From contig NZ_CP055930.1 of NCBI RefSeq assembly GCF_013927005.1, forward strand, positions 1,302,001-1,366,000: a stretch of DNA of 64,000 bases, in the 5' to 3' direction. The position numbers were made by a program, and so were the translations under genes. A model generated the notes under the pieces. That model had not been told where the DNA came from. It ran no database searches and saw nothing but the letters and a program-made list of their open reading frames with translations. Numbering within the stretch: position 1 is the stretch's first letter; every line of letters begins with the position of its first letter. Source of the DNA: Enterobacter sp. RHBSTW-00175 (GTDB lineage Bacteria; Pseudomonadota; Gammaproteobacteria; Enterobacterales; Enterobacteriaceae). Shown here in pieces: positions 1-64,000 of this stretch.

Positions 1-1199
1 AACGTAAATGCAGAAATAAGGGTAAAGGTCAGCGCCGTAGCACCCATGATGATATAGGTTTGTTCAAAACCGATGCGGTCATACAGTAAGCCTGCGGGTG
101 AAGAGACAACCACGTTGCCGACATACAGCATCGCCTGATACCCCAGTAAATACATGGTGGCATTAACGCGTTTATCGAAATGCTCGGCGATATATTTAAA
201 TACTGAAACCAGCAACAGGCAGATTTCCAGACCGTAGAGTGGTTTCAGGACGGAAATTAATAAATGGGAATCACACAGACCAGAAATAATCAGCCGCGCG
301 CCAACAATTAGCCCCACAATCAATAACCCGCGCTTGGCGCCAATGAAATTCACAAACAGTGGGATCACCATATACATGATGAACTCCATCCCCGACTGCA
401 CCGTGCCCAGATAGCCAAACACCGCGTTACCCTGATGAATATCATCAAAGAAGGTAACGAAATAACGCGAGAACTGCTGCTCAGCGATAAACATCATCCA
501 CGCCACGCCTGCCACATACAGGCAGAAGGCCCAGAACTTACGGCTACGCAGCAGGGCGTAGACATCCGCCGGGGCGATTTTTTCTTTGGTTAACACCTCG
601 CCTGCATGAGCGGAGTTAGTGTTCACTTTCAGGCTAATCAATACCACCAGCATAATGACCGATGTCACGCTGCCCATGATAAAGTTATAGGCCGGAGAGA
701 GGTTGAACAGCAGGCCAGAGAAAGAGGACGCCACCGCCCAGCCAAGCGAACCCCACATACGAATTTGCCCAAATTCCATACCGTTTAAACGGCTGAAGCG
801 GTCAGAGTAGGATTCGCACGCCGCCACACCCGCATACCAGGCAAAGCTTAAATAGAGCGCACCGATGATAATCCCCAGCAGGGTGTTGGACATTAACAGC
901 GGCTGGTAAACATAAATAAAGAACGGTGCCATCAGGGCAGACATCGCCACCACAAAATAGAGCAGGTATTTGCTCATGCCTATCTTATCGAGAATATAAC
1001 CGTAGATGGGTTTCAGAATAACGGAGAACACACCGTTAACCGCAAATACCGTACCGATAACCGTGCCGCTGAGATTGGCTTTTTGTCCGAGCCAGATTGC
1101 CAGCAGGCCAATACTGGCCGACCAGGTAAAGAAATAGAGAAAAATAAAACTGCTTATTTTGTAATATTCGGTTCTGTTATTCGTAGATGTATTTTCCAT
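1..1199 (-). CDS. LacY/RafB-family oligosaccharide:H+ symporter (3' end cut by window edge)
   Basis: The gene starts at 1199 (GAGGA box just upstream) and runs off the left edge after about 399 codons, so some 20 residues of a usual 415–425 are missing. It is an inner-membrane major facilitator with twelve hydrophobic segments, resembling LacY, RafB and CscB throughout. Glu129 and Arg147 sit where LacY has its sugar-binding Glu126/Arg144 pair, and Glu325 is kept. The residue matching LacY His322 is Tyr322, so substrate choice or proton coupling probably differs from lactose permease. It lies 33 bp downstream of the DUF2264 gene on the same strand, which suggests import of an oligosaccharide that the neighbour processes. 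The substrate is unknown. Confidence 0.85.
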   Translation of the reverse strand, partial: MENTSTNNRTEYYKISSFIFLYFFTWSASIGLLAIWLGQKANLSGTVIGTVFAVNGVFSVILKPIYGYILDKIGMSKYLLYFVVAMSALMAPFFIYVYQPLLMSNTLLGIIIGALYLSFAWYAGVAACESYSDRFSRLNGMEFGQIRMWGSLGWAVASSFSGLLFNLSPAYNFIMGSVTSVIMLVVLISLKVNTNSAHAGEVLTKEKIAPADVYALLRSRKFWAFCLYVAGVAWMMFIAEQQFSRYFVTFFDDIHQGNAVFGYLGTVQSGMEFIMYMVIPLFVNFIGAKRGLLIVGLIVGARLIISGLCDSHLLISVLKPLYGLEICLLLVSVFKYIAEHFDKRVNATMYLLGYQAMLYVGNVVVSSPAGLLYDRIGFEQTYIIMGATALTFTLISAFT

Positions 1200-1232
1200 A
1201 TCATCCTCGCCGACGTGTAGGGGCCAGAGTTT

Positions 1233-3050
1233 TTATAATGTGAACGACAGCTGACGTTCGCCTCCAGGTTCGCGGATAACGACCTGGTGATGAGTAATGT
1301 TCAGTTGCGGCACTGCCGCGTAGTGTTTTTGTTTTTCACTGGCGATGACGGCACAACACAGCCAGCTTTCCCCTTGCGGGATATCGGTTTTCAGCAGCGG
1401 AACAGAGGCGCACTCCGGGAACATAATGCTGCTGTTCGGCGGCGTCACGATGCTGTCCGGCTGGCGCATCAGTTCTGGCGACAGACACACAATCGCGCTG
1501 CTGCCGTTTTGTGCGTCCAGGTAACAGCCGCGCTCACGGAGCTGGTGTTCGGTTTTCATCACGGCAAAGCCCCCTTCCACCGTTTGCAGGACGCGGGCGC
1601 TGTTGATACGGTGCAGGCGCAAATGCCATTCCCCGAACGGGACTTGCCAGGTTTCGATATGGACGTCGTGCCACGGTGACCAGCGTGAATAGAGGTAATG
1701 TTCATCCACCCGCACCGCGTCACACCCGCGGCGACCGCGGAAGTAGTTATCCCCGTCAGCCAGCAGCAGCATGGAGTCACAGGCGGCGTGCTTCAGGCCA
1801 TAACGCCCGCGTTCAATGGTGAAACCAAAATGGCTGGAGTAGGCAAATTTGGTGTATTTGGCTTCGGTATTGACGTAGTTATTCAGTTCAAGCTGCCCGG
1901 CGGTGAGCAGCGTGACATGCTGCGATGCGTCCGCGTGTATCAGGATCTGTTGGGCATGGGGGATCACCTGTTTTTCAGCAAGCGCGGGCAACGGCTGCTC
2001 TTCGGCCTGCCAGAACGGGTGAGTCTCTGGTAGAGCCAGGATCAGGTATGTTTTCAGCGCCCAGTACGGTGAGCCAGGGGAATTGTAGTCTTCACACATC
2101 GCCAGGTTGGGATAGGCAAAGCCGAGCGTCAGAATACCGTCACGATCGGTAATGGGCTGCTGTTGCCACCAGCGCAGATGGCGCAGAACAATCCCTTTCA
2201 CGATACCCGGCGTGAACACCTCCAGCCCGGAAAAGGCCACTGCACTCCAGAAGGCAACCATCGCAAAGCGGTAGGTCAGGCTACGGCCAAACGGCACCGA
2301 CGCGCCATCAGCGGCAGACATATAAATAAAGTCCGTGGCAAACAGACGCGAGCGTTCACGCAGAATGGTCGCCCTCGGTTCATCACCACTCAGGGTCGCG
2401 TAAATCAGACCGTAGAAGTGGAACGCCATCGAGATGTAATAATCTTTCGGTCGGCCCGGGCCGTCGGAATACCAGCCATCACCCAGATAGTAGGCGTCCA
2501 TCATCGCAAAACGCTCATCGATGGCCCGTTGGCTGAACGGCAGCCCGGCGCGTTTAAACCCAAGCTGAACCATAATGGCAAAGTAGTTCCAGTTGCTGTC
2601 CGGCATCTGGGCATCTGTTATCTGGTTCAGCCAGGTGTGCAGATTCATCAACTCGCGCTCCGTGAACTGCGACGTGAGTGTGTCCTGCAACAGTGACAGC
2701 CCCAGCCCGTACGACGCCATCTCTACCAGACGCTGATCGTAAGGCGCGGTTTCCCCCCAATAGCCCTCGCTGTGCGGATCGGTACCAGACCGGATAGCCG
2801 CAATGTACTTGTTGCTAAACGCGGTGGTTTCACCGGATGCCATCAGCGGGAATAGCCCCCACAATGCTCGAGAAAGCCCCTCCATCTGCGCGATATCCGT
2901 AGCGTAATGCGCACAGGTATCCCCCAGCGAAAAGCGCGAATGACCTGCCGGAAACTGCGTATCCAGCGCACTCAGCAGGGTATTTAACGCCGCCACTACA
3001 TCCTGGCGGGAAGACAATGGATTTGATTTTTCTTTATTTACCGCCGACAT
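1233..3050 (-). CDS. DUF2264 domain protein, probable glycan-processing enzyme
   Basis: A 605-residue soluble protein of the DUF2264 family (alpha/alpha-toroid type N-terminal region, beta-rich C-terminal part). It has no signal peptide, so it should act in the cytoplasm on sugar imported by the symporter encoded just downstream. I chose the ATG at 3050 because a GAGGA box lies 7 nt upstream; the frame stays open to 3122, but that 24-residue extension has no ribosome site. Related proteins in polysaccharide loci have been linked to removal of uronic acids, but I cannot show this activity here. Operon with the transporter and divergence from an AraC regulator support a carbohydrate role. Confidence 0.8.
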   Translation of the reverse strand: MSAVNKEKSNPLSSRQDVVAALNTLLSALDTQFPAGHSRFSLGDTCAHYATDIAQMEGLSRALWGLFPLMASGETTAFSNKYIAAIRSGTDPHSEGYWGETAPYDQRLVEMASYGLGLSLLQDTLTSQFTERELMNLHTWLNQITDAQMPDSNWNYFAIMVQLGFKRAGLPFSQRAIDERFAMMDAYYLGDGWYSDGPGRPKDYYISMAFHFYGLIYATLSGDEPRATILRERSRLFATDFIYMSAADGASVPFGRSLTYRFAMVAFWSAVAFSGLEVFTPGIVKGIVLRHLRWWQQQPITDRDGILTLGFAYPNLAMCEDYNSPGSPYWALKTYLILALPETHPFWQAEEQPLPALAEKQVIPHAQQILIHADASQHVTLLTAGQLELNNYVNTEAKYTKFAYSSHFGFTIERGRYGLKHAACDSMLLLADGDNYFRGRRGCDAVRVDEHYLYSRWSPWHDVHIETWQVPFGEWHLRLHRINSARVLQTVEGGFAVMKTEHQLRERGCYLDAQNGSSAIVCLSPELMRQPDSIVTPPNSSIMFPECASVPLLKTDIPQGESWLCCAVIASEKQKHYAAVPQLNITHHQVVIREPGGERQLSFTL

Positions 3051-3216
3051 AGGCTTGTCCTCGTCATCAACTGCGGCAAAGCATAGTGAATCCTCGGGGG
3101 GCAGAAATGTTAGCCATGTCACAGGAGAGAGTGATGAATAAACTCGCAGTTGAGAAAATTTAAAAAGGTGGTTTATAAAGATAGTCAGACGGGGAAAAGT
3201 TGAGTTTTATTGCACT

Positions 3217-4071
3217 ATGCGCGACACGCTAAAATCCGATCATCTTGAGCTGATCACCTTAAACGATGCCATTGCGTCGTTTAGCCGACTCTTTGCCAAT
3301 ACCGTGCGTTATCACCACTGGCATCAGTGTCTGGAAATTCTGTATGTGGAGGAAGGATTTGGCGTGGCGATTGTTGATAACCGCCACTACACCATGCGCC
3401 CCGGGCGACTGTTTTTCTTCCCACCCTTTACCCTTCACAAAGTGATGGTGGATGAGCAGGCAGAGGCGATTTATCGACGCACCATTATTCACCTCGATCC
3501 CCATGCGGTGCTGAAGGTACTGCGTGATTTCCCGCAGACCCTGCAACGATTACAAAAGCTCTCACGCCGTGGCGGGGAGGCATGGGTCGCGGATGTGTTT
3601 GCCAGCCACGCGCACATTGATCACCTGCTGGAGTGCTATGCAAAGCGCGCCAGCGTTCAGCCCCTTAACAGTGAAAATATTGCCAGCCTGCTGATTAGCC
3701 TGTTTGCCATGTTACCCGGTGATAATGACGGAGCACCCGGCAGCAGCCACGGGATCGCAAGCCAGGTGATGTTCTGGCTCGATGAACACTATCGGGAAAA
3801 ATTCAGGCTGGATGCGCTGGCCGAAGAGCTGGGGAAGTCACGAAGCTACGTGTCGCGAAAATTCCATGCTGAAACGGGCGAGAAGATCCACGACTATCTG
3901 AACACTATCAGGCTGCGGAAGGCGTGCGAATGCCTGCTGCACACGGATGCCAGCGTACGTGAAATAGCCGAACAGGTGGGTTTTTCCGACGTGACCTGGT
4001 TTATCAGTGCATTCAGGAAGGGGATTGGCGAAACGCCGTTGCAGTACCGGAAGAACCATGCTGACCGCTGA
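3217..4071 (+). CDS. AraC-family transcriptional regulator
   Basis: A 284-residue regulator with an N-terminal cupin-like ligand domain (about residues 20–100, including a His-Trp-His segment and the Pro-Gly-Arg-Leu-Phe-Phe-Phe-Pro-Pro strand) and a C-terminal pair of helix-turn-helix motifs (about 185–280). The last of these has the usual AraC signature (Ile-Ala-Glu-Gln-Val-Gly-Phe-Ser-Asp). It is transcribed away from the DUF2264/symporter pair across a short intergenic gap, the standard arrangement for an activator of a divergent sugar operon. Inferred role: activates the oligosaccharide operon in response to the sugar or its breakdown product. Confidence 0.85.
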   Translation: MRDTLKSDHLELITLNDAIASFSRLFANTVRYHHWHQCLEILYVEEGFGVAIVDNRHYTMRPGRLFFFPPFTLHKVMVDEQAEAIYRRTIIHLDPHAVLKVLRDFPQTLQRLQKLSRRGGEAWVADVFASHAHIDHLLECYAKRASVQPLNSENIASLLISLFAMLPGDNDGAPGSSHGIASQVMFWLDEHYREKFRLDALAEELGKSRSYVSRKFHAETGEKIHDYLNTIRLRKACECLLHTDASVREIAEQVGFSDVTWFISAFRKGIGETPLQYRKNHADR

Positions 4072-4077
4072 GCGGGG

Positions 4078-4161
4078 TTATTGCCGGGTGGCGGCTACGC
4101 CTTACCGGGCCTACAAAACGACAAAACCGTAGGCCCGTGCAAGCGCAGCGCCGCCGGGCAT
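4078..4161. repeat. REP/BIME-type palindromic repeat
   Basis: GC-rich inverted pair of about 30 nt each (GCCGGGTGGCGGCTACG on one side, CGCAGCGCCGCCGGGCA on the other) around a short spacer containing the CCTAC/GTAGG arms. This is the REP layout of enterobacteria. It lies between two convergent genes and may also end transcription. Confidence 0.75.
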
Positions 4162-4165
4162 TTTA

Positions 4166-5053
4166 TCAACCGCTCTTCTTCCCCGGCTTTAACCCGCGAT
4201 GAAACTCGTTGATGCGCTTCATCGACTTAATGGTGCGCTGCGGCTCGGTTGAGGCCACGGACAAAATAATCATCTCCAGACACAGCAGCACGGTGCCATG
4301 CAGCGGGATTTTGCCTTTCTCGCCGCCGCGCGGCACGTGGATGACCACGCTTGCCTCTTTACTGAAGCGCGACTCCAGCGCGTTAGTCAGCAGGATGGTC
4401 GGAATGCCCAGACGCCTGGCTTCACGCAGGGTGGTTTGCCCTTCCCGATGAGCAGATTTCTGTGCCATCATCACCAGCACGTCACCCCGCTGAAGCGCAA
4501 TCAGCTGCTCGGCCAGGCCAATGCCAGTACGGTTAAGGGGTGTGGCGGGCAGACCAATACGGCTAAACAGTCGCGCGGTGTATTCGGCCAGAATACCGGA
4601 TGCGCCAATGCCAAAAATAGCGACCTGCCGTGCCTGCGCCAGCAGCGACACCGCCTGCGCCATCGCGTAACGGTTACCCGGCTCAGACAACACATCGCAG
4701 GTGTGTTGATGCCCTTCGAGCACAAAATCGATGCTCGCGTTCACGTCGCTGGTGAGGGTATTCACCGTGGTGGACATCTTTTCGCTGGAGTTCACCACCG
4801 GGCCAAACCACTGCTCCAGCGTTTGCTTCAGGTCGCGCAGCCCGGCAAAGCCCAGCGCCTGAATGGCACGGACCACGGTCGCATCGGAGGTTTTCAGCAG
4901 CGTGGCGATTTCCATTGCCGTCTGCTCCATTACTGCCTCACGGTTTTCATTGATATACCGCGCCACCAGCAGCAAGCGCGGTGTCAGCTGATGCCCGCGG
5001 GATCGGAAGCGTTCGCCATATACGTCTACCCGCGCTTTGTCTTTTCTGATCAC
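4166..5053 (-). CDS. RpiR/MurR-family transcriptional regulator (HTH + SIS)
   Basis: A 295-residue protein with an N-terminal RpiR-type helix-turn-helix (about residues 20–95) and a C-terminal SIS sugar-isomerase fold (about 130–265; Phe-Gly-Ile-Gly-Ala-Ser-Gly segment). SIS domains of this family normally bind phosphosugars. The start codon overlaps the stop of the siderophore binding-protein gene by 4 bp, making it the last member of the iron-transport operon and probably translationally coupled to it. A sugar-sensing type of regulator in an iron operon is unexpected. It may control this cluster or a distant target; the ligand cannot be read from the sequence. Confidence 0.85.
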   Translation of the reverse strand: MIRKDKARVDVYGERFRSRGHQLTPRLLLVARYINENREAVMEQTAMEIATLLKTSDATVVRAIQALGFAGLRDLKQTLEQWFGPVVNSSEKMSTTVNTLTSDVNASIDFVLEGHQHTCDVLSEPGNRYAMAQAVSLLAQARQVAIFGIGASGILAEYTARLFSRIGLPATPLNRTGIGLAEQLIALQRGDVLVMMAQKSAHREGQTTLREARRLGIPTILLTNALESRFSKEASVVIHVPRGGEKGKIPLHGTVLLCLEMIILSVASTEPQRTIKSMKRINEFHRGLKPGKKSG

Positions 5054-6000
5054 CTGGAGGCCTCCGGCAGCGGACGCCCCGCTATCTGAGACTGCACCTG
5101 AGCGGCCATCAGCCCCAGTGAAGCGAATGAGTTTGAAATCGCCTCTTCACGGGAAATCAGGATGTAACGCCCGGTACGACAGGCATTCAGAAACTGACAC
5201 CAGCCAGGCATCACCGCATCCATCGCCGCCAGCTCATCCTGCGGTTTTCCGCCCGTATCGCCACGCCAGGTAGCAAAGACAAAATCGGCGTCCAGCTCTG
5301 GCAGGCGCTCGGCGCTGACGTCAATACGCCCGCCATCCGGGATACTCTCGATAAGCGGCGGGAAGGTGAACCCGGCATCACGCAGCACGCGTCCCAGGGA
5401 GTGATAGCTGTGCATGGCGGTGATTTTGCCCTGATTAGCCTGAATCACCGACACCGTGATTTTGCGGGTATCAATGGTCGCTTTCAGCGCATTGATTTGC
5501 TCCTGATAGCGACGCTCAAGGATCTTCAGCCGCGCCTGCGTTCCCGTCAGTTGCGCCAGCTTGCGGTAAATTTCCGGCGCACCGCCATCGAGGTGATCGA
5601 TACTCACCGTGGGGGCGATTTTTTCCAGTTGCTCAACCGGCGTGTTGCGGGTCGGCTCGGTGATGATCAGATCCGGTTTTGCGGCAGCAATGGCTTCGAT
5701 ATCGATATCCGCGGTGCCGATAAACCTGATGGAGGAGTTATCAAAATCAACGCCCGTTAACATCCCACTGGAGCGTATAAAATGGCTGCCGTCCGGTCGC
5801 GTGCGACCGTGGCTGGCAACCGGAGGCGCGCCAAGCTCGATTAAGGGGATAGTGATATCCAGATCGTGCAGCGAAACAATCCGTTGCGGATGAACGGGCA
5901 CGGTAACCTTGCGCCCCAGATCGTCCGTGAACACCTGAGTCGGCTCTGCCGCACTCACCGAAAACCCGACCAGCAACAGCAATGAAAAAAGTACGCGCAT
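5050..6000 (-). CDS. Iron-siderophore ABC transporter substrate-binding protein
   Basis: A 316-residue periplasmic protein with a clear signal peptide (cleavage after about residue 17, Ser-Ala-Ala) and the TroA/FhuD/FecB-like fold. The N-terminal part has the Gly-Arg-Lys-Val-Thr-Val-Pro…Pro-Gln-Arg-Ile-Val-Ser pattern, followed by the Ile-Glu-Ala-Ile-Ala-Ala…Pro-Asp-Leu-Ile segment typical of these proteins. It should deliver a ferric siderophore from the TonB receptor to the two permeases encoded 9 bp upstream. The substrate class (hydroxamate, catecholate or citrate) cannot be decided by reading. Confidence 0.88.
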   Translation of the reverse strand: MRVLFSLLLLVGFSVSAAEPTQVFTDDLGRKVTVPVHPQRIVSLHDLDITIPLIELGAPPVASHGRTRPDGSHFIRSSGMLTGVDFDNSSIRFIGTADIDIEAIAAAKPDLIITEPTRNTPVEQLEKIAPTVSIDHLDGGAPEIYRKLAQLTGTQARLKILERRYQEQINALKATIDTRKITVSVIQANQGKITAMHSYHSLGRVLRDAGFTFPPLIESIPDGGRIDVSAERLPELDADFVFATWRGDTGGKPQDELAAMDAVMPGWCQFLNACRTGRYILISREEAISNSFASLGLMAAQVQSQIAGRPLPEASR

Positions 6001-6009
6001 CTTTATCCC

Positions 6010-7062
6010 CTAAAATCTGTCCCGACGCTGCCAGAGCAGCAGCAGGAAAAACGGCCCGCCAATTAAAGAAATCACAATGCCTGCGGGGAGTTGCAGCGGT
6101 AAAAACGCCAGACGACCGACGTTATCTGCCATCAGCACCAGCAGTGCGCCCAGCACGGCACTCCCCAACAACAATGCGGTTTGCCCGCCACGTAACAAGG
6201 CGCGCGCCATATGCGGGGCAATTAATCCGACAAACCCGATACTGCCCACGCAGGAGACACAGGCAGCAGTCAGCACTACAGGGGCGAGAAGGCGCAGCAG
6301 CGCCAGCCGTGACGTACGAACGCCCAGCCCGGTGGCGGCCTGATTGCCGAGCAGGGCCACGTCGGCCGCACGGGCGGTAAAGAGCAGTAAGGCACATGCA
6401 GGCACAGCCCACCCTGCCGCCACGCTCACTAACGCCCAGTTTGCCGTATGCAGACTCCCCGCCAGCCACAGCATCGCGGTCTGGACATCACGCACGTCAG
6501 CCGTGGTCATAAAGACGCCCATTGCCGCCGCAAAAGCCCAGGAGACGCCAATACCGGTCAGAATAAAACGTGGCCGCGAAATATCACGCGCCAGAGCCAC
6601 CACCAGTAATGCCGTCAGCAGCCCGCCGACCATACCCACTGCCGGACGCCAGAACAGGCTCAGCGCCGGGAACTGAAAAATCAGCAGCAACACCGTCGCG
6701 CTACAGCCCTCTTTCACGCCGATAAGCCCCGGGTCGGCCAGTCCATTACGGGTAATGGACTGCATTGCCGCCCCCGCCATCCCCAGCATGGCGCCACACA
6801 GTACGGCCATCAGCAGGCGTGGCAGACGAATATCCATCACGATGTAACGCGCATCCGCAGGCAGGCTTTCAGGGTAAAACAGCGCACGACCGATAGCGGA
6901 AGTGGGAATAGGCAGTGAGCCGTGCGTCAGGCCAAAACTGAGCAACAGCACCGTTATTAACAGGAACAGCGCCAGGCACGCCAGCGCGCGCGGACGCACG
7001 AGCGCTGAATATGCGCCGATGCGTAACGGCCGCAGACCGGCTCGCAAAACCGCCCGCTTCAT
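6010..7062 (-). CDS. FecCD-family siderophore ABC permease (second subunit)
   Basis: A 350-residue inner-membrane permease of the FecCD/BtuC family with about ten hydrophobic segments. The family motifs Arg-Leu-Pro-Arg (about residue 94) and Gly-Leu-Ala-Asp-Pro-Gly-Leu-Ile-Gly are visible. Near the C-terminus is the Gly-Phe-Val-Gly-Leu-Ile-Ala-Pro-His-Met-Ala-Arg coupling region that contacts the ATPase. It overlaps the preceding permease gene by 4 bp. The two permeases should form a heterodimeric channel for a ferric siderophore. Confidence 0.88.
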   Translation of the reverse strand: MKRAVLRAGLRPLRIGAYSALVRPRALACLALFLLITVLLLSFGLTHGSLPIPTSAIGRALFYPESLPADARYIVMDIRLPRLLMAVLCGAMLGMAGAAMQSITRNGLADPGLIGVKEGCSATVLLLIFQFPALSLFWRPAVGMVGGLLTALLVVALARDISRPRFILTGIGVSWAFAAAMGVFMTTADVRDVQTAMLWLAGSLHTANWALVSVAAGWAVPACALLLFTARAADVALLGNQAATGLGVRTSRLALLRLLAPVVLTAACVSCVGSIGFVGLIAPHMARALLRGGQTALLLGSAVLGALLVLMADNVGRLAFLPLQLPAGIVISLIGGPFFLLLLWQRRDRF

Positions 7063-8042
7063 TTGAACATCCTCGATGCCATAACGATAAAGACCGGTGC
7101 GCCAACCAGCGCCGTCATAACGCCGGTGGCCAGCTCATAAGGGGTGAATAGCGTGCGGGCGGCCAGATCGGCAATCAGTAACACCAGCGCACCGCACAGG
7201 GCAGAAAGCGGCACCATCACGCGAATATCTACTGACACCAGACGGCGGATCAACTGCGGTACCACCAGGCCAATAAACCCGATGGGCCCGGCAATGGAAA
7301 CGGCAGCACCACACAGCAGCGCAATCGCCAGCAGTGCAAACAGGCGGGTTTTCAGCAGCGCAACGCCTAATCCCTGTGCCATACGGTCGCCCAGCGCCAG
7401 CATATTCAGCGATGGCGACAGCCACAGCGCCAGCGCGAAACCTGCACCAGCTACCCAGGATGCCGTGCGAACTATCTCGCCGTTTAATCCAGCCAAATCC
7501 CCCGCCAGCCAGGTACGCATGGCGAGCAGCGTCTGTTCATCCAGGATCAGCACGGCGGCGGTAATAGACGACGCGAATGCCGACAACGCCACGCCGCACA
7601 GGGTCACCTTCATCGGGGTTAACCCGGTGCGCCCGGCGGATGAGAACATCAGCACCAGCAGAAACAGCGCCCCGGCACCGGTCGCAGCAATCAGCGGGCG
7701 ACCAAACGGCAGGCTAAGCCCCAGAGCACTGGTTAACACCACCGCCAGTGCTGCCCCGGCATTCAACCCCAGAATATGCGGTTCACCCAGCGGGTTGCGG
7801 ATAACGGATTGCAGCAACACACCCGCCACGCCAAGCGCCGCGCCGGTGGTCAGCGCGGCGAACAAGCGCAGCAACCGCAGCTTAACGATGACGTTATGGT
7901 CGAAATTGCGCGGATCGAAATGAAGGAGCGCCTGCACCACCGTTTGCGGGGCAATAAAACGCGCGCCGATCCCCAGATGGGCAATGCCACCCGCCACCAG
8001 CAGCAGCGCAAAAAGGATGAAAGCCAGAGATGTGCGCATCAT
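7059..8042 (-). CDS. FecCD-family siderophore ABC permease (first subunit)
   Basis: A 327-residue hydrophobic protein of the FecCD family. It has an Arg-Asn-Pro-Leu-Gly-Glu-Pro-His-Ile-Leu-Gly motif early and a Gly-Phe-Ile-Gly-Leu-Val-Val-Pro-Gln-Leu-Ile-Arg coupling segment late. It overlaps the ATPase gene upstream and the second permease gene downstream by 4 bp each (ATGA junctions), so the operon is tightly coupled in translation. It partners with the second permease in the membrane channel. Confidence 0.88.
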   Translation of the reverse strand: MMRTSLAFILFALLLVAGGIAHLGIGARFIAPQTVVQALLHFDPRNFDHNVIVKLRLLRLFAALTTGAALGVAGVLLQSVIRNPLGEPHILGLNAGAALAVVLTSALGLSLPFGRPLIAATGAGALFLLVLMFSSAGRTGLTPMKVTLCGVALSAFASSITAAVLILDEQTLLAMRTWLAGDLAGLNGEIVRTASWVAGAGFALALWLSPSLNMLALGDRMAQGLGVALLKTRLFALLAIALLCGAAVSIAGPIGFIGLVVPQLIRRLVSVDIRVMVPLSALCGALVLLIADLAARTLFTPYELATGVMTALVGAPVFIVMASRMFK

Positions 8043-8851
8043 GGTTTTGCGGTTCCCTGACGAAAAGGCATAAAGAACGGCTTTCCGGTCAATGGGTTCA
8101 CCGACATATGCACGTCGACATCAAAAACCGCTTTGATCAGTTCAGGCGTACAGGTATCGCCTTCATGAAGCACGCCCTGCACTTTTCCCTGCCGCAGAAA
8201 GACCAGCGAATCGCCATAGTTAACGGCAAAATTGAGATCATGGAGCACCACCACAACGGTACGTCCGTGATGGCGGGTCAGCGTGTGAAGTAGTTCGAGT
8301 ATCTCAACCTGATAGCGAAGGTCGAGATACGTCGTCGGCTCATCCAGCAGGATATATGGCGTTTGCTGCGCCAGCGCCATGGCTATCCAGCAGCGCTGAC
8401 GCTGGCCACCGGAAAGGCTTTCTACTGGCAGGTGAGCAAATTCCGTGGTGCCGGTCAGACGCAGGGCTTCTTCAACGGCGTGCTCGTCTTCGTCGCTCCA
8501 CTGGCGCATAAAGTTTTGCCAGGGAAAGCGCCCGCGTGAAACCAGCTCAAACACGGTTAACCCTTCCGGCAGTATTGGCGATTGCGGAAGAATGCCCAGG
8601 CTGCGGGCAACCGCTTTGGTGGGTTGTTCATGAATTGCCTTCCCGTCCAGAAATGCGCTACCGCCAAGCGGCTGAAGCAGGCGCGCAATGGTACTGAGCA
8701 GGGTGGATTTTCCGCAGCCGTTCGCCCCAATCAGGACAGTCATTTTCTGCTGAGGGATCGCCAGGGAAATATCATCAACGATGATTTTTTTCTGATAGCC
8801 AGCAGAGAGGTTTTCAAGCACCAACCCCTGCTTTTTCGTGTTATGAGCCAC
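8039..8851 (-). CDS. Iron-siderophore ABC transporter ATP-binding protein (FecE/FepC type)
   Basis: A 270-residue ABC ATPase with Walker A at residues 42–50 (GANGCGKST), Q-loop Gln90, signature LSGGQ at 146–150, Walker B ILLDEP at 167–172 and the switch His in VLHDLN soon after. The family is the FepC/FecE/FhuC iron-siderophore group. It is the first gene of a five-gene minus-strand operon (ATPase, permease, permease, binding protein, RpiR regulator). A Fur-like site lies about 35 bp upstream of its start. Confidence 0.9.
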   Translation of the reverse strand: MAHNTKKQGLVLENLSAGYQKKIIVDDISLAIPQQKMTVLIGANGCGKSTLLSTIARLLQPLGGSAFLDGKAIHEQPTKAVARSLGILPQSPILPEGLTVFELVSRGRFPWQNFMRQWSDEDEHAVEEALRLTGTTEFAHLPVESLSGGQRQRCWIAMALAQQTPYILLDEPTTYLDLRYQVEILELLHTLTRHHGRTVVVVLHDLNFAVNYGDSLVFLRQGKVQGVLHEGDTCTPELIKAVFDVDVHMSVNPLTGKPFFMPFRQGTAKP

Positions 8852-8884
8852 GTGAACGCCAACTTAATAAAATGACAAACAAAT

Positions 8885-8903
8885 AAAAATAAAACTCATT
8901 CTC
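8885..8903 (-). promoter_or_regulatory. Putative Fur box of the siderophore ABC operon
   Basis: Read on the minus strand, this 19-mer begins GAGAATGAG and matches the GATAATGATAATCATTATC consensus at about 12 of 19 positions. The surroundings are AT-rich. The match is moderate, but the place, just upstream of an iron-uptake operon, supports it. Confidence 0.45.
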
Positions 8904-8928
8904 TTTTGGGAGTTTGCCGCTGCGCCAT

Positions 8929-8985
8929 GTAGTAGTCAAGCGAATAAATACCCTGAAAAACCCAGGGATAATGATGGACTACTAC
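8929..8985. repeat. Nested inverted repeat (9-bp arms GTAGTAGTC / GACTACTAC)
   Basis: Perfect 9-bp arms at 8929–8937 and 8977–8985 enclose a second small hairpin (CCCTG at 8951–8955 with CAGGG at 8963–8967). There is no T-run, so it does not look like an intrinsic terminator. ACTACTAC also recurs at 10421–10428, on the other side of the insertion element. Function unknown: operator, attenuator or a mobile-element target remnant. Confidence 0.5.
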
Positions 8986-9145
8986 GCTAACAACATCTTT
9001 ATTAATCCTTTTATTTTCAGATTGTTAAAAAAGGAATAACCGGTCATGTACGGGTGTTTTTCTTTTGTAGTCGATTTTTAATGAGATGGTCACTCCCTCC
9101 TTCCCGGTACTATGCTGAGGACAGGCTTTCATTCGGAGAACTATC

Positions 9146-10150
9146 ATGGAAAACATTGCGCTCATTGGTATCGATCTGGGTAAAAACTCTTTCCATATTC
9201 ATTGCCAGGATCGTCGCGGGAAGGCTGTTTACCGTAAAAAATTTACCCGGCCAAAGTTGATCGAATTTTTGGCGACATGCCCCGCTACAACCATCGCAAT
9301 GGAAGCCTGTGGCGGTTCTCACTTTATGGCACGCAAGTTGGAAGAGTTGGGGCATTCCCCAAAGCTGATATCACCACAATTTGTCCGCCCGTTCGTTAAA
9401 AGCAATAAAAACGACTTTGTCGACGCCGAAGCTATTTGTGAAGCTGCATCGCGTCCGTCTATGCGTTTTGTGCAGCCCAGAACGGAATCTCAGCAGGCAA
9501 TGCGGGCTCTGCATCGTGTCCGTGAATCCCTGGTTCAGGATAAGGTAAAAACAACCAATCAAATGCATGCTTTTCTGCTGGAATTTGGCATTAGCGTTCC
9601 CCGAGGAGCTGCCGTTATTAGCCGACTGAGTACCATTCTTGAGGATAATAGTTTGCCTCTTTACCTCAGCCAGTTATTGCTGAAATTACAACAGCATTAT
9701 CACTATCTTGTTGAGCAGATTAAAGATTTGGAATCCCAGTTGAAACGAAAGTTGGACGAAGATGAGGTTGGACAGCGCTTGCTGAGCATTCCCTGCGTCG
9801 GAACACTGACAGCGAGTACTATTTCAACTGAGATTGGCGACGGGAAGCAGTACGCCAGCAGCCGTGACTTTGCGGCGGCAACAGGGCTTGTACCTCGGCA
9901 GTACAGCACGGGAGGTAGGACGACATTGCTGGGAATTAGTAAGCGAGGTAATAAAAAGATCCGAACTTTGTTGGTTCAATGTGCCAGGGTATTCATACAA
10001 AAACTGGAACACCAGTCTGGCAAATTGGCCGATTGGGTCAGGGATTTACTGTGCCGGAAAAGCAACTTTGTCGTCACTTGTGCTCTGGCAAACAAGCTGG
10101 CCAGAATAGCCTGGGCCCTAACGGCACGACAGCAAACTTATGTAGCATAA
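9146..10150 (+). CDS. IS110-family (IS1111 group) transposase
   Basis: A 334-residue, apparently intact transposase. The N-terminal RuvC-like DEDD domain shows Asp in GIDLGKNSF, Glu in AMEACGGS and the Asp pair in NDFVDAEA. A coiled-coil-like middle leads to the C-terminal Transposase_20 domain with LLSIPCVGTLTAS, the AATGLVPRQYSTGG segment holding the conserved serine, and GISKRGNKKIR. ATG follows a GGAGAA box. These enzymes are guided by an RNA made from the element's noncoding end. Confidence 0.93.
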   Translation: MENIALIGIDLGKNSFHIHCQDRRGKAVYRKKFTRPKLIEFLATCPATTIAMEACGGSHFMARKLEELGHSPKLISPQFVRPFVKSNKNDFVDAEAICEAASRPSMRFVQPRTESQQAMRALHRVRESLVQDKVKTTNQMHAFLLEFGISVPRGAAVISRLSTILEDNSLPLYLSQLLLKLQQHYHYLVEQIKDLESQLKRKLDEDEVGQRLLSIPCVGTLTASTISTEIGDGKQYASSRDFAAATGLVPRQYSTGGRTTLLGISKRGNKKIRTLLVQCARVFIQKLEHQSGKLADWVRDLLCRKSNFVVTCALANKLARIAWALTARQQTYVA

Positions 10151-10390
10151 CGGCAGAAATACACCGGTTTAAAGAATTACTGATCTGGTTTTGCGAATAC
10201 TGATATTGATGATACTAACGGCCCACCGGCCTGTTGAGGAACCTGTAAAACGGAAAGGCTCATTGAAGCCGTATATTTTCTGGAGGTTCATCAGGCGCGG
10301 AACTCATCAAGGCGCGGGAATAAAATCCCATTCAGACGCCGGATAGATTCAAGCAAGCCAACTTGTCGTCAAAATCGGTGTTGCAAAAAC
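10151..10390 (+). ncRNA. Candidate seekRNA/bridge RNA region of the IS1111 element
   Basis: In IS1111-group elements the guide RNA is encoded between the transposase stop and the right inverted repeat. Here that interval is 240 bp with no reading frame of note and several short complementary segments (for example GGCCCACCGGCC at about 10220). The exact RNA ends and guide loops were not determined. Assignment rests on position and family knowledge. Confidence 0.45.
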
Positions 10391-10440
10391 GGGAGTGACC
10401 ATAGATTCTGTTTTCCATTTACTACTACATTCCCGCATGA

Positions 10441-10459
10441 TTGAATGATTCTCAATTAC
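10441..10459 (+). promoter_or_regulatory. Putative Fur box upstream of TonB receptor gene
   Basis: TTGAATGATTCTCAATTAC contains the AATGATTCTCA core often seen in Fur sites and matches the 19-bp consensus at about 11 positions. It lies about 105 bp before the chosen start of the receptor gene and 38 bp to the right of the insertion element. Confidence 0.5.
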
Positions 10460-10563
10460 ATGTTCGATGCCTGACATGGCGAACGGACAGACCGTTAAGG
10501 GCAATGAATCACACATTCTTCCGCGAACATTCATGCGCGGGATATTTCGGGAAAACAGATGTA

Positions 10564-12705
10564 ATGGCTAAGTTCACACCTTCTCTCTCTGGGGTAAAAG
10601 GGCGCGCGCTCTTTTCACTGTTATTCATCACACCGCTGGTGCAGGCCGCAGATACCACAACGGCTAAAGATGGCGAAACGCTGACTGTTACCGCCGATCC
10701 AAATGCAACCACCGATGCCACAAACGGCTATCAGCCGCTGAACACCTCCACCGCTACACTGACCAACATGCCAATGCTGGACATCCCGCAGGTGGTGAAT
10801 ACCGTCAGCGATAAGGTGCTTGAAGATCAGCACGCTACCACGCTCGACGAAGCGCTGTATAACGTCAGCAACGTTGTGCAGACCAACACCCTGGGCGGCA
10901 CCCAGGATGCGTTTGTACGCCGGGGCTTTGGCGCTAATCGCGATGGCTCAATCATGACTAACGGCCTGCGCACCGTACTGCCGCGCAGCTTTAACGCGTC
11001 AACCGAGCGTGTGGAAGTGCTGAAAGGCCCGGCGTCGACCCTGTACGGCATTCTCGATCCTGGCGGCCTGATTAACGTGGTCACCAAACGCCCGGAAACG
11101 ACGTTTGGCGGTTCAATTTCAGCCACCTCTTCCAGCTTTGGCGGCGGGACCGGGCAATTCGATGTTACTGGCCCGATTGAAGGGACGCGCCTTGCCTGGC
11201 GCCTGACGGGTGAATATCAGGACGAAGATTACTGGCGTAACTTCGGCACAGAACGCAGCACCTTTATCGCCCCATCGCTGACCTGGTTTGGCGATGATGC
11301 CACCGTCACGGTGCTCTACTCCCATCGCGACTATAAGACACCGTTCGATCGTGGAACGATCTTCGATCTCAATACCAAACAGGCGGTAAAGGTTGACCGA
11401 AAAACCCGCTTTGATGAGCCGTTTAACATCACCGACGGGCAATCCGACCTGGCGCAGCTCAACGCGGAATACCGCCTGAACAGCCAGTGGACCGCGAAGT
11501 TCGACTATAGCTACAGCCAGGATAAATACAGCGACAACCAGGCGCGCGTGATGGCCTATGACTCTGCCACCGGCAACCTGACCCGCCGTGTGGATGCAAC
11601 GCAAGGCTCGACGCAGCGAATGCACACCACCCGTGCCGATTTGCAGGGAAATGTAGATATCGCCGGCTTCTACAACGAGATCCTGACCGGCATCTCCTAT
11701 GAGAATTACGATCTGCTGCGCACGGATATGATCCGCTGTAAGAACGTGAAAGATTTCAACATCTATAACCCGACCTACGGCAATACCGGTAAATGTACAA
11801 CCGTTTCTGCGTCCGATAGTGACCAGACGATCAAGCAGGAGAGCTACTCCGCCTATGCGCAGGACGCGTTGTATCTGACCGATAAATGGATCGCCGTCGC
11901 CGGGATGCGTTACCAGTACTACACCCAGTATGCGGGTAAAGGCCGTCCGTTTAACGTTAACACCGACAGCCGTGACGATCAGTGGACGCCGAAGCTGGGC
12001 CTGGTCTACAAGCTGACGCCAAACGTGTCGCTGTTTGCTAACTATTCGCAGACGTTTATGCCGCAATCCTCTATTGCGAGCTATATCGGCGACCTGCCAC
12101 CAGAGACGTCAAATGCTTACGAAGTGGGTGCAAAGTTTGACCTGTTCAACGGCATTACCGCCAATATCGCGCTGTTTGATATTCATAAGCGCAATGTGCT
12201 GTATACCGAAAGCGTGGGGGATGAAACCATCGCCAAAACCGCAGGCCGCGTGCGCTCGCAGGGCGTGGAAGTGGATCTCGCCGGATCGCTCACCGAGAAC
12301 ACCAACATCATCGCCAGCTACGGTTATACCGATGCCAAAGTGCTGGAAGATCCTGATTACGCGGGTAAACCGCTGCCAAACGTGCCACGTCACACTGGCT
12401 CCCTGTTCCTGACCTACGACATTCATAACGTGATCGGCGGGAATACCCTGACGCTTGGCGGCGGCGGGCACGGCGTGAGCCGTCGTTCAGCTACCAACGG
12501 TGCGGATTACTATCTGCCAGGTTACGTCGTTGCGGATGCGTTTGCGGCGTATAAGATGAAGCTGCAATACCCGGTGACGTTGCAGGTGAACGTGAAGAAC
12601 CTGTTTGATAAAACCTACTACACCTCTTCAATCGCCACCAATAACCTGGGCAACCAGATTGGCGATCCACGCGAAGTGCAGTTTACGGTGAAGATGGAGT
12701 TTTGA
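10564..12705 (+). CDS. TonB-dependent siderophore receptor (FhuA/FoxA type)
   Basis: An outer-membrane receptor of about 713 residues. The ATG at 10564 gives a clean signal peptide ending Val-Gln-Ala; the frame is open further upstream, but those starts fall in the Fur-like site or have no ribosome box. After the leader come a TonB-box-like stretch (ETLTVTA), a plug domain with the VEVLKGPASTLYG and PGGLINVVTKRP motifs, and a 22-strand barrel ending in Phe. The plug pattern is that of the ferrichrome/hydroxamate-type receptor family. It is divergent from the ABC operon and probably supplies it with ferric siderophore. The actual ligand is unknown. Confidence 0.88.
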   Translation: MAKFTPSLSGVKGRALFSLLFITPLVQAADTTTAKDGETLTVTADPNATTDATNGYQPLNTSTATLTNMPMLDIPQVVNTVSDKVLEDQHATTLDEALYNVSNVVQTNTLGGTQDAFVRRGFGANRDGSIMTNGLRTVLPRSFNASTERVEVLKGPASTLYGILDPGGLINVVTKRPETTFGGSISATSSSFGGGTGQFDVTGPIEGTRLAWRLTGEYQDEDYWRNFGTERSTFIAPSLTWFGDDATVTVLYSHRDYKTPFDRGTIFDLNTKQAVKVDRKTRFDEPFNITDGQSDLAQLNAEYRLNSQWTAKFDYSYSQDKYSDNQARVMAYDSATGNLTRRVDATQGSTQRMHTTRADLQGNVDIAGFYNEILTGISYENYDLLRTDMIRCKNVKDFNIYNPTYGNTGKCTTVSASDSDQTIKQESYSAYAQDALYLTDKWIAVAGMRYQYYTQYAGKGRPFNVNTDSRDDQWTPKLGLVYKLTPNVSLFANYSQTFMPQSSIASYIGDLPPETSNAYEVGAKFDLFNGITANIALFDIHKRNVLYTESVGDETIAKTAGRVRSQGVEVDLAGSLTENTNIIASYGYTDAKVLEDPDYAGKPLPNVPRHTGSLFLTYDIHNVIGGNTLTLGGGGHGVSRRSATNGADYYLPGYVVADAFAAYKMKLQYPVTLQVNVKNLFDKTYYTSSIATNNLGNQIGDPREVQFTVKMEF

Positions 12706-12711
12706 TGTAAA

Positions 12712-12776
12712 AAAGCCCGGGGCGCTATCGCTTACCGGGCCTACGATCCAATACCCTCTCCCACCGGGAGAGGGTC
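12712..12776. repeat. REP-like palindrome and CTCTCCC/GGGAGAG hairpin
   Basis: Between the convergent receptor and parE genes lie GCCCGGGGCGCTATCGCTTACCGGGC, a REP-type palindrome preceded by A-residues, and then CCCTCTCCCACCGGGAGAGGG. Either could stop transcription from both sides. Confidence 0.65.
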
Positions 12777-12789
12777 AGGATGAGGAGCA

Positions 12790-14685
<1,896 letters not shown>

Positions 14686-14710
14686 TTAAACTAGCAATTC
14701 GCATTGATTG

Positions 14711-15292
14711 TCAGAGGCTGTGCAGTCCAAGAAAATCGACAATCTGGGTGAAATGATTCTCAAAGTCCGTGAAAGCATGGTTTCCGCCCTCTTCTATAGT
14801 CTGGCGGCAGGATGCGTAATACGCCACTGCCTGGCGGTAATCCAGCACTTCATCCCCCGTTTGTTGCAGCAGCCAGATAAGATCGGGCGCATCAAGCGGG
14901 TCTACCTGCATAACTTTGAGATCGTAAATATGGCGAGACTCTAGCACATATTGCTGTCCGGTGTAGGGGTTCTCGTTTTGACCAAGAAAGTCCCGTAACA
15001 GCTCATATGGCCGCACCGCCGGGTTGACCACTACCGCTGGCAGCATGAAGCATTGCGATAGCCAGGTGGCGTAATAACCGCCCAGCGAGGAGCCGACGAC
15101 TCCCAGGGATTCCCCGCCGTGCTCCAGCACGATAGATTCCAGCATTTCTGCGGCGTCAGCCGGGTATGGTGGCAGCTGCGGGATAATCATCTCAACATAC
15201 GGATGATGTTCGCTCAGCCACGCGCGGAATTGTGTCGCTTTCGCGGATCGCGGCGAACTGTTAAACCCATGCAGGTAAAGGAGGGTAGACAT
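14711..15292 (-). CDS. yqiA: Esterase YqiA
   Basis: A 193-residue alpha/beta hydrolase, the length of E. coli YqiA. It starts at 15292 with a Leu-Tyr-Leu-His-Gly-Phe oxyanion region, has the nucleophile elbow GSSLGG, and a late His in GGNHAF. Its ATG overlaps the cpdA stop by one base (TGATG), so translation is coupled. Family members hydrolyse short-chain acyl and CoA esters in the cytoplasm; the physiological substrate is unclear. Confidence 0.95.
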
Positions 15293-16119
15293 CAATAGCC
15301 TTCTGAAGCGGTATCTGGACGGAATTTTAACCCTGACAAACGGCACACTTCAGTGGTCAGCACACCATCAGCGTGGAGTTCCAGCCAGCGCCAGCCTGGG
15401 GCAATGGTATCCAGGGTAAAGTTGGCACAATGCGGTTTAAACTGCACGCAGGTAGACGGCGTTGCCAGCATCCGGCGGCCGTTCCAGTCGAGATCCTGTT
15501 CCTGATGAATGTGTCCGCAAAGCAGATTTTTCACCCGTGGGAATTTGACCAGAACACGGTCCAGCGCCGCAGAGTTGCGTAAGCTGTGCTGATCAAGCCA
15601 GCTACAGCCAGCCGGTAACGGATGATGATGGAGCAACAACAGCGTATGGCGTTCCGGCTCGGCGGCGAGTTTTGTCTCCAGCCAGTCAAGCTGAAACTCG
15701 CTCAGCTCACCGTGCGGCACGCCAAATACCTGGCTGTCGAGCAGCAGGATTTGCCACTGGTCGCCCACGATGACGGTCTTGGCCGGAGAGATGCCTGCCT
15801 CCTGAAGCGCGCTGTACATGGCGGGCTGGAAGTCATGGTTGCCCGGCAACCAGACGCAAGGCACGTTAAAGCTCGCGATACCCTCAGCAAAATGCTGATA
15901 GGCCGCGGAGGATTGATCCTGCGCGAGATCGCCCGTCGCGACGATTAAATCGCAAGGACGGTTTTCAGCGTGAATCGCGCCAAGTACTGCCTGATAACTC
16001 TCCCAGGTGTTCACTCCCAGCAGAGTCTCATGCTTTTCGGCAAACAGGTGAGTATCGGTGATTTGTAATATCCTGACTGGCGCCCCACCAGCAACAGTCA
16101 GGTTCAACAGGCTTTCCAA
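15292..16119 (-). CDS. cpdA: 3',5'-cyclic AMP phosphodiesterase
   Basis: A 275-residue metallophosphoesterase equal in length to E. coli CpdA. Metal-binding motifs are in order: Asp-Thr-His in ITDTHLF, Gly-Asp in ATGDLAQD, Gly-Asn-His-Asp in LPGNHDFQ, the [10 protein letters not shown] histidines and Gly-His-Ile-His in LLCGHIHQE. It hydrolyses cAMP to AMP and so lowers CRP-dependent expression. It lies between yqiB and yqiA in the nudF operon. Confidence 0.97.
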
Positions 16120-16146
16120 ATGGTGTCCTTAGGTAGGTTTATGACG

Positions 16147-16569
16147 CTAACAAACCGGAATCGCCATTGCTCCATGTGCTAAACAATATCTTAGCCAGTC
16201 AGCTAAAAACTGGTTAATTTGATGCTTTTCGTCGCGTTGATGCAACTTTTTATTCGGATAATCATACCGTGCCTTGAAGCGAAAGATCTGCTGGCTTGAA
16301 CACACTTCAGCGACCATCGCGTCGTGATACAGGCGTACTGTCATTGACGGCAAGCTCCAGTAGCTAATACTGGGTGCCGTTTGCTCGATTTCCACAAGCG
16401 TAGTGTAGCGCGTTGATTCTGTGATCGTTAACCGATACTGCGCGTTGCTCACCTGATAGCTCACCGTTTCGCCGGGTGCGTCGTTTCGCGGCAACAGGCG
16501 GCGCAATTGTGCAAAATTGGTTTCGCACAAGCGCATCATTTCTGGGAAGTCAGGTGTATAACGCTTCAT
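16147..16569 (-). CDS. yqiB: DUF1249 protein YqiB
   Basis: A 140-residue protein recognised as YqiB by its N-terminus ([12 protein letters not shown]) and its DUF1249 body. I placed the start at 16569, overlapping the nudF stop by 4 bp, since this agrees with the E. coli protein; an upstream frame extension lies wholly inside nudF. The sequence is basic and soluble without known catalytic motifs. The function is not established; operon membership with nudF and cpdA is conserved. Confidence 0.93.
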
Positions 16570-17198
16570 TTTTTCCACTCGTTTCGTAATGTCTGATAAT
16601 GCAGTTGCAGCCATTGCAGGGCGATGACAGACGCTGCGTTGTCGATTTTCCCCTCTTCAACCCACTGGTAAGCCTGCTCCCGACTCACCACATGAACCCG
16701 AATATCTTCGTTTTCATCTGCCAGACCGTGGATCCCTTCCGCCGTCGTGGCGTCCACTTCGCCCACCATAATGGATAAGCGTTCACTTGTGCCGCCAGGG
16801 CTTGCCAGATAGCTGAGCACCGGTTTGGTGCGGCCAACCACCAGCCCTGCTTCTTCCTGCGCTTCGCGGCGGGCGACATCTTCGACCGTCTCGCCCTCTT
16901 CTATCATCCCGGCGACCATCTCCAGCAACCATGGACTTGGGCTAACGTCATACGCCGCGATTCGGATCTGCTCAATCAGTACCACTTCGTCACGCACTGG
17001 GTCAAAGGGTAGCAAGACTGCCGCATGACCGCGCTCAAAAATTTCACGTCTGATCTCGCCGCTCATCTGCCCGTTAAACAGGCGATGCCGGAAACGGTAA
17101 AGATCCATCGAAAAAAAACCGCTATATAGCGTTTCTCGTGCAATAATTTCTACATCGTTTTTGGCGAATGTCACTGGCAACTTATCTGGTTTTTGCAT
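16566..17198 (-). CDS. nudF: ADP-ribose pyrophosphatase
   Basis: A 210-residue Nudix hydrolase. The Nudix box is complete (Gly-Met-Ile-Glu-Glu-Gly-Glu, then REAQEEAGL at roughly residues 97–119). It converts ADP-ribose to AMP and ribose 5-phosphate and also acts on ADP-glucose and similar compounds. It is the first gene of the minus-strand nudF-yqiB-cpdA-yqiA-parE group and is transcribed away from tolC, as in E. coli. Confidence 0.97.
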
Positions 17199-17288
17199 GA
17201 GTCATACCTTTGTAGCAATAGTGTTGAAATCATTAATTTCAAGGCTGTATATAAGGCTATATGATAGATTGGTGCAAATTACAGCCGG

Positions 17289-17308
17289 ATGGCACGTAAC
17301 GCCAACCT
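17289..17308 (+). promoter_or_regulatory. marbox upstream of tolC
   Basis: ATGGCACGTAACGCCAACCT fits the MarA/SoxS/Rob consensus (AYnGCACnnWnnRYYAAAYn) at nearly every fixed position and sits in the same place as the known E. coli tolC marbox. It predicts induction of tolC by MarA, SoxS and Rob. Confidence 0.75.
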
Positions 17309-17390
17309 TTTGGTGTGGAAGATTCTGTTAGAATCGGCAATTATTTTTAATTAGATCAGCGCTAATACTGCTTCACAACAAGGAATGCAA

Positions 17391-18869
17391 ATGAAGAAAT
17401 TGCTCCCCATCCTTATCGGCCTGAGCCTGACGGGCTTCAGTGCAATGAGTCAGGCGGAAAACCTGTTACAGGTCTACCAGCAGGCACGTCTGGGCAACCC
17501 TGATTTACGTAAATCAGCCGCCGATCGTGATGCTGCGTTTGAAAAAATTAACGAAGCACGTAGTCCGCTGCTGCCGCAGTTGGGCTTAGGTGCAGATTAT
17601 ACCTATAGCAACGGTTTTCGCGATGCTAACGGCGTTAACTCTAACGCCACCAGCGCATCGCTGCAGCTGACCCAGACGCTGTTTGATATGTCCAAATGGC
17701 GCGCCCTGACGCTGCAAGAGAAGAGCGCCGGTATCCAGGATGTGACCTATCAGACCGATCAGCAGACGCTGATCCTGAATACCGCCACCGCTTACTTCAA
17801 CGTGCTGAGCGCCATCGACTCGCTCTCCTACACTGAAGCGCAGAAACAGGCGATTTATCGTCAGTTGGACCAAACCACCCAGCGTTTCAACGTGGGTCTG
17901 GTTGCAATTACCGACGTGCAGAACGCCCGTTCACAATACGACAGCGTACTGGCAAACGAAGTGACCGCGCGTAACAACCTCGATAATGCGCTTGAATCAC
18001 TGCGTCAGGTCACCGGTAACTACTACCCTGAACTGGCCTCGCTAAACGTGGACCATTTCAAAACGGACAAACCACAGACGGTAAATGCGCTGCTGAAAGA
18101 AGCAGAAAACCGTAACCTGGCCTTGCTGCAGGCACGTCTGAGCCAGGATCTGGCGCGTGAACAGATTCGTCAGGCACAGGATGGTCATCTGCCAACCCTG
18201 AGCTTAAGCGCTTCTACTGGCGTGTCTGATACCACCTACAGCGGCTCTAAAACCAACTCTGCCCAGTATGACGACAGCAATCAGGGTCAAAACAAAGTGG
18301 GCCTGAGCTTCTCCCTGCCGCTGTATCAGGGCGGAATGGTGAACTCCCAGGTGAAACAGGCGCAGTACAACTTTGTGGGTGCGAGCGAGCAACTGGAAAG
18401 TGCACACCGCAACGTGGTGCAAACCGTGCGTTCTTCCTTCAACAACGTGAACGCCTCCATCAGCAGCATCAACGCCTATAAACAGGCCGTTATTTCTGCC
18501 CAGAGCTCACTGGATGCAATGGAAGCAGGCTATTCCGTTGGTACGCGCACCATCGTTGACGTGTTAGACGCAACGACCACGCTGTATAACGCGAAACAAC
18601 AGCTCTCCAGCGCACGTTACACTTACCTGATTAACCAGCTGAACATCAAATCAGCACTGGGTACGTTGAATGAGCAGGATCTGCAAGCGCTGAACGCAGC
18701 ACTCGGCAAGCCGGTTTCTACATCGCCAGATAGCGTTGCGCCTGAAAATCCGCAGCAGGTTGCCGCCGTTGATAATTTTAACGCCGACAGCAATACCCCT
18801 GCAGCACAACCTGCGGCTACGCGTTCAACCACGCCTGCCAGCAAGAGCACCAATCCGTTCCGTAATTAA
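17391..18869 (+). CDS. tolC: Outer-membrane channel protein TolC
   Basis: About 492 residues, close to E. coli TolC. The ATG at 17391 is preferred over the one at 17385 because AAGGA lies 7 nt upstream of it and it opens directly with the signal peptide (MKKLLPILIG… cleaved after Ser-Gln-Ala). The mature protein has two similar halves of the outer membrane efflux protein family, each giving helical barrel and beta strands, and ends in a low-complexity Pro/Ala/Thr/Ser tail. As a trimer it forms the exit duct for AcrAB-type pumps, EmrAB, MacAB and type I secretion. A marbox is present upstream. Confidence 0.98.
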   Translation: MKKLLPILIGLSLTGFSAMSQAENLLQVYQQARLGNPDLRKSAADRDAAFEKINEARSPLLPQLGLGADYTYSNGFRDANGVNSNATSASLQLTQTLFDMSKWRALTLQEKSAGIQDVTYQTDQQTLILNTATAYFNVLSAIDSLSYTEAQKQAIYRQLDQTTQRFNVGLVAITDVQNARSQYDSVLANEVTARNNLDNALESLRQVTGNYYPELASLNVDHFKTDKPQTVNALLKEAENRNLALLQARLSQDLAREQIRQAQDGHLPTLSLSASTGVSDTTYSGSKTNSAQYDDSNQGQNKVGLSFSLPLYQGGMVNSQVKQAQYNFVGASEQLESAHRNVVQTVRSSFNNVNASISSINAYKQAVISAQSSLDAMEAGYSVGTRTIVDVLDATTTLYNAKQQLSSARYTYLINQLNIKSALGTLNEQDLQALNAALGKPVSTSPDSVAPENPQQVAAVDNFNADSNTPAAQPAATRSTTPASKSTNPFRN

Positions 18870-18884
18870 GTATTAGTATTGCCC

Positions 18885-18958
18885 GCTGTCACTTCGCTTA
18901 TTGAACCTGCTTCACCGCGGGCCGGGTAAGCGAAGTGACACCCGGCGCAAAATCACAT
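18885..18958. repeat. Inverted repeat after tolC
   Basis: CCCGCTGTCACTTCGCTTA and TAAGCGAAGTGACACCCGG form long arms around CTTCACCGCGGGCC, a large palindrome of REP/BIME type immediately after the tolC stop. It probably ends or stabilises the tolC transcript. Confidence 0.6.
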
Positions 18959-19080
18959 CCAAACGTAAGTCAACGTAAAGATCTCCCTGTTTCCACCCCC
19001 CTTAGCTTCATTTTCAACCACTCATCCTCTATCCTGAGCCTTATTTACTTCGTTCTACCACTGGGTCCTGGAAGACAAAA

Positions 19081-19746
19081 ATGAAACGGACAAAATCGAT
19101 TAATCACGCATCGTTCCGCAAAAGCTGGAACGCGCGCCATCTCACTCCTGTCGCGCTGGCGATCACTGCCGTCTTTATGCTGGCGGGCTGTGAGAAAACC
19201 GACGAAACGGTATCGCTGTATCAGAACGCGGATGACTGTTCAGCCGCCACCGGCAAAGCCGCAGAATGTACTACTGCGTACAACACGGCGCTGAAAGAAG
19301 CAGAGCGTACCGCACCGAAATATGCCTCTCGTGCTGACTGCGTTGCTGAATTTGGCGAAGGCCAGTGCCAGCAAGCTCCAGCTCAGGCGGGCACGGCACC
19401 TGAAAACCAGGCGCAGGCACAATCCAGCGGCAGTTTCTGGATGCCACTGATGGCCGGTTACATGATGGGTCGTCTGATGGGCGGCGGTGCAGGCTACCAG
19501 CAGCAGCCGCTGTTTAGCTCAAAAAACCCGGCAAGCCCGGCGTACGGTCAGTACACCGATGCCAGCGGTAAAGGTTACGGTGCAGCGCAACCCGGCCGCA
19601 CAATGACCGTGCCGAAAACCGCGATGGCGCCAAAACCAGCGACCACCAGTACCATTACCCGTGGCGGCTTTGGTGAGTCTGTTGCAAAACAAACTTCCAT
19701 GCAGCGTAGCGCAACGGGTTCTTCTACCCGCTCAATGGGCGGCTGA
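19081..19746 (+). CDS. ygiB: DUF1190 lipoprotein-like protein YgiB
   Basis: A 221-residue protein matching E. coli YgiB along its length. The N-terminus is basic, followed by a hydrophobic stretch ending in a lipobox-like Leu-Ala-Gly-Cys (about residue 38). The middle contains the [21 protein letters not shown] segment and the end is rich in Ser, Thr, Gly and Met. Likely membrane-anchored in the cell envelope. It is followed after 2 bp by ygiC, and the pair sits downstream of tolC as in other enterobacteria; a link to envelope stress or TolC function has been suggested but the biochemical role is not settled. Confidence 0.93.
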
Positions 19747-19748
19747 TC

Positions 19749-20909
19749 ATGGAACGAGTCAGTATTACCGAGCGCCCTGACTGGCGCGAAAAAGCGACTG
19801 AATACGGCTTTAATTTCCACACCATGTACGGCGAGCCGTACTGGTGTGAAGACGCTTATTACAAGCTCACCCTCGCCCAGGTAGAGAAACTGGAAGATGT
19901 GACCGCTGAGCTGCACCAGATGTGCCTGAAAGTGGTTGATAAAGTCATCGATAGCGACGAACTGATGGCTAAATTCCGCATTCCAAAACACACCTGGAGC
20001 TTCGTTCGCCAGTCATGGAAAACCAGCCAGCCATCGCTCTACTCGCGCCTCGACCTGGCATGGGACGGCGTGGGTGAACCTAAGCTGTTAGAAAACAACG
20101 CCGACACGCCAACTTCTCTGTATGAAGCTGCATTCTTCCAGTGGATTTGGCTTGAAGACCAGGTGAATGCCGGAAACCTGCCGGAAGGCAGCGACCAGTT
20201 CAACAGCCTTCAGGAAAAGCTGATTGAGCGCTTTGGCGAATTGCGTGAACAGCATGGCTTCAACCTGCTGCACCTCGCCTGCTGTCGCGATACAGAAGAA
20301 GATCGTGGCACAGTGCAGTATTTACAGGACTGTGCGGCCGAAGCCGAAGTCGCTACCGAATTCCTTTATATTGAAGACATTGGCCTGGGTGAAAAGGGTC
20401 AGTTCACGGATATGCAGGATCAGGTAATCAGTAACCTGTTCAAGCTCTATCCCTGGGAATATATGCTGCGCGAGATGTTCTCGACCAAGCTGGAAGATGC
20501 TGGCGTACGCTGGCTGGAGCCTGCCTGGAAGAGCATTATTTCTAACAAGGCGCTGCTGCCAATGCTGTGGGAGATGTTCCCGAATCACCCTAATCTGCTG
20601 CCCGCTTACTTTGCTGAAGATGATTTCCCGCCGATGGATAAATACGTCGTGAAGCCCATCTTCTCTCGTGAAGGGGCGAACGTATCCATCATCGAAAACG
20701 GCAAAACGCTGGAAGCGGTTGAAGGGCCTTACGGCGAAGAAGGGATGATCGTCCAGGAATTTTATCAACTGCCGAAGTTTGGCGACAGCTATACGCTGAT
20801 TGGTAGCTGGCTCATTAACGATCAGCCAGCCGGGATCGGCATCCGCGAAGATCGCGCGCTGATCACTCAGGATCTGTCACGGTTCTATCCGCACATCTTC
20901 GTCGAATAA
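19749..20909 (+). CDS. ygiC: Glutathionylspermidine synthase-like ATP-grasp protein YgiC
   Basis: A 386-residue protein of the GSP_synth (ATP-grasp ligase) family, as E. coli YgiC. ATP-grasp features are visible in the C-terminal half: the [14 protein letters not shown] lysine region and the ENGKTLEA…[11 protein letters not shown] stretch. It resembles the synthetase half of Gsp but lacks the amidase half. Likely forms an amide bond on an unknown acceptor in the cytoplasm. It is coupled to ygiB (2-bp gap). Confidence 0.94.
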
Positions 20910-20915
20910 AGCTTG

Positions 20916-20994
20916 CCCGGTGGCGCTACGCTTACCGGGTCTACGCGCGACATGTAGGCCGGGTAAGGCGAAGCCGCCACCCGGCATGTTTTTT
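20916..20994. repeat. REP/BIME palindromic pair
   Basis: GCCCGGTGGCGCTACGCTTACCGGG and CCGGGTAAGGCGAAGCCGCCACCCGGC lie in inverted orientation around a short spacer with GTAGGC, between the convergent genes ygiC and ygiD. Typical BIME layout. Confidence 0.8.
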
Positions 20995-21781
20995 ACCCAA
21001 TCTGCACCGACAACATACTCAAACTCCCCATCTCAATCCCATCAACCGGGATCGTAATCGGCTCCTGGCCATCCCACGCACCTAATACATACAGCAGCGG
21101 CAGGAAGTGATCCGCCGTTGGGTTAGAGAGTGAACCACCCTCGTGTTCCAGATAGTTCACCAGAGGGTGCTGTTCAACCGGGCCTTGCCACGTCAGGTTA
21201 GCTTTTACAAAATCGTTGAATGAGGTTGCCCACGGGTACGGCGTATTCTCTCCGTGCCAGCGTGCCGTGCGCAGGTTATGCACCACGTTGCCGCTCGCCA
21301 CCAGCATAATGCCTTCATCACGCAGTGAGGCCAGCTTACGGCCAATTTCCAGATGCCAGGCCGCAGGTTTGGTACTGTCGATACTCAGTTGCACCATAGG
21401 GATATCCGCATCAGGATACATTTTGATGAGCACACCCCAGGAGCCGTGGTCAAAGCCCCAGGCTTCTTTATCCAGTGCAACCGGGACGGGTGCCAGCAGC
21501 TCCACCAGCTGTTGTGCCAGCGCAGGCGAGCCAGGTGCCGGATAATGCGTGTCATAGAGCGCCTGCGGGAATCCACCAAAATCATGGATGGTTTTTGGCG
21601 CTTCCATCGCCGTTACGCCTGTACCGCGGGTAAACCAGTGCGCGGAAACCACCACAATTGCTTTCGGGCGTGGCAACGTCTCTCCCAGATGACGCCAGGC
21701 GCGGGTATAGACGTTATCTTCCAGAACGTTCATTGGGCTGCCGTGGCCTAAAAACAGTGCTGGCATACGAGAAGAAGTCAT
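20993..21781 (-). CDS. ygiD: 4,5-DOPA dioxygenase extradiol-like protein YgiD
   Basis: A 262-residue member of the LigB/DODA extradiol ring-cleavage family. Metal ligands are recognisable: His in FLGHGSPMNV, His in VVSAHWFTRG, and the HDFGGFP and VVHNLR histidines. E. coli YgiD is zinc-bound and opens the ring of L-DOPA in vitro; its natural substrate is uncertain. It is a single-gene unit divergent from zupT. Confidence 0.95.
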   Translation of the reverse strand: MTSSRMPALFLGHGSPMNVLEDNVYTRAWRHLGETLPRPKAIVVVSAHWFTRGTGVTAMEAPKTIHDFGGFPQALYDTHYPAPGSPALAQQLVELLAPVPVALDKEAWGFDHGSWGVLIKMYPDADIPMVQLSIDSTKPAAWHLEIGRKLASLRDEGIMLVASGNVVHNLRTARWHGENTPYPWATSFNDFVKANLTWQGPVEQHPLVNYLEHEGGSLSNPTADHFLPLLYVLGAWDGQEPITIPVDGIEMGSLSMLSVQIG

Positions 21782-21944
21782 GGTGATATCCTTACAGAAG
21801 GTGTCAATTTGATGGTTCTACATTACGCGTAATCTGGCAAAGATGAACGCAGATAAGCGTGAAGATCATCATCAGGAAATTTGAATGTAAGGAATGTGTA
21901 AAGCAGAGTCTCCGCTCTCGCTTTGCCATCAATGAATCATTAAT

Positions 21945-21963
21945 ATTAATGATAATCATTATC
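21945..21963 (+). promoter_or_regulatory. Near-perfect Fur box directly before zupT
   Basis: ATTAATGATAATCATTATC matches the 19-bp Fur consensus at 17 positions (only the first two differ). It ends 14 nt before the zupT ATG and abuts the AAGGAG ribosome site, so bound Fur would sit over the transcript start or leader. It predicts iron-repressed zupT. Confidence 0.8.
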
Positions 21964-21977
21964 ATAAGGAGCAGTGC

Positions 21978-22751
21978 ATGTCAGTCCCTTTGATCCTGAC
22001 AATACTTGCAGGTGCCGCGACCTTTATCGGTGCGATTTTAGGCGTGCTTGGTCAGAAACCGTCTAACCGCGTGCTGGCGTTCTCACTGGGTTTTGCCGCC
22101 GGGATCATGCTGCTTATCTCTCTGATGGAGATGCTCCCTGCTGCGCTTGGCACAGAAGGCATGTCTCCGGTCCTGGGCTATGGCATGTTTGTGTTTGGTC
22201 TGCTGGGTTACTTTGCGCTCGACCGCATGTTGCCTCACGCGCATCCGCAGGATCTCATGCAAAAAAACGTGGCAACGTTGCCGCACAATATTAAGCGCAC
22301 CGCAGTTTTGCTGACACTGGGTATCAGTCTGCATAACTTCCCGGAGGGTGTCGCCACCTACGTGACCGCCAGTAATAACCTGGAGATGGGTTTTGGCATC
22401 GCCCTTGCCGTGGCGTTGCACAATATTCCTGAAGGACTGGCCGTTGCCGGGCCGGTTTATGCTGCTACGGGTTCAAAACGTACCGCTGTCTTCTGGGCGG
22501 GCATTTCCGGGATGGCTGAAATCCTGGGCGGTGTGCTTGCATGGTTGATTCTTGGCAGCCTGGTTTCACCCGTTGTGATGGCAGCCATTATGGCAGCGGT
22601 CGCGGGAATAATGGTTGCTCTTTCTGTGGATGAGCTGATGCCACTGGCGAAAGAGATCGATCCTGACAACAACCCCAGCTACGGTGTGCTGTGCGGTATG
22701 TCTGTAATGGGGCTTAGCCTGGTATTGTTACAAACGGCAGGTATTGGCTGA
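21978..22751 (+). CDS. zupT: ZIP-family divalent metal transporter ZupT
   Basis: A 257-residue ZIP transporter with eight hydrophobic segments. The metal-site motifs HNFPEG (TM4, in [13 protein letters not shown]) and HNIPEG (TM5, in [13 protein letters not shown]) are intact. It imports zinc, iron(II), cobalt and manganese across the inner membrane. AAGGAG lies 7 nt before the ATG. The strong Fur box upstream suggests that iron starvation induces it here. Confidence 0.97.
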
Positions 22752-22755
22752 AAGG

Positions 22756-22787
22756 TTGCGCTCCCTTTATTGAGGGAGCGCAATTTT
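22756..22787 (+). terminator. Intrinsic terminator after zupT
   Basis: A perfect 11-bp stem (TTGCGCTCCCT at 22756–22766 with AGGGAGCGCAA at 22773–22783), a 6-nt loop and TTTT. Confidence 0.85.
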
Positions 22788-23174
22788 ATGAAGTGTAAGT
22801 GAATACCAACTATCAGTATTAATAATATAAAGTCCGACGTCATACTTTTTGACCGCCATAGAAATCAATTAAGAAATATTACTTATAACTATTCCCTGTA
22901 AAATAAATACCGCTTCGCGTATTAAATAAACGTCAAAAGATAGATGTTAATCACTGTTTAACTAAGCATCTCAGCTTTTGATATACAGCATCCATCCCAC
23001 TCATAACCTCAAGCAATCTATTAATAAACCCTAAATCCCTCATTAAGAAATACTCACGAGAACACCTATATTGTGGCTGATATATTTCACCCGTTTTAAT
23101 GCAATAAAAGTGTTGCAATATTAATTCATTAAATTTATTGCGATGTCCAATCTTAGATAAAGGATTATATCTTC
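22788..23174. other. AT-rich intergenic region upstream of fimbrial operon
   Basis: About 390 bp, strongly AT-rich compared with its neighbours. I see no gene, no paired inverted repeats of the fim-switch kind and no recombinase gene. It must hold the promoter of the fimbrial operon. AAGGA lies 9 nt before the subunit ATG. The composition suits H-NS silencing, which is an inference. Confidence 0.6.
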
Positions 23175-23750
23175 ATGCTTAACAAGACTATCCTGGCAGT
23201 TGCGACAACTGCACTGCTTTCTGGCCTGTCCTTTACTGCTGTGGCAGCAGATAACCAGGGCTCAGGGAAGATCACTTTCACCGGTGAAGTCATCAGTGCA
23301 CCTTGCTCTATCACCCCTGGTGATGAAAACCAGACCATTGAATTAGGCGAAGTCGCGGATAGCGTGCTGAACAGCGGTAAAAACTCGCTGCCGGTTGACG
23401 TAAATATCCACCTGCAAGACTGTATTCTTTCCGACAACAGCGGGCAAACGCCAACCACTATCGATAAAGTGAAGGTGACATTTACCTCTGCCAGCACCGA
23501 TAGCACTGACACCAGCCTGATGAAAAACACCCTGGATGGCAACATCGGCGGTGCGACCGGCGTAGGTATTCGTCTGCTGGATAGCGGCAGTAATAAAGTG
23601 ACGCTGGGTACTGCGATTCCAGTGTCATTCCCATCTGTTAACTCTTATCAGGAACTGAACTTTAAAGCCCGCATGGAGCCTGTAACAGGCAAAACGGCTA
23701 CCCCAGGTAACGTTCAGGCCCAGGCGAACTACGTTCTCGACTATAAGTAG
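23175..23750 (+). CDS. ygiL: Type 1-like fimbrial major subunit
   Basis: A 191-residue FimA-type pilin. It has a signal peptide ending Ala-Val-Ala-Ala, an N-terminal donor strand region, two cysteines for the pilin disulfide (in SAPCSITPG and LQDCILSD) and the terminal Tyr-Val-Leu-Asp-Tyr beta strand that usher-chaperone pilins use. It should polymerise into the fimbrial rod outside the cell. It is first in a four-gene chaperone-usher operon and followed by a terminator that likely keeps subunit expression above that of the assembly genes. The set resembles E. coli ygiL-yqiGHI, which lies in the same part of the chromosome; the symbol rests on that. Confidence 0.82.
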   Translation: MLNKTILAVATTALLSGLSFTAVAADNQGSGKITFTGEVISAPCSITPGDENQTIELGEVADSVLNSGKNSLPVDVNIHLQDCILSDNSGQTPTTIDKVKVTFTSASTDSTDTSLMKNTLDGNIGGATGVGIRLLDSGSNKVTLGTAIPVSFPSVNSYQELNFKARMEPVTGKTATPGNVQAQANYVLDYK

Positions 23751-23773
23751 TTCAGTTTAACGCCTGAATTACT

Positions 23774-23800
23774 AGCCGATGATGGACTCATCGGCTTTTT
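23774..23800 (+). terminator. Attenuating terminator between pilin and usher genes
   Basis: Stem AGCCGATGA (23774–23782) with TCATCGGCT (23788–23796) followed by a T-run. Located between the major subunit gene and the usher gene, where partial read-through would set a high subunit-to-usher ratio. Confidence 0.8.
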
Positions 23801-23830
23801 AATTATCTCTTTAATCAGCGAAACGGATTT

Positions 23831-26353
23831 ATGCTAAAACACTCAGCGCCTCAACTATCTCGCCTCTCTGCTTTTATAAAGCATTCGCTGAGTGCAACAC
23901 TTTACTCAGCATTATTCGTCTTGCCAGTATCTGCGGTTGAATTCAACACGGATATGATTGATGTTGAAGACCGAAGTAATATTGATATTTCCCAGTTTGG
24001 GAAAAAAGGCCATATCACACCGGGTAGCTATCTCGTCCGTATTCAGGTCAATAAAAACACGTTACCTCAATCCACAACAATGGAATGGATCGCAACGGAA
24101 AACGAAAGCGGTTCACAAATTTGTGTTAACGCCGGGCAATTATCTGCTTTCGGACTGAGCACAGATTTCATTTCGCGACTCCATTATCCACAGAACGGAC
24201 GTTGCCTTGACCTTTCGGCTGTTCCGGAACTGGGCTTTTCCCTTAATAAAGCGACGATGGTACTTTCCGTGACCGTTCCCCAGGCGTGGATGAAATATCA
24301 GGCGCAAAACTGGACGCCGCCAGAATTCTGGGACGAGGGTATTGCGGGTGTTTTACTCGATTATAATCTCTATGCCAGCCAGTACGACCCGCACGGGGGC
24401 GACGACAGCCAGAATATCAGCACCTACGGCACGCTCGGGTTTAACCTCGGCGCCTGGCGTCTACGTTCAGATTATCAATATAACCAAAACTTTCGTAACG
24501 GTGAGTCTACGGGCAGCGACAGCAGTCTGGCGCGAACCTATCTCTACCGACCAATCCCTTCGCTTTCATCAAAAATGACACTGGGACAATATGATTTAAG
24601 CTCAGATATTTTTGATACCTTCCACTTTACCGGTGCTTCACTGGAAAGTGACGAAAGTATGCTGCCGCCTGATTTACAAGGCTATGCACCGCAAATTACC
24701 GGCATCGCGCAGACCAATGCCAAAGTGACTGTCTCTCAGTCTGGCCGCGTTCTTTATCAAACGACTGTCGCGCCGGGTCCTTTCACAATTTCTGACCTGG
24801 GTGAAACTTACCAGGGACAACTGGATGTGGCAGTCGAAGAGGAAGATGGGCGTAAAACCACCTTCCAGGTCGGCTCATCCTCAATCCCTTTCCTGACCCG
24901 AAAAGGCCAGGTGCGTTATAAAACATCCATCGGTAAACCCACAGCCACGGGCCATAACGACATTAATAATCCCCTTTTCTGGACAGGTGAACTATCCTGG
25001 GGCTGGTCGAGCAATGTCTCACTGTATGGCGGCACCATGCTGACGGCGGATGATTATCAGGCTATGACCACCGGTATCGGCTTTAACCTTGATTCACTCG
25101 GCTCGATCTCTTTTGATGTGACAGGTGCCCAGGCCACACTGCATCAGGAAAAAAATGAAAAGCAGCGTGGATACAGCTATCGCGCAAACTATGCTAAACG
25201 CTTCGAGGCAACCGGCAGCCAGATTACCTTTGCGGGTTATCGATTCTCGGATAAAGAGTATGTCTCAATGAGCGAATATCTCGCGTCTCGGGACGGTGAT
25301 ACCTCAACGACAAACGAAAAAGAGAGCTATGTAATCTCCTTCAACCAGTACCTTGATTCTCTGTCATTAAATACGTATCTCAACGTCACCCGTAACACCT
25401 ACTGGGACAACAGCAGCAACACGAACTACTCCTTTTCGATCAGCCGCAATTTCGATATCGGCAATTTTAGAGGTCTATCCGCATCGCTGGCGTTAAGCCG
25501 CGTACGCTGGGATGACAGTGACGAAAATCAGGTCTATTTCTCATTTACACTCCCGCTGGAACAGAGTCGTAGCATTATGTACAGCTACCAGCGCTCAGGC
25601 GGCGACAGCGCGTCTCATATGGCTTCTTACTATGACTCCTCCGATCGCAATAATACGTGGAACCTATCCGCCTCTACGACCGAAGACGATTTACGCGAAG
25701 GTGAACCGTCATTGCGCGGTGGATACCAGCACTATTCCCCTTACGGACGCCTCAACCTGTCAGGAAGCGTTCAGCCTAATCAATATCGTTCAATAAGCGC
25801 TGGCTGGAATGGCTCACTTACCGCCACACGGCATGGCGTTGCCCTGCATGATTACAGCCCGGCCGATAACGCCCGCATGATGATCGATGCCGATGGCGTT
25901 GCAGGGATTGAGGTCAACAGTTCGCGTACGCGGACTAACGCATTTGGTATTGCCGTTGTCCCTTCACTCACCAACTACACCACCTCAACGGTGCGCGTAA
26001 ACAGCAACACGTTACCTGATGGCGTAGACATTGAAACCTCCATCATTCGAACCACGCTGACAGAAGGTGCCATTGGTTACAGCAAACTTAATGCCACCAC
26101 GGGCTACCAGATTGTCGGCATTATTCGACAGGAAAATGGTCAGTTCCCGCCTCTGGGCGTCAGTATCGTCGACAGCATTTCGGGTAAAGAGGTCGGGCTG
26201 GTCGCAGAAGAAGGGTTCGCTTATCTCAGCGGAATTAAGGAAAACAGTGCGTTACGTCTCACCTGGTCTGGCAAAGTGTGCGAAATCACGCCACCGAACC
26301 AAAGTAACCTTAGCGGTGACGCTATATTTTTACCTTGTAAAACAGTGCATTAA
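23831..26353 (+). CDS. yqiG: Fimbrial outer-membrane usher protein
   Basis: An 840-residue FimD/PapC-family usher. After a long signal peptide come the N-terminal chaperone-binding domain (Phe-Asn-Thr-Asp…; about residues 36–170), the 24-strand barrel interrupted by a plug domain (the GYAPQITGIAQTNAKVTVSQ-like region at about 290), and two C-terminal domains ending with a Cys pair typical of ushers. It forms the secretion pore and assembly platform for pilins. It lies 80 bp downstream of the subunit gene and 15 bp before the chaperone gene. Confidence 0.92.
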   Translation: MLKHSAPQLSRLSAFIKHSLSATLYSALFVLPVSAVEFNTDMIDVEDRSNIDISQFGKKGHITPGSYLVRIQVNKNTLPQSTTMEWIATENESGSQICVNAGQLSAFGLSTDFISRLHYPQNGRCLDLSAVPELGFSLNKATMVLSVTVPQAWMKYQAQNWTPPEFWDEGIAGVLLDYNLYASQYDPHGGDDSQNISTYGTLGFNLGAWRLRSDYQYNQNFRNGESTGSDSSLARTYLYRPIPSLSSKMTLGQYDLSSDIFDTFHFTGASLESDESMLPPDLQGYAPQITGIAQTNAKVTVSQSGRVLYQTTVAPGPFTISDLGETYQGQLDVAVEEEDGRKTTFQVGSSSIPFLTRKGQVRYKTSIGKPTATGHNDINNPLFWTGELSWGWSSNVSLYGGTMLTADDYQAMTTGIGFNLDSLGSISFDVTGAQATLHQEKNEKQRGYSYRANYAKRFEATGSQITFAGYRFSDKEYVSMSEYLASRDGDTSTTNEKESYVISFNQYLDSLSLNTYLNVTRNTYWDNSSNTNYSFSISRNFDIGNFRGLSASLALSRVRWDDSDENQVYFSFTLPLEQSRSIMYSYQRSGGDSASHMASYYDSSDRNNTWNLSASTTEDDLREGEPSLRGGYQHYSPYGRLNLSGSVQPNQYRSISAGWNGSLTATRHGVALHDYSPADNARMMIDADGVAGIEVNSSRTRTNAFGIAVVPSLTNYTTSTVRVNSNTLPDGVDIETSIIRTTLTEGAIGYSKLNATTGYQIVGIIRQENGQFPPLGVSIVDSISGKEVGLVAEEGFAYLSGIKENSALRLTWSGKVCEITPPNQSNLSGDAIFLPCKTVH

Positions 26354-26368
26354 TTCAGGATGAATAAA

Positions 26369-27103
26369 ATGAACATCTCGATTTTCTCAAAGGGAATAAT
26401 CTGTTTCCTCGGCATGTGCAGCTTTGCACATGCCACCGTATCGCCCGACAGAACGCGCATCATTTTCAACGCTTCAGCAAAAAGCGTGTCGGTCAGACTG
26501 ACAAACCAGAGTAAAACCGATCCTTATCTGGCTCAGTCGTGGATAGAGGATAAAGAGGGCAAAAAAACACGCGAGTTTATCTCCCCTATTCCGCCATTGT
26601 TGCGTATTGAGCCAGACGAACAAGCGCAGGTTCGCCTGATGGCCCAGAAAAAACTCAGCCAGCTTCCTGCCGATCGAGAGTCCCTGTTTTATTACAACAT
26701 GCGGGAAATACCACCGAAATCAGGGCAGCAGAACGTGATGCAAATTGCGATGCAAAGCCGCCTGAAGCTGTTCTGGCGACCAAAAGCCATTGAGCTAAAA
26801 GAAGGGCAATTTGTACCACTGGATAAAGTGGTCATATCCCGTTCCACTGATGGACTGCAATTCAATAATACCAGCCCCTACCATATCACCGTGGGATATA
26901 TCGGGTTGAATGGAAAAACACTCTTGCCGGGTGCAGAGAGTGTGATGGTTGAACCTTTCGGCCAGGCCAGTCAGACGCTGTCGAATTTACCTGCGGAATT
27001 TCAAATAGGCTATGTCGGCGATTACGGCGGACTGGAAATGTTTAAAGTGAGCTGTAATGCGGTGCAGACCAGTTGCCAGAGCAAGCCGGTGAAAAAGGGA
27101 TAA
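26369..27103 (+). CDS. yqiH: Periplasmic fimbrial chaperone
   Basis: A 244-residue PapD/FimC-type chaperone with a signal peptide (cleaved near His-Ala-Thr). Two Ig-like domains follow: the N-terminal one has the VSPDRTRIIFN strand and the conserved FYYNMREIPPK signature (about residues 105–115), the C-terminal one the NTSPYHITV strand. I prefer the ATG at 26369, which has AGGA at a sound distance, over the one at 26360. It holds pilins in folded, unpolymerised form and hands them to the usher. Confidence 0.9.
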   Translation: MNISIFSKGIICFLGMCSFAHATVSPDRTRIIFNASAKSVSVRLTNQSKTDPYLAQSWIEDKEGKKTREFISPIPPLLRIEPDEQAQVRLMAQKKLSQLPADRESLFYYNMREIPPKSGQQNVMQIAMQSRLKLFWRPKAIELKEGQFVPLDKVVISRSTDGLQFNNTSPYHITVGYIGLNGKTLLPGAESVMVEPFGQASQTLSNLPAEFQIGYVGDYGGLEMFKVSCNAVQTSCQSKPVKKG

Positions 27104-28167
27104 TGATGAAAAGAATCTGCTTCGCTGCAATCGCATTATTTTGTCTGTTCTCATCATCCGCATGGGCGCTGGAATGCTACAAAAGTTCAAAAGGGGGGGC
27201 AAGCCTGGTGACAACGACGTTACCGGCTTTCACTGTGCCCGCAAACGCCCCTGTCGGGCAAAAAATATGGGAAAGCGGCGATTTGCTGGTAACGGTGTAT
27301 TGCGATAGTGCTACGCGCGATCACGCTAAGCCGGTCGACCAGGATCCCTGGAGTGAAAACATTTATGCCTATATCCTGGACAGTTTTCATAACACCGATA
27401 GTCTGATGACTAACAATCCTTATCTGGCGTTTGGCGTGACCTACAACGGTGTTGACTATGACATCCCTGATATCAAAATTGATACCGGTGCCTGTCTTGA
27501 TAAAAAAGATGACTTTTTTGGAGAGTATAAGGTTGCAGCATGTAACGGTACCACAATACAAAAAAACGTCACTTTCACCGTACGGTTTCGCCTCTATGTG
27601 AAATTAAAATCGGTACCACAAGCACAGTTTGACTTCACTTTTCCTTCGGTCACAGTACTTACCTTTGATGGTGCTGGCGGAATAAATGTCATGCCTGGTG
27701 CAAAAAATCTGCATTACGACATTGCCGGGCTTTCAAACATTCATTTTCTGGATTGCGGCGTGGATATCCGAATCTACCCGGAGAATCAGATTGTGGACTT
27801 TGGACAGTTTACGGAGAGCGCCGTAAACGCCAAAGCGCTCACGTCACCGTTTAGCATCTCGACAATTAAAGATGCCACTGCGGGCTGTTCAGAACAATTT
27901 GACGTAACGACCAGTTTTTACACCACCGATACACTCTATGATGAAACGCACCTGGACATGGGAAATGGTTTACTCATGCGTCTCATTGATAAAACAAACG
28001 GCGACGTGACGTACAATCAGTATCTTCCTTTTGCAACCTATCGCCCTGACGATACGGTGACCACGCTGACTCATGATTATACCGCTGAGCTCACCCGCAA
28101 ACCGGGTGAAGCCATTGCTCTCGGGCCATTCAGTAAAGACATTATTGTCAAAATTAACTATCAGTAG
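27103..28167 (+). CDS. yqiI: Fimbrial tip adhesin (two-domain)
   Basis: About 354 residues, roughly twice the size of a pilin, as expected for a tip adhesin with an N-terminal receptor-binding domain and a C-terminal pilin domain. The ATG overlaps the chaperone stop (TAATG), with another ATG immediately after; both give a signal peptide ending at Trp-Ala. Cysteines are paired in both halves and the C-terminus ends in a beta strand (Ile-Ile-Val-Lys-Ile-Asn-Tyr). E. coli YqiI has the same size and operon place. The receptor it binds is unknown. Confidence 0.82.
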   Translation: MMKRICFAAIALFCLFSSSAWALECYKSSKGGASLVTTTLPAFTVPANAPVGQKIWESGDLLVTVYCDSATRDHAKPVDQDPWSENIYAYILDSFHNTDSLMTNNPYLAFGVTYNGVDYDIPDIKIDTGACLDKKDDFFGEYKVAACNGTTIQKNVTFTVRFRLYVKLKSVPQAQFDFTFPSVTVLTFDGAGGINVMPGAKNLHYDIAGLSNIHFLDCGVDIRIYPENQIVDFGQFTESAVNAKALTSPFSISTIKDATAGCSEQFDVTTSFYTTDTLYDETHLDMGNGLLMRLIDKTNGDVTYNQYLPFATYRPDDTVTTLTHDYTAELTRKPGEAIALGPFSKDIIVKINYQ

Positions 28168-28184
28168 CCACACCTGCCAGACAC

Positions 28185-28212
28185 AAAAAAGCCGGGCATT
28201 GCCCGGCTTTTT
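28185..28212. terminator. Bidirectional terminator between fimbrial operon and ribB
   Basis: AAAAAA, then GCCGGGCA (28191–28198), TGCCCGGC (28200–28207) and TTTTT. The A- and T-runs on both sides let it serve both convergent transcripts. Confidence 0.9.
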
Positions 28213-28226
28213 CACTTCAGCACTTT

Positions 28227-28880
28227 TCAGCTTGCTTTGCGTTCATGCGCCTGGCGGTATTCCACCAGATCTTCAATCGTTACAACCGGCATGTTGTGCA
28301 GACGCGCAAAGGTGATGCACTCTGGCGCACGCGCCATGGTGCCGTCATCGTTGGTCAGTTCACACAGAACACCCGCTGGTTTGAAACCGGCCAGGGTCAC
28401 CAGGTCGATAGTCGCTTCGGTATGACCGCCACGGGTCAGCACGCCACCGGCCTGAGCACGCAGCGGGAAGACGTGTCCCGGACGATGCAGGTCGGATGGT
28501 TTCGCACCATCGGCAATCGCTGCGCGAACGGTGGTCAGGCGGTCGGCCGCAGACACACCAGTGGTCACGCCATGCGCCGCTTCGATGGTCACGGTAAAAC
28601 CGGTACCAAAAGCGCTGGTGTTGTTTTCGACCATCATCGGCAGCTCGAGCTGCTTACGACGGTCTTCGGTAATACACAGGCAAACGATGCCGCTACCGTG
28701 ACGGATGGTCAGCGCCATCTGTTCAACGGACATGTTTTCGGCGGCGAAAATCATGTCGCCTTCGTTTTCACGGTTTTCATCGTCAAGCACCATCACACCG
28801 CGGCCTTCGCGCAGTGCATCCAGTGCATGTTCAACACGTTGAGTTGAAGTGCCAAAAGAGGAAAGTAGCGTCTGATTCAT
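28227..28880 (-). CDS. ribB: 3,4-dihydroxy-2-butanone 4-phosphate synthase
   Basis: A 217-residue protein matching E. coli RibB. Substrate and metal-binding motifs are present: the acidic loop [10 protein letters not shown] (about residues 33–42), HGSGIVC, and the [11 protein letters not shown] and HTEATIDL segments. It turns ribulose 5-phosphate into formate and the four-carbon precursor of riboflavin. It is a stand-alone gene preceded by an FMN riboswitch in its long leader. Confidence 0.98.
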
Positions 28881-28990
28881 GGTAAAAAAACCTCATTAAA
28901 ATTATGGTTACCAGAATCAGGGCAGTCTTAGGAGCGCCGCATAAGCGGCAAAAAAATAACGTGAGCGGGCCCATGCCCGACTTGATCGTT

Positions 28991-29131
28991 ACTCTCTCCC
29001 ATCCGGACTCTAACCGTCGGCCCCGGAATTACACCGGATCTGCTGACCTTTGAGTTTTCACCCAAAGCGCTCGCGGGCTTTCAGCGTCACGCTGATTTAC
29101 CGCCGGTGGGGAATTTCGCCCCGCCCTGAGA
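28991..29131 (-). promoter_or_regulatory. FMN riboswitch (RFN element) of ribB
   Basis: Read on the minus strand, the leader has the conserved RFN core: AGGGCGGGGCGAAATTCCCC, ACCGGCGGTAAATC, AGCCCGCGAGCG, GGTCAGCAGATCCGGTG, AATTCCGGGGCCGACGG, and TTAGAGTCCGGATGGGAGA at the 3' side. These are the six helices of the FMN aptamer. About 110 nt of leader with further hairpins separates it from the ribB ATG. FMN binding should lower ribB expression. Confidence 0.95.
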
Positions 29132-29258
29132 ATAAGCGAATTAACTATAACGCTATTGATTAACCTGGGCAATGCATAAGCTTCAAACAATATTGGTTTA
29201 ACCTGGTGCATGACGCGCTACAATGGTCATCAACACCGTTTCATCAAGGGAAGCCACA

Positions 29259-29555
29259 ATGATTGACCCGAAAAAAATTGAGCAAATTGCGCGCCAGGTC
29301 CATGAGTCCATGCCAAAAGGCATTCGTGAATTTGGTGATGACGTTGAGAAGAAAATCCGCCAGACGTTGCAGGCGCAACTGGTTCGCCTTGATTTGGTCA
29401 GCCGTGAAGAGTTTGACGTGCAGACACAGGTACTGTTGCGCACCCGCGAAAAACTGGCATTGCTGGAACAGCGTTTAACCGAGCTGGAAAACCGCAATGC
29501 ACCGGAAGAGGTGAAACCGGCACCAGCCATTCCGCCGGTGGACGACCAGGCATAA
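29259..29555 (+). CDS. ubiK: Ubiquinone biosynthesis accessory factor UbiK
   Basis: A 98-residue protein starting [15 protein letters not shown], as E. coli UbiK (YqiC). An upstream extension is open but lacks a ribosome site and is not in the family. It is an amphipathic N-terminal part followed by a C-terminal coiled coil ([11 protein letters not shown]). It works with UbiJ in aerobic ubiquinone synthesis. It is divergent from ribB, with the riboswitch leader between. Confidence 0.94.
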
Positions 29556-29597
29556 GTGCGGCCTGATGCCCTCTCCCACAGGGAGAGGGAGAAAAAC

Positions 29598-29623
29598 GAA
29601 CGGGCCAACTGGCCCGTTTTTTT
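29598..29623. terminator. Terminator between ubiK and hldE
   Basis: CGGGCCA (29601–29607) pairs with TGGCCCG (29610–29616), followed by seven T; the reverse strand also has an A/T-rich flank, so it can serve both convergent genes. A CTCTCCC/GGGAGAG hairpin just before (29572–29588) is an additional palindrome. Confidence 0.85.
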
Positions 29624-31052
29624 ACTGACTGTCTTTCTGGATCTTCTTAATGATGTTGGTGGTTGAACACCCGTCCTCAAAGTTGAGCACCATCACTTCA
29701 CCGCCGTTGGCCCAAACCTCTTCGCTACCCGCGATTTGATCTGGCTTGTAATCGCCGCCTTTTACCAGCAGATCCGGCAAAATGCCGGCGATCAGGCGCT
29801 GCGGGGTATCTTCTTCAAACGAGACGACCCAGTCCACCGCTTCCAGCGCGCCAAGCACGATCATACGCTGTTCCAGTGGGTTCACCGGGCGCGTTTCGCC
29901 TTTCAGGCGTTTCGTTGACGCATCGCTGTTCACCGCCACAATCAGGCGGTCGCCCAACTTGCGCGCATTCGCCAGATACGAGACATGCCCGGCGTGCAGG
30001 ATATCGAACACGCCGTTGGTCATCACCACTTTCTCACCGCGTTTACGCGCTGCGGCAACGGCAGCTTTCAGTTCATCTTCGCTCATCACCCCGAAACCGG
30101 TATCTGCACGGCCGCGCACGGCGTTTTCCAGCTCGATAGGCGAAACGGTTGATGTCCCCAGCTTGCCGACCACTACACCCGCAGCAGCGTTGGCAAAGTA
30201 GCAGGCTTCTTCAAGCGAGTTACCCGCGGCAAGCGTTGCAGCCAGCACGCCAATCACCGTATCGCCAGCACCAGTCACGTCATACACTTCCTGCGCCTGA
30301 GTTGGCATATGCAGTGGTGCTTTGCCCGGCTGAATCAGGGTCATACCCTGCTCTGAACGGGTCACCAGTAATGCTGACAGCTCGAAGTCAGCAATGATCT
30401 TCATGCCGCGTTCGACAATTTCAGCTTCCGTTTTGCACTTGCCCGCCACCGCTTCAAACTCAGAAAGGTTTGGCGTCAGCAGCGTTGCACCGCGGTAGCG
30501 TTCAAAATCCGTCCCTTTCGGGTCGATAAGCACAGGGACATTGGCTTTACGCGCCAGCTGGATCATCTTCTGAACGCTTGCCAGCGCGCCTTTGGCGTAG
30601 TCGGAAAGCACCAGCGCGCCGATATTCCCAAGCGCCTGATTGATGCGCTCGTGCAGCGGCTCAGGATCAACACCTTCAAACCCTTCTTCAAAGTCGAGGC
30701 GGATCAGCTGCTGGTTACGGGAAAGTACACGCAGTTTGGTAATCGTCGGGTGTGTCGGAACAGATACGAAGTCACACTTCACGTTCACGTCCGCCAGCGA
30801 CTTACTCAACGCACGCGCTGCATCGTCGATACCGGTCAGCCCTACCAGACGCGAATGCGCGCCCAGAGAAGCAATGTTCATCGCCACGTTTGCCGCGCCG
30901 CCGGGACGCTCTTCAATGGTGTCTACCTTGACCACCGGAACAGGTGCTTCCGGGGAGATGCGGCTGGTTGGCCCATACCAGTAGCGATCCAGCATCACAT
31001 CACCGACAACCATAACCCCAGCACGTTCAAACTCTGGCAGTGTTACTTTCAT
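29622..31052 (-). CDS. hldE: Bifunctional heptose 7-phosphate kinase / heptose 1-phosphate adenylyltransferase
   Basis: A 476-residue fusion with an N-terminal PfkB/ribokinase domain (residues 1 to about 318; [11 protein letters not shown] is the catalytic loop) and a C-terminal cytidylyltransferase-like domain (from about 344; [13 protein letters not shown] carries the HxGH motif). It makes ADP-D-glycero-D-manno-heptose for the lipopolysaccharide inner core. It is the last gene of the ygiF-glnE-hldE minus-strand group. Confidence 0.98.
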
Positions 31053-31092
31053 TCCTGACTCCAGAAAGATTCACAATTTGCGCGCGATAATA

Positions 31093-33948
31093 TCACACTT
31101 GTTTTGTTACGCACGGTTCCACCAGCCACTTCTGCCAGCTGGCGGTGACCTGCGCGCGTTCCTGCGTAAAACAGTCCAGCGCCACATTGCCGGGCTGTTC
31201 CTGTAATGCCAGATGATGCAGCTCATCCCGTAATGTGGTGTAGGCGCGCGTTAACGCCTGCGCTTCCTGCTCATCCATAATGTCGTTTTGTGCCAGCAGT
31301 TCCAGAATGCGTACATTGTCCGACCAGCGGATAAGCTTCGGCTTCTCGTTAGCATGGCGCAGCACCAGATACTGCGTAATAAACTCGATATCTGTAATAC
31401 CGCCTTCATCGGCTTTAATATCAAAGCGGTCGCGATGTTTATTACCTAAGTGGGCGCGCATTTTTTCACGCATTTCACGCACTTCAGTTTGCAGCGTGCT
31501 GCCGTCACGCGTTTTGGTCATCACGTCGCGACGGATGGTATCGAACTGGGTTTTAAGCTGCGGATCGCCATAGACGACGCGTGCGCGCACCAGCGCCTGA
31601 TGCTCCCACGTCCAGGCTTCGTTTTGCTGGTAATCGGCAAACGACTCCGTGGATGTCACCAGCATCCCCGCGGCACCCGATGGGCGCAGACGCGCGTCCA
31701 CTTCATACAAAATGCCCGACGAAGTGCGGGTGCTGAACAGGTGCATAATGCGCTGTGCCAGGCGCAGATAGAACTGACGCCCGTCGATCTCACGTTCGCC
31801 GTCGGTCATCACATCCACCGGGCAGTCATGCAGGAAGATCAAATCAAGGTCAGAGCTATAGCCCAACTCCCAGCCGCCAAGTTTCCCGTAACCCACCACG
31901 GCAAAACCGCGGCCTTCACGGTCGGCCAGGTGTTTCGGTTGCCCGTAGCGCGCCACCATTTGCATCCACGCCTGCTGTACCACCGCATCGATGATGGCTT
32001 CGGCAAGCCAGGTTAAGTGATCGCTCACTTTCATTACCGGCAATGTTCCGGCGATATCCGCCGCAGCTACACGCAGCATCTGCGCCTGTTTAAACTGACG
32101 CAGCGCCTCCAGCTGTTGTTCTTCATCTTCTTCCGGCACGCGTAGCAAGTACTGACGCAGCTCATCCCGGTAGGCATCGGTCGCCGTCGGCTGATAAAGC
32201 GTGTTCGGGTCGAGCAGTTCGTCCAGCAGCAGCGGGTAGCGGGCAAGTTTATTGGCCACCATCGGTGATGCGGCGCACAGCGTGATGAGGTGTTTCAGCG
32301 CGCCAGGGAACTCACTCAGCAGTTCAAGGTAGGTTGTCCGCGTGATGATCCCGCTCAGCAGCGGCATCATGCGCGACAATGGCACAGGTGCATCCGCACG
32401 GGAGCAGACATCGCTCAGCAGATGCGGCATCAAATGATCCAGCACCTGACGGCCACGCGGGCCGATCGCGCGCTTGTTCAGCTCACCACGGAAATCTGCA
32501 ATCAGCACCACCACGCGGTGACGGTCATCGTCACTTAAGTGAGCCAGTACCGGCGTAGTGTCATCTTCCTGCAACGCATCCTGCCACAGCTCGCGCCAGT
32601 GCTCAGAGAGCGTATCGTCCTGAGATTCACTTTCATCGTCGCCGATAAGGTCGTTAAAGATCCGGCGTACGCCCGCCATGTGGGCTTCCAGCTTTTCGGT
32701 CAGTGCCGTCCAGTCGTCCACCCGCATTCCCCAGGCCAGACGTGCGCGATTAAGGTCATCGCCCGGCAGGGTCTGCGTTTGCTCATCGTTAATGCTTTGC
32801 AGCAGGTTTTCCAGCCGACGCAGGAACAAATAGGCGTCGTGAAGCGTGCTGGCATCACCTTCCGGCAGAAGATGAAGCTGCTCAATGGCGGTCAGGGTCG
32901 GTAGCAACGAACGGGATTGCAGCGAAGGCTCACGCCCGCCGCGAATAAGCTGGAAGACCTGAACGATAAACTCAATTTCACGAATACCGCCCGCGCCGAG
33001 TTTGATGTTGTCTTTCAGGCCACGGCGGCGCACCTCGCGGGCAATCATCCCTTTCATGTTACGCAGTGACTGGATCACGCTGAAATCGATATAGCGGCGG
33101 AATACAAACGGGCGCAGCATGGCGCGCAGCTCGTTGGCGTAGACATCGCCGTTGTCGCCCATGATCCGCGCTTTGACCATCGCATAACGCTCCCAGTCGC
33201 GCCCTTGCTCCTGGTAATAATCTTCCAGCGCCGCAAAGCTCAGCACCAGCGGACCGCTGTCGCCAAACGGACGCAAACGCATATCTACGCGATAGACAAA
33301 GCCATCCTGAGTAGGTTGATCCAGCGCTTTAATCAGGCGCTGCCCCAGGCGGGTAAAGAATTGCGCGTTGTCCAGCTCACGCCGACCGCCGCGCGTCGTT
33401 CCTTTCTCGGGCCAGGCAAATATCAGATCGATATCGGAAGAGAAATTCAGCTCTCCACCGCCGAGCTTGCCCATCCCCAGGATCAGCAACGGCTGAGGAA
33501 CCCCCTCTTCGCTGCACGGCGTACCCCACTCTTTGCAGCAGGCGTCGTACAACCAGTCTCGTGCCGCGACAATCAGCGTCTGCGCCAGCTCGCTCAGCTG
33601 TTGCAACGTGCTCTCTTCGCTGACCAGCTCCAGCGCCTGTGCCCAGGCAATGCGCACCATCACCCGGCGACGGAACAGACGTAGCTCGCGCATCAGCGTT
33701 ACTTCATCAGCCACGCCACTGAGCGCGGTTTGTAGCCAGCTGGCATAATGCCGCCACTCGTCAGCCTGCGGTGGTGAGCTCTCAAGCTCCGCCAGCCAGT
33801 CAGGGTTAGCGGTTACGCTTGCCTGCACAAAATCACTGAACGTGAGCACGCTTTTAGCCTGCTCGCTTAATGATGACGCCGGTAATGACTCAGGCAGACG
33901 TTCGCAAACGGTCTGCCACTGCTGCTGTAACTGCGAAGAGAGCGGCAT
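31093..33948 (-). CDS. glnE: Glutamine synthetase adenylyltransferase / deadenylase
   Basis: A 951-residue protein with the two nucleotidyltransferase domains of GlnE. The first has [20 protein letters not shown] (about residue 155) and the second [20 protein letters not shown] (about 690); the N-terminal one removes and the C-terminal one adds AMP on glutamine synthetase. A regulatory PII-binding middle part lies between. It adjusts nitrogen assimilation with GlnB and GlnD. Order with ygiF (21-bp gap) and hldE (40-bp gap) is conserved. Confidence 0.98.
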
Positions 33949-33969
33949 TATTGGGGTTCCTTGCCAGAG

Positions 33970-35268
33970 TTAACGTTTTCCGCTGTGCAGCCAGAACGGA
34001 TCCTGCGAAATGGCCTCGTTGCGGAAATGCTCTATTTCTATGTGTTGCCGGGTTTCGATGGCGTGCTTCAGCCCCTGCCAGTTATCCAGCCAGGCCTGTG
34101 CTTTAGCATCATACGCACCCGCCAGCAGCAAAATGCTGTCGATGTTGCGTGCCAGACGGGGAAGCTGGTCACCATACTGATCGCCCAGCGGGTACGCAAA
34201 GGTGGTTCTCAGTTCAGCGGCATGGCGAGAAAGATGGGTATCGGCAAAACGTTTGAACGATTCGGCGATTTTAGCCTGCGCTTTCGCGTCCAGGAATGTG
34301 CGCCAGCCGTGCGAAACCAGGAACTCTGTCAGCGCCAGTTTTGCCGTTGCGGTTTGCGGGCTATAGATGGCTGTCTGCGCCGACACATCCGAAAGCATCA
34401 CCGCTTCGGTTTGCGTCAGTAAATCACGTAAGTGAGCGCTCGCTTTACGAGGAACAATACCGCCAAACAGCGCCAGGGTATGGCGCACCAGGCCAATCGC
34501 CGCCAGCACATGGGCTTTCGCCCCTTTCACGCCGCGTGACCACAGTTCTTCATGGTATTGCCATTGCGAAAGCGCCAGCTCCAGAGACGCTTCCAGTCCT
34601 TGCTCTACAGAGGCTTTCGGCGCTACGCGCAAAATAGCAGTCGGCTTCAGCACGCGTGGCGCATTGCCGGCCGCCAGATGGTATCCACGCGCGGCTTTGC
34701 TCAGACTGCCCTGGCGTAAACCGGGCTGATTCACCAGCCTGCGCGCCAGCTTCAGCACATCTTCAGCCTCGCCTTCGAGCAGCTCAAGCTCCAGTTCGCA
34801 AATCGGTTCCTGGAATTCGCCCGCTTTTACTTCACCCAAATCAAGGGCGATTTCGATGCGGCTTTTACCTTCGTTCACCAGCCATTTTTCGCGCCAGAAA
34901 TCGGTGCTGAACAACGGTTGCACCTGCTCCGCAAGCGTTGCTGGCAGCTCGCCGTCGGGCCAGACTTCAGCCGGGAAACGATCCAGTTCAAGTTCGGGCT
35001 TGCTGATGTCGATATTATATTCAGGACGCTGATGTAAACCGCCCACCACATGGCCGGCGATTTTCATCGTCATTTCGTAGCGCCCACTGGCACCACGAAT
35101 ACGCAGCCCCATATCATGACGGCGCAGCCAGTTGTCCGGCGTTTCGTAATAGATGTTAAGCAGTTGAACCGGTTCATGATGCTCGCCGGTCAGCTGATTC
35201 AGGTGTTGACGGAGTGCATCAACGCTATCTTTTTCTACTATAAATTTTAATTCGATCTCTTGAGCCAT
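33970..35268 (-). CDS. ygiF: Inorganic triphosphatase YgiF (CYTH–CHAD)
   Basis: A 432-residue protein with an N-terminal CYTH domain that starts with the signature EIELKF (residues 4–9) and continues with alternating charged beta strands. A helical CHAD domain (about residues 215–420) rich in His, Arg and Lys follows. E. coli YgiF hydrolyses inorganic triphosphate. It is the first gene of the group with glnE and hldE, and divergent from ygiM. Confidence 0.96.
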   Translation of the reverse strand: MAQEIELKFIVEKDSVDALRQHLNQLTGEHHEPVQLLNIYYETPDNWLRRHDMGLRIRGASGRYEMTMKIAGHVVGGLHQRPEYNIDISKPELELDRFPAEVWPDGELPATLAEQVQPLFSTDFWREKWLVNEGKSRIEIALDLGEVKAGEFQEPICELELELLEGEAEDVLKLARRLVNQPGLRQGSLSKAARGYHLAAGNAPRVLKPTAILRVAPKASVEQGLEASLELALSQWQYHEELWSRGVKGAKAHVLAAIGLVRHTLALFGGIVPRKASAHLRDLLTQTEAVMLSDVSAQTAIYSPQTATAKLALTEFLVSHGWRTFLDAKAQAKIAESFKRFADTHLSRHAAELRTTFAYPLGDQYGDQLPRLARNIDSILLLAGAYDAKAQAWLDNWQGLKHAIETRQHIEIEHFRNEAISQDPFWLHSGKR

Positions 35269-35505
35269 AGCCTTGTACTTACGGTTGTGTCACAGCTGAA
35301 TCAATTAAGGCGAACTTACTCGCCAGTTTCTTGTCAGTACATAGTATTTTGCGCCAAATTGCCACGCAATGAGCAATTTGACGGGTGTAAAAGTTTGAAG
35401 CAGTGGTTAGCAGGACACAGATGATTCTGATTGATGATGAATACTTTGCGTAGAGACACTGTTACCACTACTATCGTTCCACTTTTTATGAAAATAACGA
35501 CTGAT

Positions 35506-36126
35506 ATGCTTAAATTACGCCTGATTGGACTCACTTTACTTGCTTTAAGCGCCGCGACGGCGGTACACGCTGAAGAGAAACGTTACGTTTCTGACGAACT
35601 GAACACCTGGGTACGCAGCGGCCCTGGGGATAATTATCGCCTCGTGGGCACGGTAAATGCCGGCGAGGAAGTGTCGCTTTTACAGACCAACACTGACACC
35701 AACTATGGTCAGGTTCGCGACAGCACCGGTCGTACTTCCTGGATCCCACTGAAAGAGCTGAGCAATGTGCCAAGCCTGCGTACCCGCGTACCGGATCTGG
35801 AAAATCAGGTGAAAACCCTGACCGACAAGCTGAACAATATTGATGGCACCTGGAATCAGCGCACCGCAGAAATGCAGCAGAAAGTGGCGCAGAGCGACAG
35901 CGTGATAAGTGGCCTGAAGGACGAAAACCAGAAGCTGAAAAACGAGCTGATTGTCGCGCAGAAGAAAGTCAATGCCGCCAACCTCCAGCTCGATGACAAA
36001 CAACGCACCATCATCATGCAGTGGTTCATGTATGGCGGCGGCGTGCTGGGCGTCGGTCTGGTGATGGGTCTGGTTCTGCCACTCCTTATCCCTAGCCGTA
36101 AGCGTAAAGACCGCTGGATGAATTAA
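35506..36126 (+). CDS. ygiM: SH3-domain membrane protein YgiM
   Basis: A 206-residue protein, the E. coli YgiM length. I used the ATG at 35506 that opens with MLKLRLIGL; the frame is open 75 nt further upstream. There is a signal peptide (cut after His-Ala-Glu), a bacterial SH3 domain (about residues 25–90; [18 protein letters not shown]), a coiled coil (95–165), a transmembrane helix (about 172–195) and a basic tail. The likely role is in the cell envelope, possibly near peptidoglycan; the precise function is not established. Confidence 0.93.
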
Positions 36127-36187
36127 TTCGTCTTCGATGCCAGACTTACGTACTATCTTGCGAAAAGAGAAAACGGGAGTGTTGGGC

Positions 36188-37429
36188 GTGAAGAGTTATC
36201 TGGTCGGTGGTGCGGTTCGTGATGCGTTGTTAGGTCTGCCGGTCAAAGATAAAGACTGGGTAGTGGTCGGCGCCACGCCAGAAGAGATGCTCAACGCGGG
36301 CTACCAGCAGGTTGGCCGCGATTTTCCTGTTTTTCTGCATCCACAAAGCCGCGAAGAGTACGCCCTGGCGCGCACAGAACGAAAATCCGGTTCTGGTTAT
36401 ACCGGCTTTACCTGCTATGCCGCGCCGGACGTGACACTGGAGCAAGATTTACTGCGCCGTGATCTCACGATTAACGCCCTGGCGCAGGACGACCAGGGCC
36501 ACATCATTGACGCATACGGCGGTCAGGACGATCTGAGCAACCGTATTCTGCGCCATGTCTCCCCTGCCTTTTCCGAAGATCCGTTACGCGTGCTGCGCGT
36601 GGCGCGTTTTGCTGCCCGTTACGCCCATCTGAGCTTCCGTATCGCAGATGAGACGATGGCACTGATGACGGCCATGACGAATGCTGGCGAACTGGAACAC
36701 CTCACACCAGAGCGCGTCTGGAAAGAGACGGAAAACGCTCTGACGACCCGCAACCCACAGGTCTTTTTCCAGGTGCTGCGCGATTGCGGCGCACTGAAAG
36801 TTCTCTTCCCGGAAGTGGATAATCTGTTTGGCGTCCCGGCTCCGGCTAAGTGGCACCCGGAAATTGATACCGGCGTTCACACGCTGATGACGCTGAGTAT
36901 GGCTGCGATGCTGAGCCCGGAAGTGGACGTGCGCTTTTCCACGCTGTGCCACGATCTTGGTAAGGGGTTAACACCAAAAGCGCTCTGGCCGCGCCACCAC
37001 GGACACGGTCCGGCAGGCGTGAAGCTGGTTGAAGGACTGTGCCAGCGCCTGCGCGTGCCTAACGACATCCGTGACCTGGCGAAACTGGTGGCAGAGTTCC
37101 ACGACCTGATCCACACCTTCCCGATCCTGAAACCGGCCACCATCATTAAGCTGTTCGATAACATCGACGCCTGGCGCAAACCGCAGCGCGTGGAGCAAAT
37201 CGCCTTAACCAGCGAAGCCGACGTGCGTGGGCGCACCGGGTTTGAAGCCTGCGATTACCCGCAAGCGCGTTTGCTGCGTGAAGCGTGGGATGTCGCCAGA
37301 GCCGTGCCGACAAAAGATGTCGTCGACGCCGGATTCAAAGGCCCGGAAATTCGCGAAGAGCTAACGAAGCGCCGGATTGACGCGGTAACAGCGTGGAAGG
37401 AACATCGTTGCCCTCAGCCCAAAGACTGA
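36188..37429 (+). CDS. cca: Multifunctional CCA tRNA nucleotidyltransferase
   Basis: A 413-residue protein using a GTG start at 36188 with GGGAG 8 nt upstream, which aligns with the start of E. coli Cca; earlier in-frame codons give an extension not found in the family. Catalytic features are [12 protein letters not shown], Asp-Trp in [18 protein letters not shown] and [12 protein letters not shown]. The C-terminal HD domain ([18 protein letters not shown]) gives phosphatase activity. It adds and repairs the 3' CCA of tRNAs. Confidence 0.97.
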
Positions 37430-37439
37430 GGGCAATCGG

Positions 37440-38261
37440 TCAGAAGAAGACCACGTAAACGGCAGCCGCCACGATGAAGCGATAGATAGCGAACGGAATA
37501 AACGAAATACGCTTAATCAGTTGCAGGAAGGTTTTGATCGCAATCAGCGCCACGATAAAGGCAGTGATAAAGCCCACCGCGAACATCGGAATATCGCCTG
37601 CCGTCAGGAAGTGGTAGCTCTTATAGACGTCGAGCATGGTCGCGCCCATCATCATCGGCACCGCCAGCAGGAACGAAAACTCCGACGCTGCATAACGGCT
37701 GACACCCATCAGCATCCCGCCAGAAATGGTCGCCCCTGAACGGGAGAAGCCCGGCCACAGCGCCAGACACTGGAAGCAGCCAATCATAAACGCCTGGCGA
37801 TAGGTCATATCGTCCAGACCTTCTGCGCGTGGCGTTTTCGGTTTCAGCACTTCCGCCGCAATCAACAGGAAGCCCCCCACCACCAGCGCGTACATCACGT
37901 TTATAGGGTTGAAGAGCGATTTGATCGTGTCATGGAACACCAGCCCCAGCACTACTGCCGGAACCATCCCCAACAGGATATGGATAAGCGTCAGGCGGCC
38001 TTTACCTGCCCCTTCGTGCTCTGGCGGACGACCGAAGTGGATACCAATCAAACCAAACAGACGACGCCAGAACATCACCACTACGGCCAGAATAGAACCG
38101 AGCTGAATAACGACTTCAAATGTCTTTGCCGTATCCCCTTCAAAGCCCAGCAGATGACCAACGATAATCATGTGACCGGTACTGGAAACCGGTAAAAACT
38201 CCGTCAATCCTTCGACCACACCCAGTATTGCCGCCACCAGCAGCGAGTGTATATCGCTCAT
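37440..38261 (-). CDS. uppP: Undecaprenyl-diphosphate phosphatase
   Basis: A 273-residue polytopic inner-membrane protein equal to E. coli BacA/UppP. The active-site stretches are [17 protein letters not shown] near the N-terminus and the second conserved [14 protein letters not shown] segment at about residue 170. It recycles undecaprenyl pyrophosphate to the lipid carrier for peptidoglycan and O-antigen. It is convergent with cca across 10 bp. Confidence 0.98.
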
Positions 38262-38367
38262 CTATAAACCCCTAAAAAGATATAAAAAAACGGTTCACCC
38301 ATCAGGCAACCGTGAAAGTTACAGCGTTAAGACCGATATAACAGAAAATGGTTTAGCAATTATGACG

Positions 38368-38736
38368 TTAATTACGGCCTTTCAGATTATGGCCACGCTC
38401 AATAATAACGCCAACATTTGTTGCACGCGCCACGGCACCAGGTTTGCTCAGTTTGATGCGCACCCAGGGCGAGTTGAATTTGTTCAGCAGCAGTTCCGCA
38501 ACCTCTTCCGCCACGCGTTCTACCAGCGCAAAACGTTGCCCTTCAACGTGGCTGATGACCGTTTCACTGATATCGGCATAGCTGAGGCAGTCATTGACGT
38601 CATCACTTTTTGCCGACTTGCGGTTATCCCAGCCCATTTCGATATCGAACACCAGCTTCTGTTCAATGGTCTGTTCCCAGTCGTAAACACCAATAGTGGT
38701 GATTACCGAAAGTTGCTCTATAAATACAATATCCAT
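38368..38736 (-). CDS. folB: Dihydroneopterin aldolase
   Basis: A 122-residue protein whose body matches E. coli FolB; of two adjacent ATGs the inner one at 38736 (MDIVFIEQL) fits the family. It has the conserved Glu-Gln-Leu, YDWEQ, LSYADI and Lys-Leu-Ser-Lys-Pro segments of the tunnelling fold. It cleaves dihydroneopterin in folate synthesis. It is divergent from plsY. Confidence 0.97.
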
Positions 38737-38843
38737 CACGACCTGCCTGCTTTTTGGCTAAACCGGATACCACTTCCGGCGAATTATGCGTATTATCCAC
38801 AGATGTTGAGAATACAGATACATTTTCAAAACGGAACAGCGTT

Positions 38844-39458
38844 ATGAGTGCAATCGCGCCTGGAATGATCCTCCTCGCCTACCTTTGCGGCTCAATCTCC
38901 AGCGCCATTCTGGTCTGCCGCATCGCCGGGTTACCTGACCCTCGCGTAAGTGGTTCCGGGAACCCCGGGGCGACCAATGTACTACGAATTGGCGGCAAGG
39001 GAGCAGCCGTAGCGGTTTTGATTTTTGATGTTCTGAAAGGAATGCTACCCGTCTGGGGCGCCTATGCTCTGGGCATTACCCCGTTTTGGCTTGGCCTCAT
39101 CGCCATCGCCGCCTGTGTTGGTCATATCTGGCCCATATTTTTCGGATTTAAAGGCGGCAAAGGCGTTGCAACCGCGTTTGGTGCTATTGCGCCTATCGGC
39201 TGGGATTTAACCGGCGTCATGGCCGGCACCTGGCTGCTGACCATTTTACTGAGCGGTTATTCGTCGCTGGGTGCGATTGTCAGCGCACTGATCGCGCCGT
39301 TCTATGTCTGGTGGTTCAAGCCGCAATTTACCTTCCCGGTATCGATGCTCTCCTGTCTGATCCTGCTGCGTCACCACGACAATATTCAGCGTTTGTGGCG
39401 ACGTCAGGAAACGAAAATCTGGACGAAGCTGAAGCGGAAAAAGAAAGAATCTGAGTAA
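38844..39458 (+). CDS. plsY: Glycerol-3-phosphate acyltransferase PlsY
   Basis: A 204-residue inner-membrane enzyme starting [14 protein letters not shown], as in E. coli (YgiH). The family motifs are visible: [13 protein letters not shown] (about residues 38–50), the FKGGKGVAT loop (about 104–112) and the late RHHDNIQRL. It uses acyl-phosphate to acylate glycerol 3-phosphate in phospholipid synthesis. The frame is open upstream to 38754, but that part overlaps the folB promoter side and is not family sequence. Confidence 0.97.
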
Positions 39459-39601
39459 TCGACATGCCCGGCGGCGCTTTGCTTGCACGGGCCAACAGCG
39501 ACATTGTCCCCTTCAGGTTATGTCTTATAACCAAATGTGATTTAGGTCACCTTCTGCCTGTGGTAACTGTTAGAGACACAACACAACCACACAAAAAGAA
39601 A

Positions 39602-41067
39602 ATGGCAGAAATTACAGAAACAGCACCCCTTTCAACGGCAGGAAATGCCCCTGATGGCGACATCAAGTGGGTACGTAACGCATCAGACGTTTCACGCCTG
39701 GTCAACGACGGCTCTCAGGGCCGGGCCAATGCCTGTATCGCATCGGTATCGCGCTGGGCGGTATTTTCCTGGATGCCTACGATCTTGGCGCGCTGGCGTT
39801 CGGTATCAAAGATATTACCCGCGAATTCAGTCTCACCCCTGCGGGCACCGGAATGGTGGCTTCGGCCATTACCTTCGGTGCCATTGTCGGGGCATTGCTC
39901 GGCGGTTATCTCACGGACAAAATCGGGCGCTATCGCGTCTTTATGGCCGACATGGTGTTCTTTGTGGTCGCAGCCATCGCCTGTGCGCTGGCGCCAAACG
40001 AGTATGTACTGGCAGGCGCACGCTTTGTGATGGGTCTCGGCGTGGGGATTGACCTGCCGGTGGCGATGGCGTTTCTGAGCGAGTTCGCCAGGTTGAAAGG
40101 GCCGGGGAATAAAGCCTCAAGCGTCGCCATGTGGTGCCCGACCTGGTATGCCGCCATCAGTATCTCTTACCTGCTGGTGCTCTTTTTCTACGCCGTACTG
40201 CCGGAAAGCCACAGCGACTGGTTGTGGCGTTTGATCCTGGGCTTTGGCGCGGTACCTGCACTGGTGATTATTGCTATCCGCAGCCGCTATATGAGCGAGT
40301 CTCCGGTCTGGGCGGCGAATCAGGGTAACCTGAAGGAGGCGGCGTCTATTTTACGCCAGTCGTATAACATCAACGCCCACGTGCCGCAGGATGCGCTCGA
40401 CCAGCCCGCACCGGTGGTCAACAAGGCGAAATGGTCAAACTATCTGAACCTGTTCCGCGGCATCTATTTACGACGCACTACGCTCGCCACACTGCTGTCG
40501 GTGGTTTCCTCGTTCGCCTATAACGCGGTCGCCTTTGGGCTGCCGGTGATTATCTCCAGTTTCTTTGTGCAGTCGATGCTGACCACTATTCTGATTTCGC
40601 TGGTGCTTAACCTGCTGTTTGCCTTCGTGGGTGGACTGCTGGCGGTGCGCTACGTGCCGCGCTTCGGCGCATGGCGGATGTCGCTTGCGGGTTACGCCTG
40701 TCAGCTTATCGCCCTGCTCGGCCTGGCGCTGATTGGTCGCCCCGAGGGCGCAGCAGAAGGTGTTGCCGCCGTTGCGATGCTGGCTCTGTTCCTGTTTGGT
40801 CAGGGCTTTGGACCGGGCGCGCACACCATGACCTTTGCCTCCCTGAGCTACCCGACCTCGCTGCGCGGTGTGGGCGTAGGCCTTAACCAGACGCTGATGC
40901 GCAGCAGTTCAACGCTATCGCTGTTCCTGTTCCCGTTGCTGGTCGCGTCCCTCGACACCGCTGTGTTCTGGGTGATCGCCCTGGCGCCGTTTATCGGCCT
41001 GGCCTCACTGCTGGCGATCCGCTGGGAACCGTCCGGGTATGATGTGGATGCGGAGGATTACCGGTAG
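39602..41067 (+). pseudogene. MFS transporter (metabolite:H+ symporter type), single-base frameshift
   Basis: Translation from the ATG at 39602 gives a plausible cytoplasmic N-terminus (to about ANA at 39731). The protein then continues in a different frame from about 39733 (LYRIGIALGGIFLDAYDLGALAFGI…) to the stop at 41067. The body has twelve hydrophobic segments and the MFS loop signature GGYLTDKIGRYR, so it was a sugar-acid or other metabolite symporter of about 488 residues. One lost base (or two gained) at about 39730 breaks it. It may be a true pseudogene or a sequencing error; an internal start at 39853 would lack the first helix. It lies between plsY and the urease operon. Confidence 0.75.
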
Positions 41068-41094
41068 TTTCTTCTTTAACTGAATTGTGGAATG

Positions 41095-41150
41095 GTTCCG
41101 TTCACTACAGCACCTCTGCTATCTGAAACGCCCGCTGCGGTGAACGGAAC
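41095..41150. repeat. 11-bp inverted repeat upstream of ureD
   Basis: GTTCCGTTCAC (41095–41105) and GTGAACGGAAC (41140–41150) are perfect arms separated by 34 nt, with no T-run after. It lies in the only gap before the urease operon (41068–41247), so it may be an operator for the urease operon or end the MFS transcript. Confidence 0.55.
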
Positions 41151-41247
41151 AAACCTCAAGACTTATCCATAAGCGACTCATATGACAGCCTTCATTTCCG
41201 CCAGGGCATACTGAAACGTAACCCGATGGTGAGCAGATGGATGCAGC

Positions 41248-42075
41248 ATGTTAGCAACTCAGGTCACTGATAACTCTTACAAAGGCTGGCAGGCATCGCT
41301 TGCTCTGCAATTTTGTCACACCCCTGAGAAAACCCTCCTGCACTCCGCTCACCATGTCGGGCCGCTCACCGTTCAGCGGCCATTTTATCCCGAAGGTGAA
41401 ACCTGCCATCTCTACCTGTTGCACCCGCCTGGCGGGATTGTCGGTGGTGATTCGCTGGATATCACCGTACGGCTGGACGCGAAAAGCCACGCACTGATCA
41501 CCATGCCCGGTGCCAGTAAGTTCTATCGCAGTAGCGGACCACAGGCCTGCCTGAACCAGCACTTTTACCTTGATGAAAATGCAACGCTGGAGTGGCTACC
41601 GCAGGACACCATTGTCTTCCCCGGCGCGAATGCCGCATTGCGTTCCGTCTTTCACCTGCGGGCATCCAGCACCTTGCTGGCCTGGGAGCTTTACTGTCTG
41701 GGCCGCCCGGTCATTAATGAAACCTTCAGCCACGGCACGCTTGAGAGCCGTCTTGAGGTATGGGTCGACGACGAGCCACGCCTGATTGAGCGCCAGCATC
41801 TCAGCAATGGCGACCTGACGCCCGTCGCCGGCCATCCGTGGATCGGCACCTTACTGTTTTATCCCGCCTGCGAAAATCACCTTGAAACGGTACGCGAGCG
41901 GCTCGGTCCGCTGGACAATTTTGCCGGTGCCACCCTCACCGACGACCTGCTGTCGGTACGCTTTCTTGCACATGACAACCTGATTTGCCAGCGGGTAATG
42001 CGCGATATCTGGCAGTCGCTTCGCCCGCTTTTAACCCCCAAAACCGCCTGTTCGCCGCGTATCTGGCAGACATAA
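41248..42075 (+). CDS. ureD: Urease accessory protein UreD
   Basis: A 275-residue UreD, recognised by [30 protein letters not shown], the [10 protein letters not shown] segment and [13 protein letters not shown]. It binds apo-urease and serves with UreF and UreG as the scaffold that lets nickel reach the active site. It is first in the operon ureD-A-B-C-E-J-F-G, which is the Klebsiella-type order with an added ureJ. Confidence 0.97.
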
Positions 42076-42085
42076 GAGAAACGTT

Positions 42086-42388
42086 ATGGAACTGACCCCC
42101 AGAGAAAAAGACAAGCTGTTGTTGTTCACCGCCGCGCTGGTTGCCGAACGCCGTCTTGCGCGCGGGGTAAAACTCAATTACCCGGAATCGGTCGCGCTGA
42201 TCAGCGCCTTTATTATGGAAGGCGCACGCGATGGCGAAACCGTGGCCTCGCTCATGGAATCAGGCCGCCATGTCCTGACGCGCGCGCAGGTAATGGAAGG
42301 TGTACCGGAGATGATCCCCGATATTCAGGTGGAAGCCACCTTCCCGGACGGATCAAAGCTTGTCACCGTTCACAACCCGATCGTGTAA
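42086..42388 (+). CDS. ureA: Urease subunit gamma
   Basis: A 100-residue protein starting [12 protein letters not shown] and ending VTVHNPIV, the typical enterobacterial UreA with GARDG and [19 protein letters not shown] motifs. It is the smallest structural subunit of the cytoplasmic (UreABC)3 urease. It follows ureD by 10 bp. Confidence 0.98.
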
Positions 42389-42398
42389 GGAGCCACTG

Positions 42399-42713
42399 AT
42401 GATCCCAGGCGAATATCAGGTTAAACCCGGCAATATCGCTCTTAACACCGGGCGTAAAACAGTGAGTGTGATCGTTGAAAACCACGGCGACAGGCCGATC
42501 CAGGTAGGTTCGCATTACCATTTTTATGAGGTAAACCCGGCGCTGAAATTCGATCGTGAGGCCACGAAAGGCTATCGGCTCAATATCCCGGCAGGCACTG
42601 CGGTGCGCTTTGAACCCGGCCAAAAGCGCGAGGTAACGCTGGTTCTGGTGGCGGGCGCACAGCGCATTTTCGGTTTTCGCGGCGATGTGATGGGAGAGGT
42701 GAAAAATGGCTGA
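42399..42713 (+). CDS. ureB: Urease subunit beta
   Basis: A 104-residue protein from the ATG at 42399 ([11 protein letters not shown]), preceded by AAGGAG. Contains the family's [13 protein letters not shown] (histidine-containing) and [10 protein letters not shown] segments. The stop overlaps the ureC start by 8 bp. Confidence 0.98.
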
Positions 42714-44409
42714 CATTTCACGCAAGGCTTACGCCGACATGTTCGGCCCGACCACCGGAGATAAAGTGCGTCTGGCCGATACCGAACTGTGGATCGAAGT
42801 CGAAAACGATCTAACGGTGTACGGCGAAGAGGTTAAATTCGGCGGCGGAAAAGTGATCCGCGATGGCATGGGTCAGGGGCAAATGACCTCGCAGGCGTGT
42901 GTGGATCTGGTGCTGACCAATGCGCTGATTGTCGATCACTGGGGGATCGTGAAAGCCGATATCGGCGTCAAAAACGGCCGGATCTTTGCCGTGGGTAAAG
43001 CCGGAAACCCGGATATCCAGCCCGGTGTGACGATCCCGATTGGCGCCGCAACGGAAGTGATCGCCGCCGAAGGGAAGATCGTTACCGCCGGCGGGATCGA
43101 CACCCATATTCACTGGATCTGCCCGCAGCAGGCAGAAGAGGCGCTCGTCTCTGGCGTTACCACCATGATCGGTGGCGGAACGGGGCCAGCGGCAGGTACT
43201 AACGCCACCACCTGTACGCCAGGGCCGTGGTATATCGCCCGCATGTTGCAGGCCGCCGATACGCTTCCCGTCAACATCGGTTTACTGGGTAAGGGAAATG
43301 GCTCGAACCCTGACGCCCTGCGCGAACAAATCGCCGCCGGAGCCATCGGTCTGAAAATTCATGAAGACTGGGGCGCAACCCCTGCGGCCATTAACTGCTC
43401 GCTGACGGTTGCCGACGAGATGGATATTCAGGTGGCGTTGCACAGCGATACGCTTAACGAATCCGGGTTTGTTGAAGACACGCTGGCGGCAATTGGCGGG
43501 CGCACCATCCACACCTTCCACACCGAAGGCGCGGGCGGTGGACACGCGCCGGACATCATTACCGCCTGCGCGCACCCGAATATTTTGCCCTCCTCCACTA
43601 ACCCGACGCTGCCCTACACCGTCAACACCATCGACGAACATCTCGACATGCTGATGGTCTGCCACCATCTCGACCCCGATATCGCCGAGGACGTGGCGTT
43701 TGCTGAATCCCGCATTCGCCGGGAAACCATCGCCGCCGAAGATGTGCTGCACGATATCGGTGCCTTCTCGCTGACCTCGTCCGATTCTCAGGCCATGGGC
43801 CGCGTGGGTGAAGTGATTGTCCGCACCTGGCAGGTGGCTCACCGCATGAAGGTGCAACGCGGTGCGCTGGCGGAAGAACGCGGCGATAACGATAACTTTC
43901 GCGTCAAACGCTATATCGCCAAATACACCATTAACCCGGCGCTGACTCATGGCATCGCACATGAAGTCGGTTCAATTGAGGCGGGAAAACTGGCTGACCT
44001 GGTGGTCTGGTCACCGGCCTTCTTTGGCGTGAAACCGGCCACCATCGTCAAAGGTGGGATGATTGCCTGCGCGCCGATGGGCGACATCAACGCCTCGATC
44101 CCCACGCCACAGCCTGTGCACTATCGCCCGATGTTTGGCTCTCTGGGTGCCGCAAGACATGCTACCCGGCTGACGTTTATCTCCCAGGCCGCCGCATCCG
44201 CCAACCTTGCCGGGCAACTCAACCTGCAAAGCGCCACCGCCGTGGTGAAAGGCTGCCGCAGCGTGAAAAAGGCCGACATGATCCACAACGGCCTGCAACC
44301 GAATATCACCGTTGATGCGCAGACGTATGAAGTGCGTGTTGACGGGGAACTGATTACCAGCGAACCGGCTGACGTTTTGCCGATGGCACAACGCTATTTC
44401 CTGTTTTGA
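42706..44409 (+). CDS. ureC: Urease subunit alpha (catalytic)
   Basis: A 567-residue nickel enzyme with all catalytic elements. The metal ligands are in HIHWICPQQ, Lys217 in GLKIHEDWG is the carbamylated bridge, and the His of [10 protein letters not shown] and [15 protein letters not shown] follow. The flap and general-acid region is [22 protein letters not shown], and Asp is present in [10 protein letters not shown]. It hydrolyses urea to ammonia and carbamate. No residue of the active site appears changed, so the enzyme should work if nickel is inserted. Confidence 0.99.
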
Positions 44410-44418
44410 GGAGCGACA

Positions 44419-44883
44419 ATGATCTACTTAACTCAACGCCTTGACCACGCGCACCGCGTCACCGCCAGCGTTACGCTGCCGATTGATGTGCGGGTGAAAA
44501 GCCGCGCCCGTGTTGCGCTGAACGACGGTCGTGAAGCCGGGCTGATGCTTCCCCGAGGTTTACTGCTGCGCGGCGGTGACCTGCTGGCCAGTGAAGACGG
44601 CAGCGAAGTGATCGAGGTGATTGCCGCACCGGAATCCGTGTCGGTCGTGCGCTGTGCCGATCCGTTCCTGCTGGCTCGCGCCTGTTATCACCTGGGCAAC
44701 CGCCATGTTCCGCTGCAAATCATGCCAGGCGAACTGCGCTATCACCACGATCATGTCCTCGACGATATGTTGCGCCAGTTCGGACTGGAGGTGACCTATG
44801 CCAGCCTGCCCTTTGAACCGGAAGCAGGTGCCTACACCAGCGATGCCCACAGCCATAGCCACTCGCACGCTCACTCACATTAA
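44419..44883 (+). CDS. ureE: Urease accessory nickel chaperone UreE
   Basis: A 154-residue UreE with an N-terminal peptide-binding domain and a C-terminal metal domain (CYHLGNRHVPLQI with the interface His, then LRYHHDHVLDDML). It ends in a histidine-rich tail (about nine His in the last 20 residues, alternating with Ser/Ala) that binds extra nickel. It hands Ni(II) to UreG during urease maturation. Confidence 0.97.
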   Translation: MIYLTQRLDHAHRVTASVTLPIDVRVKSRARVALNDGREAGLMLPRGLLLRGGDLLASEDGSEVIEVIAAPESVSVVRCADPFLLARACYHLGNRHVPLQIMPGELRYHHDHVLDDMLRQFGLEVTYASLPFEPEAGAYTSDAHSHSHSHAHSH

Positions 44884-44892
44884 GGATTAATC

Positions 44893-45432
44893 ATGCGTAA
44901 GTATTTACCTCTGTTACTGCTGGCTTTCTCCCTTCCGGCGCTGGCTCATCCGGGCCACGGTGCCGACAGTTTTCAGGCAGGTTTTTTCCATCCGCTGACC
45001 GGGCTTGATCATCTGCTGATGCTAACAGGCGCGGGCGTACTGTCGGCACTGAGCGGCCGCAAGCTGCTACTGCCCTTTGCCACTCTCGGGATGATGCTGA
45101 CCGGCGCAATTGCGGGCAGCCTGCTCGGCGGCTTTAGCGGGATGGAGATGCTGATTATCGCCTCACTGGCGGTATGTGGCGTGATGATGTTTAAAACTGA
45201 AAATCGTCTGCTGCTGGCGGTGCCTGCGCTGGCAATGTTCCACGGCTGGGCGCACGGCGTGGAGATGGCTGGCCATAACTTCTGGCTCTTCACCAGCGGG
45301 TTTATGTTCGCCAGCGCCACGGTGCTGTGTGCCAGTTTTGCGGCGGGATTACTGCTGCGCCGCCACGACGGTCTGCGTAAAACCTTCGGCGGCGGGCTGA
45401 TTGTCTCTGCCCTGTTGGCGCTGATGAGCTAA
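44893..45432 (+). CDS. ureJ: HupE/UreJ-family nickel permease
   Basis: A 179-residue membrane protein with signal peptide (cut before His-Pro-Gly-His-Gly) and about six hydrophobic segments. The metal-binding HPGHG and GLDHLLML motifs and the HGWAHGVEM motif are all present. It likely brings nickel into the cell for urease. Its stop overlaps the ureF start by one base. Confidence 0.95.
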
Positions 45433-46106
45433 TGGAACACTCCCGCCAGTGGCTGCGACTGATGCAGCTTTCCAGCAGCAGCCTGCCTGTCGGGTCATTT
45501 ACCTGGTCGCAGGGGCTGGAATGGGCCGTTGAGGCCGGATGGGTAACCAGTGCCGATGCATTCAAAGACTGGCAAATTCAGCAGATGGAACAGAGCCTTT
45601 TCTGCGTCGACCTGCCGCTGTTTATCCGTCTGTATCAGGCCTGCGAGCAGCAGGAACTGGCCGCAGCCAAACGCTGGACAGCTTACCTGCTCGCCTGCAG
45701 GGAAACGCGCGAGCTGCGCGAAGAAGAGCGCAATCGCGGCGCAGCCTTTACGCGGTTGATTAAAAGCTGGGAGCCGGACTGCCCGGCAGACTGGCTGGCA
45801 TTAATTGCGCAAAGCCAGCTCTGTGGCATGGCGTGGCTGGGTATGCGCTGGGGAATTGGTGCCCGCGAGCTGGCCCTGAGTCTGGGCTATAGCTGGATTG
45901 AGAGCGCCGTGATGGCGGGCGTTAAGCTCGTCCCGTTCGGACAGCAGGCTGCGCAACAGCTGATTATCGGGCTGAGCGACCATTTTGCGAAAGGGCTGGA
46001 TGCAGCATTTTTACGGGGTGATGAGGCGCTGGGTGCGGCAACGCCACTTTCCGCCATCGCCTCTGCGCGACACGAAACACAATATTCACGGTTATTCCGT
46101 TCCTGA
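45432..46106 (+). CDS. ureF: Urease accessory protein UreF
   Basis: A 224-residue all-helical protein starting [13 protein letters not shown] with the family's [17 protein letters not shown] region and the conserved C-terminal [10 protein letters not shown] tail. It forms the UreD-UreF-UreG complex and helps GTP-dependent metallocentre assembly. It is coupled to ureJ (1-bp overlap) and 9 bp before ureG. Confidence 0.97.
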
Positions 46107-46115
46107 GGATGCAAC

Positions 46116-46733
46116 ATGGCTGATTACAAACACCCTCTGCGCGTTGGCGTGGGCGGCCCGGTGGGGTCGGGCAAAACCGCACTGCTGGAAGCGCTCTGCA
46201 AGGCAATGCGCGACACGTATCATCTGGCGGTGGTCACTAACGATATCTACACCAAAGAGGATCAGCGTATCCTGACCGAAGCGGGCGCGCTGGAGCCAGA
46301 GCGCATCGTGGGTGTGGAAACCGGCGGGTGTCCGCATACTGCCATTCGTGAAGATGCGTCGATGAATCTCGCGGCCGTAGAAGCATTAAGTGAGAAATTC
46401 GGCAATCTGGATCTGATCTTCGTCGAAAGCGGGGGCGACAACCTGAGCGCCACCTTTAGCCCGGAGTTGGCGGATCTGACCATCTATGTGATCGACGTTG
46501 CTGAAGGCGAGAAGATCCCGCGTAAGGGCGGGCCAGGGATCACTAAATCAGATTTCCTGGTGATCAATAAAACCGATCTCGCGCCGTACGTTGGCGCCTC
46601 GCTGGAGGTGATGGAGCGTGACACCAACCGGATGCGTGGCGAGCGTCCGTGGACCTTTACCAATCTGAAGGCGGGTGACGGTTTAGCAACGATTATTGCG
46701 TTTCTGGAAGAGAAAGGAATGTTGCGGGTGTAG
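46116..46733 (+). CDS. ureG: Urease accessory GTPase UreG
   Basis: A 205-residue SIMIBI GTPase. P-loop [13 protein letters not shown] (about residues 12–24), the metal-binding Cys-Pro-His in [14 protein letters not shown], Walker B region and base-recognition motif Asn-Lys-Thr-Asp in [13 protein letters not shown] are all intact. It uses GTP to drive nickel insertion. It is the last gene of the operon; a REP repeat follows. Confidence 0.98.
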
Positions 46734-46742
46734 TGCAGTTTA

Positions 46743-46812
46743 TTGCCCGGTGGCGCTGCGCTTACCGGGCCTACAAAACCGTAGGCCGGGCAAACGAAAT
46801 GCCGCCCGGCAA
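46743..46812. repeat. REP/BIME palindromic pair
   Basis: TGCCCGGTGGCGCTGCGCTTACCGGGCCTAC and GTAGGCCGGGCAAACGAAATGCCGCCCGGCA are in inverted array between the convergent ureG and tsaD genes, a typical BIME. Confidence 0.8.
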
Positions 46813-46818
46813 AAAAAC

Positions 46819-47832
46819 TTACGCCTCTGGCAATTCTGCCAGCGGCCAGCGCGGACGTACGGACACGCTCAGGTCAGACGTTGCGCCCGCATTCAGACGC
46901 ACCATCCCGGCGTAAGCAATCATCGCGCCGTTGTCAGTACAAAACTCCGGACGCGCGTAGAACACTTCACCGCGACGTTTTTGCATCATCTCTGCAAGCT
47001 TCGCGCGCAGGGTACGGTTAGCGCTCACGCCACCCGCCATCACCAGACGCTTAAAGCCGGTCTGATCCAGTGCACGTTTGCATTTGATCATCAGTGTATC
47101 TACCACTGCATCTTCAAACGCGCGGGCGATATCAGCGCGAGTCTGCTCGTCGTTTTCGTTATTGCGAATGGTATTGGCCGCGAAGGTTTTCAGGCCAGAG
47201 AAGCTGAAATCCAGCCCCGGGCGATCGGTCATCGGACGCGGGAAGACAAAACGCCCTTCGGTGCCCTGCGATGCCATTTTCGATAGCATCGGGCCGCCCG
47301 GGTAATCCAGTCCAAGCAGTTTGGCGGTTTTATCGAACGCTTCACCGGCCGCGTCGTCGATAGACTCGCCCAGCAGTTCGTATTTGCCAATTCCCGTCAC
47401 GCTAATCAGCTGGGTATGGCCACCAGAAACCAGCAGTGCCACAAACGGGAATTCAGGTGGGTTATCTTCCAGCATTGGCGCCAGCAAATGCCCTTCCATA
47501 TGGTGCACCGGAATCGCCGGAACATCCCACGCGAACGCCAGAGAACGCCCGACCGTGGCCCCAACCAGCAGCGCGCCGACCAGACCCGGGCCTGCTGTAT
47601 AGGCAACTGCATCGATCTCTTTTGCGCTCAATCCGGCTTCTTTCAACGCCGCCTGAATCAAAGGAACCGTTTTACGTACGTGGTCACGAGAGGCCAGTTC
47701 AGGCACGACACCACCGTAGTCAGCATGGAGTTTCACCTGACTATACAGTTGGTTGGCAAGCAGCCCTTTTTCGTCGTCGTAAATCGCGATGCCGGTTTCA
47801 TCGCAGGATGTTTCTATACCCAGTACACGCAT
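46819..47832 (-). CDS. tsaD: tRNA N6-threonylcarbamoyladenosine synthase TsaD
   Basis: A 337-residue protein of the Kae1/TsaD family, as E. coli YgjD. It starts [14 protein letters not shown], has the metal-binding [11 protein letters not shown] (His-x3-His), VSGGHTQL and, near the C-terminus, [12 protein letters not shown] and [14 protein letters not shown]. It transfers threonylcarbamoyl to A37 of ANN-decoding tRNAs. It is divergent from rpsU, the conserved arrangement. Confidence 0.98.
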
Positions 47833-48029
47833 GACTTGTTTTACCTCATTTCAATACCGCGCAGTGTAGAGCCTGGGCGGGTTGATGTAAAACTTTGTTC
47901 GCCCCAGGAAGAAGGCTCGTGTATACTCCTCACCCTTATTAAAGTCCCTTTCAAAATCGCATTGGTGCTTTACAAAGCAGCAGCATTTGCAGTAAAATTC
48001 CGCACCATTTTGAAATAAGCTGGCGTTGA

Positions 48030-48284
<255 letters not shown>

Positions 48285-48331
48285 TCTGTTGAGGGCTGCG
48301 GTCCTCAATTGACAGACAGAGTAATAGTCGT

Positions 48332-48369
48332 AAGGCCGTGCTTCCGGAAGGAATGCGCGGCTTGTTTTC
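48332..48369 (+). terminator. Terminator T1 between rpsU and dnaG
   Basis: GGCCGTGCTTCC and GGAATGCGCGGCTT form a stem followed by a T-rich run (TTGTTTTCG), the known position of the partial terminator that keeps dnaG expression below rpsU in E. coli. A weaker TTGAGG/CCTCAA hairpin precedes it at 48289–48308. Confidence 0.8.
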
Positions 48370-48399
48370 GTTTATAAGTCGCTTAAATTTTTGGGGCAT

Positions 48400-50142
48400 A
48401 TGGCCGGAAGAATCCCACGCGTTTTCATCAATGATCTGCTTGCCAGAACCGACATCGTCGATCTCATCGACGCGCGGGTAAAGCTCAAAAAGCAGGGCAA
48501 GAACTACCATGCGTGCTGTCCGTTCCATAACGAAAAAACCCCCTCTTTCACCGTAAACGGTGAAAAACAGTTTTACCACTGCTTCGGCTGTGGCGCTCAC
48601 GGTAATGCCGTCGATTTTTTAATGAATTACGACAAGCTCGAGTTCGTTGAAACCGTCGAAGAGCTGGCGGCGATGCACAACCTTGAAGTGCCGTATGAAG
48701 CCGGAACTGGCCTGAGTCAGATAGAACGCCATCAAAGGCAAAATCTCTATCAGTTAATGGAGGGGTTAAATGATTTTTATCAGAAATCCTTCACCCAACC
48801 CAATGCCGAGCCTGCACGTCAGTATCTGGAGCAACGCGGTCTAAGCGCCGAGATTGTTCAGCAGTTCGCTATTGGTTTTGCTCCGCCAGGCTGGGACAAC
48901 GCGTTAAAACGTTTCGGTGGTAATGTCGACAACAGGAAGCTGCTGCTCGATGCCGGAATGCTGGTCAACAACGACCAGGGAAGAACTTACGACCGTTTCC
49001 GCAATCGCGTGATGTTCCCGATTCGCGACAAACGGGGCCGGGTTATTGGATTCGGTGGCCGCGTACTGGGTAACGATACGCCGAAATACCTTAACTCCCC
49101 GGAAACCGATATTTTCCATAAGGGTCGCCAGCTGTATGGCCTTTATGAAGCGCAGCAGCATCAAGCTGAGCCACAACGACTGTTGGTTGTCGAAGGATAT
49201 ATGGATGTTGTCGCCCTGGCGCAATACGGTATTCATTATGCCGTTGCTTCGCTAGGAACATCGACCACAGCCGATCATATGCACATGTTATTCCGGGCAA
49301 CGAATAACGTTATTTGTTGTTACGACGGCGACCGTGCAGGACGAGATGCCGCATGGCGTGCGCTTGAAACGGCAATGCCTTACATGACGGACGGTCGTCA
49401 GCTACGCTTTATGTTTCTGCCCGACGGTGAAGACCCGGATACGCTGGTGCGTAAAGAAGGCAAAGAGGCGTTTGAAGCACGGATGGAGCAGGCTCAGCCG
49501 CTCTCCATGTTTCTGTTTAATAGTCTGTTGCCGCAGGTCGATTTGAGCTCACCAGATGGCAGTACGCAGCTGGCAGCGCTGGCGCTGCCGCTTATCAGTC
49601 AGGTCCCTGGCGATGCGCACCGTATTCAGCTGCGCCAGACGCTGGGTCTGAAGTTGGGCATTTTTGATGACGGCCAACTTGATCGTTTAATGCCAAAACA
49701 GGCAGAAAGTGGTGTCGTACGTCCCACTCAGCAGATAAAACAAACTCCTATGCGTATACTTATAGGACTGCTGGTGCAAAACCCGAATCTGGCACCGCTG
49801 GTGCCACCCTTGCATGGGCTGGTGCAGAGCAAGCTACCTGGACTCAGCCTGTTCAACGAGCTGGTGAGTCTTTGTGTAGCCCAGCCAGGCCTGAATACGG
49901 GTCAGCTTTTAGAGAACTACCGCGGGACAAGTGAATACTCAACACTTGAAAAACTCTCAGCCTGGAACGATATAAAGGATGAGAATGTTGAAAAAATGTT
50001 CACCGACACGCTAAACCGAATTTTTGATTCAATGCTTGAACAGCGACAGGAAGAGTTGATAGCTCGCGATCGCACTCACGGTTTAAGCAGTGAAGAACGC
50101 AGGGAGTTCTGGGAAATCAGACAAGCCCTGGAAAAAAAATGA
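48400..50142 (+). CDS. dnaG: DNA primase
   Basis: A 580-residue primase using the ATG at 48400 (MAGRIPRVFIND), as in E. coli; the frame is open a few codons earlier. The CHC2 zinc domain (CCPFHNEKT…HCFGCGAHG, about residues 40–65), the RNA polymerase core with RNRVMFPIRDKRGRVIGFGGR, the TOPRIM motif VVEGYMDVVAL and the Asp-rich CCYDGDRAGRDA follow, then the DnaB-binding C-terminal domain. The C-terminal third differs most from E. coli, as usual for this protein. It makes primers for replication. Confidence 0.98.
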   Translation: MAGRIPRVFINDLLARTDIVDLIDARVKLKKQGKNYHACCPFHNEKTPSFTVNGEKQFYHCFGCGAHGNAVDFLMNYDKLEFVETVEELAAMHNLEVPYEAGTGLSQIERHQRQNLYQLMEGLNDFYQKSFTQPNAEPARQYLEQRGLSAEIVQQFAIGFAPPGWDNALKRFGGNVDNRKLLLDAGMLVNNDQGRTYDRFRNRVMFPIRDKRGRVIGFGGRVLGNDTPKYLNSPETDIFHKGRQLYGLYEAQQHQAEPQRLLVVEGYMDVVALAQYGIHYAVASLGTSTTADHMHMLFRATNNVICCYDGDRAGRDAAWRALETAMPYMTDGRQLRFMFLPDGEDPDTLVRKEGKEAFEARMEQAQPLSMFLFNSLLPQVDLSSPDGSTQLAALALPLISQVPGDAHRIQLRQTLGLKLGIFDDGQLDRLMPKQAESGVVRPTQQIKQTPMRILIGLLVQNPNLAPLVPPLHGLVQSKLPGLSLFNELVSLCVAQPGLNTGQLLENYRGTSEYSTLEKLSAWNDIKDENVEKMFTDTLNRIFDSMLEQRQEELIARDRTHGLSSEERREFWEIRQALEKK

Positions 50143-50292
50143 ATTTAACGGCTTAAGTGCCGAATATCGATCGGGGAGCCCCCGGCAGCCGCACTGAGAG
50201 GCAGCGGCACAAATATAAGTACGCCCTCGCTTTAAAGGTTGGCAGCACCATCGCCAACACCAATCAAACGAATTAAGTGTGGATACCGTCTT

Positions 50293-52137
50293 ATGGAGCA
50301 AAACCCGCAGTCACAGCTGAAACTTCTTGTCCAACGTGGTAAGGAGCAAGGCTATCTGACCTATGCCGAGGTCAATGACCATCTGCCGGAAGATATCGTC
50401 GATTCAGATCAGATCGAAGACATCATCCAAATGATCAATGACATGGGCATTCAGGTGATGGAAGAAGCACCGGATGCCGATGATCTGTTGCTGGCTGAAA
50501 ACTCCAACAACACTGACGAAGATGCGGAAGAAGCTGCTGCACAGGTACTGTCCAGCGTGGAATCTGAAATCGGGCGCACCACTGACCCGGTCCGCATGTA
50601 CATGCGCGAAATGGGCACCGTTGAACTGCTGACCCGCGAAGGCGAAATCGACATCGCTAAGCGCATCGAAGACGGGATCAACCAGGTTCAGTGTTCCGTT
50701 GCCGAATACCCGGAAGCGATCACGTATCTGCTGGAACAGTATGACCGCGTTGAAGCTGAAGAAGCGCGCCTGTCTGATCTGATCACCGGTTTTGTTGACC
50801 CGAACGCTGAAGAAGATCTGGCGCCAACCGCTACACACGTCGGTTCTGAACTGTCTCAGGAAGAGATGGATGACGACGAAGACGAAGATGAAGAGGAAGA
50901 CGACGACAGCAGCGATGACGACAACAGCATCGACCCTGAGCTGGCTCGTGAGAAGTTCGGTGAACTGCGTACCCAGTACGAACTGACCCGTGACACCATC
51001 AAAGCAAAAGGCCGTAGCCACGCCGCTGCTCAGGAAGAGATCCTGAAACTGTCTGAAGTATTCAAACAGTTCCGTCTGGTGCCAAAACAGTTCGACTACC
51101 TGGTAAACAGTATGCGCGTCATGATGGACCGCGTGCGTACCCAGGAACGTATCATCATGAAACTGTGTGTTGAACAGTGCAAGATGCCGAAGAAGAACTT
51201 CATCACGCTCTTCACCGGCAACGAAACCAGCGAAACCTGGTTCAACGCCGCTATCGCGATGAACAAGCCGTGGTCTGAAAAACTGCATGACGTGAAAGAA
51301 GACGTGCATCGCGGGCTTCAGAAACTGCAGCAAATTGAAGAAGAAACCGGCCTGACCATCGAGCAGGTGAAAGATATCAACCGTCGTATGTCTATCGGTG
51401 AAGCGAAAGCCCGCCGTGCGAAAAAAGAGATGGTTGAAGCAAACTTACGTCTGGTTATCTCTATCGCTAAGAAATACACCAACCGTGGTCTGCAATTCCT
51501 GGATCTTATTCAGGAAGGCAACATCGGTCTGATGAAAGCGGTAGATAAATTTGAATACCGTCGTGGTTACAAGTTCTCCACCTACGCAACCTGGTGGATC
51601 CGTCAGGCTATCACCCGCTCTATCGCGGATCAGGCGCGCACCATCCGTATTCCGGTGCATATGATTGAGACGATTAACAAACTCAACCGTATCTCCCGCC
51701 AGATGCTGCAAGAGATGGGCCGCGAGCCATCGCCAGAAGAGCTGGCTGAACGTATGCTGATGCCGGAAGACAAGATCCGTAAAGTGCTGAAGATTGCCAA
51801 AGAGCCTATCTCCATGGAAACACCGATCGGCGACGATGAAGATTCGCATCTGGGTGATTTCATCGAGGATACCACCCTCGAGCTGCCACTGGACTCTGCG
51901 ACCACCGAGAGCCTGCGTGCCGCAACGCACGATGTTCTGGCTGGCCTGACCGCCCGTGAAGCAAAAGTTCTGCGTATGCGTTTCGGTATCGACATGAACA
52001 CCGACCACACGCTGGAAGAAGTGGGTAAACAGTTCGACGTTACCCGTGAACGTATCCGTCAGATCGAAGCGAAGGCGCTGCGTAAACTGCGCCATCCGAG
52101 CCGCTCTGAAGTGCTGCGTAGCTTCCTGGACGACTAA
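50293..52137 (+). CDS. rpoD: RNA polymerase sigma-70 factor
   Basis: A 614-residue primary sigma factor, one residue longer than E. coli RpoD. The start at 50293 ([12 protein letters not shown]) fits the family. It has region 1.1, region 1.2 ([11 protein letters not shown]), the acidic non-conserved stretch (about residues 190–213), regions 2 ([28 protein letters not shown]), 3 and 4 with the final helix-turn-helix [20 protein letters not shown]. It directs transcription of housekeeping genes and closes the macromolecular synthesis operon. Confidence 0.99.
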
Positions 52138-52150
52138 TCGGTCCTCGATG

Positions 52151-52180
52151 AAAAAGCTCCCTCCGGGGAGCTTTTTTTTT
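52151..52180 (+). terminator. Terminator after rpoD
   Basis: AAAAAGCTCCC, CTCC loop region, GGGGAGCT and a run of nine T directly after the rpoD stop: a strong intrinsic terminator. Confidence 0.93.
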
Positions 52181-52242
52181 GGGGTTTTCCGCTCAGAGTA
52201 CAAAAATTGGTAGGGGCCAAAATCACAGATGAAATTGTAAAT

Positions 52243-52261
52243 GATATTTATTTTCATTATC
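52243..52261 (+). promoter_or_regulatory. Fur box upstream of propeller/receptor operon
   Basis: GATATTTATTTTCATTATC matches the Fur consensus at 15 of 19 positions, including an exact right half. It lies 37 bp before the ATG of the propeller gene, so this operon is probably iron-repressed. Confidence 0.7.
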
Positions 52262-52298
52262 ATTTTTCTTTTCGTAAACTACTGTAAAGAAAAATTAC

Positions 52299-53348
52299 AT
52301 GAATTTCAAAACATTAAAAAATCAATCTCTCTGTGCGCTCTTCATTTCTCTGGCACTTCAGGCGGGCCCCGCCTTTGCAAAGGACTTCTCAGAGGATCGG
52401 TTCGCCTCCCAACCGCTGGGGCACGGCGTTTACGAGCTGGCTTATGATGCTGGTCAAAAAGCAGTTTATGCCGCGTCCGCCCCCTCTTTCGATAAGGACA
52501 AAACGACCGGGGACGTTTTTCAGCTCGCCGCTGACTCCCTGAAAATGAACACGCGGATCGCCACCCAGCGCCGCCCTTTTGCCGTCTCACTGGATGAGCA
52601 AAATTATATTCTCTGGTTGGGTAATGCGCTGGATGGCTCCGTTTCCCTGCTGGACACCCGCACCCACAAAGAACTGAAAACCCTCCAGCTCGCCGATTCA
52701 GAGAATCAGGCCCATGTCCGTGAAGTGGTTCTCGACAAGAAACATCAGCGGCTCTACGTCTCTGGTATTGGCAGTGAAGGCAAAGGCACGCTGTGGGTTG
52801 TCGACACGCAAAACCAGAAGCTTGCGCATACCCTGAAAGGGATGGATCCGGTCGGCTTTGCCGTTGATGAGGCAGGCAACAAGGTTTACGCCGTGACCGG
52901 AAAAGGCGAGCTGATCACCCTGGATGGCAAAACCTCTCAGGCAATCTCCCGCGTGAAGGTCGATCCGTCTGAGCCTAACCATTACTTCCTCAACATCGCG
53001 CTGAACGCCGCCAAAGGGGTGGGTTTTATCACCGATAGCAACACCAGGGACGTATTGGTTGTTCAGCTCGATTCCGGCAAGATCCTTCACCGGGTTCCAA
53101 CGCCGAACTCCATTGCCGCCGTCTACAACCCGGCGCGCAACGAAGTGTACGTCACCCACCGCAATGCACGTCAGATTAGCGTTATCGATACCGACACCTA
53201 CAGCCTGAAACACACCGTCAAAACGGCCGCCATGCCAAACAGCATGGCGCTTTCTCCTGACGGCAAAACGCTGTTTGTCAGCGTAAAGCAGGATGAAAAA
53301 GCCACCCAGGCTGACTATGTGCTCAAACTCGATTTAACCCAATTCTGA
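52299..53348 (+). CDS. YncE-like seven-bladed beta-propeller, periplasmic
   Basis: A 349-residue protein, close in length to E. coli YncE (353). It has a signal peptide (cut after Ala-Phe-Ala) and repeating propeller blades, for example the VVDTQNQKLAHTLKG, VIDTDTYSLKHTVK and MALSPDGKTLFVSV units of the 40-residue YVTN type. It should sit in the periplasm. It is the first gene of a two-gene unit with a TonB receptor 10 bp downstream, behind a Fur box. E. coli pairs YncE with the TonB receptor YncD; this is a similar pair in another place. It may help bind or shuttle the receptor's cargo. Its precise role is not known. Confidence 0.85.
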   Translation: MNFKTLKNQSLCALFISLALQAGPAFAKDFSEDRFASQPLGHGVYELAYDAGQKAVYAASAPSFDKDKTTGDVFQLAADSLKMNTRIATQRRPFAVSLDEQNYILWLGNALDGSVSLLDTRTHKELKTLQLADSENQAHVREVVLDKKHQRLYVSGIGSEGKGTLWVVDTQNQKLAHTLKGMDPVGFAVDEAGNKVYAVTGKGELITLDGKTSQAISRVKVDPSEPNHYFLNIALNAAKGVGFITDSNTRDVLVVQLDSGKILHRVPTPNSIAAVYNPARNEVYVTHRNARQISVIDTDTYSLKHTVKTAAMPNSMALSPDGKTLFVSVKQDEKATQADYVLKLDLTQF

Positions 53349-53358
53349 GGATTGCTTT

Positions 53359-55356
53359 GTGATTAACCAGACACGTACGGCGCTGGCGATTTCGCTCGCC
53401 CTCGCCAGCCTTCCTGCGGCCGTTTTCGCCGAGGAGACAACACCCGCTAATGAAGATCAGATTGTGGTCACCGCCACCGGTTTCGCTCAGGAGCGCCGCG
53501 AAGCACCGGCGACCATCTCCGTTGTCGGCGAGAAAGAGCTGAACACCCGTTCGAACCAGAATGTGACTGAAGCGTTGCGTGAGATGCCCGGTGTATTAGT
53601 GGGGAACGGTAACGGGAGCCTTGCCACCGGTGATGTGCAGATGCGCGGCATGGACTCCACGTATACCTCCTATATGGTCAACGGCATCAAACAAGGAACC
53701 CGCGAGTCCCGCCCTTACGGCCACCATATCGGTACCGAAGCAGCATTCCTGCCACCGCTTGCGGCTATCGAACGCATAGAGGTGATCCGTGGGCCGATGT
53801 CCTCCCTGTATGGTTCAGACTCCATTGGCGGCGTGGTGAACGTCATCACCAAAAAAGGCTACAACCTGGATAAATGGACCGGGGTGCTGGAGGATAACTA
53901 CTTCCTTCAGGAGAAAAGCGAGTACGGCAACACCAACCAGACCAATGCCTTTTTGATGGGGCCGGTCATTCCTGGTAAACTCGGCGTGAGCGTGGCGGCG
54001 GATTATCTTGATCGCCGTGACGATGACAGCCAGAACGATGAGCGCTTCGTTAAGCACCAGGCTGGCAACCTGGACGCCACCATTAATATGGCCCCGACCG
54101 ACACCCAGCTGTGGGATTTGAACGTCGTCAAAGGGCATCAGGTAAAATCACACAACGATAAAGCCTGGCAATGGGACTTCGACCGAGATGCCGCGTCGTT
54201 ATCCCAGCACGCGTGGTACGGCGACGACCTGGTGGAAGTAAAGAACTTCATCAGTTACGAGAGCGCCAAAACCGAATACCGCGTCCCGGGTATGAGCTCG
54301 CAGTTTATCAAACAGAAAAACTATGAAGCCAATAGCGCAAACACCTTTAATCTCGGCGATCATAAGCTGACGCTTGGGATCAACTTCACCCGCAACGAGC
54401 TGGATGATACGTTCGGCATCGCCGACAAAGAGGTTCCGGGGATCACGCCGGTCAGCGAGATCAGCCGCAACGGCTGGGCCGTGTTTGCCGAAGACGCGTG
54501 GATGATGGTGCCAGACTTCACTCTGACCACCTCGGCGCGTCTCGATCACGACAGCTACTTTGGTTACCACGTGACGCCTAAGCTCTACGGGAACTGGACC
54601 ATTGATGAAAGCTGGGCGCTGAAAGGTGGTGTATCGGCGGGGTATAAAAAACCTGACCTGCGTGAGAACAACGAAGGCTTCACCAGCGTCTATGGCTCTT
54701 ATCCTTACTCGTACATTGGGATCGGTAACGATGACCTGAAGCCAGAGCAAAGCGTTAACACCGAGCTGGGCGTCTACTGGCAGCAGGATACGCTGGCGCT
54801 GGATGCCACCGTGTTCTTCACCAAATTTAAAGACAAGATCAGCGACTACACCATCTGTACCGCAACCGCCACGCAGAAGTGTATTTACAACGGTTATGAA
54901 GCTGAAGAAGTGTCCCAGTATTTCAACGTCAGCGATGCGGAAATCTATGGTCTGGAGCTGAACGCCGACTGGCAGGTCACGCCTGGGCTGAAGGCTAACG
55001 CAAACTATACGTACACCCACAGCGAGCAAAAAAGCGGTCAGTATAAGGGAGAAGCGCTGAACGAATTCCCAGGCAGTATGGCCAACTTGTCACTGACGTG
55101 GAATGCGCTCAATGACCTGGAGCTGTGGACCACCAGCAGTTGGCGCAGTAATACGCCAAACACCGGTAAATCAACCTCAACCGAGGCCTATGCGCTGGTC
55201 GATTTAGGTGCCCGCTACCATCTCAGTAAGAGCATCACGCTGATGGCCGGGGTTTATAACCTGTTCGACGTGAACCCGATTTACAAAACGTCCTATAACC
55301 AGTCTTCCATCCTGGAAGGACGCCGCTACAACATGGGCGCTCGATTCGAGTTCTGA
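53359..55356 (+). CDS. TonB-dependent outer-membrane receptor (CirA/IreA-like)
   Basis: A 665-residue receptor with GTG start (AGGA upstream). A signal peptide ends at Val-Phe-Ala; a TonB box (DQIVVTATGF, about residues 33–42) leads to a plug domain with ALREMPGVLVG and IERIEVIRGPMSSLYGSDSIGGVVNVITKK. The barrel follows and ends in Phe. The plug is closest in appearance to the CirA/FepA/IreA catecholate group rather than the FhuA group. It is co-transcribed with the YncE-like propeller gene under a Fur box. The ligand (a ferric catecholate or other compound) is not certain. It may also serve colicins or phages as a docking site. Confidence 0.88.
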   Translation: MINQTRTALAISLALASLPAAVFAEETTPANEDQIVVTATGFAQERREAPATISVVGEKELNTRSNQNVTEALREMPGVLVGNGNGSLATGDVQMRGMDSTYTSYMVNGIKQGTRESRPYGHHIGTEAAFLPPLAAIERIEVIRGPMSSLYGSDSIGGVVNVITKKGYNLDKWTGVLEDNYFLQEKSEYGNTNQTNAFLMGPVIPGKLGVSVAADYLDRRDDDSQNDERFVKHQAGNLDATINMAPTDTQLWDLNVVKGHQVKSHNDKAWQWDFDRDAASLSQHAWYGDDLVEVKNFISYESAKTEYRVPGMSSQFIKQKNYEANSANTFNLGDHKLTLGINFTRNELDDTFGIADKEVPGITPVSEISRNGWAVFAEDAWMMVPDFTLTTSARLDHDSYFGYHVTPKLYGNWTIDESWALKGGVSAGYKKPDLRENNEGFTSVYGSYPYSYIGIGNDDLKPEQSVNTELGVYWQQDTLALDATVFFTKFKDKISDYTICTATATQKCIYNGYEAEEVSQYFNVSDAEIYGLELNADWQVTPGLKANANYTYTHSEQKSGQYKGEALNEFPGSMANLSLTWNALNDLELWTTSSWRSNTPNTGKSTSTEAYALVDLGARYHLSKSITLMAGVYNLFDVNPIYKTSYNQSSILEGRRYNMGARFEF

Positions 55357-55362
55357 TAGTGA

Positions 55363-55383
55363 CGCCGGAGCCTGAGGCTCCGG
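55363..55383. terminator. Hairpin between receptor gene and mug
   Basis: GCCGGAGCC TGA GGCTCCGGC is a perfect 9-bp stem with a 3-nt loop lying between two convergent genes. No T-run follows on either strand, so termination is likely but not proven. Confidence 0.55.
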
Positions 55384-55386
55384 CAG

Positions 55387-55893
55387 TTACAGTCCGCGCA
55401 CAACCAACGCTTCATCAAGTTCGCGATACGCCTCAACCAACTTATCCAGCGTCGCCCTGTTCAACCCACTCGGGTTTGGCAACACCCACATCTGCGTAAC
55501 GCCGATAGTGATGCGTTGTTTACCCCACTGTGTTCCGCGCTGGCTAAATGCCTGCTCATAAGCCTGCTTACCGAGGATCGCCAGCGCCGCTGGCTGGTAG
55601 TCTTCAATCTTTTTAATCAGTTCACGCCCGCCACTGCGCAGTTCGTGCAGATTCACTTCGGTTGCCTGTACCGTTGGCCGCTCGACCAGCATGGTTATCC
55701 CGCAACGCGTATCCAGCAGATGCTGTTCCTCTTCAGGCTTCAGCAACCTGTCGGTAAACCCCGCCTGATGAATAACCTTCCAGAAGCGATTGCCCGGGTG
55801 GGCAAAGTGAAAACCGGTGTGCGCCGAGGACTTACCGGGGTTAATACCGCAGAACACCACCCGCAGGCCAGGGGCAAGAATATCGTTGATCAT
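55387..55893 (-). CDS. mug: G/U mismatch-specific DNA glycosylase
   Basis: A 168-residue enzyme, the same length as E. coli Mug, taking the ATG at 55893 (MINDILAPG). The catalytic GINPG motif (Gly-Ile-Asn-Pro-Gly, with Asn as in Mug), HPGNRFW and the late [10 protein letters not shown] loop are present. It removes uracil and ethenocytosine opposite guanine. Position between rpoD and ileX is conserved. Confidence 0.97.
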
Positions 55894-56002
55894 ATTTACT
55901 CCCGATCGATACATCATCGTGGAAGTATAAAGGATTGATTATGCGTTGTTTATAAAAACAGCAGGCAGGTGCGAATGGCTGGATTGCTGCGGGGAGTTAC
56001 TT

Positions 56003-56008
56003 TATAAT
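56003..56008 (+). promoter_or_regulatory. -10 element of ileX promoter
   Basis: TATAAT ends 10 nt before the mature tRNA 5' end, followed by the GC-rich stretch ACCGCC typical of stringently controlled tRNA promoters. The -35 box is not clear. Confidence 0.55.
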
Positions 56009-56018
56009 TCACCGCCAC

Positions 56019-56094
56019 GGCCCCTTAGCTCAGTGGTTAGAGCAGGCGACTCATAATCGCTTGGTCGCTGGTTCAAGTCCAGCAGGGGCCACCA
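56019..56094 (+). tRNA. ileX: tRNA-Ile2 (anticodon CAT, lysidine-modified)
   Basis: A 76-nt tRNA with acceptor stem GGCCCCT/AGGGGCC, D loop, anticodon stem GGCGA/TCGCT, anticodon CAT at 56052–56054, TTCAAGTC T loop and encoded CCA end. The sequence and place next to mug are those of E. coli ileX, whose C34 is changed to lysidine by TilS to read AUA. It marks the left end of the genomic island; tRNA 3' ends are frequent integration sites. Confidence 0.95.
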
Positions 56095-56104
56095 AATAAA
56101 ACAA

Positions 56105-56137
56105 GGAGTTAGATGAGAAATCGTCTGACTCCTTTTT
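56105..56137 (+). terminator. Terminator after ileX
   Basis: GGAGTTAGATGA, GAAA loop and TCGTCTGACTCC form a 12-bp stem (with G·T pairs) followed by TTTTT. Confidence 0.85.
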
Positions 56138-56152
56138 CGTTTTATACGAATC

Positions 56153-56175
56153 GGGTCAGGTAATGGGTCAGGTAA
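56153..56175. repeat. Tandem 11-nt direct repeat near island end
   Basis: GGGTCAGGTAA occurs at 56153–56163 and 56165–56175, just downstream of ileX and before the first island gene. It may be a recombinase arm site or an integrase gene remnant left after loss of the integrase. This is an inference. Confidence 0.4.
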
Positions 56176-56196
56176 GGAATTGCCTCCCTGCCCTCT

Positions 56197-57030
56197 TCAT
56201 CCCGCTGCCAGCATCCCCGGATAGTGCTTCGCCACGATATCATTCATCTTTTCTGTCAGATCGCACCGTTTAAAAGTGATGTGTGCGGTTCCCTTTTGGA
56301 AGTAACGGATACTGAAAAAATCATCTTCGTAAACATCCTTTGAAGGGTTGTCCCGAATATGCTCCATCAACCGTGTAGTGACATCACCACGGTTGTCGGG
56401 TATCGGTTTACCATCGAGCAGAAACAGCATTCTCTCCATGTCCGCTAGTTGATCCCGCCGCCAGCCCCAGTTCAGACTAAATCCCCAGCGATTATGACTT
56501 ACCAGATTATTGATGATGATCTTCTTACCGAAGCTGCAGGGACTATTGGTTTTGTAATCCCACGACAGCCCTTTGAAGACATTGATAATGCCACGCTCAA
56601 ATACATCCATTTTGTTCAGATGTAGCTGCTCAAAAGTACTGAGGATATTCACCTCACAGATAGCAGGAAGATCGCCCTCCTCCAGGTTCTTGTGCCACTG
56701 GTCGCGAGCCTGCGCATCCATCAAGGCCATCATGCCGGACTTCAGCATCAAATCGCGCCAGATACTGCGGTCAATATTGCGGGTGATGGCAGGCATCGCT
56801 TTATCAACCTTCTCAGTCAGCCAGCTATCGTAACGGTGCCCGGCTTTCATCGCCCAGTCTTGCGCTGTACCCCCGCCAATTTCTGAGGTTAACCGTGAAA
56901 TGGCATCAAGCTGCTGAATGAGTTGTTCTATCTGTTTCAGTGCGGTATCACGGCCAGTGACCACACGTTCAATATTGGTTGAAAGGATAAGTTCGTTGTG
57001 ATCTGTTAACACGTCGGGTTCTGTTTGCAT
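56197..57030 (-). CDS. DUF4942 domain protein
   Basis: A 277-residue soluble protein of the DUF4942 family, common in CP4-type islands next to the CbtA/CbeA toxin-antitoxin genes. The N-terminal half is helical and charged; the C-terminal half has the SLNWGWRRDQLADMERMLFLLDGKP region and a FSIRYFQKGTAHITFK strand pair. The molecular role is unknown. It is the last gene of the radC-cbeA-cbtA minus-strand group and 113 bp from cbtA. Confidence 0.82.
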   Translation of the reverse strand: MQTEPDVLTDHNELILSTNIERVVTGRDTALKQIEQLIQQLDAISRLTSEIGGGTAQDWAMKAGHRYDSWLTEKVDKAMPAITRNIDRSIWRDLMLKSGMMALMDAQARDQWHKNLEEGDLPAICEVNILSTFEQLHLNKMDVFERGIINVFKGLSWDYKTNSPCSFGKKIIINNLVSHNRWGFSLNWGWRRDQLADMERMLFLLDGKPIPDNRGDVTTRLMEHIRDNPSKDVYEDDFFSIRYFQKGTAHITFKRCDLTEKMNDIVAKHYPGMLAAG

Positions 57031-57143
57031 CGTTAATCGTCCGTAAAAGCAAACACGCCTGCCGAAAGTGGCAGGCGCATTATGCGATGAATAAAAAGGG
57101 TGGAAAGCGCAGAGATAAAAATCAGGAATGAGGCTCGAAGAAT

Positions 57144-57464
57144 TTAAGTATTTATTAATCCGGTAGCTCGTCTGGCTCGGAGAATATCGGTAGCGGTCAG
57201 GAATGGCGTCTGCTCCTGCCAGGTGAATCCTTTGCGGTCAGTACGCACCAACTCATAACGTTCCACTAAGAAATTCACCGCATCAGCCAATGTTATTCCC
57301 GCTTCGATATGCTCCTGGATGGCAGCGTCATCATGGAATGGCGTGTCGTTAAGCGTCAGGCCGTAATGGTGCTCCAGCAGATACGTTAACAATTGCTGCC
57401 ACACCTGTACGGGCGACAGGCGTGACGAAACCGGCACCGTGGCCGGTACAGATGAAATGTGCAT
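57144..57464 (-). CDS. cbtA: CbtA/YeeV-family toxin (type IV toxin–antitoxin)
   Basis: A 106-residue protein with the CbtA core: [35 protein letters not shown] start, [26 protein letters not shown], and [11 protein letters not shown] at the end. It stops soon after that motif, so it lacks the C-terminal tail of E. coli CbtA (about 124 residues). CbtA-type toxins bind MreB and FtsZ and block cell shape and division. It lies 67 bp after the CbeA gene, as in the CP4 islands. Whether the shorter tail affects toxicity is not known. Confidence 0.88.
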
Positions 57465-57531
57465 GTGTTGAGTCTCTTAAGAAAAGGAACGGAAGATTTG
57501 AAGGTTTACAAAGCTGAGATGATGCTGAAGA

Positions 57532-57870
57532 TCAGTCCTTAACCTGATTTGAGGGATAAATTGCGATATACACATACCCATGACTGCCCAACGTATCGGC
57601 TTCACAGGTTAGCCCGTTACGGTACAGCGTGACGCAGTGCGCGCACCGGGGATTCAGCTCACCGGAGAGCAGCATCAATTCCAGATGCGCTACAAAATGC
57701 GGAAAGGATTGATCCAGATCTCGGGCCTGCATCTCGCTGAATGTGCCAGTGAATCCTGCCCGCTCTGCCAGAAAATGAAGACGATGACCTTCCTGCACCA
57801 GCCGGGCTCCAAAGCACAGTGTGATATCTCTTTTAAGACCCCAGGTCTGGATAGTGTCTTTATTCATCAT
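57532..57870 (-). CDS. cbeA: CbeA/YeeU-family antitoxin
   Basis: A 112-residue protein with the family's TPCFGARLVQEG-like segment (here ITLCFGARLVQEGHRLHFLAERAG), LDQSFPHFVAHLELMLLSGELNPR and CEADTLGSHGYVYIAIYP. CbeA counters CbtA not by binding the toxin but by stabilising MreB and FtsZ polymers. The start at 57870 has AGGA upstream; an adjacent ATG at 57867 is an alternative, and the frame extends into radC without good start signals. It sits between radC and cbtA. Confidence 0.9.
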   Translation of the reverse strand: MMNKDTIQTWGLKRDITLCFGARLVQEGHRLHFLAERAGFTGTFSEMQARDLDQSFPHFVAHLELMLLSGELNPRCAHCVTLYRNGLTCEADTLGSHGYVYIAIYPSNQVKD

Positions 57871-57880
57871 TTTATTCCTG

Positions 57881-58360
57881 TTAAAGAAGGCCATGTTCGG
57901 CGAAGGAGAATATCTGCCTGCTACCGACAATCAGGTGGTCGGGCACGCGAATTTCCACCAGCATCAGCGCCTGTACCAGTCGCTGAGTGACAGCCTTGTC
58001 TGCCTGGCTCGGGACAACCTCCCCGGACGGGTGATTGTGGGCAAATATCACTGCCGCCGCATTAAAGTACAGCGCACGTTTTACCACCTCACGGGGATGG
58101 ACTTCGGTGTGACTGAGTGTGCCGGTGAACAGCGTTTCGTGGGCAAGCAGCTGGTTCTGGTTGTTGAGATACAGCACGACAAACTCCTCCCGCTCAAGGG
58201 TGCCCATCTTCAGCCTAAGCCAGTCGCGGGCAGCCTGTGTGGAGGTGAATGCAACACCTGGTTCGCGCAGATGCTGGTCAAGCAGATTGAGGGCACGTTT
58301 GATGGTGCGCAGTGAGGTCAATGGCAGTTCCGGTGTAAACAGAGTGAGTTGTTTTTCCAT
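57881..58360 (-). CDS. RadC-family (JAB domain) protein, YfjY-like
   Basis: A 159-residue RadC/JAB protein with the metal motif in FAHNHPSGEVVPSQAD (about residues 110–125) and the HETLFTGTL segment. It is a short island form without the N-terminal helix-hairpin-helix region of chromosomal RadC. The biochemical role of such proteins is unsettled; they travel with the CbeA/CbtA pair. It is the first surviving gene of this minus-strand block. It lies 10 bp before cbeA. Confidence 0.9.
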   Translation of the reverse strand: MEKQLTLFTPELPLTSLRTIKRALNLLDQHLREPGVAFTSTQAARDWLRLKMGTLEREEFVVLYLNNQNQLLAHETLFTGTLSHTEVHPREVVKRALYFNAAAVIFAHNHPSGEVVPSQADKAVTQRLVQALMLVEIRVPDHLIVGSRQIFSFAEHGLL

Positions 58361-58517
58361 GGCAGAACTCCTTAATCAAAGGTAGTAAGGATGGCACTGG
58401 ATTCGGTACGGCAGACGTAATGTCTGTATTCGAGCAGGCAGATGGCAATATGAGTGCAAAATGCATGAGGAAACAGAGTCAATAATGACCCAGTGGTTCA
58501 TACCCAATCACAGTGTT

Positions 58518-58556
58518 AAAAATAAAAAATCCCGCAATCCAATGAGGATGCGGGAG
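58518..58556 (-). terminator. Orphan minus-strand terminator
   Basis: On the minus strand TCCCGCATCC, a short loop, GGATTGCGGGA (one bulge) is followed by TTTTTTA. It would end a transcript coming from the right, but no intact minus-strand gene is present there, only the remnant at 58618–58734. Confidence 0.8.
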
Positions 58557-58617
58557 GATGCAAGGGGATAATATCTATCTGAAAAAGTTTAGAAAAATGG
58601 ATTTTTCCCGAGACCTA

Positions 58618-58734
58618 TTATGAAATTTTTTCGATCAGATACTTCTCGGATATGATCGTCTGCTGAGTGCCTGCAGGAATTAAGGTGACATCGAGCCTGC
58701 ATGTGGACACAGGTGGAGCGGCGAGGTAATGTCT
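58618..58734 (-). pseudogene. Possible C-terminal remnant of a lost gene
   Basis: On the minus strand an open frame of 38 codons, with no start codon or ribosome site, ends at a TAA (58618–58620). It reads HYLAAPPVSTCRLDVTLIPA and then ends in TIISEKYLIEKIS. The composition resembles a real protein end and a terminator follows about 60 nt later. I read it as the surviving 3' end of a gene replaced by the neighbouring OLD/UvrD cassette. A chance frame of this length is possible. Confidence 0.35.
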
Positions 58735-58782
58735 TTAAGGAATCATTTAGCTATTATTTGACAGTATCTTGAGGGACTTAGA

Positions 58783-60441
58783 GTGCGCGTTAAATCGATT
58801 AAGCTTACCAATTTCAAGAAATTCAAAGATGAACATCTTGAGTTCAACGATGACGTAAATATCTTTGTAGGTGATAACAACGCCGGTAAAAGTACGATTC
58901 TGGAAGCCTTGGAGATGGTTCTTAATTACAACTATCGTGGCCGTCCCTTCAACACCGAGTTAACACCAGACATTTTTAACAAGGATGCAGTCCAGCAATT
59001 CTTGGCTTCTGACAAGTCAGCCAAGCATCTGCCTAGCTTGACGATTGAGGCATTCATCGATGGAGTGCCAGAATATCGAGGGGTGAATAACTTCCTGAAA
59101 GCCGATGCGCAGGGGATCTCGGTGCAAGTGCGCTTCGATGCTACGCTTGAGGACGTGTATGTCGACTACCTGAAGACAAACCCTAACATTACGAGTATTC
59201 CGATCGAGTTCTACAAGCTGGAGTGGTTGGATTTCGGATGGAACCCCATTAAGGCTGTAGCCAAGAAATTCAGGGCGTTGTACATCGATCCGACCCGCAT
59301 CCACCCGACTTTGGGTAAAAATCAGTACATCTCGACCATCCTGAACACTGCGTTGAACAAAGAGGAACTGGTTAAGCTGACTCTCAATTATCGCGAGAAT
59401 CAGCAGGTGTTCAACAACTCGGGTGAGGTCAAGATGGTCAACACTGGCCTAGATACAGACCACTTGATCACGGACAAAAAACTCTCCATTGCCGCGAGTA
59501 CCTTACCTGCCGGATCTATTCAAACCAGTCTTCAACTTGAGGTGGATGACGTACCTTTCCAGTTCATCGGCAAGGGTGAACAGAGTAATGTGCAGATCAA
59601 ACTCGCAATTCAGAACAAATCGAAGGATATCGATTTGGTGATGATGGAGGAGCCCGAAAACCACCTTTCGCACACTAACCTTAATAAGCTGGTGCACTAC
59701 ATCGAGAGGCAGCGGGGCACCAAACAGCTCTTCCTTACAACTCACAGCTCGTATGTGCTCAATAAGCTGAGCATTGATAAAATCTGCCTTGTCCAGACGG
59801 GATATAAGCGCCTTCATAAGCTTGATCCTGCAGTCGTCAAAACCCTTAAGCGATTGCCGGGCTATGATACCTTGCGTGTGGCATTGTCGCGCAATGTGAT
59901 CTTGGTAGAGGGACCGTCGGACGAGCTGGTACTCAAGAAGATCTACCTTCGCAAACATGGTCGACTGCCGGAGCAAGATGGAATCGATATCATTGTGGTG
60001 CGCGGAGTCGGGTTCGATACTTTCATCTCAGTGGGCATGGAGATTGGTACCAGTATCAACGTGCTCCGGGATAACGATGGAGCCTATGATGAGAACGTCG
60101 TGAAGGCCCGTGAGGCCTATGCGGCCTATCCCAATATCAAGCTCATCTCCTCTGAGAATGATGAAGAGTTTTCGCTTGAGCCCGCGATGATTTATGCCAA
60201 TGCAATCGACCTAAAAACGCTGAATGCTTTCGCTGAGGAGGTGTTATCCAAGCAGACCTACAACCTCTACAAGAAGGTTGCCGACTTGAACAAACGGCGC
60301 GAATTTCTTATCGAGTGGTTCCGAAGCGTTAAGGGAAACGGTAAGGGCGCTCGCAAGGTCGATTCGGCTATCAAGCTGTTTGATGGGAATATAGATTTCA
60401 AGTACCCGGCCTTCCTCGATGAGGTGTTCAACTTTGGCTAA
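58783..60441 (+). CDS. gajA: OLD-family ATPase/TOPRIM nuclease, GajA-like (Gabija)
   Basis: A 552-residue protein starting at GTG (GAGGG 7 nt upstream). The N-terminal ABC-type ATPase has Walker A GDNNAGKST at residues 30–38 and Walker B/Glu in VMMEEPENHLSH (about 286–296), with the THSSYVLNKL switch region shortly after. The C-terminal TOPRIM domain has Glu376 in VEGPSDE and Asp430/Asp432 in LRDNDG. This is the class 2 OLD layout, defined by pairing with a UvrD-like helicase gene, which here follows directly with an overlap. In Gabija, GajA nicks DNA when nucleotide levels fall during phage infection. Anti-phage activity of this copy is inferred; the sequence looks divergent from the Bacillus prototype. 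Confidence 0.85.
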   Translation: MRVKSIKLTNFKKFKDEHLEFNDDVNIFVGDNNAGKSTILEALEMVLNYNYRGRPFNTELTPDIFNKDAVQQFLASDKSAKHLPSLTIEAFIDGVPEYRGVNNFLKADAQGISVQVRFDATLEDVYVDYLKTNPNITSIPIEFYKLEWLDFGWNPIKAVAKKFRALYIDPTRIHPTLGKNQYISTILNTALNKEELVKLTLNYRENQQVFNNSGEVKMVNTGLDTDHLITDKKLSIAASTLPAGSIQTSLQLEVDDVPFQFIGKGEQSNVQIKLAIQNKSKDIDLVMMEEPENHLSHTNLNKLVHYIERQRGTKQLFLTTHSSYVLNKLSIDKICLVQTGYKRLHKLDPAVVKTLKRLPGYDTLRVALSRNVILVEGPSDELVLKKIYLRKHGRLPEQDGIDIIVVRGVGFDTFISVGMEIGTSINVLRDNDGAYDENVVKAREAYAAYPNIKLISSENDEEFSLEPAMIYANAIDLKTLNAFAEEVLSKQTYNLYKKVADLNKRREFLIEWFRSVKGNGKGARKVDSAIKLFDGNIDFKYPAFLDEVFNFG

Positions 60442-61588
60442 TGAATTCTGGATCGCCGGTGCAGGATCAGGCAAAACCTATAAAATCATCCAGGACGCCA
60501 TTAAGGTGATAGAGGCAGGTGGCCGTGTATTGGTAGTCACCTACACGACGAACAACCAAGCCGAGATCCGTTCTCGTTTCGTGGAGCTATATGGCAAAAG
60601 CAGTGATGATTTTGTCGTCAAAGGCTTGTTTTCCTTTTATCTGGAAGACTTAGTGAGACCCTACCAAAATGTTGTGTTCCCTGAGCGCATTACCACCACA
60701 GTGTTCACCGAGCATAACCCTCACCTGATGCCGGGTACGAAGAATTGGTATCCCAATAGGGGAGAGAAAATTGGCGGTACGTTAAACCCACTCCATTATC
60801 TGACCTCCTGCAAGACAAAAGCATACACCGGCCTACTAGCTAAGCTGGCTACTAGGATCGCTAGCGCGACAAAGAATGCACCAGCCAAGAGGTTGAAAGA
60901 TATCTATCATCGGGTCTTTTTCGATGAGGTTCAGGATTTAGTTGGTTGGGATTACGATGTTATCAAAGCGCTAAGTAAGATAATGTCTGACTCAATTTGC
61001 TGTGTCGGCGATTTCCGTCAAACTATTTACACGACTACGTTCGGTCAAAAGGCACCGCATACTCCTGCGCAAAAGATCCAATATTTTCAGAAGATAAATT
61101 TTGAGCAGCGCTCGCTGCCGAGAAACCGTAGATGTATTCAAAAAATCTGTGATCTGTCCGATACGATTCATCCCGGTCTCTATGAAAAGACACTGTCAGA
61201 GGTGGAAAATGTTCCTGATGAGGTGGCCCATCACTACGGTGCCTTCGTCATCAAGTCTTCGCAGGTGAGCGATTATCTCACAACGTTCAAACCTCAGGTT
61301 TTGCGATGGTCATCGTCCATGGGTAGAGCCTATTTGCCGCCTGATCTGGGCTGTCACACCTTCGGTTCCAGCAAAGGTCTCGGTTTCGATCGTGTCCTGA
61401 TTATTTCACCAGAGAAACATCTCAAGTATCTAGGCGGCGACCTCAGGGTGTTCGACAAAGATAAAACGGAGGAGTCTAGAAACAAGCTGTACGTGGCCAT
61501 TACCCGAGCTCGTTACAGCCTGGCGTTTGTCGTTGAGGAAGAGCATTTTACAAATATAAAGCTGCCGCATTGGATTAGACCTGTGTAA
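60434..61588 (+). CDS. gajB: Compact UvrD-like helicase, GajB-like (Gabija)
   Basis: About 384 residues from a TTG start at 60434 with GAGG 9 nt upstream, overlapping the OLD gene by 8 bp; an ATG at 60419 in the same frame is an alternative. Superfamily 1 motifs are complete: AGAGSGKT (I, residues 8–15), VTYTTNNQ (Ia), DEVQD (II, 164–168), GDFRQTIY (III, 192–199), LPRNRRC (IV), SSKGLGFD (V) and YVAITRAR (VI, 353–360). It is much shorter than UvrD (about 720) and shorter than the usual GajB (about 490). It should partner with the OLD nuclease. Confidence 0.83.
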   Translation: MANEFWIAGAGSGKTYKIIQDAIKVIEAGGRVLVVTYTTNNQAEIRSRFVELYGKSSDDFVVKGLFSFYLEDLVRPYQNVVFPERITTTVFTEHNPHLMPGTKNWYPNRGEKIGGTLNPLHYLTSCKTKAYTGLLAKLATRIASATKNAPAKRLKDIYHRVFFDEVQDLVGWDYDVIKALSKIMSDSICCVGDFRQTIYTTTFGQKAPHTPAQKIQYFQKINFEQRSLPRNRRCIQKICDLSDTIHPGLYEKTLSEVENVPDEVAHHYGAFVIKSSQVSDYLTTFKPQVLRWSSSMGRAYLPPDLGCHTFGSSKGLGFDRVLIISPEKHLKYLGGDLRVFDKDKTEESRNKLYVAITRARYSLAFVVEEEHFTNIKLPHWIRPV

Positions 61589-61734
61589 GTCGATGCTAAC
61601 GTCTAACCATTTAACTTCCGCTTGTCACTCCCAGCAGACCTTACAGCCAGAAGCGGATACATTTACCTGAAGAATGAAACTGACCACTGCGCTCATCGTT
61701 CGGAAGTGCCAGGGCTATCGGTGGTGAATCAGCG

Positions 61735-61775
61735 ACAAAAAAAGAAAACCCCCGACCGCCGGAGGCAATCAGGGT
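61735..61775 (-). terminator. Terminator of the YfjR–YfjT-like gene group
   Basis: On the minus strand AACCCTGATTGCC, TCC, GGCGGTCGGGGG forms an imperfect stem followed by TTTTCTTTTTTT. It lies just after the stop of the minus-strand gene ending at 61801. Confidence 0.75.
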
Positions 61776-61800
61776 TGTTATGGTAGGGAAAGCGCAGCCG

Positions 61801-62271
61801 TCAGTCGTTAGTGCAGTCCGCTAATGTTGGCAGGACCTTTTGTGCATTCTGCACATCAGGGCTGAACGTCCCCACTTTACGATTATTGATGTAGACCTCA
61901 AACTGCCCTGCCTGACGAATATCTTTGATGAATTCATACCAAGCATTGTCACCGTTGCGCCAGCCCAGGAATGAAGGGATAGCATATTGCTGGTGGTTCA
62001 TCACCACCGTGACATCTTTTCCTTCATCGTGTGAACTGACCATACTGTCGTCAGGTAGCGTGACGATAACCGAGTGCTGATAGATACCATTGTTATCGGG
62101 ATTACCGGTGCAGTTGAGCGTAAATTCCAGCCCCTTTTCGCTGGTAATGGTGTATTCCGCATTTCCCTGCCCGTATCCCTGCCCCCACAAGTTCGGGATG
62201 GCCTGTGCGCTGAATGCCGTCAGTGCGGAGCCCGCCACCAGCAGAATGCGAATATATTGATTGAGTTTCAT
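61801..62271 (-). CDS. Secreted island protein, YfjT-like
   Basis: A 156-residue protein with a signal peptide (cut after Ser-Ala-Gln-Ala, residue 24) and a mature beta-rich domain with two cysteines (Leu-Asn-Cys-Thr-Gly and Leu-Ala-Asp-Cys at the end) that may bond in the periplasm. Size and operon place agree with E. coli YfjT of CP4-57. No function is known. It is the last of four minus-strand genes headed by the WYL regulator. Confidence 0.72.
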   Translation of the reverse strand: MKLNQYIRILLVAGSALTAFSAQAIPNLWGQGYGQGNAEYTITSEKGLEFTLNCTGNPDNNGIYQHSVIVTLPDDSMVSSHDEGKDVTVVMNHQQYAIPSFLGWRNGDNAWYEFIKDIRQAGQFEVYINNRKVGTFSPDVQNAQKVLPTLADCTND

Positions 62272-62312
62272 ATTCTTCCTTAATGAAAGTAAACGTGTTT
62301 TGTTTGGCTGAC

Positions 62313-62765
62313 TCAGTCGTCGTTGTCCTGATTTGCAGGCAGCAGAAGTCTGCCCATGTCCTTGCCATCATGGGAATAGACGAAATATTTCTCACGGGTA
62401 TAGCGGTCGGTTTCTTCCCGGTACTTGAGGGTGATGTTGTCAGCAAGGCAGAGAGCATTCATCAGGGGCTGGATGGTTTTCTGCTGCATATCGGCCAGGT
62501 AGTAATAACTGCCCCCTTCACAGCCCTTCGGTGACTTTCTGGTTTTTATCACCTTATACAACGGCCTGCCGGTACCCTCCAGCTGTGACCATTCATCCGC
62601 AATATCATCCTTGTCAGAAACCACATCGCTGAAGCCGGGTGGAGTCAGGTCCTTAAATTTACGCACCGCATTTAATTCTTCATCGTTGCTACCATTACAG
62701 GCCGCCAGCAGCATGGTTGACGAAGCCATGAGTAGGACGGGAATACACTTTATTTTTTTCATCAT
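62313..62765 (-). CDS. Lipoprotein, YfjS-like
   Basis: A 150-residue protein with a lipoprotein signal ending Leu-Leu-Ala-Ala-Cys (Cys at residue 23), so it is probably lipid-anchored. The mature part has Cys in SPKGCEGGSYYYLAD and LMNALCLADN and many charged residues. Its start overlaps the upstream small membrane protein gene by 4 bp. It holds the place of YfjS in CP4-57. The function is unknown; the outer membrane is the likely site as no Asp follows the Cys. Confidence 0.72.
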   Translation of the reverse strand: MMKKIKCIPVLLMASSTMLLAACNGSNDEELNAVRKFKDLTPPGFSDVVSDKDDIADEWSQLEGTGRPLYKVIKTRKSPKGCEGGSYYYLADMQQKTIQPLMNALCLADNITLKYREETDRYTREKYFVYSHDGKDMGRLLLPANQDNDD

Positions 62766-63001
62766 TTTCTCTTTCCTGAGATTAAGCGAACCACTTTGAT
62801 AAATACGTAAACACCCACCAGTACCCCGACAGGAATTCCAACGAACGGCGTCAGGGCGACGCTGGCAGCACCAGCAGCTCCGCCAACGGTCAGCAGTCCG
62901 GCTAGGGTGGCAACGATTAATGCAATAAGGCTCTCGGATACGCCGGTCTTGTTCAGAATGATGACAACAATGACGATGGCGATTATGGCAATGACAGGCA
63001 T
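62762..63001 (-). CDS. Small two-helix membrane protein, YpjK-like
   Basis: A 79-residue, strongly hydrophobic protein: a first transmembrane segment of Val/Ile (about residues 2–16), a second Gly/Ala-rich one (27–50) and a third short one (55–68) before a basic tail (Arg-Leu-Ile-Ser-Gly-Lys-Arg-Lys). It occupies the place of YpjK in CP4-57, between a YfjR-type regulator and a lipoprotein. The function is unknown. Confidence 0.68.
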   Translation of the reverse strand: MPVIAIIAIVIVVIILNKTGVSESLIALIVATLAGLLTVGGAAGAASVALTPFVGIPVGVLVGVYVFIKVVRLISGKRK

Positions 63002-63046
63002 ACTTTTGACCTTCCTGAGTGACAGTAACGGACCTGCCGCTTCACC

Positions 63047-63748
63047 TTAATCCTGCCCTTCCGGCACAGAACTGAAGGAAAGCAGCGACTGTTGTATAAA
63101 ACGGAAATGGGGCAATGCCTGGATAAATACCGGGTTCTCCACCAGCCGACATAGGTTTTCGCTGCGTCTGAATGCTTCTGTTGTGGGTTGCACTACATGT
63201 ATTTCATCCAGTGTAAATACCGCGATATGGCCGTTGTATCCGGCGACCAGATACCAGACATCCTGATACGCAATCAGTCTGCAGGGCTCTGCACGTTCAC
63301 AGCGTTGCCCCTCGGCAATCAGCGTGACCCGCTGGCGGTCAGTGATGGCTTTTATCAGCCGGTAAAAAGACAGTGAGCCTGCCGGGGTGGTAACTTCCGG
63401 CGAGGGCCAGGTCAGGCAGGGAGCCTCATCACACTCCAGCAGAGTGGTAACCAGTCGTCTGTCGAGACCCGGAAACATCCCGGCAATTCCCGCCCGGTGG
63501 GCAAACGTCAGCACGTCCAGCTCGCGCAGCGCGGTGTTGCCTGCTGCACGCAGGCGACAGGAGCCATGGTGATATTCGAGGTCGAGATACATCAGGCGCT
63601 CACGAAAATCACGGCGCAGTGTACGTACGGACACGCCAAACTCAGCGGCCAGCTTGCGTACGCTCAGCGTTTCGCCTGCCACCAGGCGGCTGATAATGAG
63701 AGACAGTCTGACGGCCAGCCGGTCATGACGACGAACTGCCTGAGTCAT
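63047..63748 (-). CDS. yfjR: WYL-domain transcriptional regulator, YfjR-like
   Basis: A 233-residue protein with an N-terminal helix-turn-helix (about residues 10–65; [20 protein letters not shown]) and a C-terminal WYL-type ligand domain ([19 protein letters not shown] at about 155–173). GGAGG lies 7 nt before the ATG. WYL regulators often control defence or SOS-type genes and sense nucleic acids or nucleotides. It is the first of the four-gene group here and matches YfjR of CP4-57. Its targets may include this group and the nearby defence cassette. Confidence 0.82.
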
Positions 63749-64000
63749 GAAAGACCTCCATGATGATTAAGTGACTGAAAAGGTATGGTTACTTTAAAGA
63801 AGGGGGTGGACAGGGTATGGACACTGCAGGAACTATTTTTTCGTCAGCGACAAACCCTGTCGTGATGCGGGTTACAGCGGGAATGATTGTTTAGCGAACA
63901 TTAAATCGTGATGAATGCGGAAAGGACATGACCGGTTTTAACCGGATATCAACATTTCTATAGAAGTAAAAGGGTAACGGACGATCACGACGGATAACAT
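63749..64000. other. Noncoding stretch at right window edge
   Basis: The last 252 bp hold the ribosome site and promoter region of the WYL regulator gene and no reading frame I can support. The island is not closed here: no second copy of the ileX 3' end and no integrase gene was seen, so both should lie to the right. Confidence 0.6.

Follow-up and report, generated by a model that had tools for sequence, protein, structure and literature searches.

Does an OLD-type nuclease gene followed by an unusually short UvrD-like helicase gene, lodged in a tRNA-associated island of Enterobacter sp. RHBSTW-00175, constitute a Gabija anti-phage system, and if so, of what kind? The pair lies in the 64,000-nucleotide stretch of contig NZ_CP055930.1 that we analysed (the window), and we estimate at roughly 0.75 the probability that it is a Gabija defence system of a subtype whose helicase has no 2B subdomain. 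An earlier note, made from the letters and their reading frames, had described two overlapping genes at 58783..61588, and same-strand open reading frames are found at those coordinates. The first, gajA (58783..60441, + strand, GTG start), encodes a 552-aa OLD-type nuclease with an ABC ATPase, a TOPRIM domain and C-terminal helices, and the second, gajB (60434..61588, + strand, TTG start), encodes a 384-aa SF1A helicase-like protein. The note had started gajB at ATG 60419, which is in frame and is the sole other start codon between TTG 60434 and the TAG at 60392 that closes the frame upstream, but TTG 60434 is the more likely start, since the annotated copies of E. coli EC102 and EC1515 and the homologue P0121 begin at the equivalent codon. 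From this TTG, gajB overlaps gajA by 8 nt, TTGGCTAA.

The active sites of the nuclease are intact. Pfam AAA_15 and OLD-like_TOPRIM both score above cut-off in GajA, and the residues listed in the earlier note (Lys36, Glu289/290, Glu376, Asp430 and Asp432) are all present. In an alignment of 59 sequences, comprising the window protein and 58 relatives of 31–90% identity, the invariant positions include Lys36 of the Walker A motif GDNNAGKS (residues 30–37; 58870..58893), Glu289 and Glu290 of Walker B (MMEEPEN; 59647..59652), Glu376 of the TOPRIM motif EGPSD (in LVEGPSDE; 59908..59922), in which Asp380 is conserved at 90% or more, and Asp430 and Asp432 of the TOPRIM DxD (RDNDG; 60070..60078). Also invariant are Glu466 of Ser464-Leu-Glu466 (60172..60180), which is proposed to bind metal B and lies where the C-terminal helices begin, and Lys525 (60355..60357), the proposed catalytic lysine; all of these features are on the + strand. 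Both Glu466 and Lys525 fall within predicted C-terminal helices (465–534), the latter in helix 523–534 of the predicted model. For the class 2 OLD protein of Burkholderia pseudomallei (BpOLD), excerpts of the published account (PMC6755086) assign two-metal binding and catalysis to E400, E404, D455, D457, T506, E508 and K562. By motif position these would correspond to E376, D380, D430, D432, S464, E466 and K525 of GajA, five identical and two conservatively changed (Asp380 for E404, Ser464 for T506), an equivalence that was assigned by eye. On that assignment the E-x3-D/E, DxD, S/T-x-E and Lys positions would be common to both, and the class 2 OLD proteins of B. pseudomallei and Xanthomonas campestris (594 and 595 aa), described in the same excerpts as having a UvrD-like neighbour, are about 40 aa longer than GajA. 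Class 2 OLD proteins are some 50 aa longer than those of class 1; in length GajA falls between TsOLD (528 aa) and B. cereus GajA (578 aa), and many distant family members measure about 526–550 aa. A sequence profile of the nuclease scores Thermus class 1 OLD above B. cereus GajA, and in structure comparison the two tie as matches to the GajA model.

The helicase is where this pair departs from the prototype. Motifs I, Ia, II, III, IV, V and VI were all found in GajB, among them motif I (Walker A, AGAGSGKT) at 60455..60478, motif II (DEVQD) at 60923..60937, whose D, E, Q and D are invariant in 85 sequences including that of the window, motif III (GDFRQTIY) at 61007..61030, motif V (TFGSSKG) at 61358..61378 and motif VI (YVAITRAR) at 61490..61513, all on the + strand. 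SF1 helicases also have an N-terminal Q motif. None was seen at the N terminus of GajB, since the open frame reaches no more than 13 codons beyond the TTG and none of these encodes glutamine. The stretch between motifs IV and V (61142..61357, + strand), the site of 2B in other SF1A helicases, here appears to be 2A without an insert: motifs III to VI span 161 residues, versus 353 in the host's own UvrD, and a confident structure prediction likewise gives a 2A subdomain without an insert. By motif spacing and predicted fold, then, the 2B subdomain is missing from GajB. The claim in the earlier note that all SF1 helicase motifs are present accordingly stands for I to VI and falls for the Q motif, and the helicase is also short of a subdomain.

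All 84 relatives measured are likewise short in GajB by motif spacing, from which one locus with unknown bases in the frame (L021) was left out, and the length of GajB is constant over the family, which speaks against a frame-shifted or truncated helicase. The 2B-bearing controls were the host's own UvrD, its second UvrD/Rep-like helicase and published B. cereus numbers; a further SF1 helicase of the host (L129/L130, one 693-aa frame) stands outside this set. The two host helicases served as controls because searches with PDLC00078 and PDLC00099 (143 genomes each), aimed at long-GajB controls, gave no long GajB: one match (L139) belongs to the branch studied here, and the other two (L140 and L141) are OLD genes in whose loci no helicase frame was found. 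The suspicion that this was a divergent system with an unusually short helicase, and perhaps a distinct subtype, was well placed, the reason being that 2B is missing throughout a deep family.

The extent of that family was explored with a GajA query alignment of seven sequences (the window's and six relatives of 33–67% identity). The best 80 of at least 434 confirmed relatives in the genome collection were taken as loci and, being the best-scoring, sample this branch rather than all Gabija; with nine annotated regions they make 89 loci. A helicase frame lies directly downstream of the nuclease in 85 of these 89, counts that are not independent because many loci are near-identical (L014–L020 give identical scores). 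One of the 85 frames, in L021, runs into unknown bases; an insertion in that helicase was considered and dropped, its 1,357-aa frame being the one that runs into them. Four loci have no helicase frame by our script's rule: L035 has a helicase fragment of 242 aa, in L045 an intact helicase of 383 aa follows a gajA that is split, in L087 insertion-type genes separate gajA from a helicase-like remnant of 360 aa, and on the short contig of L044 no helicase was recognised. The gajA frame of L034 is shortened (376 aa). Going by record names, with some assemblies possibly contaminated, the listed loci include some from Pseudomonadota, Actinomycetota, Bacteroidota and Bacillota isolates and from metagenome assemblies of further phyla. 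L020, a Planctomycetaceae assembly with a Stutzerimonas score, may be such a contamination. The distant members L054, L065 and L085 find their best matches in the same two GajA and two GajB PADLOC models as the window pair.

That this family belongs to Gabija is supported on several grounds. The pair combines an ABC ATPase fused to a TOPRIM domain, with complete TOPRIM and Walker A/B active sites, with a directly downstream SF1A gene of UvrD/PcrA/Rep type carrying Walker A and a DEXQD box, and both proteins match Gabija family models. In the PADLOC search that the earlier note had proposed, both were called, GajA at 4.5e-211 and 700 bits (the next GajA model not of this branch reaching 116 bits) and GajB at 2.3e-132 and 439 bits (next GajB model, 86 bits). 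The note had held that its reading would fall if the first protein resembled some other OLD family more closely and scored nothing as Gabija; these strong scores show otherwise, though in the profile and structure comparisons above Thermus OLD ranks above or level with B. cereus GajA. The models concerned, PDLC00102/PDLC00098 for GajA and PDLC00148/PDLC00140 for GajB, the latter 369 and 365 positions long, represent the same family as the window pair and are labelled plain Gabija; since PADLOC already holds models specific for this branch, the Gabija system itself is not new. A GajA model also matches an OLD gene in whose locus no helicase frame was found. At the level of structure, the predicted GajA model matches B. 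cereus Gabija chains over a full-length nuclease fold, and the best Foldseek match to the GajB model is a B. cereus GajB chain. Direct phmmer comparison gave no match between the two GajA proteins at E 0.01, and E of about 0.1 at best between the GajB proteins. The model scores, the structural matches and the intact active sites together bear out the proposal that a class 2 OLD protein beside a UvrD-like helicase is here Gabija.

The Gabija system of B. cereus VD045 (GajA 578 aa, GajB about 494 aa in PDB chains; 8SM3, 8TK1, 8J4T, 8IUD) resembles the window pair in gene order, in an OLD ABC-TOPRIM nuclease with an intact active site, in an SF1A partner with a DEXQD box and in a full-length nuclease fold. 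It differs in that B. cereus GajB is built of four subdomains, Cacc/2B occupying residues 314–416 (PMC10681800). This four-subdomain layout is a property of the prototype outside the two-gene definition of Gabija and, with 2B missing, is absent from the window protein. Gabija of P. aeruginosa PA14 is likewise proteobacterial and on a mobile island, and needs the active sites of both GajA and GajB, according to excerpts of its description (PMC12407980). Other nuclease-based systems were considered and rejected. For PARIS, the best AriA model reached 73 bits versus 700 for GajA, and no DUF4435 partner was found beside the pair; as retron or Septu effectors, the best NCBIfam matches were PtuA at 49 and Eco8 at 32 bits, versus cut-offs of 500 and 250. 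Scans of seven ORFs around the pair and of further ORFs of the island gave neither a DUF4435 partner nor a reverse transcriptase, and an Rfam scan of 55900–62000 at the gathering threshold found no non-coding RNA match beyond tRNA.

The analysis shows the genes with their motifs and predicted folds, the missing 2B, the purifying selection and the mobile defence island; a GajAB complex, recognition of DNA ends, motor activity and an anti-phage effect are inferred. In the available portions of earlier reports, GajA cuts DNA and forms a tetramer within a 4:4 GajAB assembly (PMC10781630), and PA14 Gabija is non-abortive and keeps phage DNA from circularising when RecBCD does not hold its ends (PMC12407980). 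We propose that GajA, an ABC-ATPase-gated two-metal TOPRIM nuclease, would act as the effector and GajB as a minimal SF1A motor (1A-1B-2A), most likely docked on GajA via its 1B lobe and most likely engaging the genomes of incoming phage at free DNA ends or where the DNA is unwound. The ATP cycle of GajB would license or guide cleavage by GajA, and linear phage DNA not handled by RecBCD would be cut or kept from circularising.

The chances of the motor step, taken by itself, seem about even. The 2B lobe is described as a brake in this helicase class (excerpts of PMC10681800 and PMC13238157). As in GajB, the SF1A cores of M. pneumoniae PcrA-s and of 2B-deleted E. coli Rep have no 2B, although both are stand-alone helicases with no OLD nuclease partner mentioned in the accessible text (PMC3720892; PMC13238157). 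Deletion of 2B activates Rep monomers (PMC13238157), and PcrA-s, naturally without 2B, unwinds DNA, yet gel shifts show no stable complex of it with DNA (PMC3720892); by analogy, these cases suggest that the GajB motor is perhaps not self-inhibited. We place the motor only slightly ahead of a second, quite credible reading with somewhat less than even odds, in which GajB is an ATP-binding structural regulator of GajA that lost 2B as no helicase function was needed, the system still being Gabija. The reason is that B. cereus GajB, in the available sections of its characterisation, showed no detected unwinding, even with GajA, no DNA binding and no ATPase activity in its short form (PMC10681800); the window GajB, closed by the TAG at 60392, cannot carry a long N-terminal extension. 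It is a more speculative idea, and one that we hold to be rather doubtful, that the autoinhibitory 2B lobe is missing by design, defining a distinct Gabija subtype in which GajB is a monomeric motor, permissive at all times, and GajA has taken over its control.

The surroundings and the distribution of gajAB bear on whether it defends against phage, rather than serving as a class 2 OLD nuclease-helicase in DNA repair or against plasmids. The ileX tRNA gene (CAT anticodon; 56019..56094, + strand), called Met by ARAGORN, is the integration site of the island; the name ileX in the earlier note is right, as its counterpart in E. coli NCTC9064, which neighbours mug and rpoD, is annotated tRNA-Ile. 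The end of the tRNA is repeated exactly over 47 bp, at attL (56048..56094, + strand) and at attR, which in window-frame coordinates lies outside the window at 86490–86536, close to a tyrosine integrase (84976–86292). The 30.4 kb between these repeats form the island, with gajAB inside; its right flank is present in 35 of 36 genomes of the genus, and in one of these (G008) it begins some 200 bp away from the tRNA, the arrangement that an empty site would give. The left part carries, among others and in order, a DUF4942 gene, a CbtA/CbeA toxin-antitoxin pair, a RadC-like gene and gajAB, and is followed by genes for a YfjS-like lipoprotein, a WYL regulator and a GTPase, and then by BREX genes. 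The type I BREX operon, outside the window, encodes BrxA, BrxB, BrxC, PglX, HEC-01A, HEC-01B, PglZ and BrxL; the protein that we read as PglX, because of its place in the operon, scores 1,884 bits with a PADLOC type IIG restriction-modification model versus 1,544 with the PglX model. The left-end genes also stand at ileX in E. coli NCTC9064, but other genes follow them there, and the pair therefore seems, by this comparison, to occupy a swappable slot of the island. E. coli EC102 has DNA in common with the window from about 120 bp before gajA to about 54 bp after gajB, and in one congener (G012) an 82% identical gajB sits at a similar distance from ileX (4.4 and 4.3 kb) in its own repeat-bounded stretch.

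The island held in common with BREX argues against a repair or anti-plasmid role, as do relatives of the pair that neighbour Shedu, Qat or a PARIS-type AAA-DUF4435 pair; AbiE and TIR-domain genes are further neighbours. By our own reading of annotation, a defence-related neighbour occurs in 6 of 13 annotated intact-pair regions, two of the six being one common island (17 regions, minus L134 with gajA in two pieces, the broken L136 and L137, and L138 with no copy). Some related pairs instead lie beside arsenic, urate or conjugation genes, as in L131–L133, where no defence neighbour was recognised, and OLD proteins outside defence are known, archaeal Cran1 being an example. The spread of the system is patchy, which also speaks against a repair or anti-plasmid role: strong matches to GajB (E of 4e-87 or lower, one of them interrupted by a stop) occur in 3 of 274 gammaproteobacterial genomes and, counting that of the window, in 3 of the 60 genomes in the relatives set, while 6 of 5,426 E. 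coli genomes carry 80% or more of the pair at near identity. The system is rare within any one group. In a phage collection, 3 of 50,697 records match, all below 60% identity. Taken as a whole, a role in repair or against plasmids rather than against phage is improbable.

Both genes are under purifying selection, with dN/dS of 0.05–0.08 for gajA (5 comparisons, dS exceeding 2 in one of them) and 0.08–0.14 for gajB (4 comparisons, a fifth being saturated); these values and the PADLOC E-values exclude a chance origin of the observation. That the pair is a decayed or non-expressed remnant is very improbable, for although copies elsewhere are broken (truncated gajA on E. coli plasmids, the interrupted L087) and a consensus scan upstream of gajA gave no sigma-70-type site on the + strand (2 sites, both on the - strand, with 4.6 expected by shuffling), here both frames are intact, active-site residues included, at dN/dS of 0.05–0.14.

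In the open-access literature searched we found no description of a GajB without 2B, and its occurrence in one deep Gabija branch appears to be so far undescribed; if the PA14 and ECOR94 systems, which have been studied by experiment, belong to this branch, part of that novelty falls. A natural and widespread GajB without the 2B brake makes an unsettled question about this helicase testable. Should it unwind DNA or translocate, motor activity would be part of Gabija; should it not move, this would suggest that a motor fold is used as a switch. A permissive motor, if confirmed, would be a natural counterpart of 2B-deleted Rep inside a nuclease complex, and a subtype with such a motor could differ from B. 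cereus Gabija in its trigger or in its mode of DNA processing. Findings made with the B. cereus system may not transfer to this branch.

The 30.4-kb island in the tRNA gene ileX that carries the Gabija-type pair gajAB also harbors a type I BREX operon, which occupies 65419-80352 in window-frame coordinates and so lies wholly past the window end, and in which PADLOC identifies BrxA, BrxB, BrxC, PglX, PglZ and BrxL. The PglX protein scores higher against the PADLOC type IIG model than against that for PglX, and a HEC-01A/HEC-01B pair (AAA ATPase and DUF4276) is inserted in the operon between pglX and pglZ. Approximately 1.7 kb ahead of brxA, an HTH-WYL regulator gene lies on the opposite strand (63047-63748) and could encode a BREX regulator. 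At the integrase end, again in window-frame coordinates, the terminal stretch of the island's integrase gene (84976-86292) is shared with a Fic/DOC-family gene (84357-84989), for which toxin, regulator and cargo are candidate roles.

The left end of the ileX island is the same in Escherichia coli NCTC9064 (L138), where genes for a YiiX-like NlpC/P60 hydrolase and a 392-aa hypothetical protein stand in place of gajAB, possibly as undescribed cargo of this slot. In E. coli EC1515 (L010) and CU42ET-1 (L135), gajAB is itself island-borne, in the latter next to the tmRNA gene ssrA, and adjoins TIR-domain and DUF4238 genes that may constitute a further defence pair.

A gammaproteobacterial OLD gene (L140) reaches 693 bits against one PADLOC GajA model, and no helicase frame was found in its locus; GajA models used alone can mislabel solitary OLD genes.

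Shortened gajA copies adjoin recombinase genes on two E. coli plasmids (L136 and L137), the second also bearing a Tn3-type transposase gene and, nearby, a beta-lactamase gene. At three loci of gajA relatives (L035, L045 and L087), the pair has been disrupted independently, by fragmented or split frames or by insertion-type genes that separate gajA from gajB, hinting that Gabija pairs are lost repeatedly.
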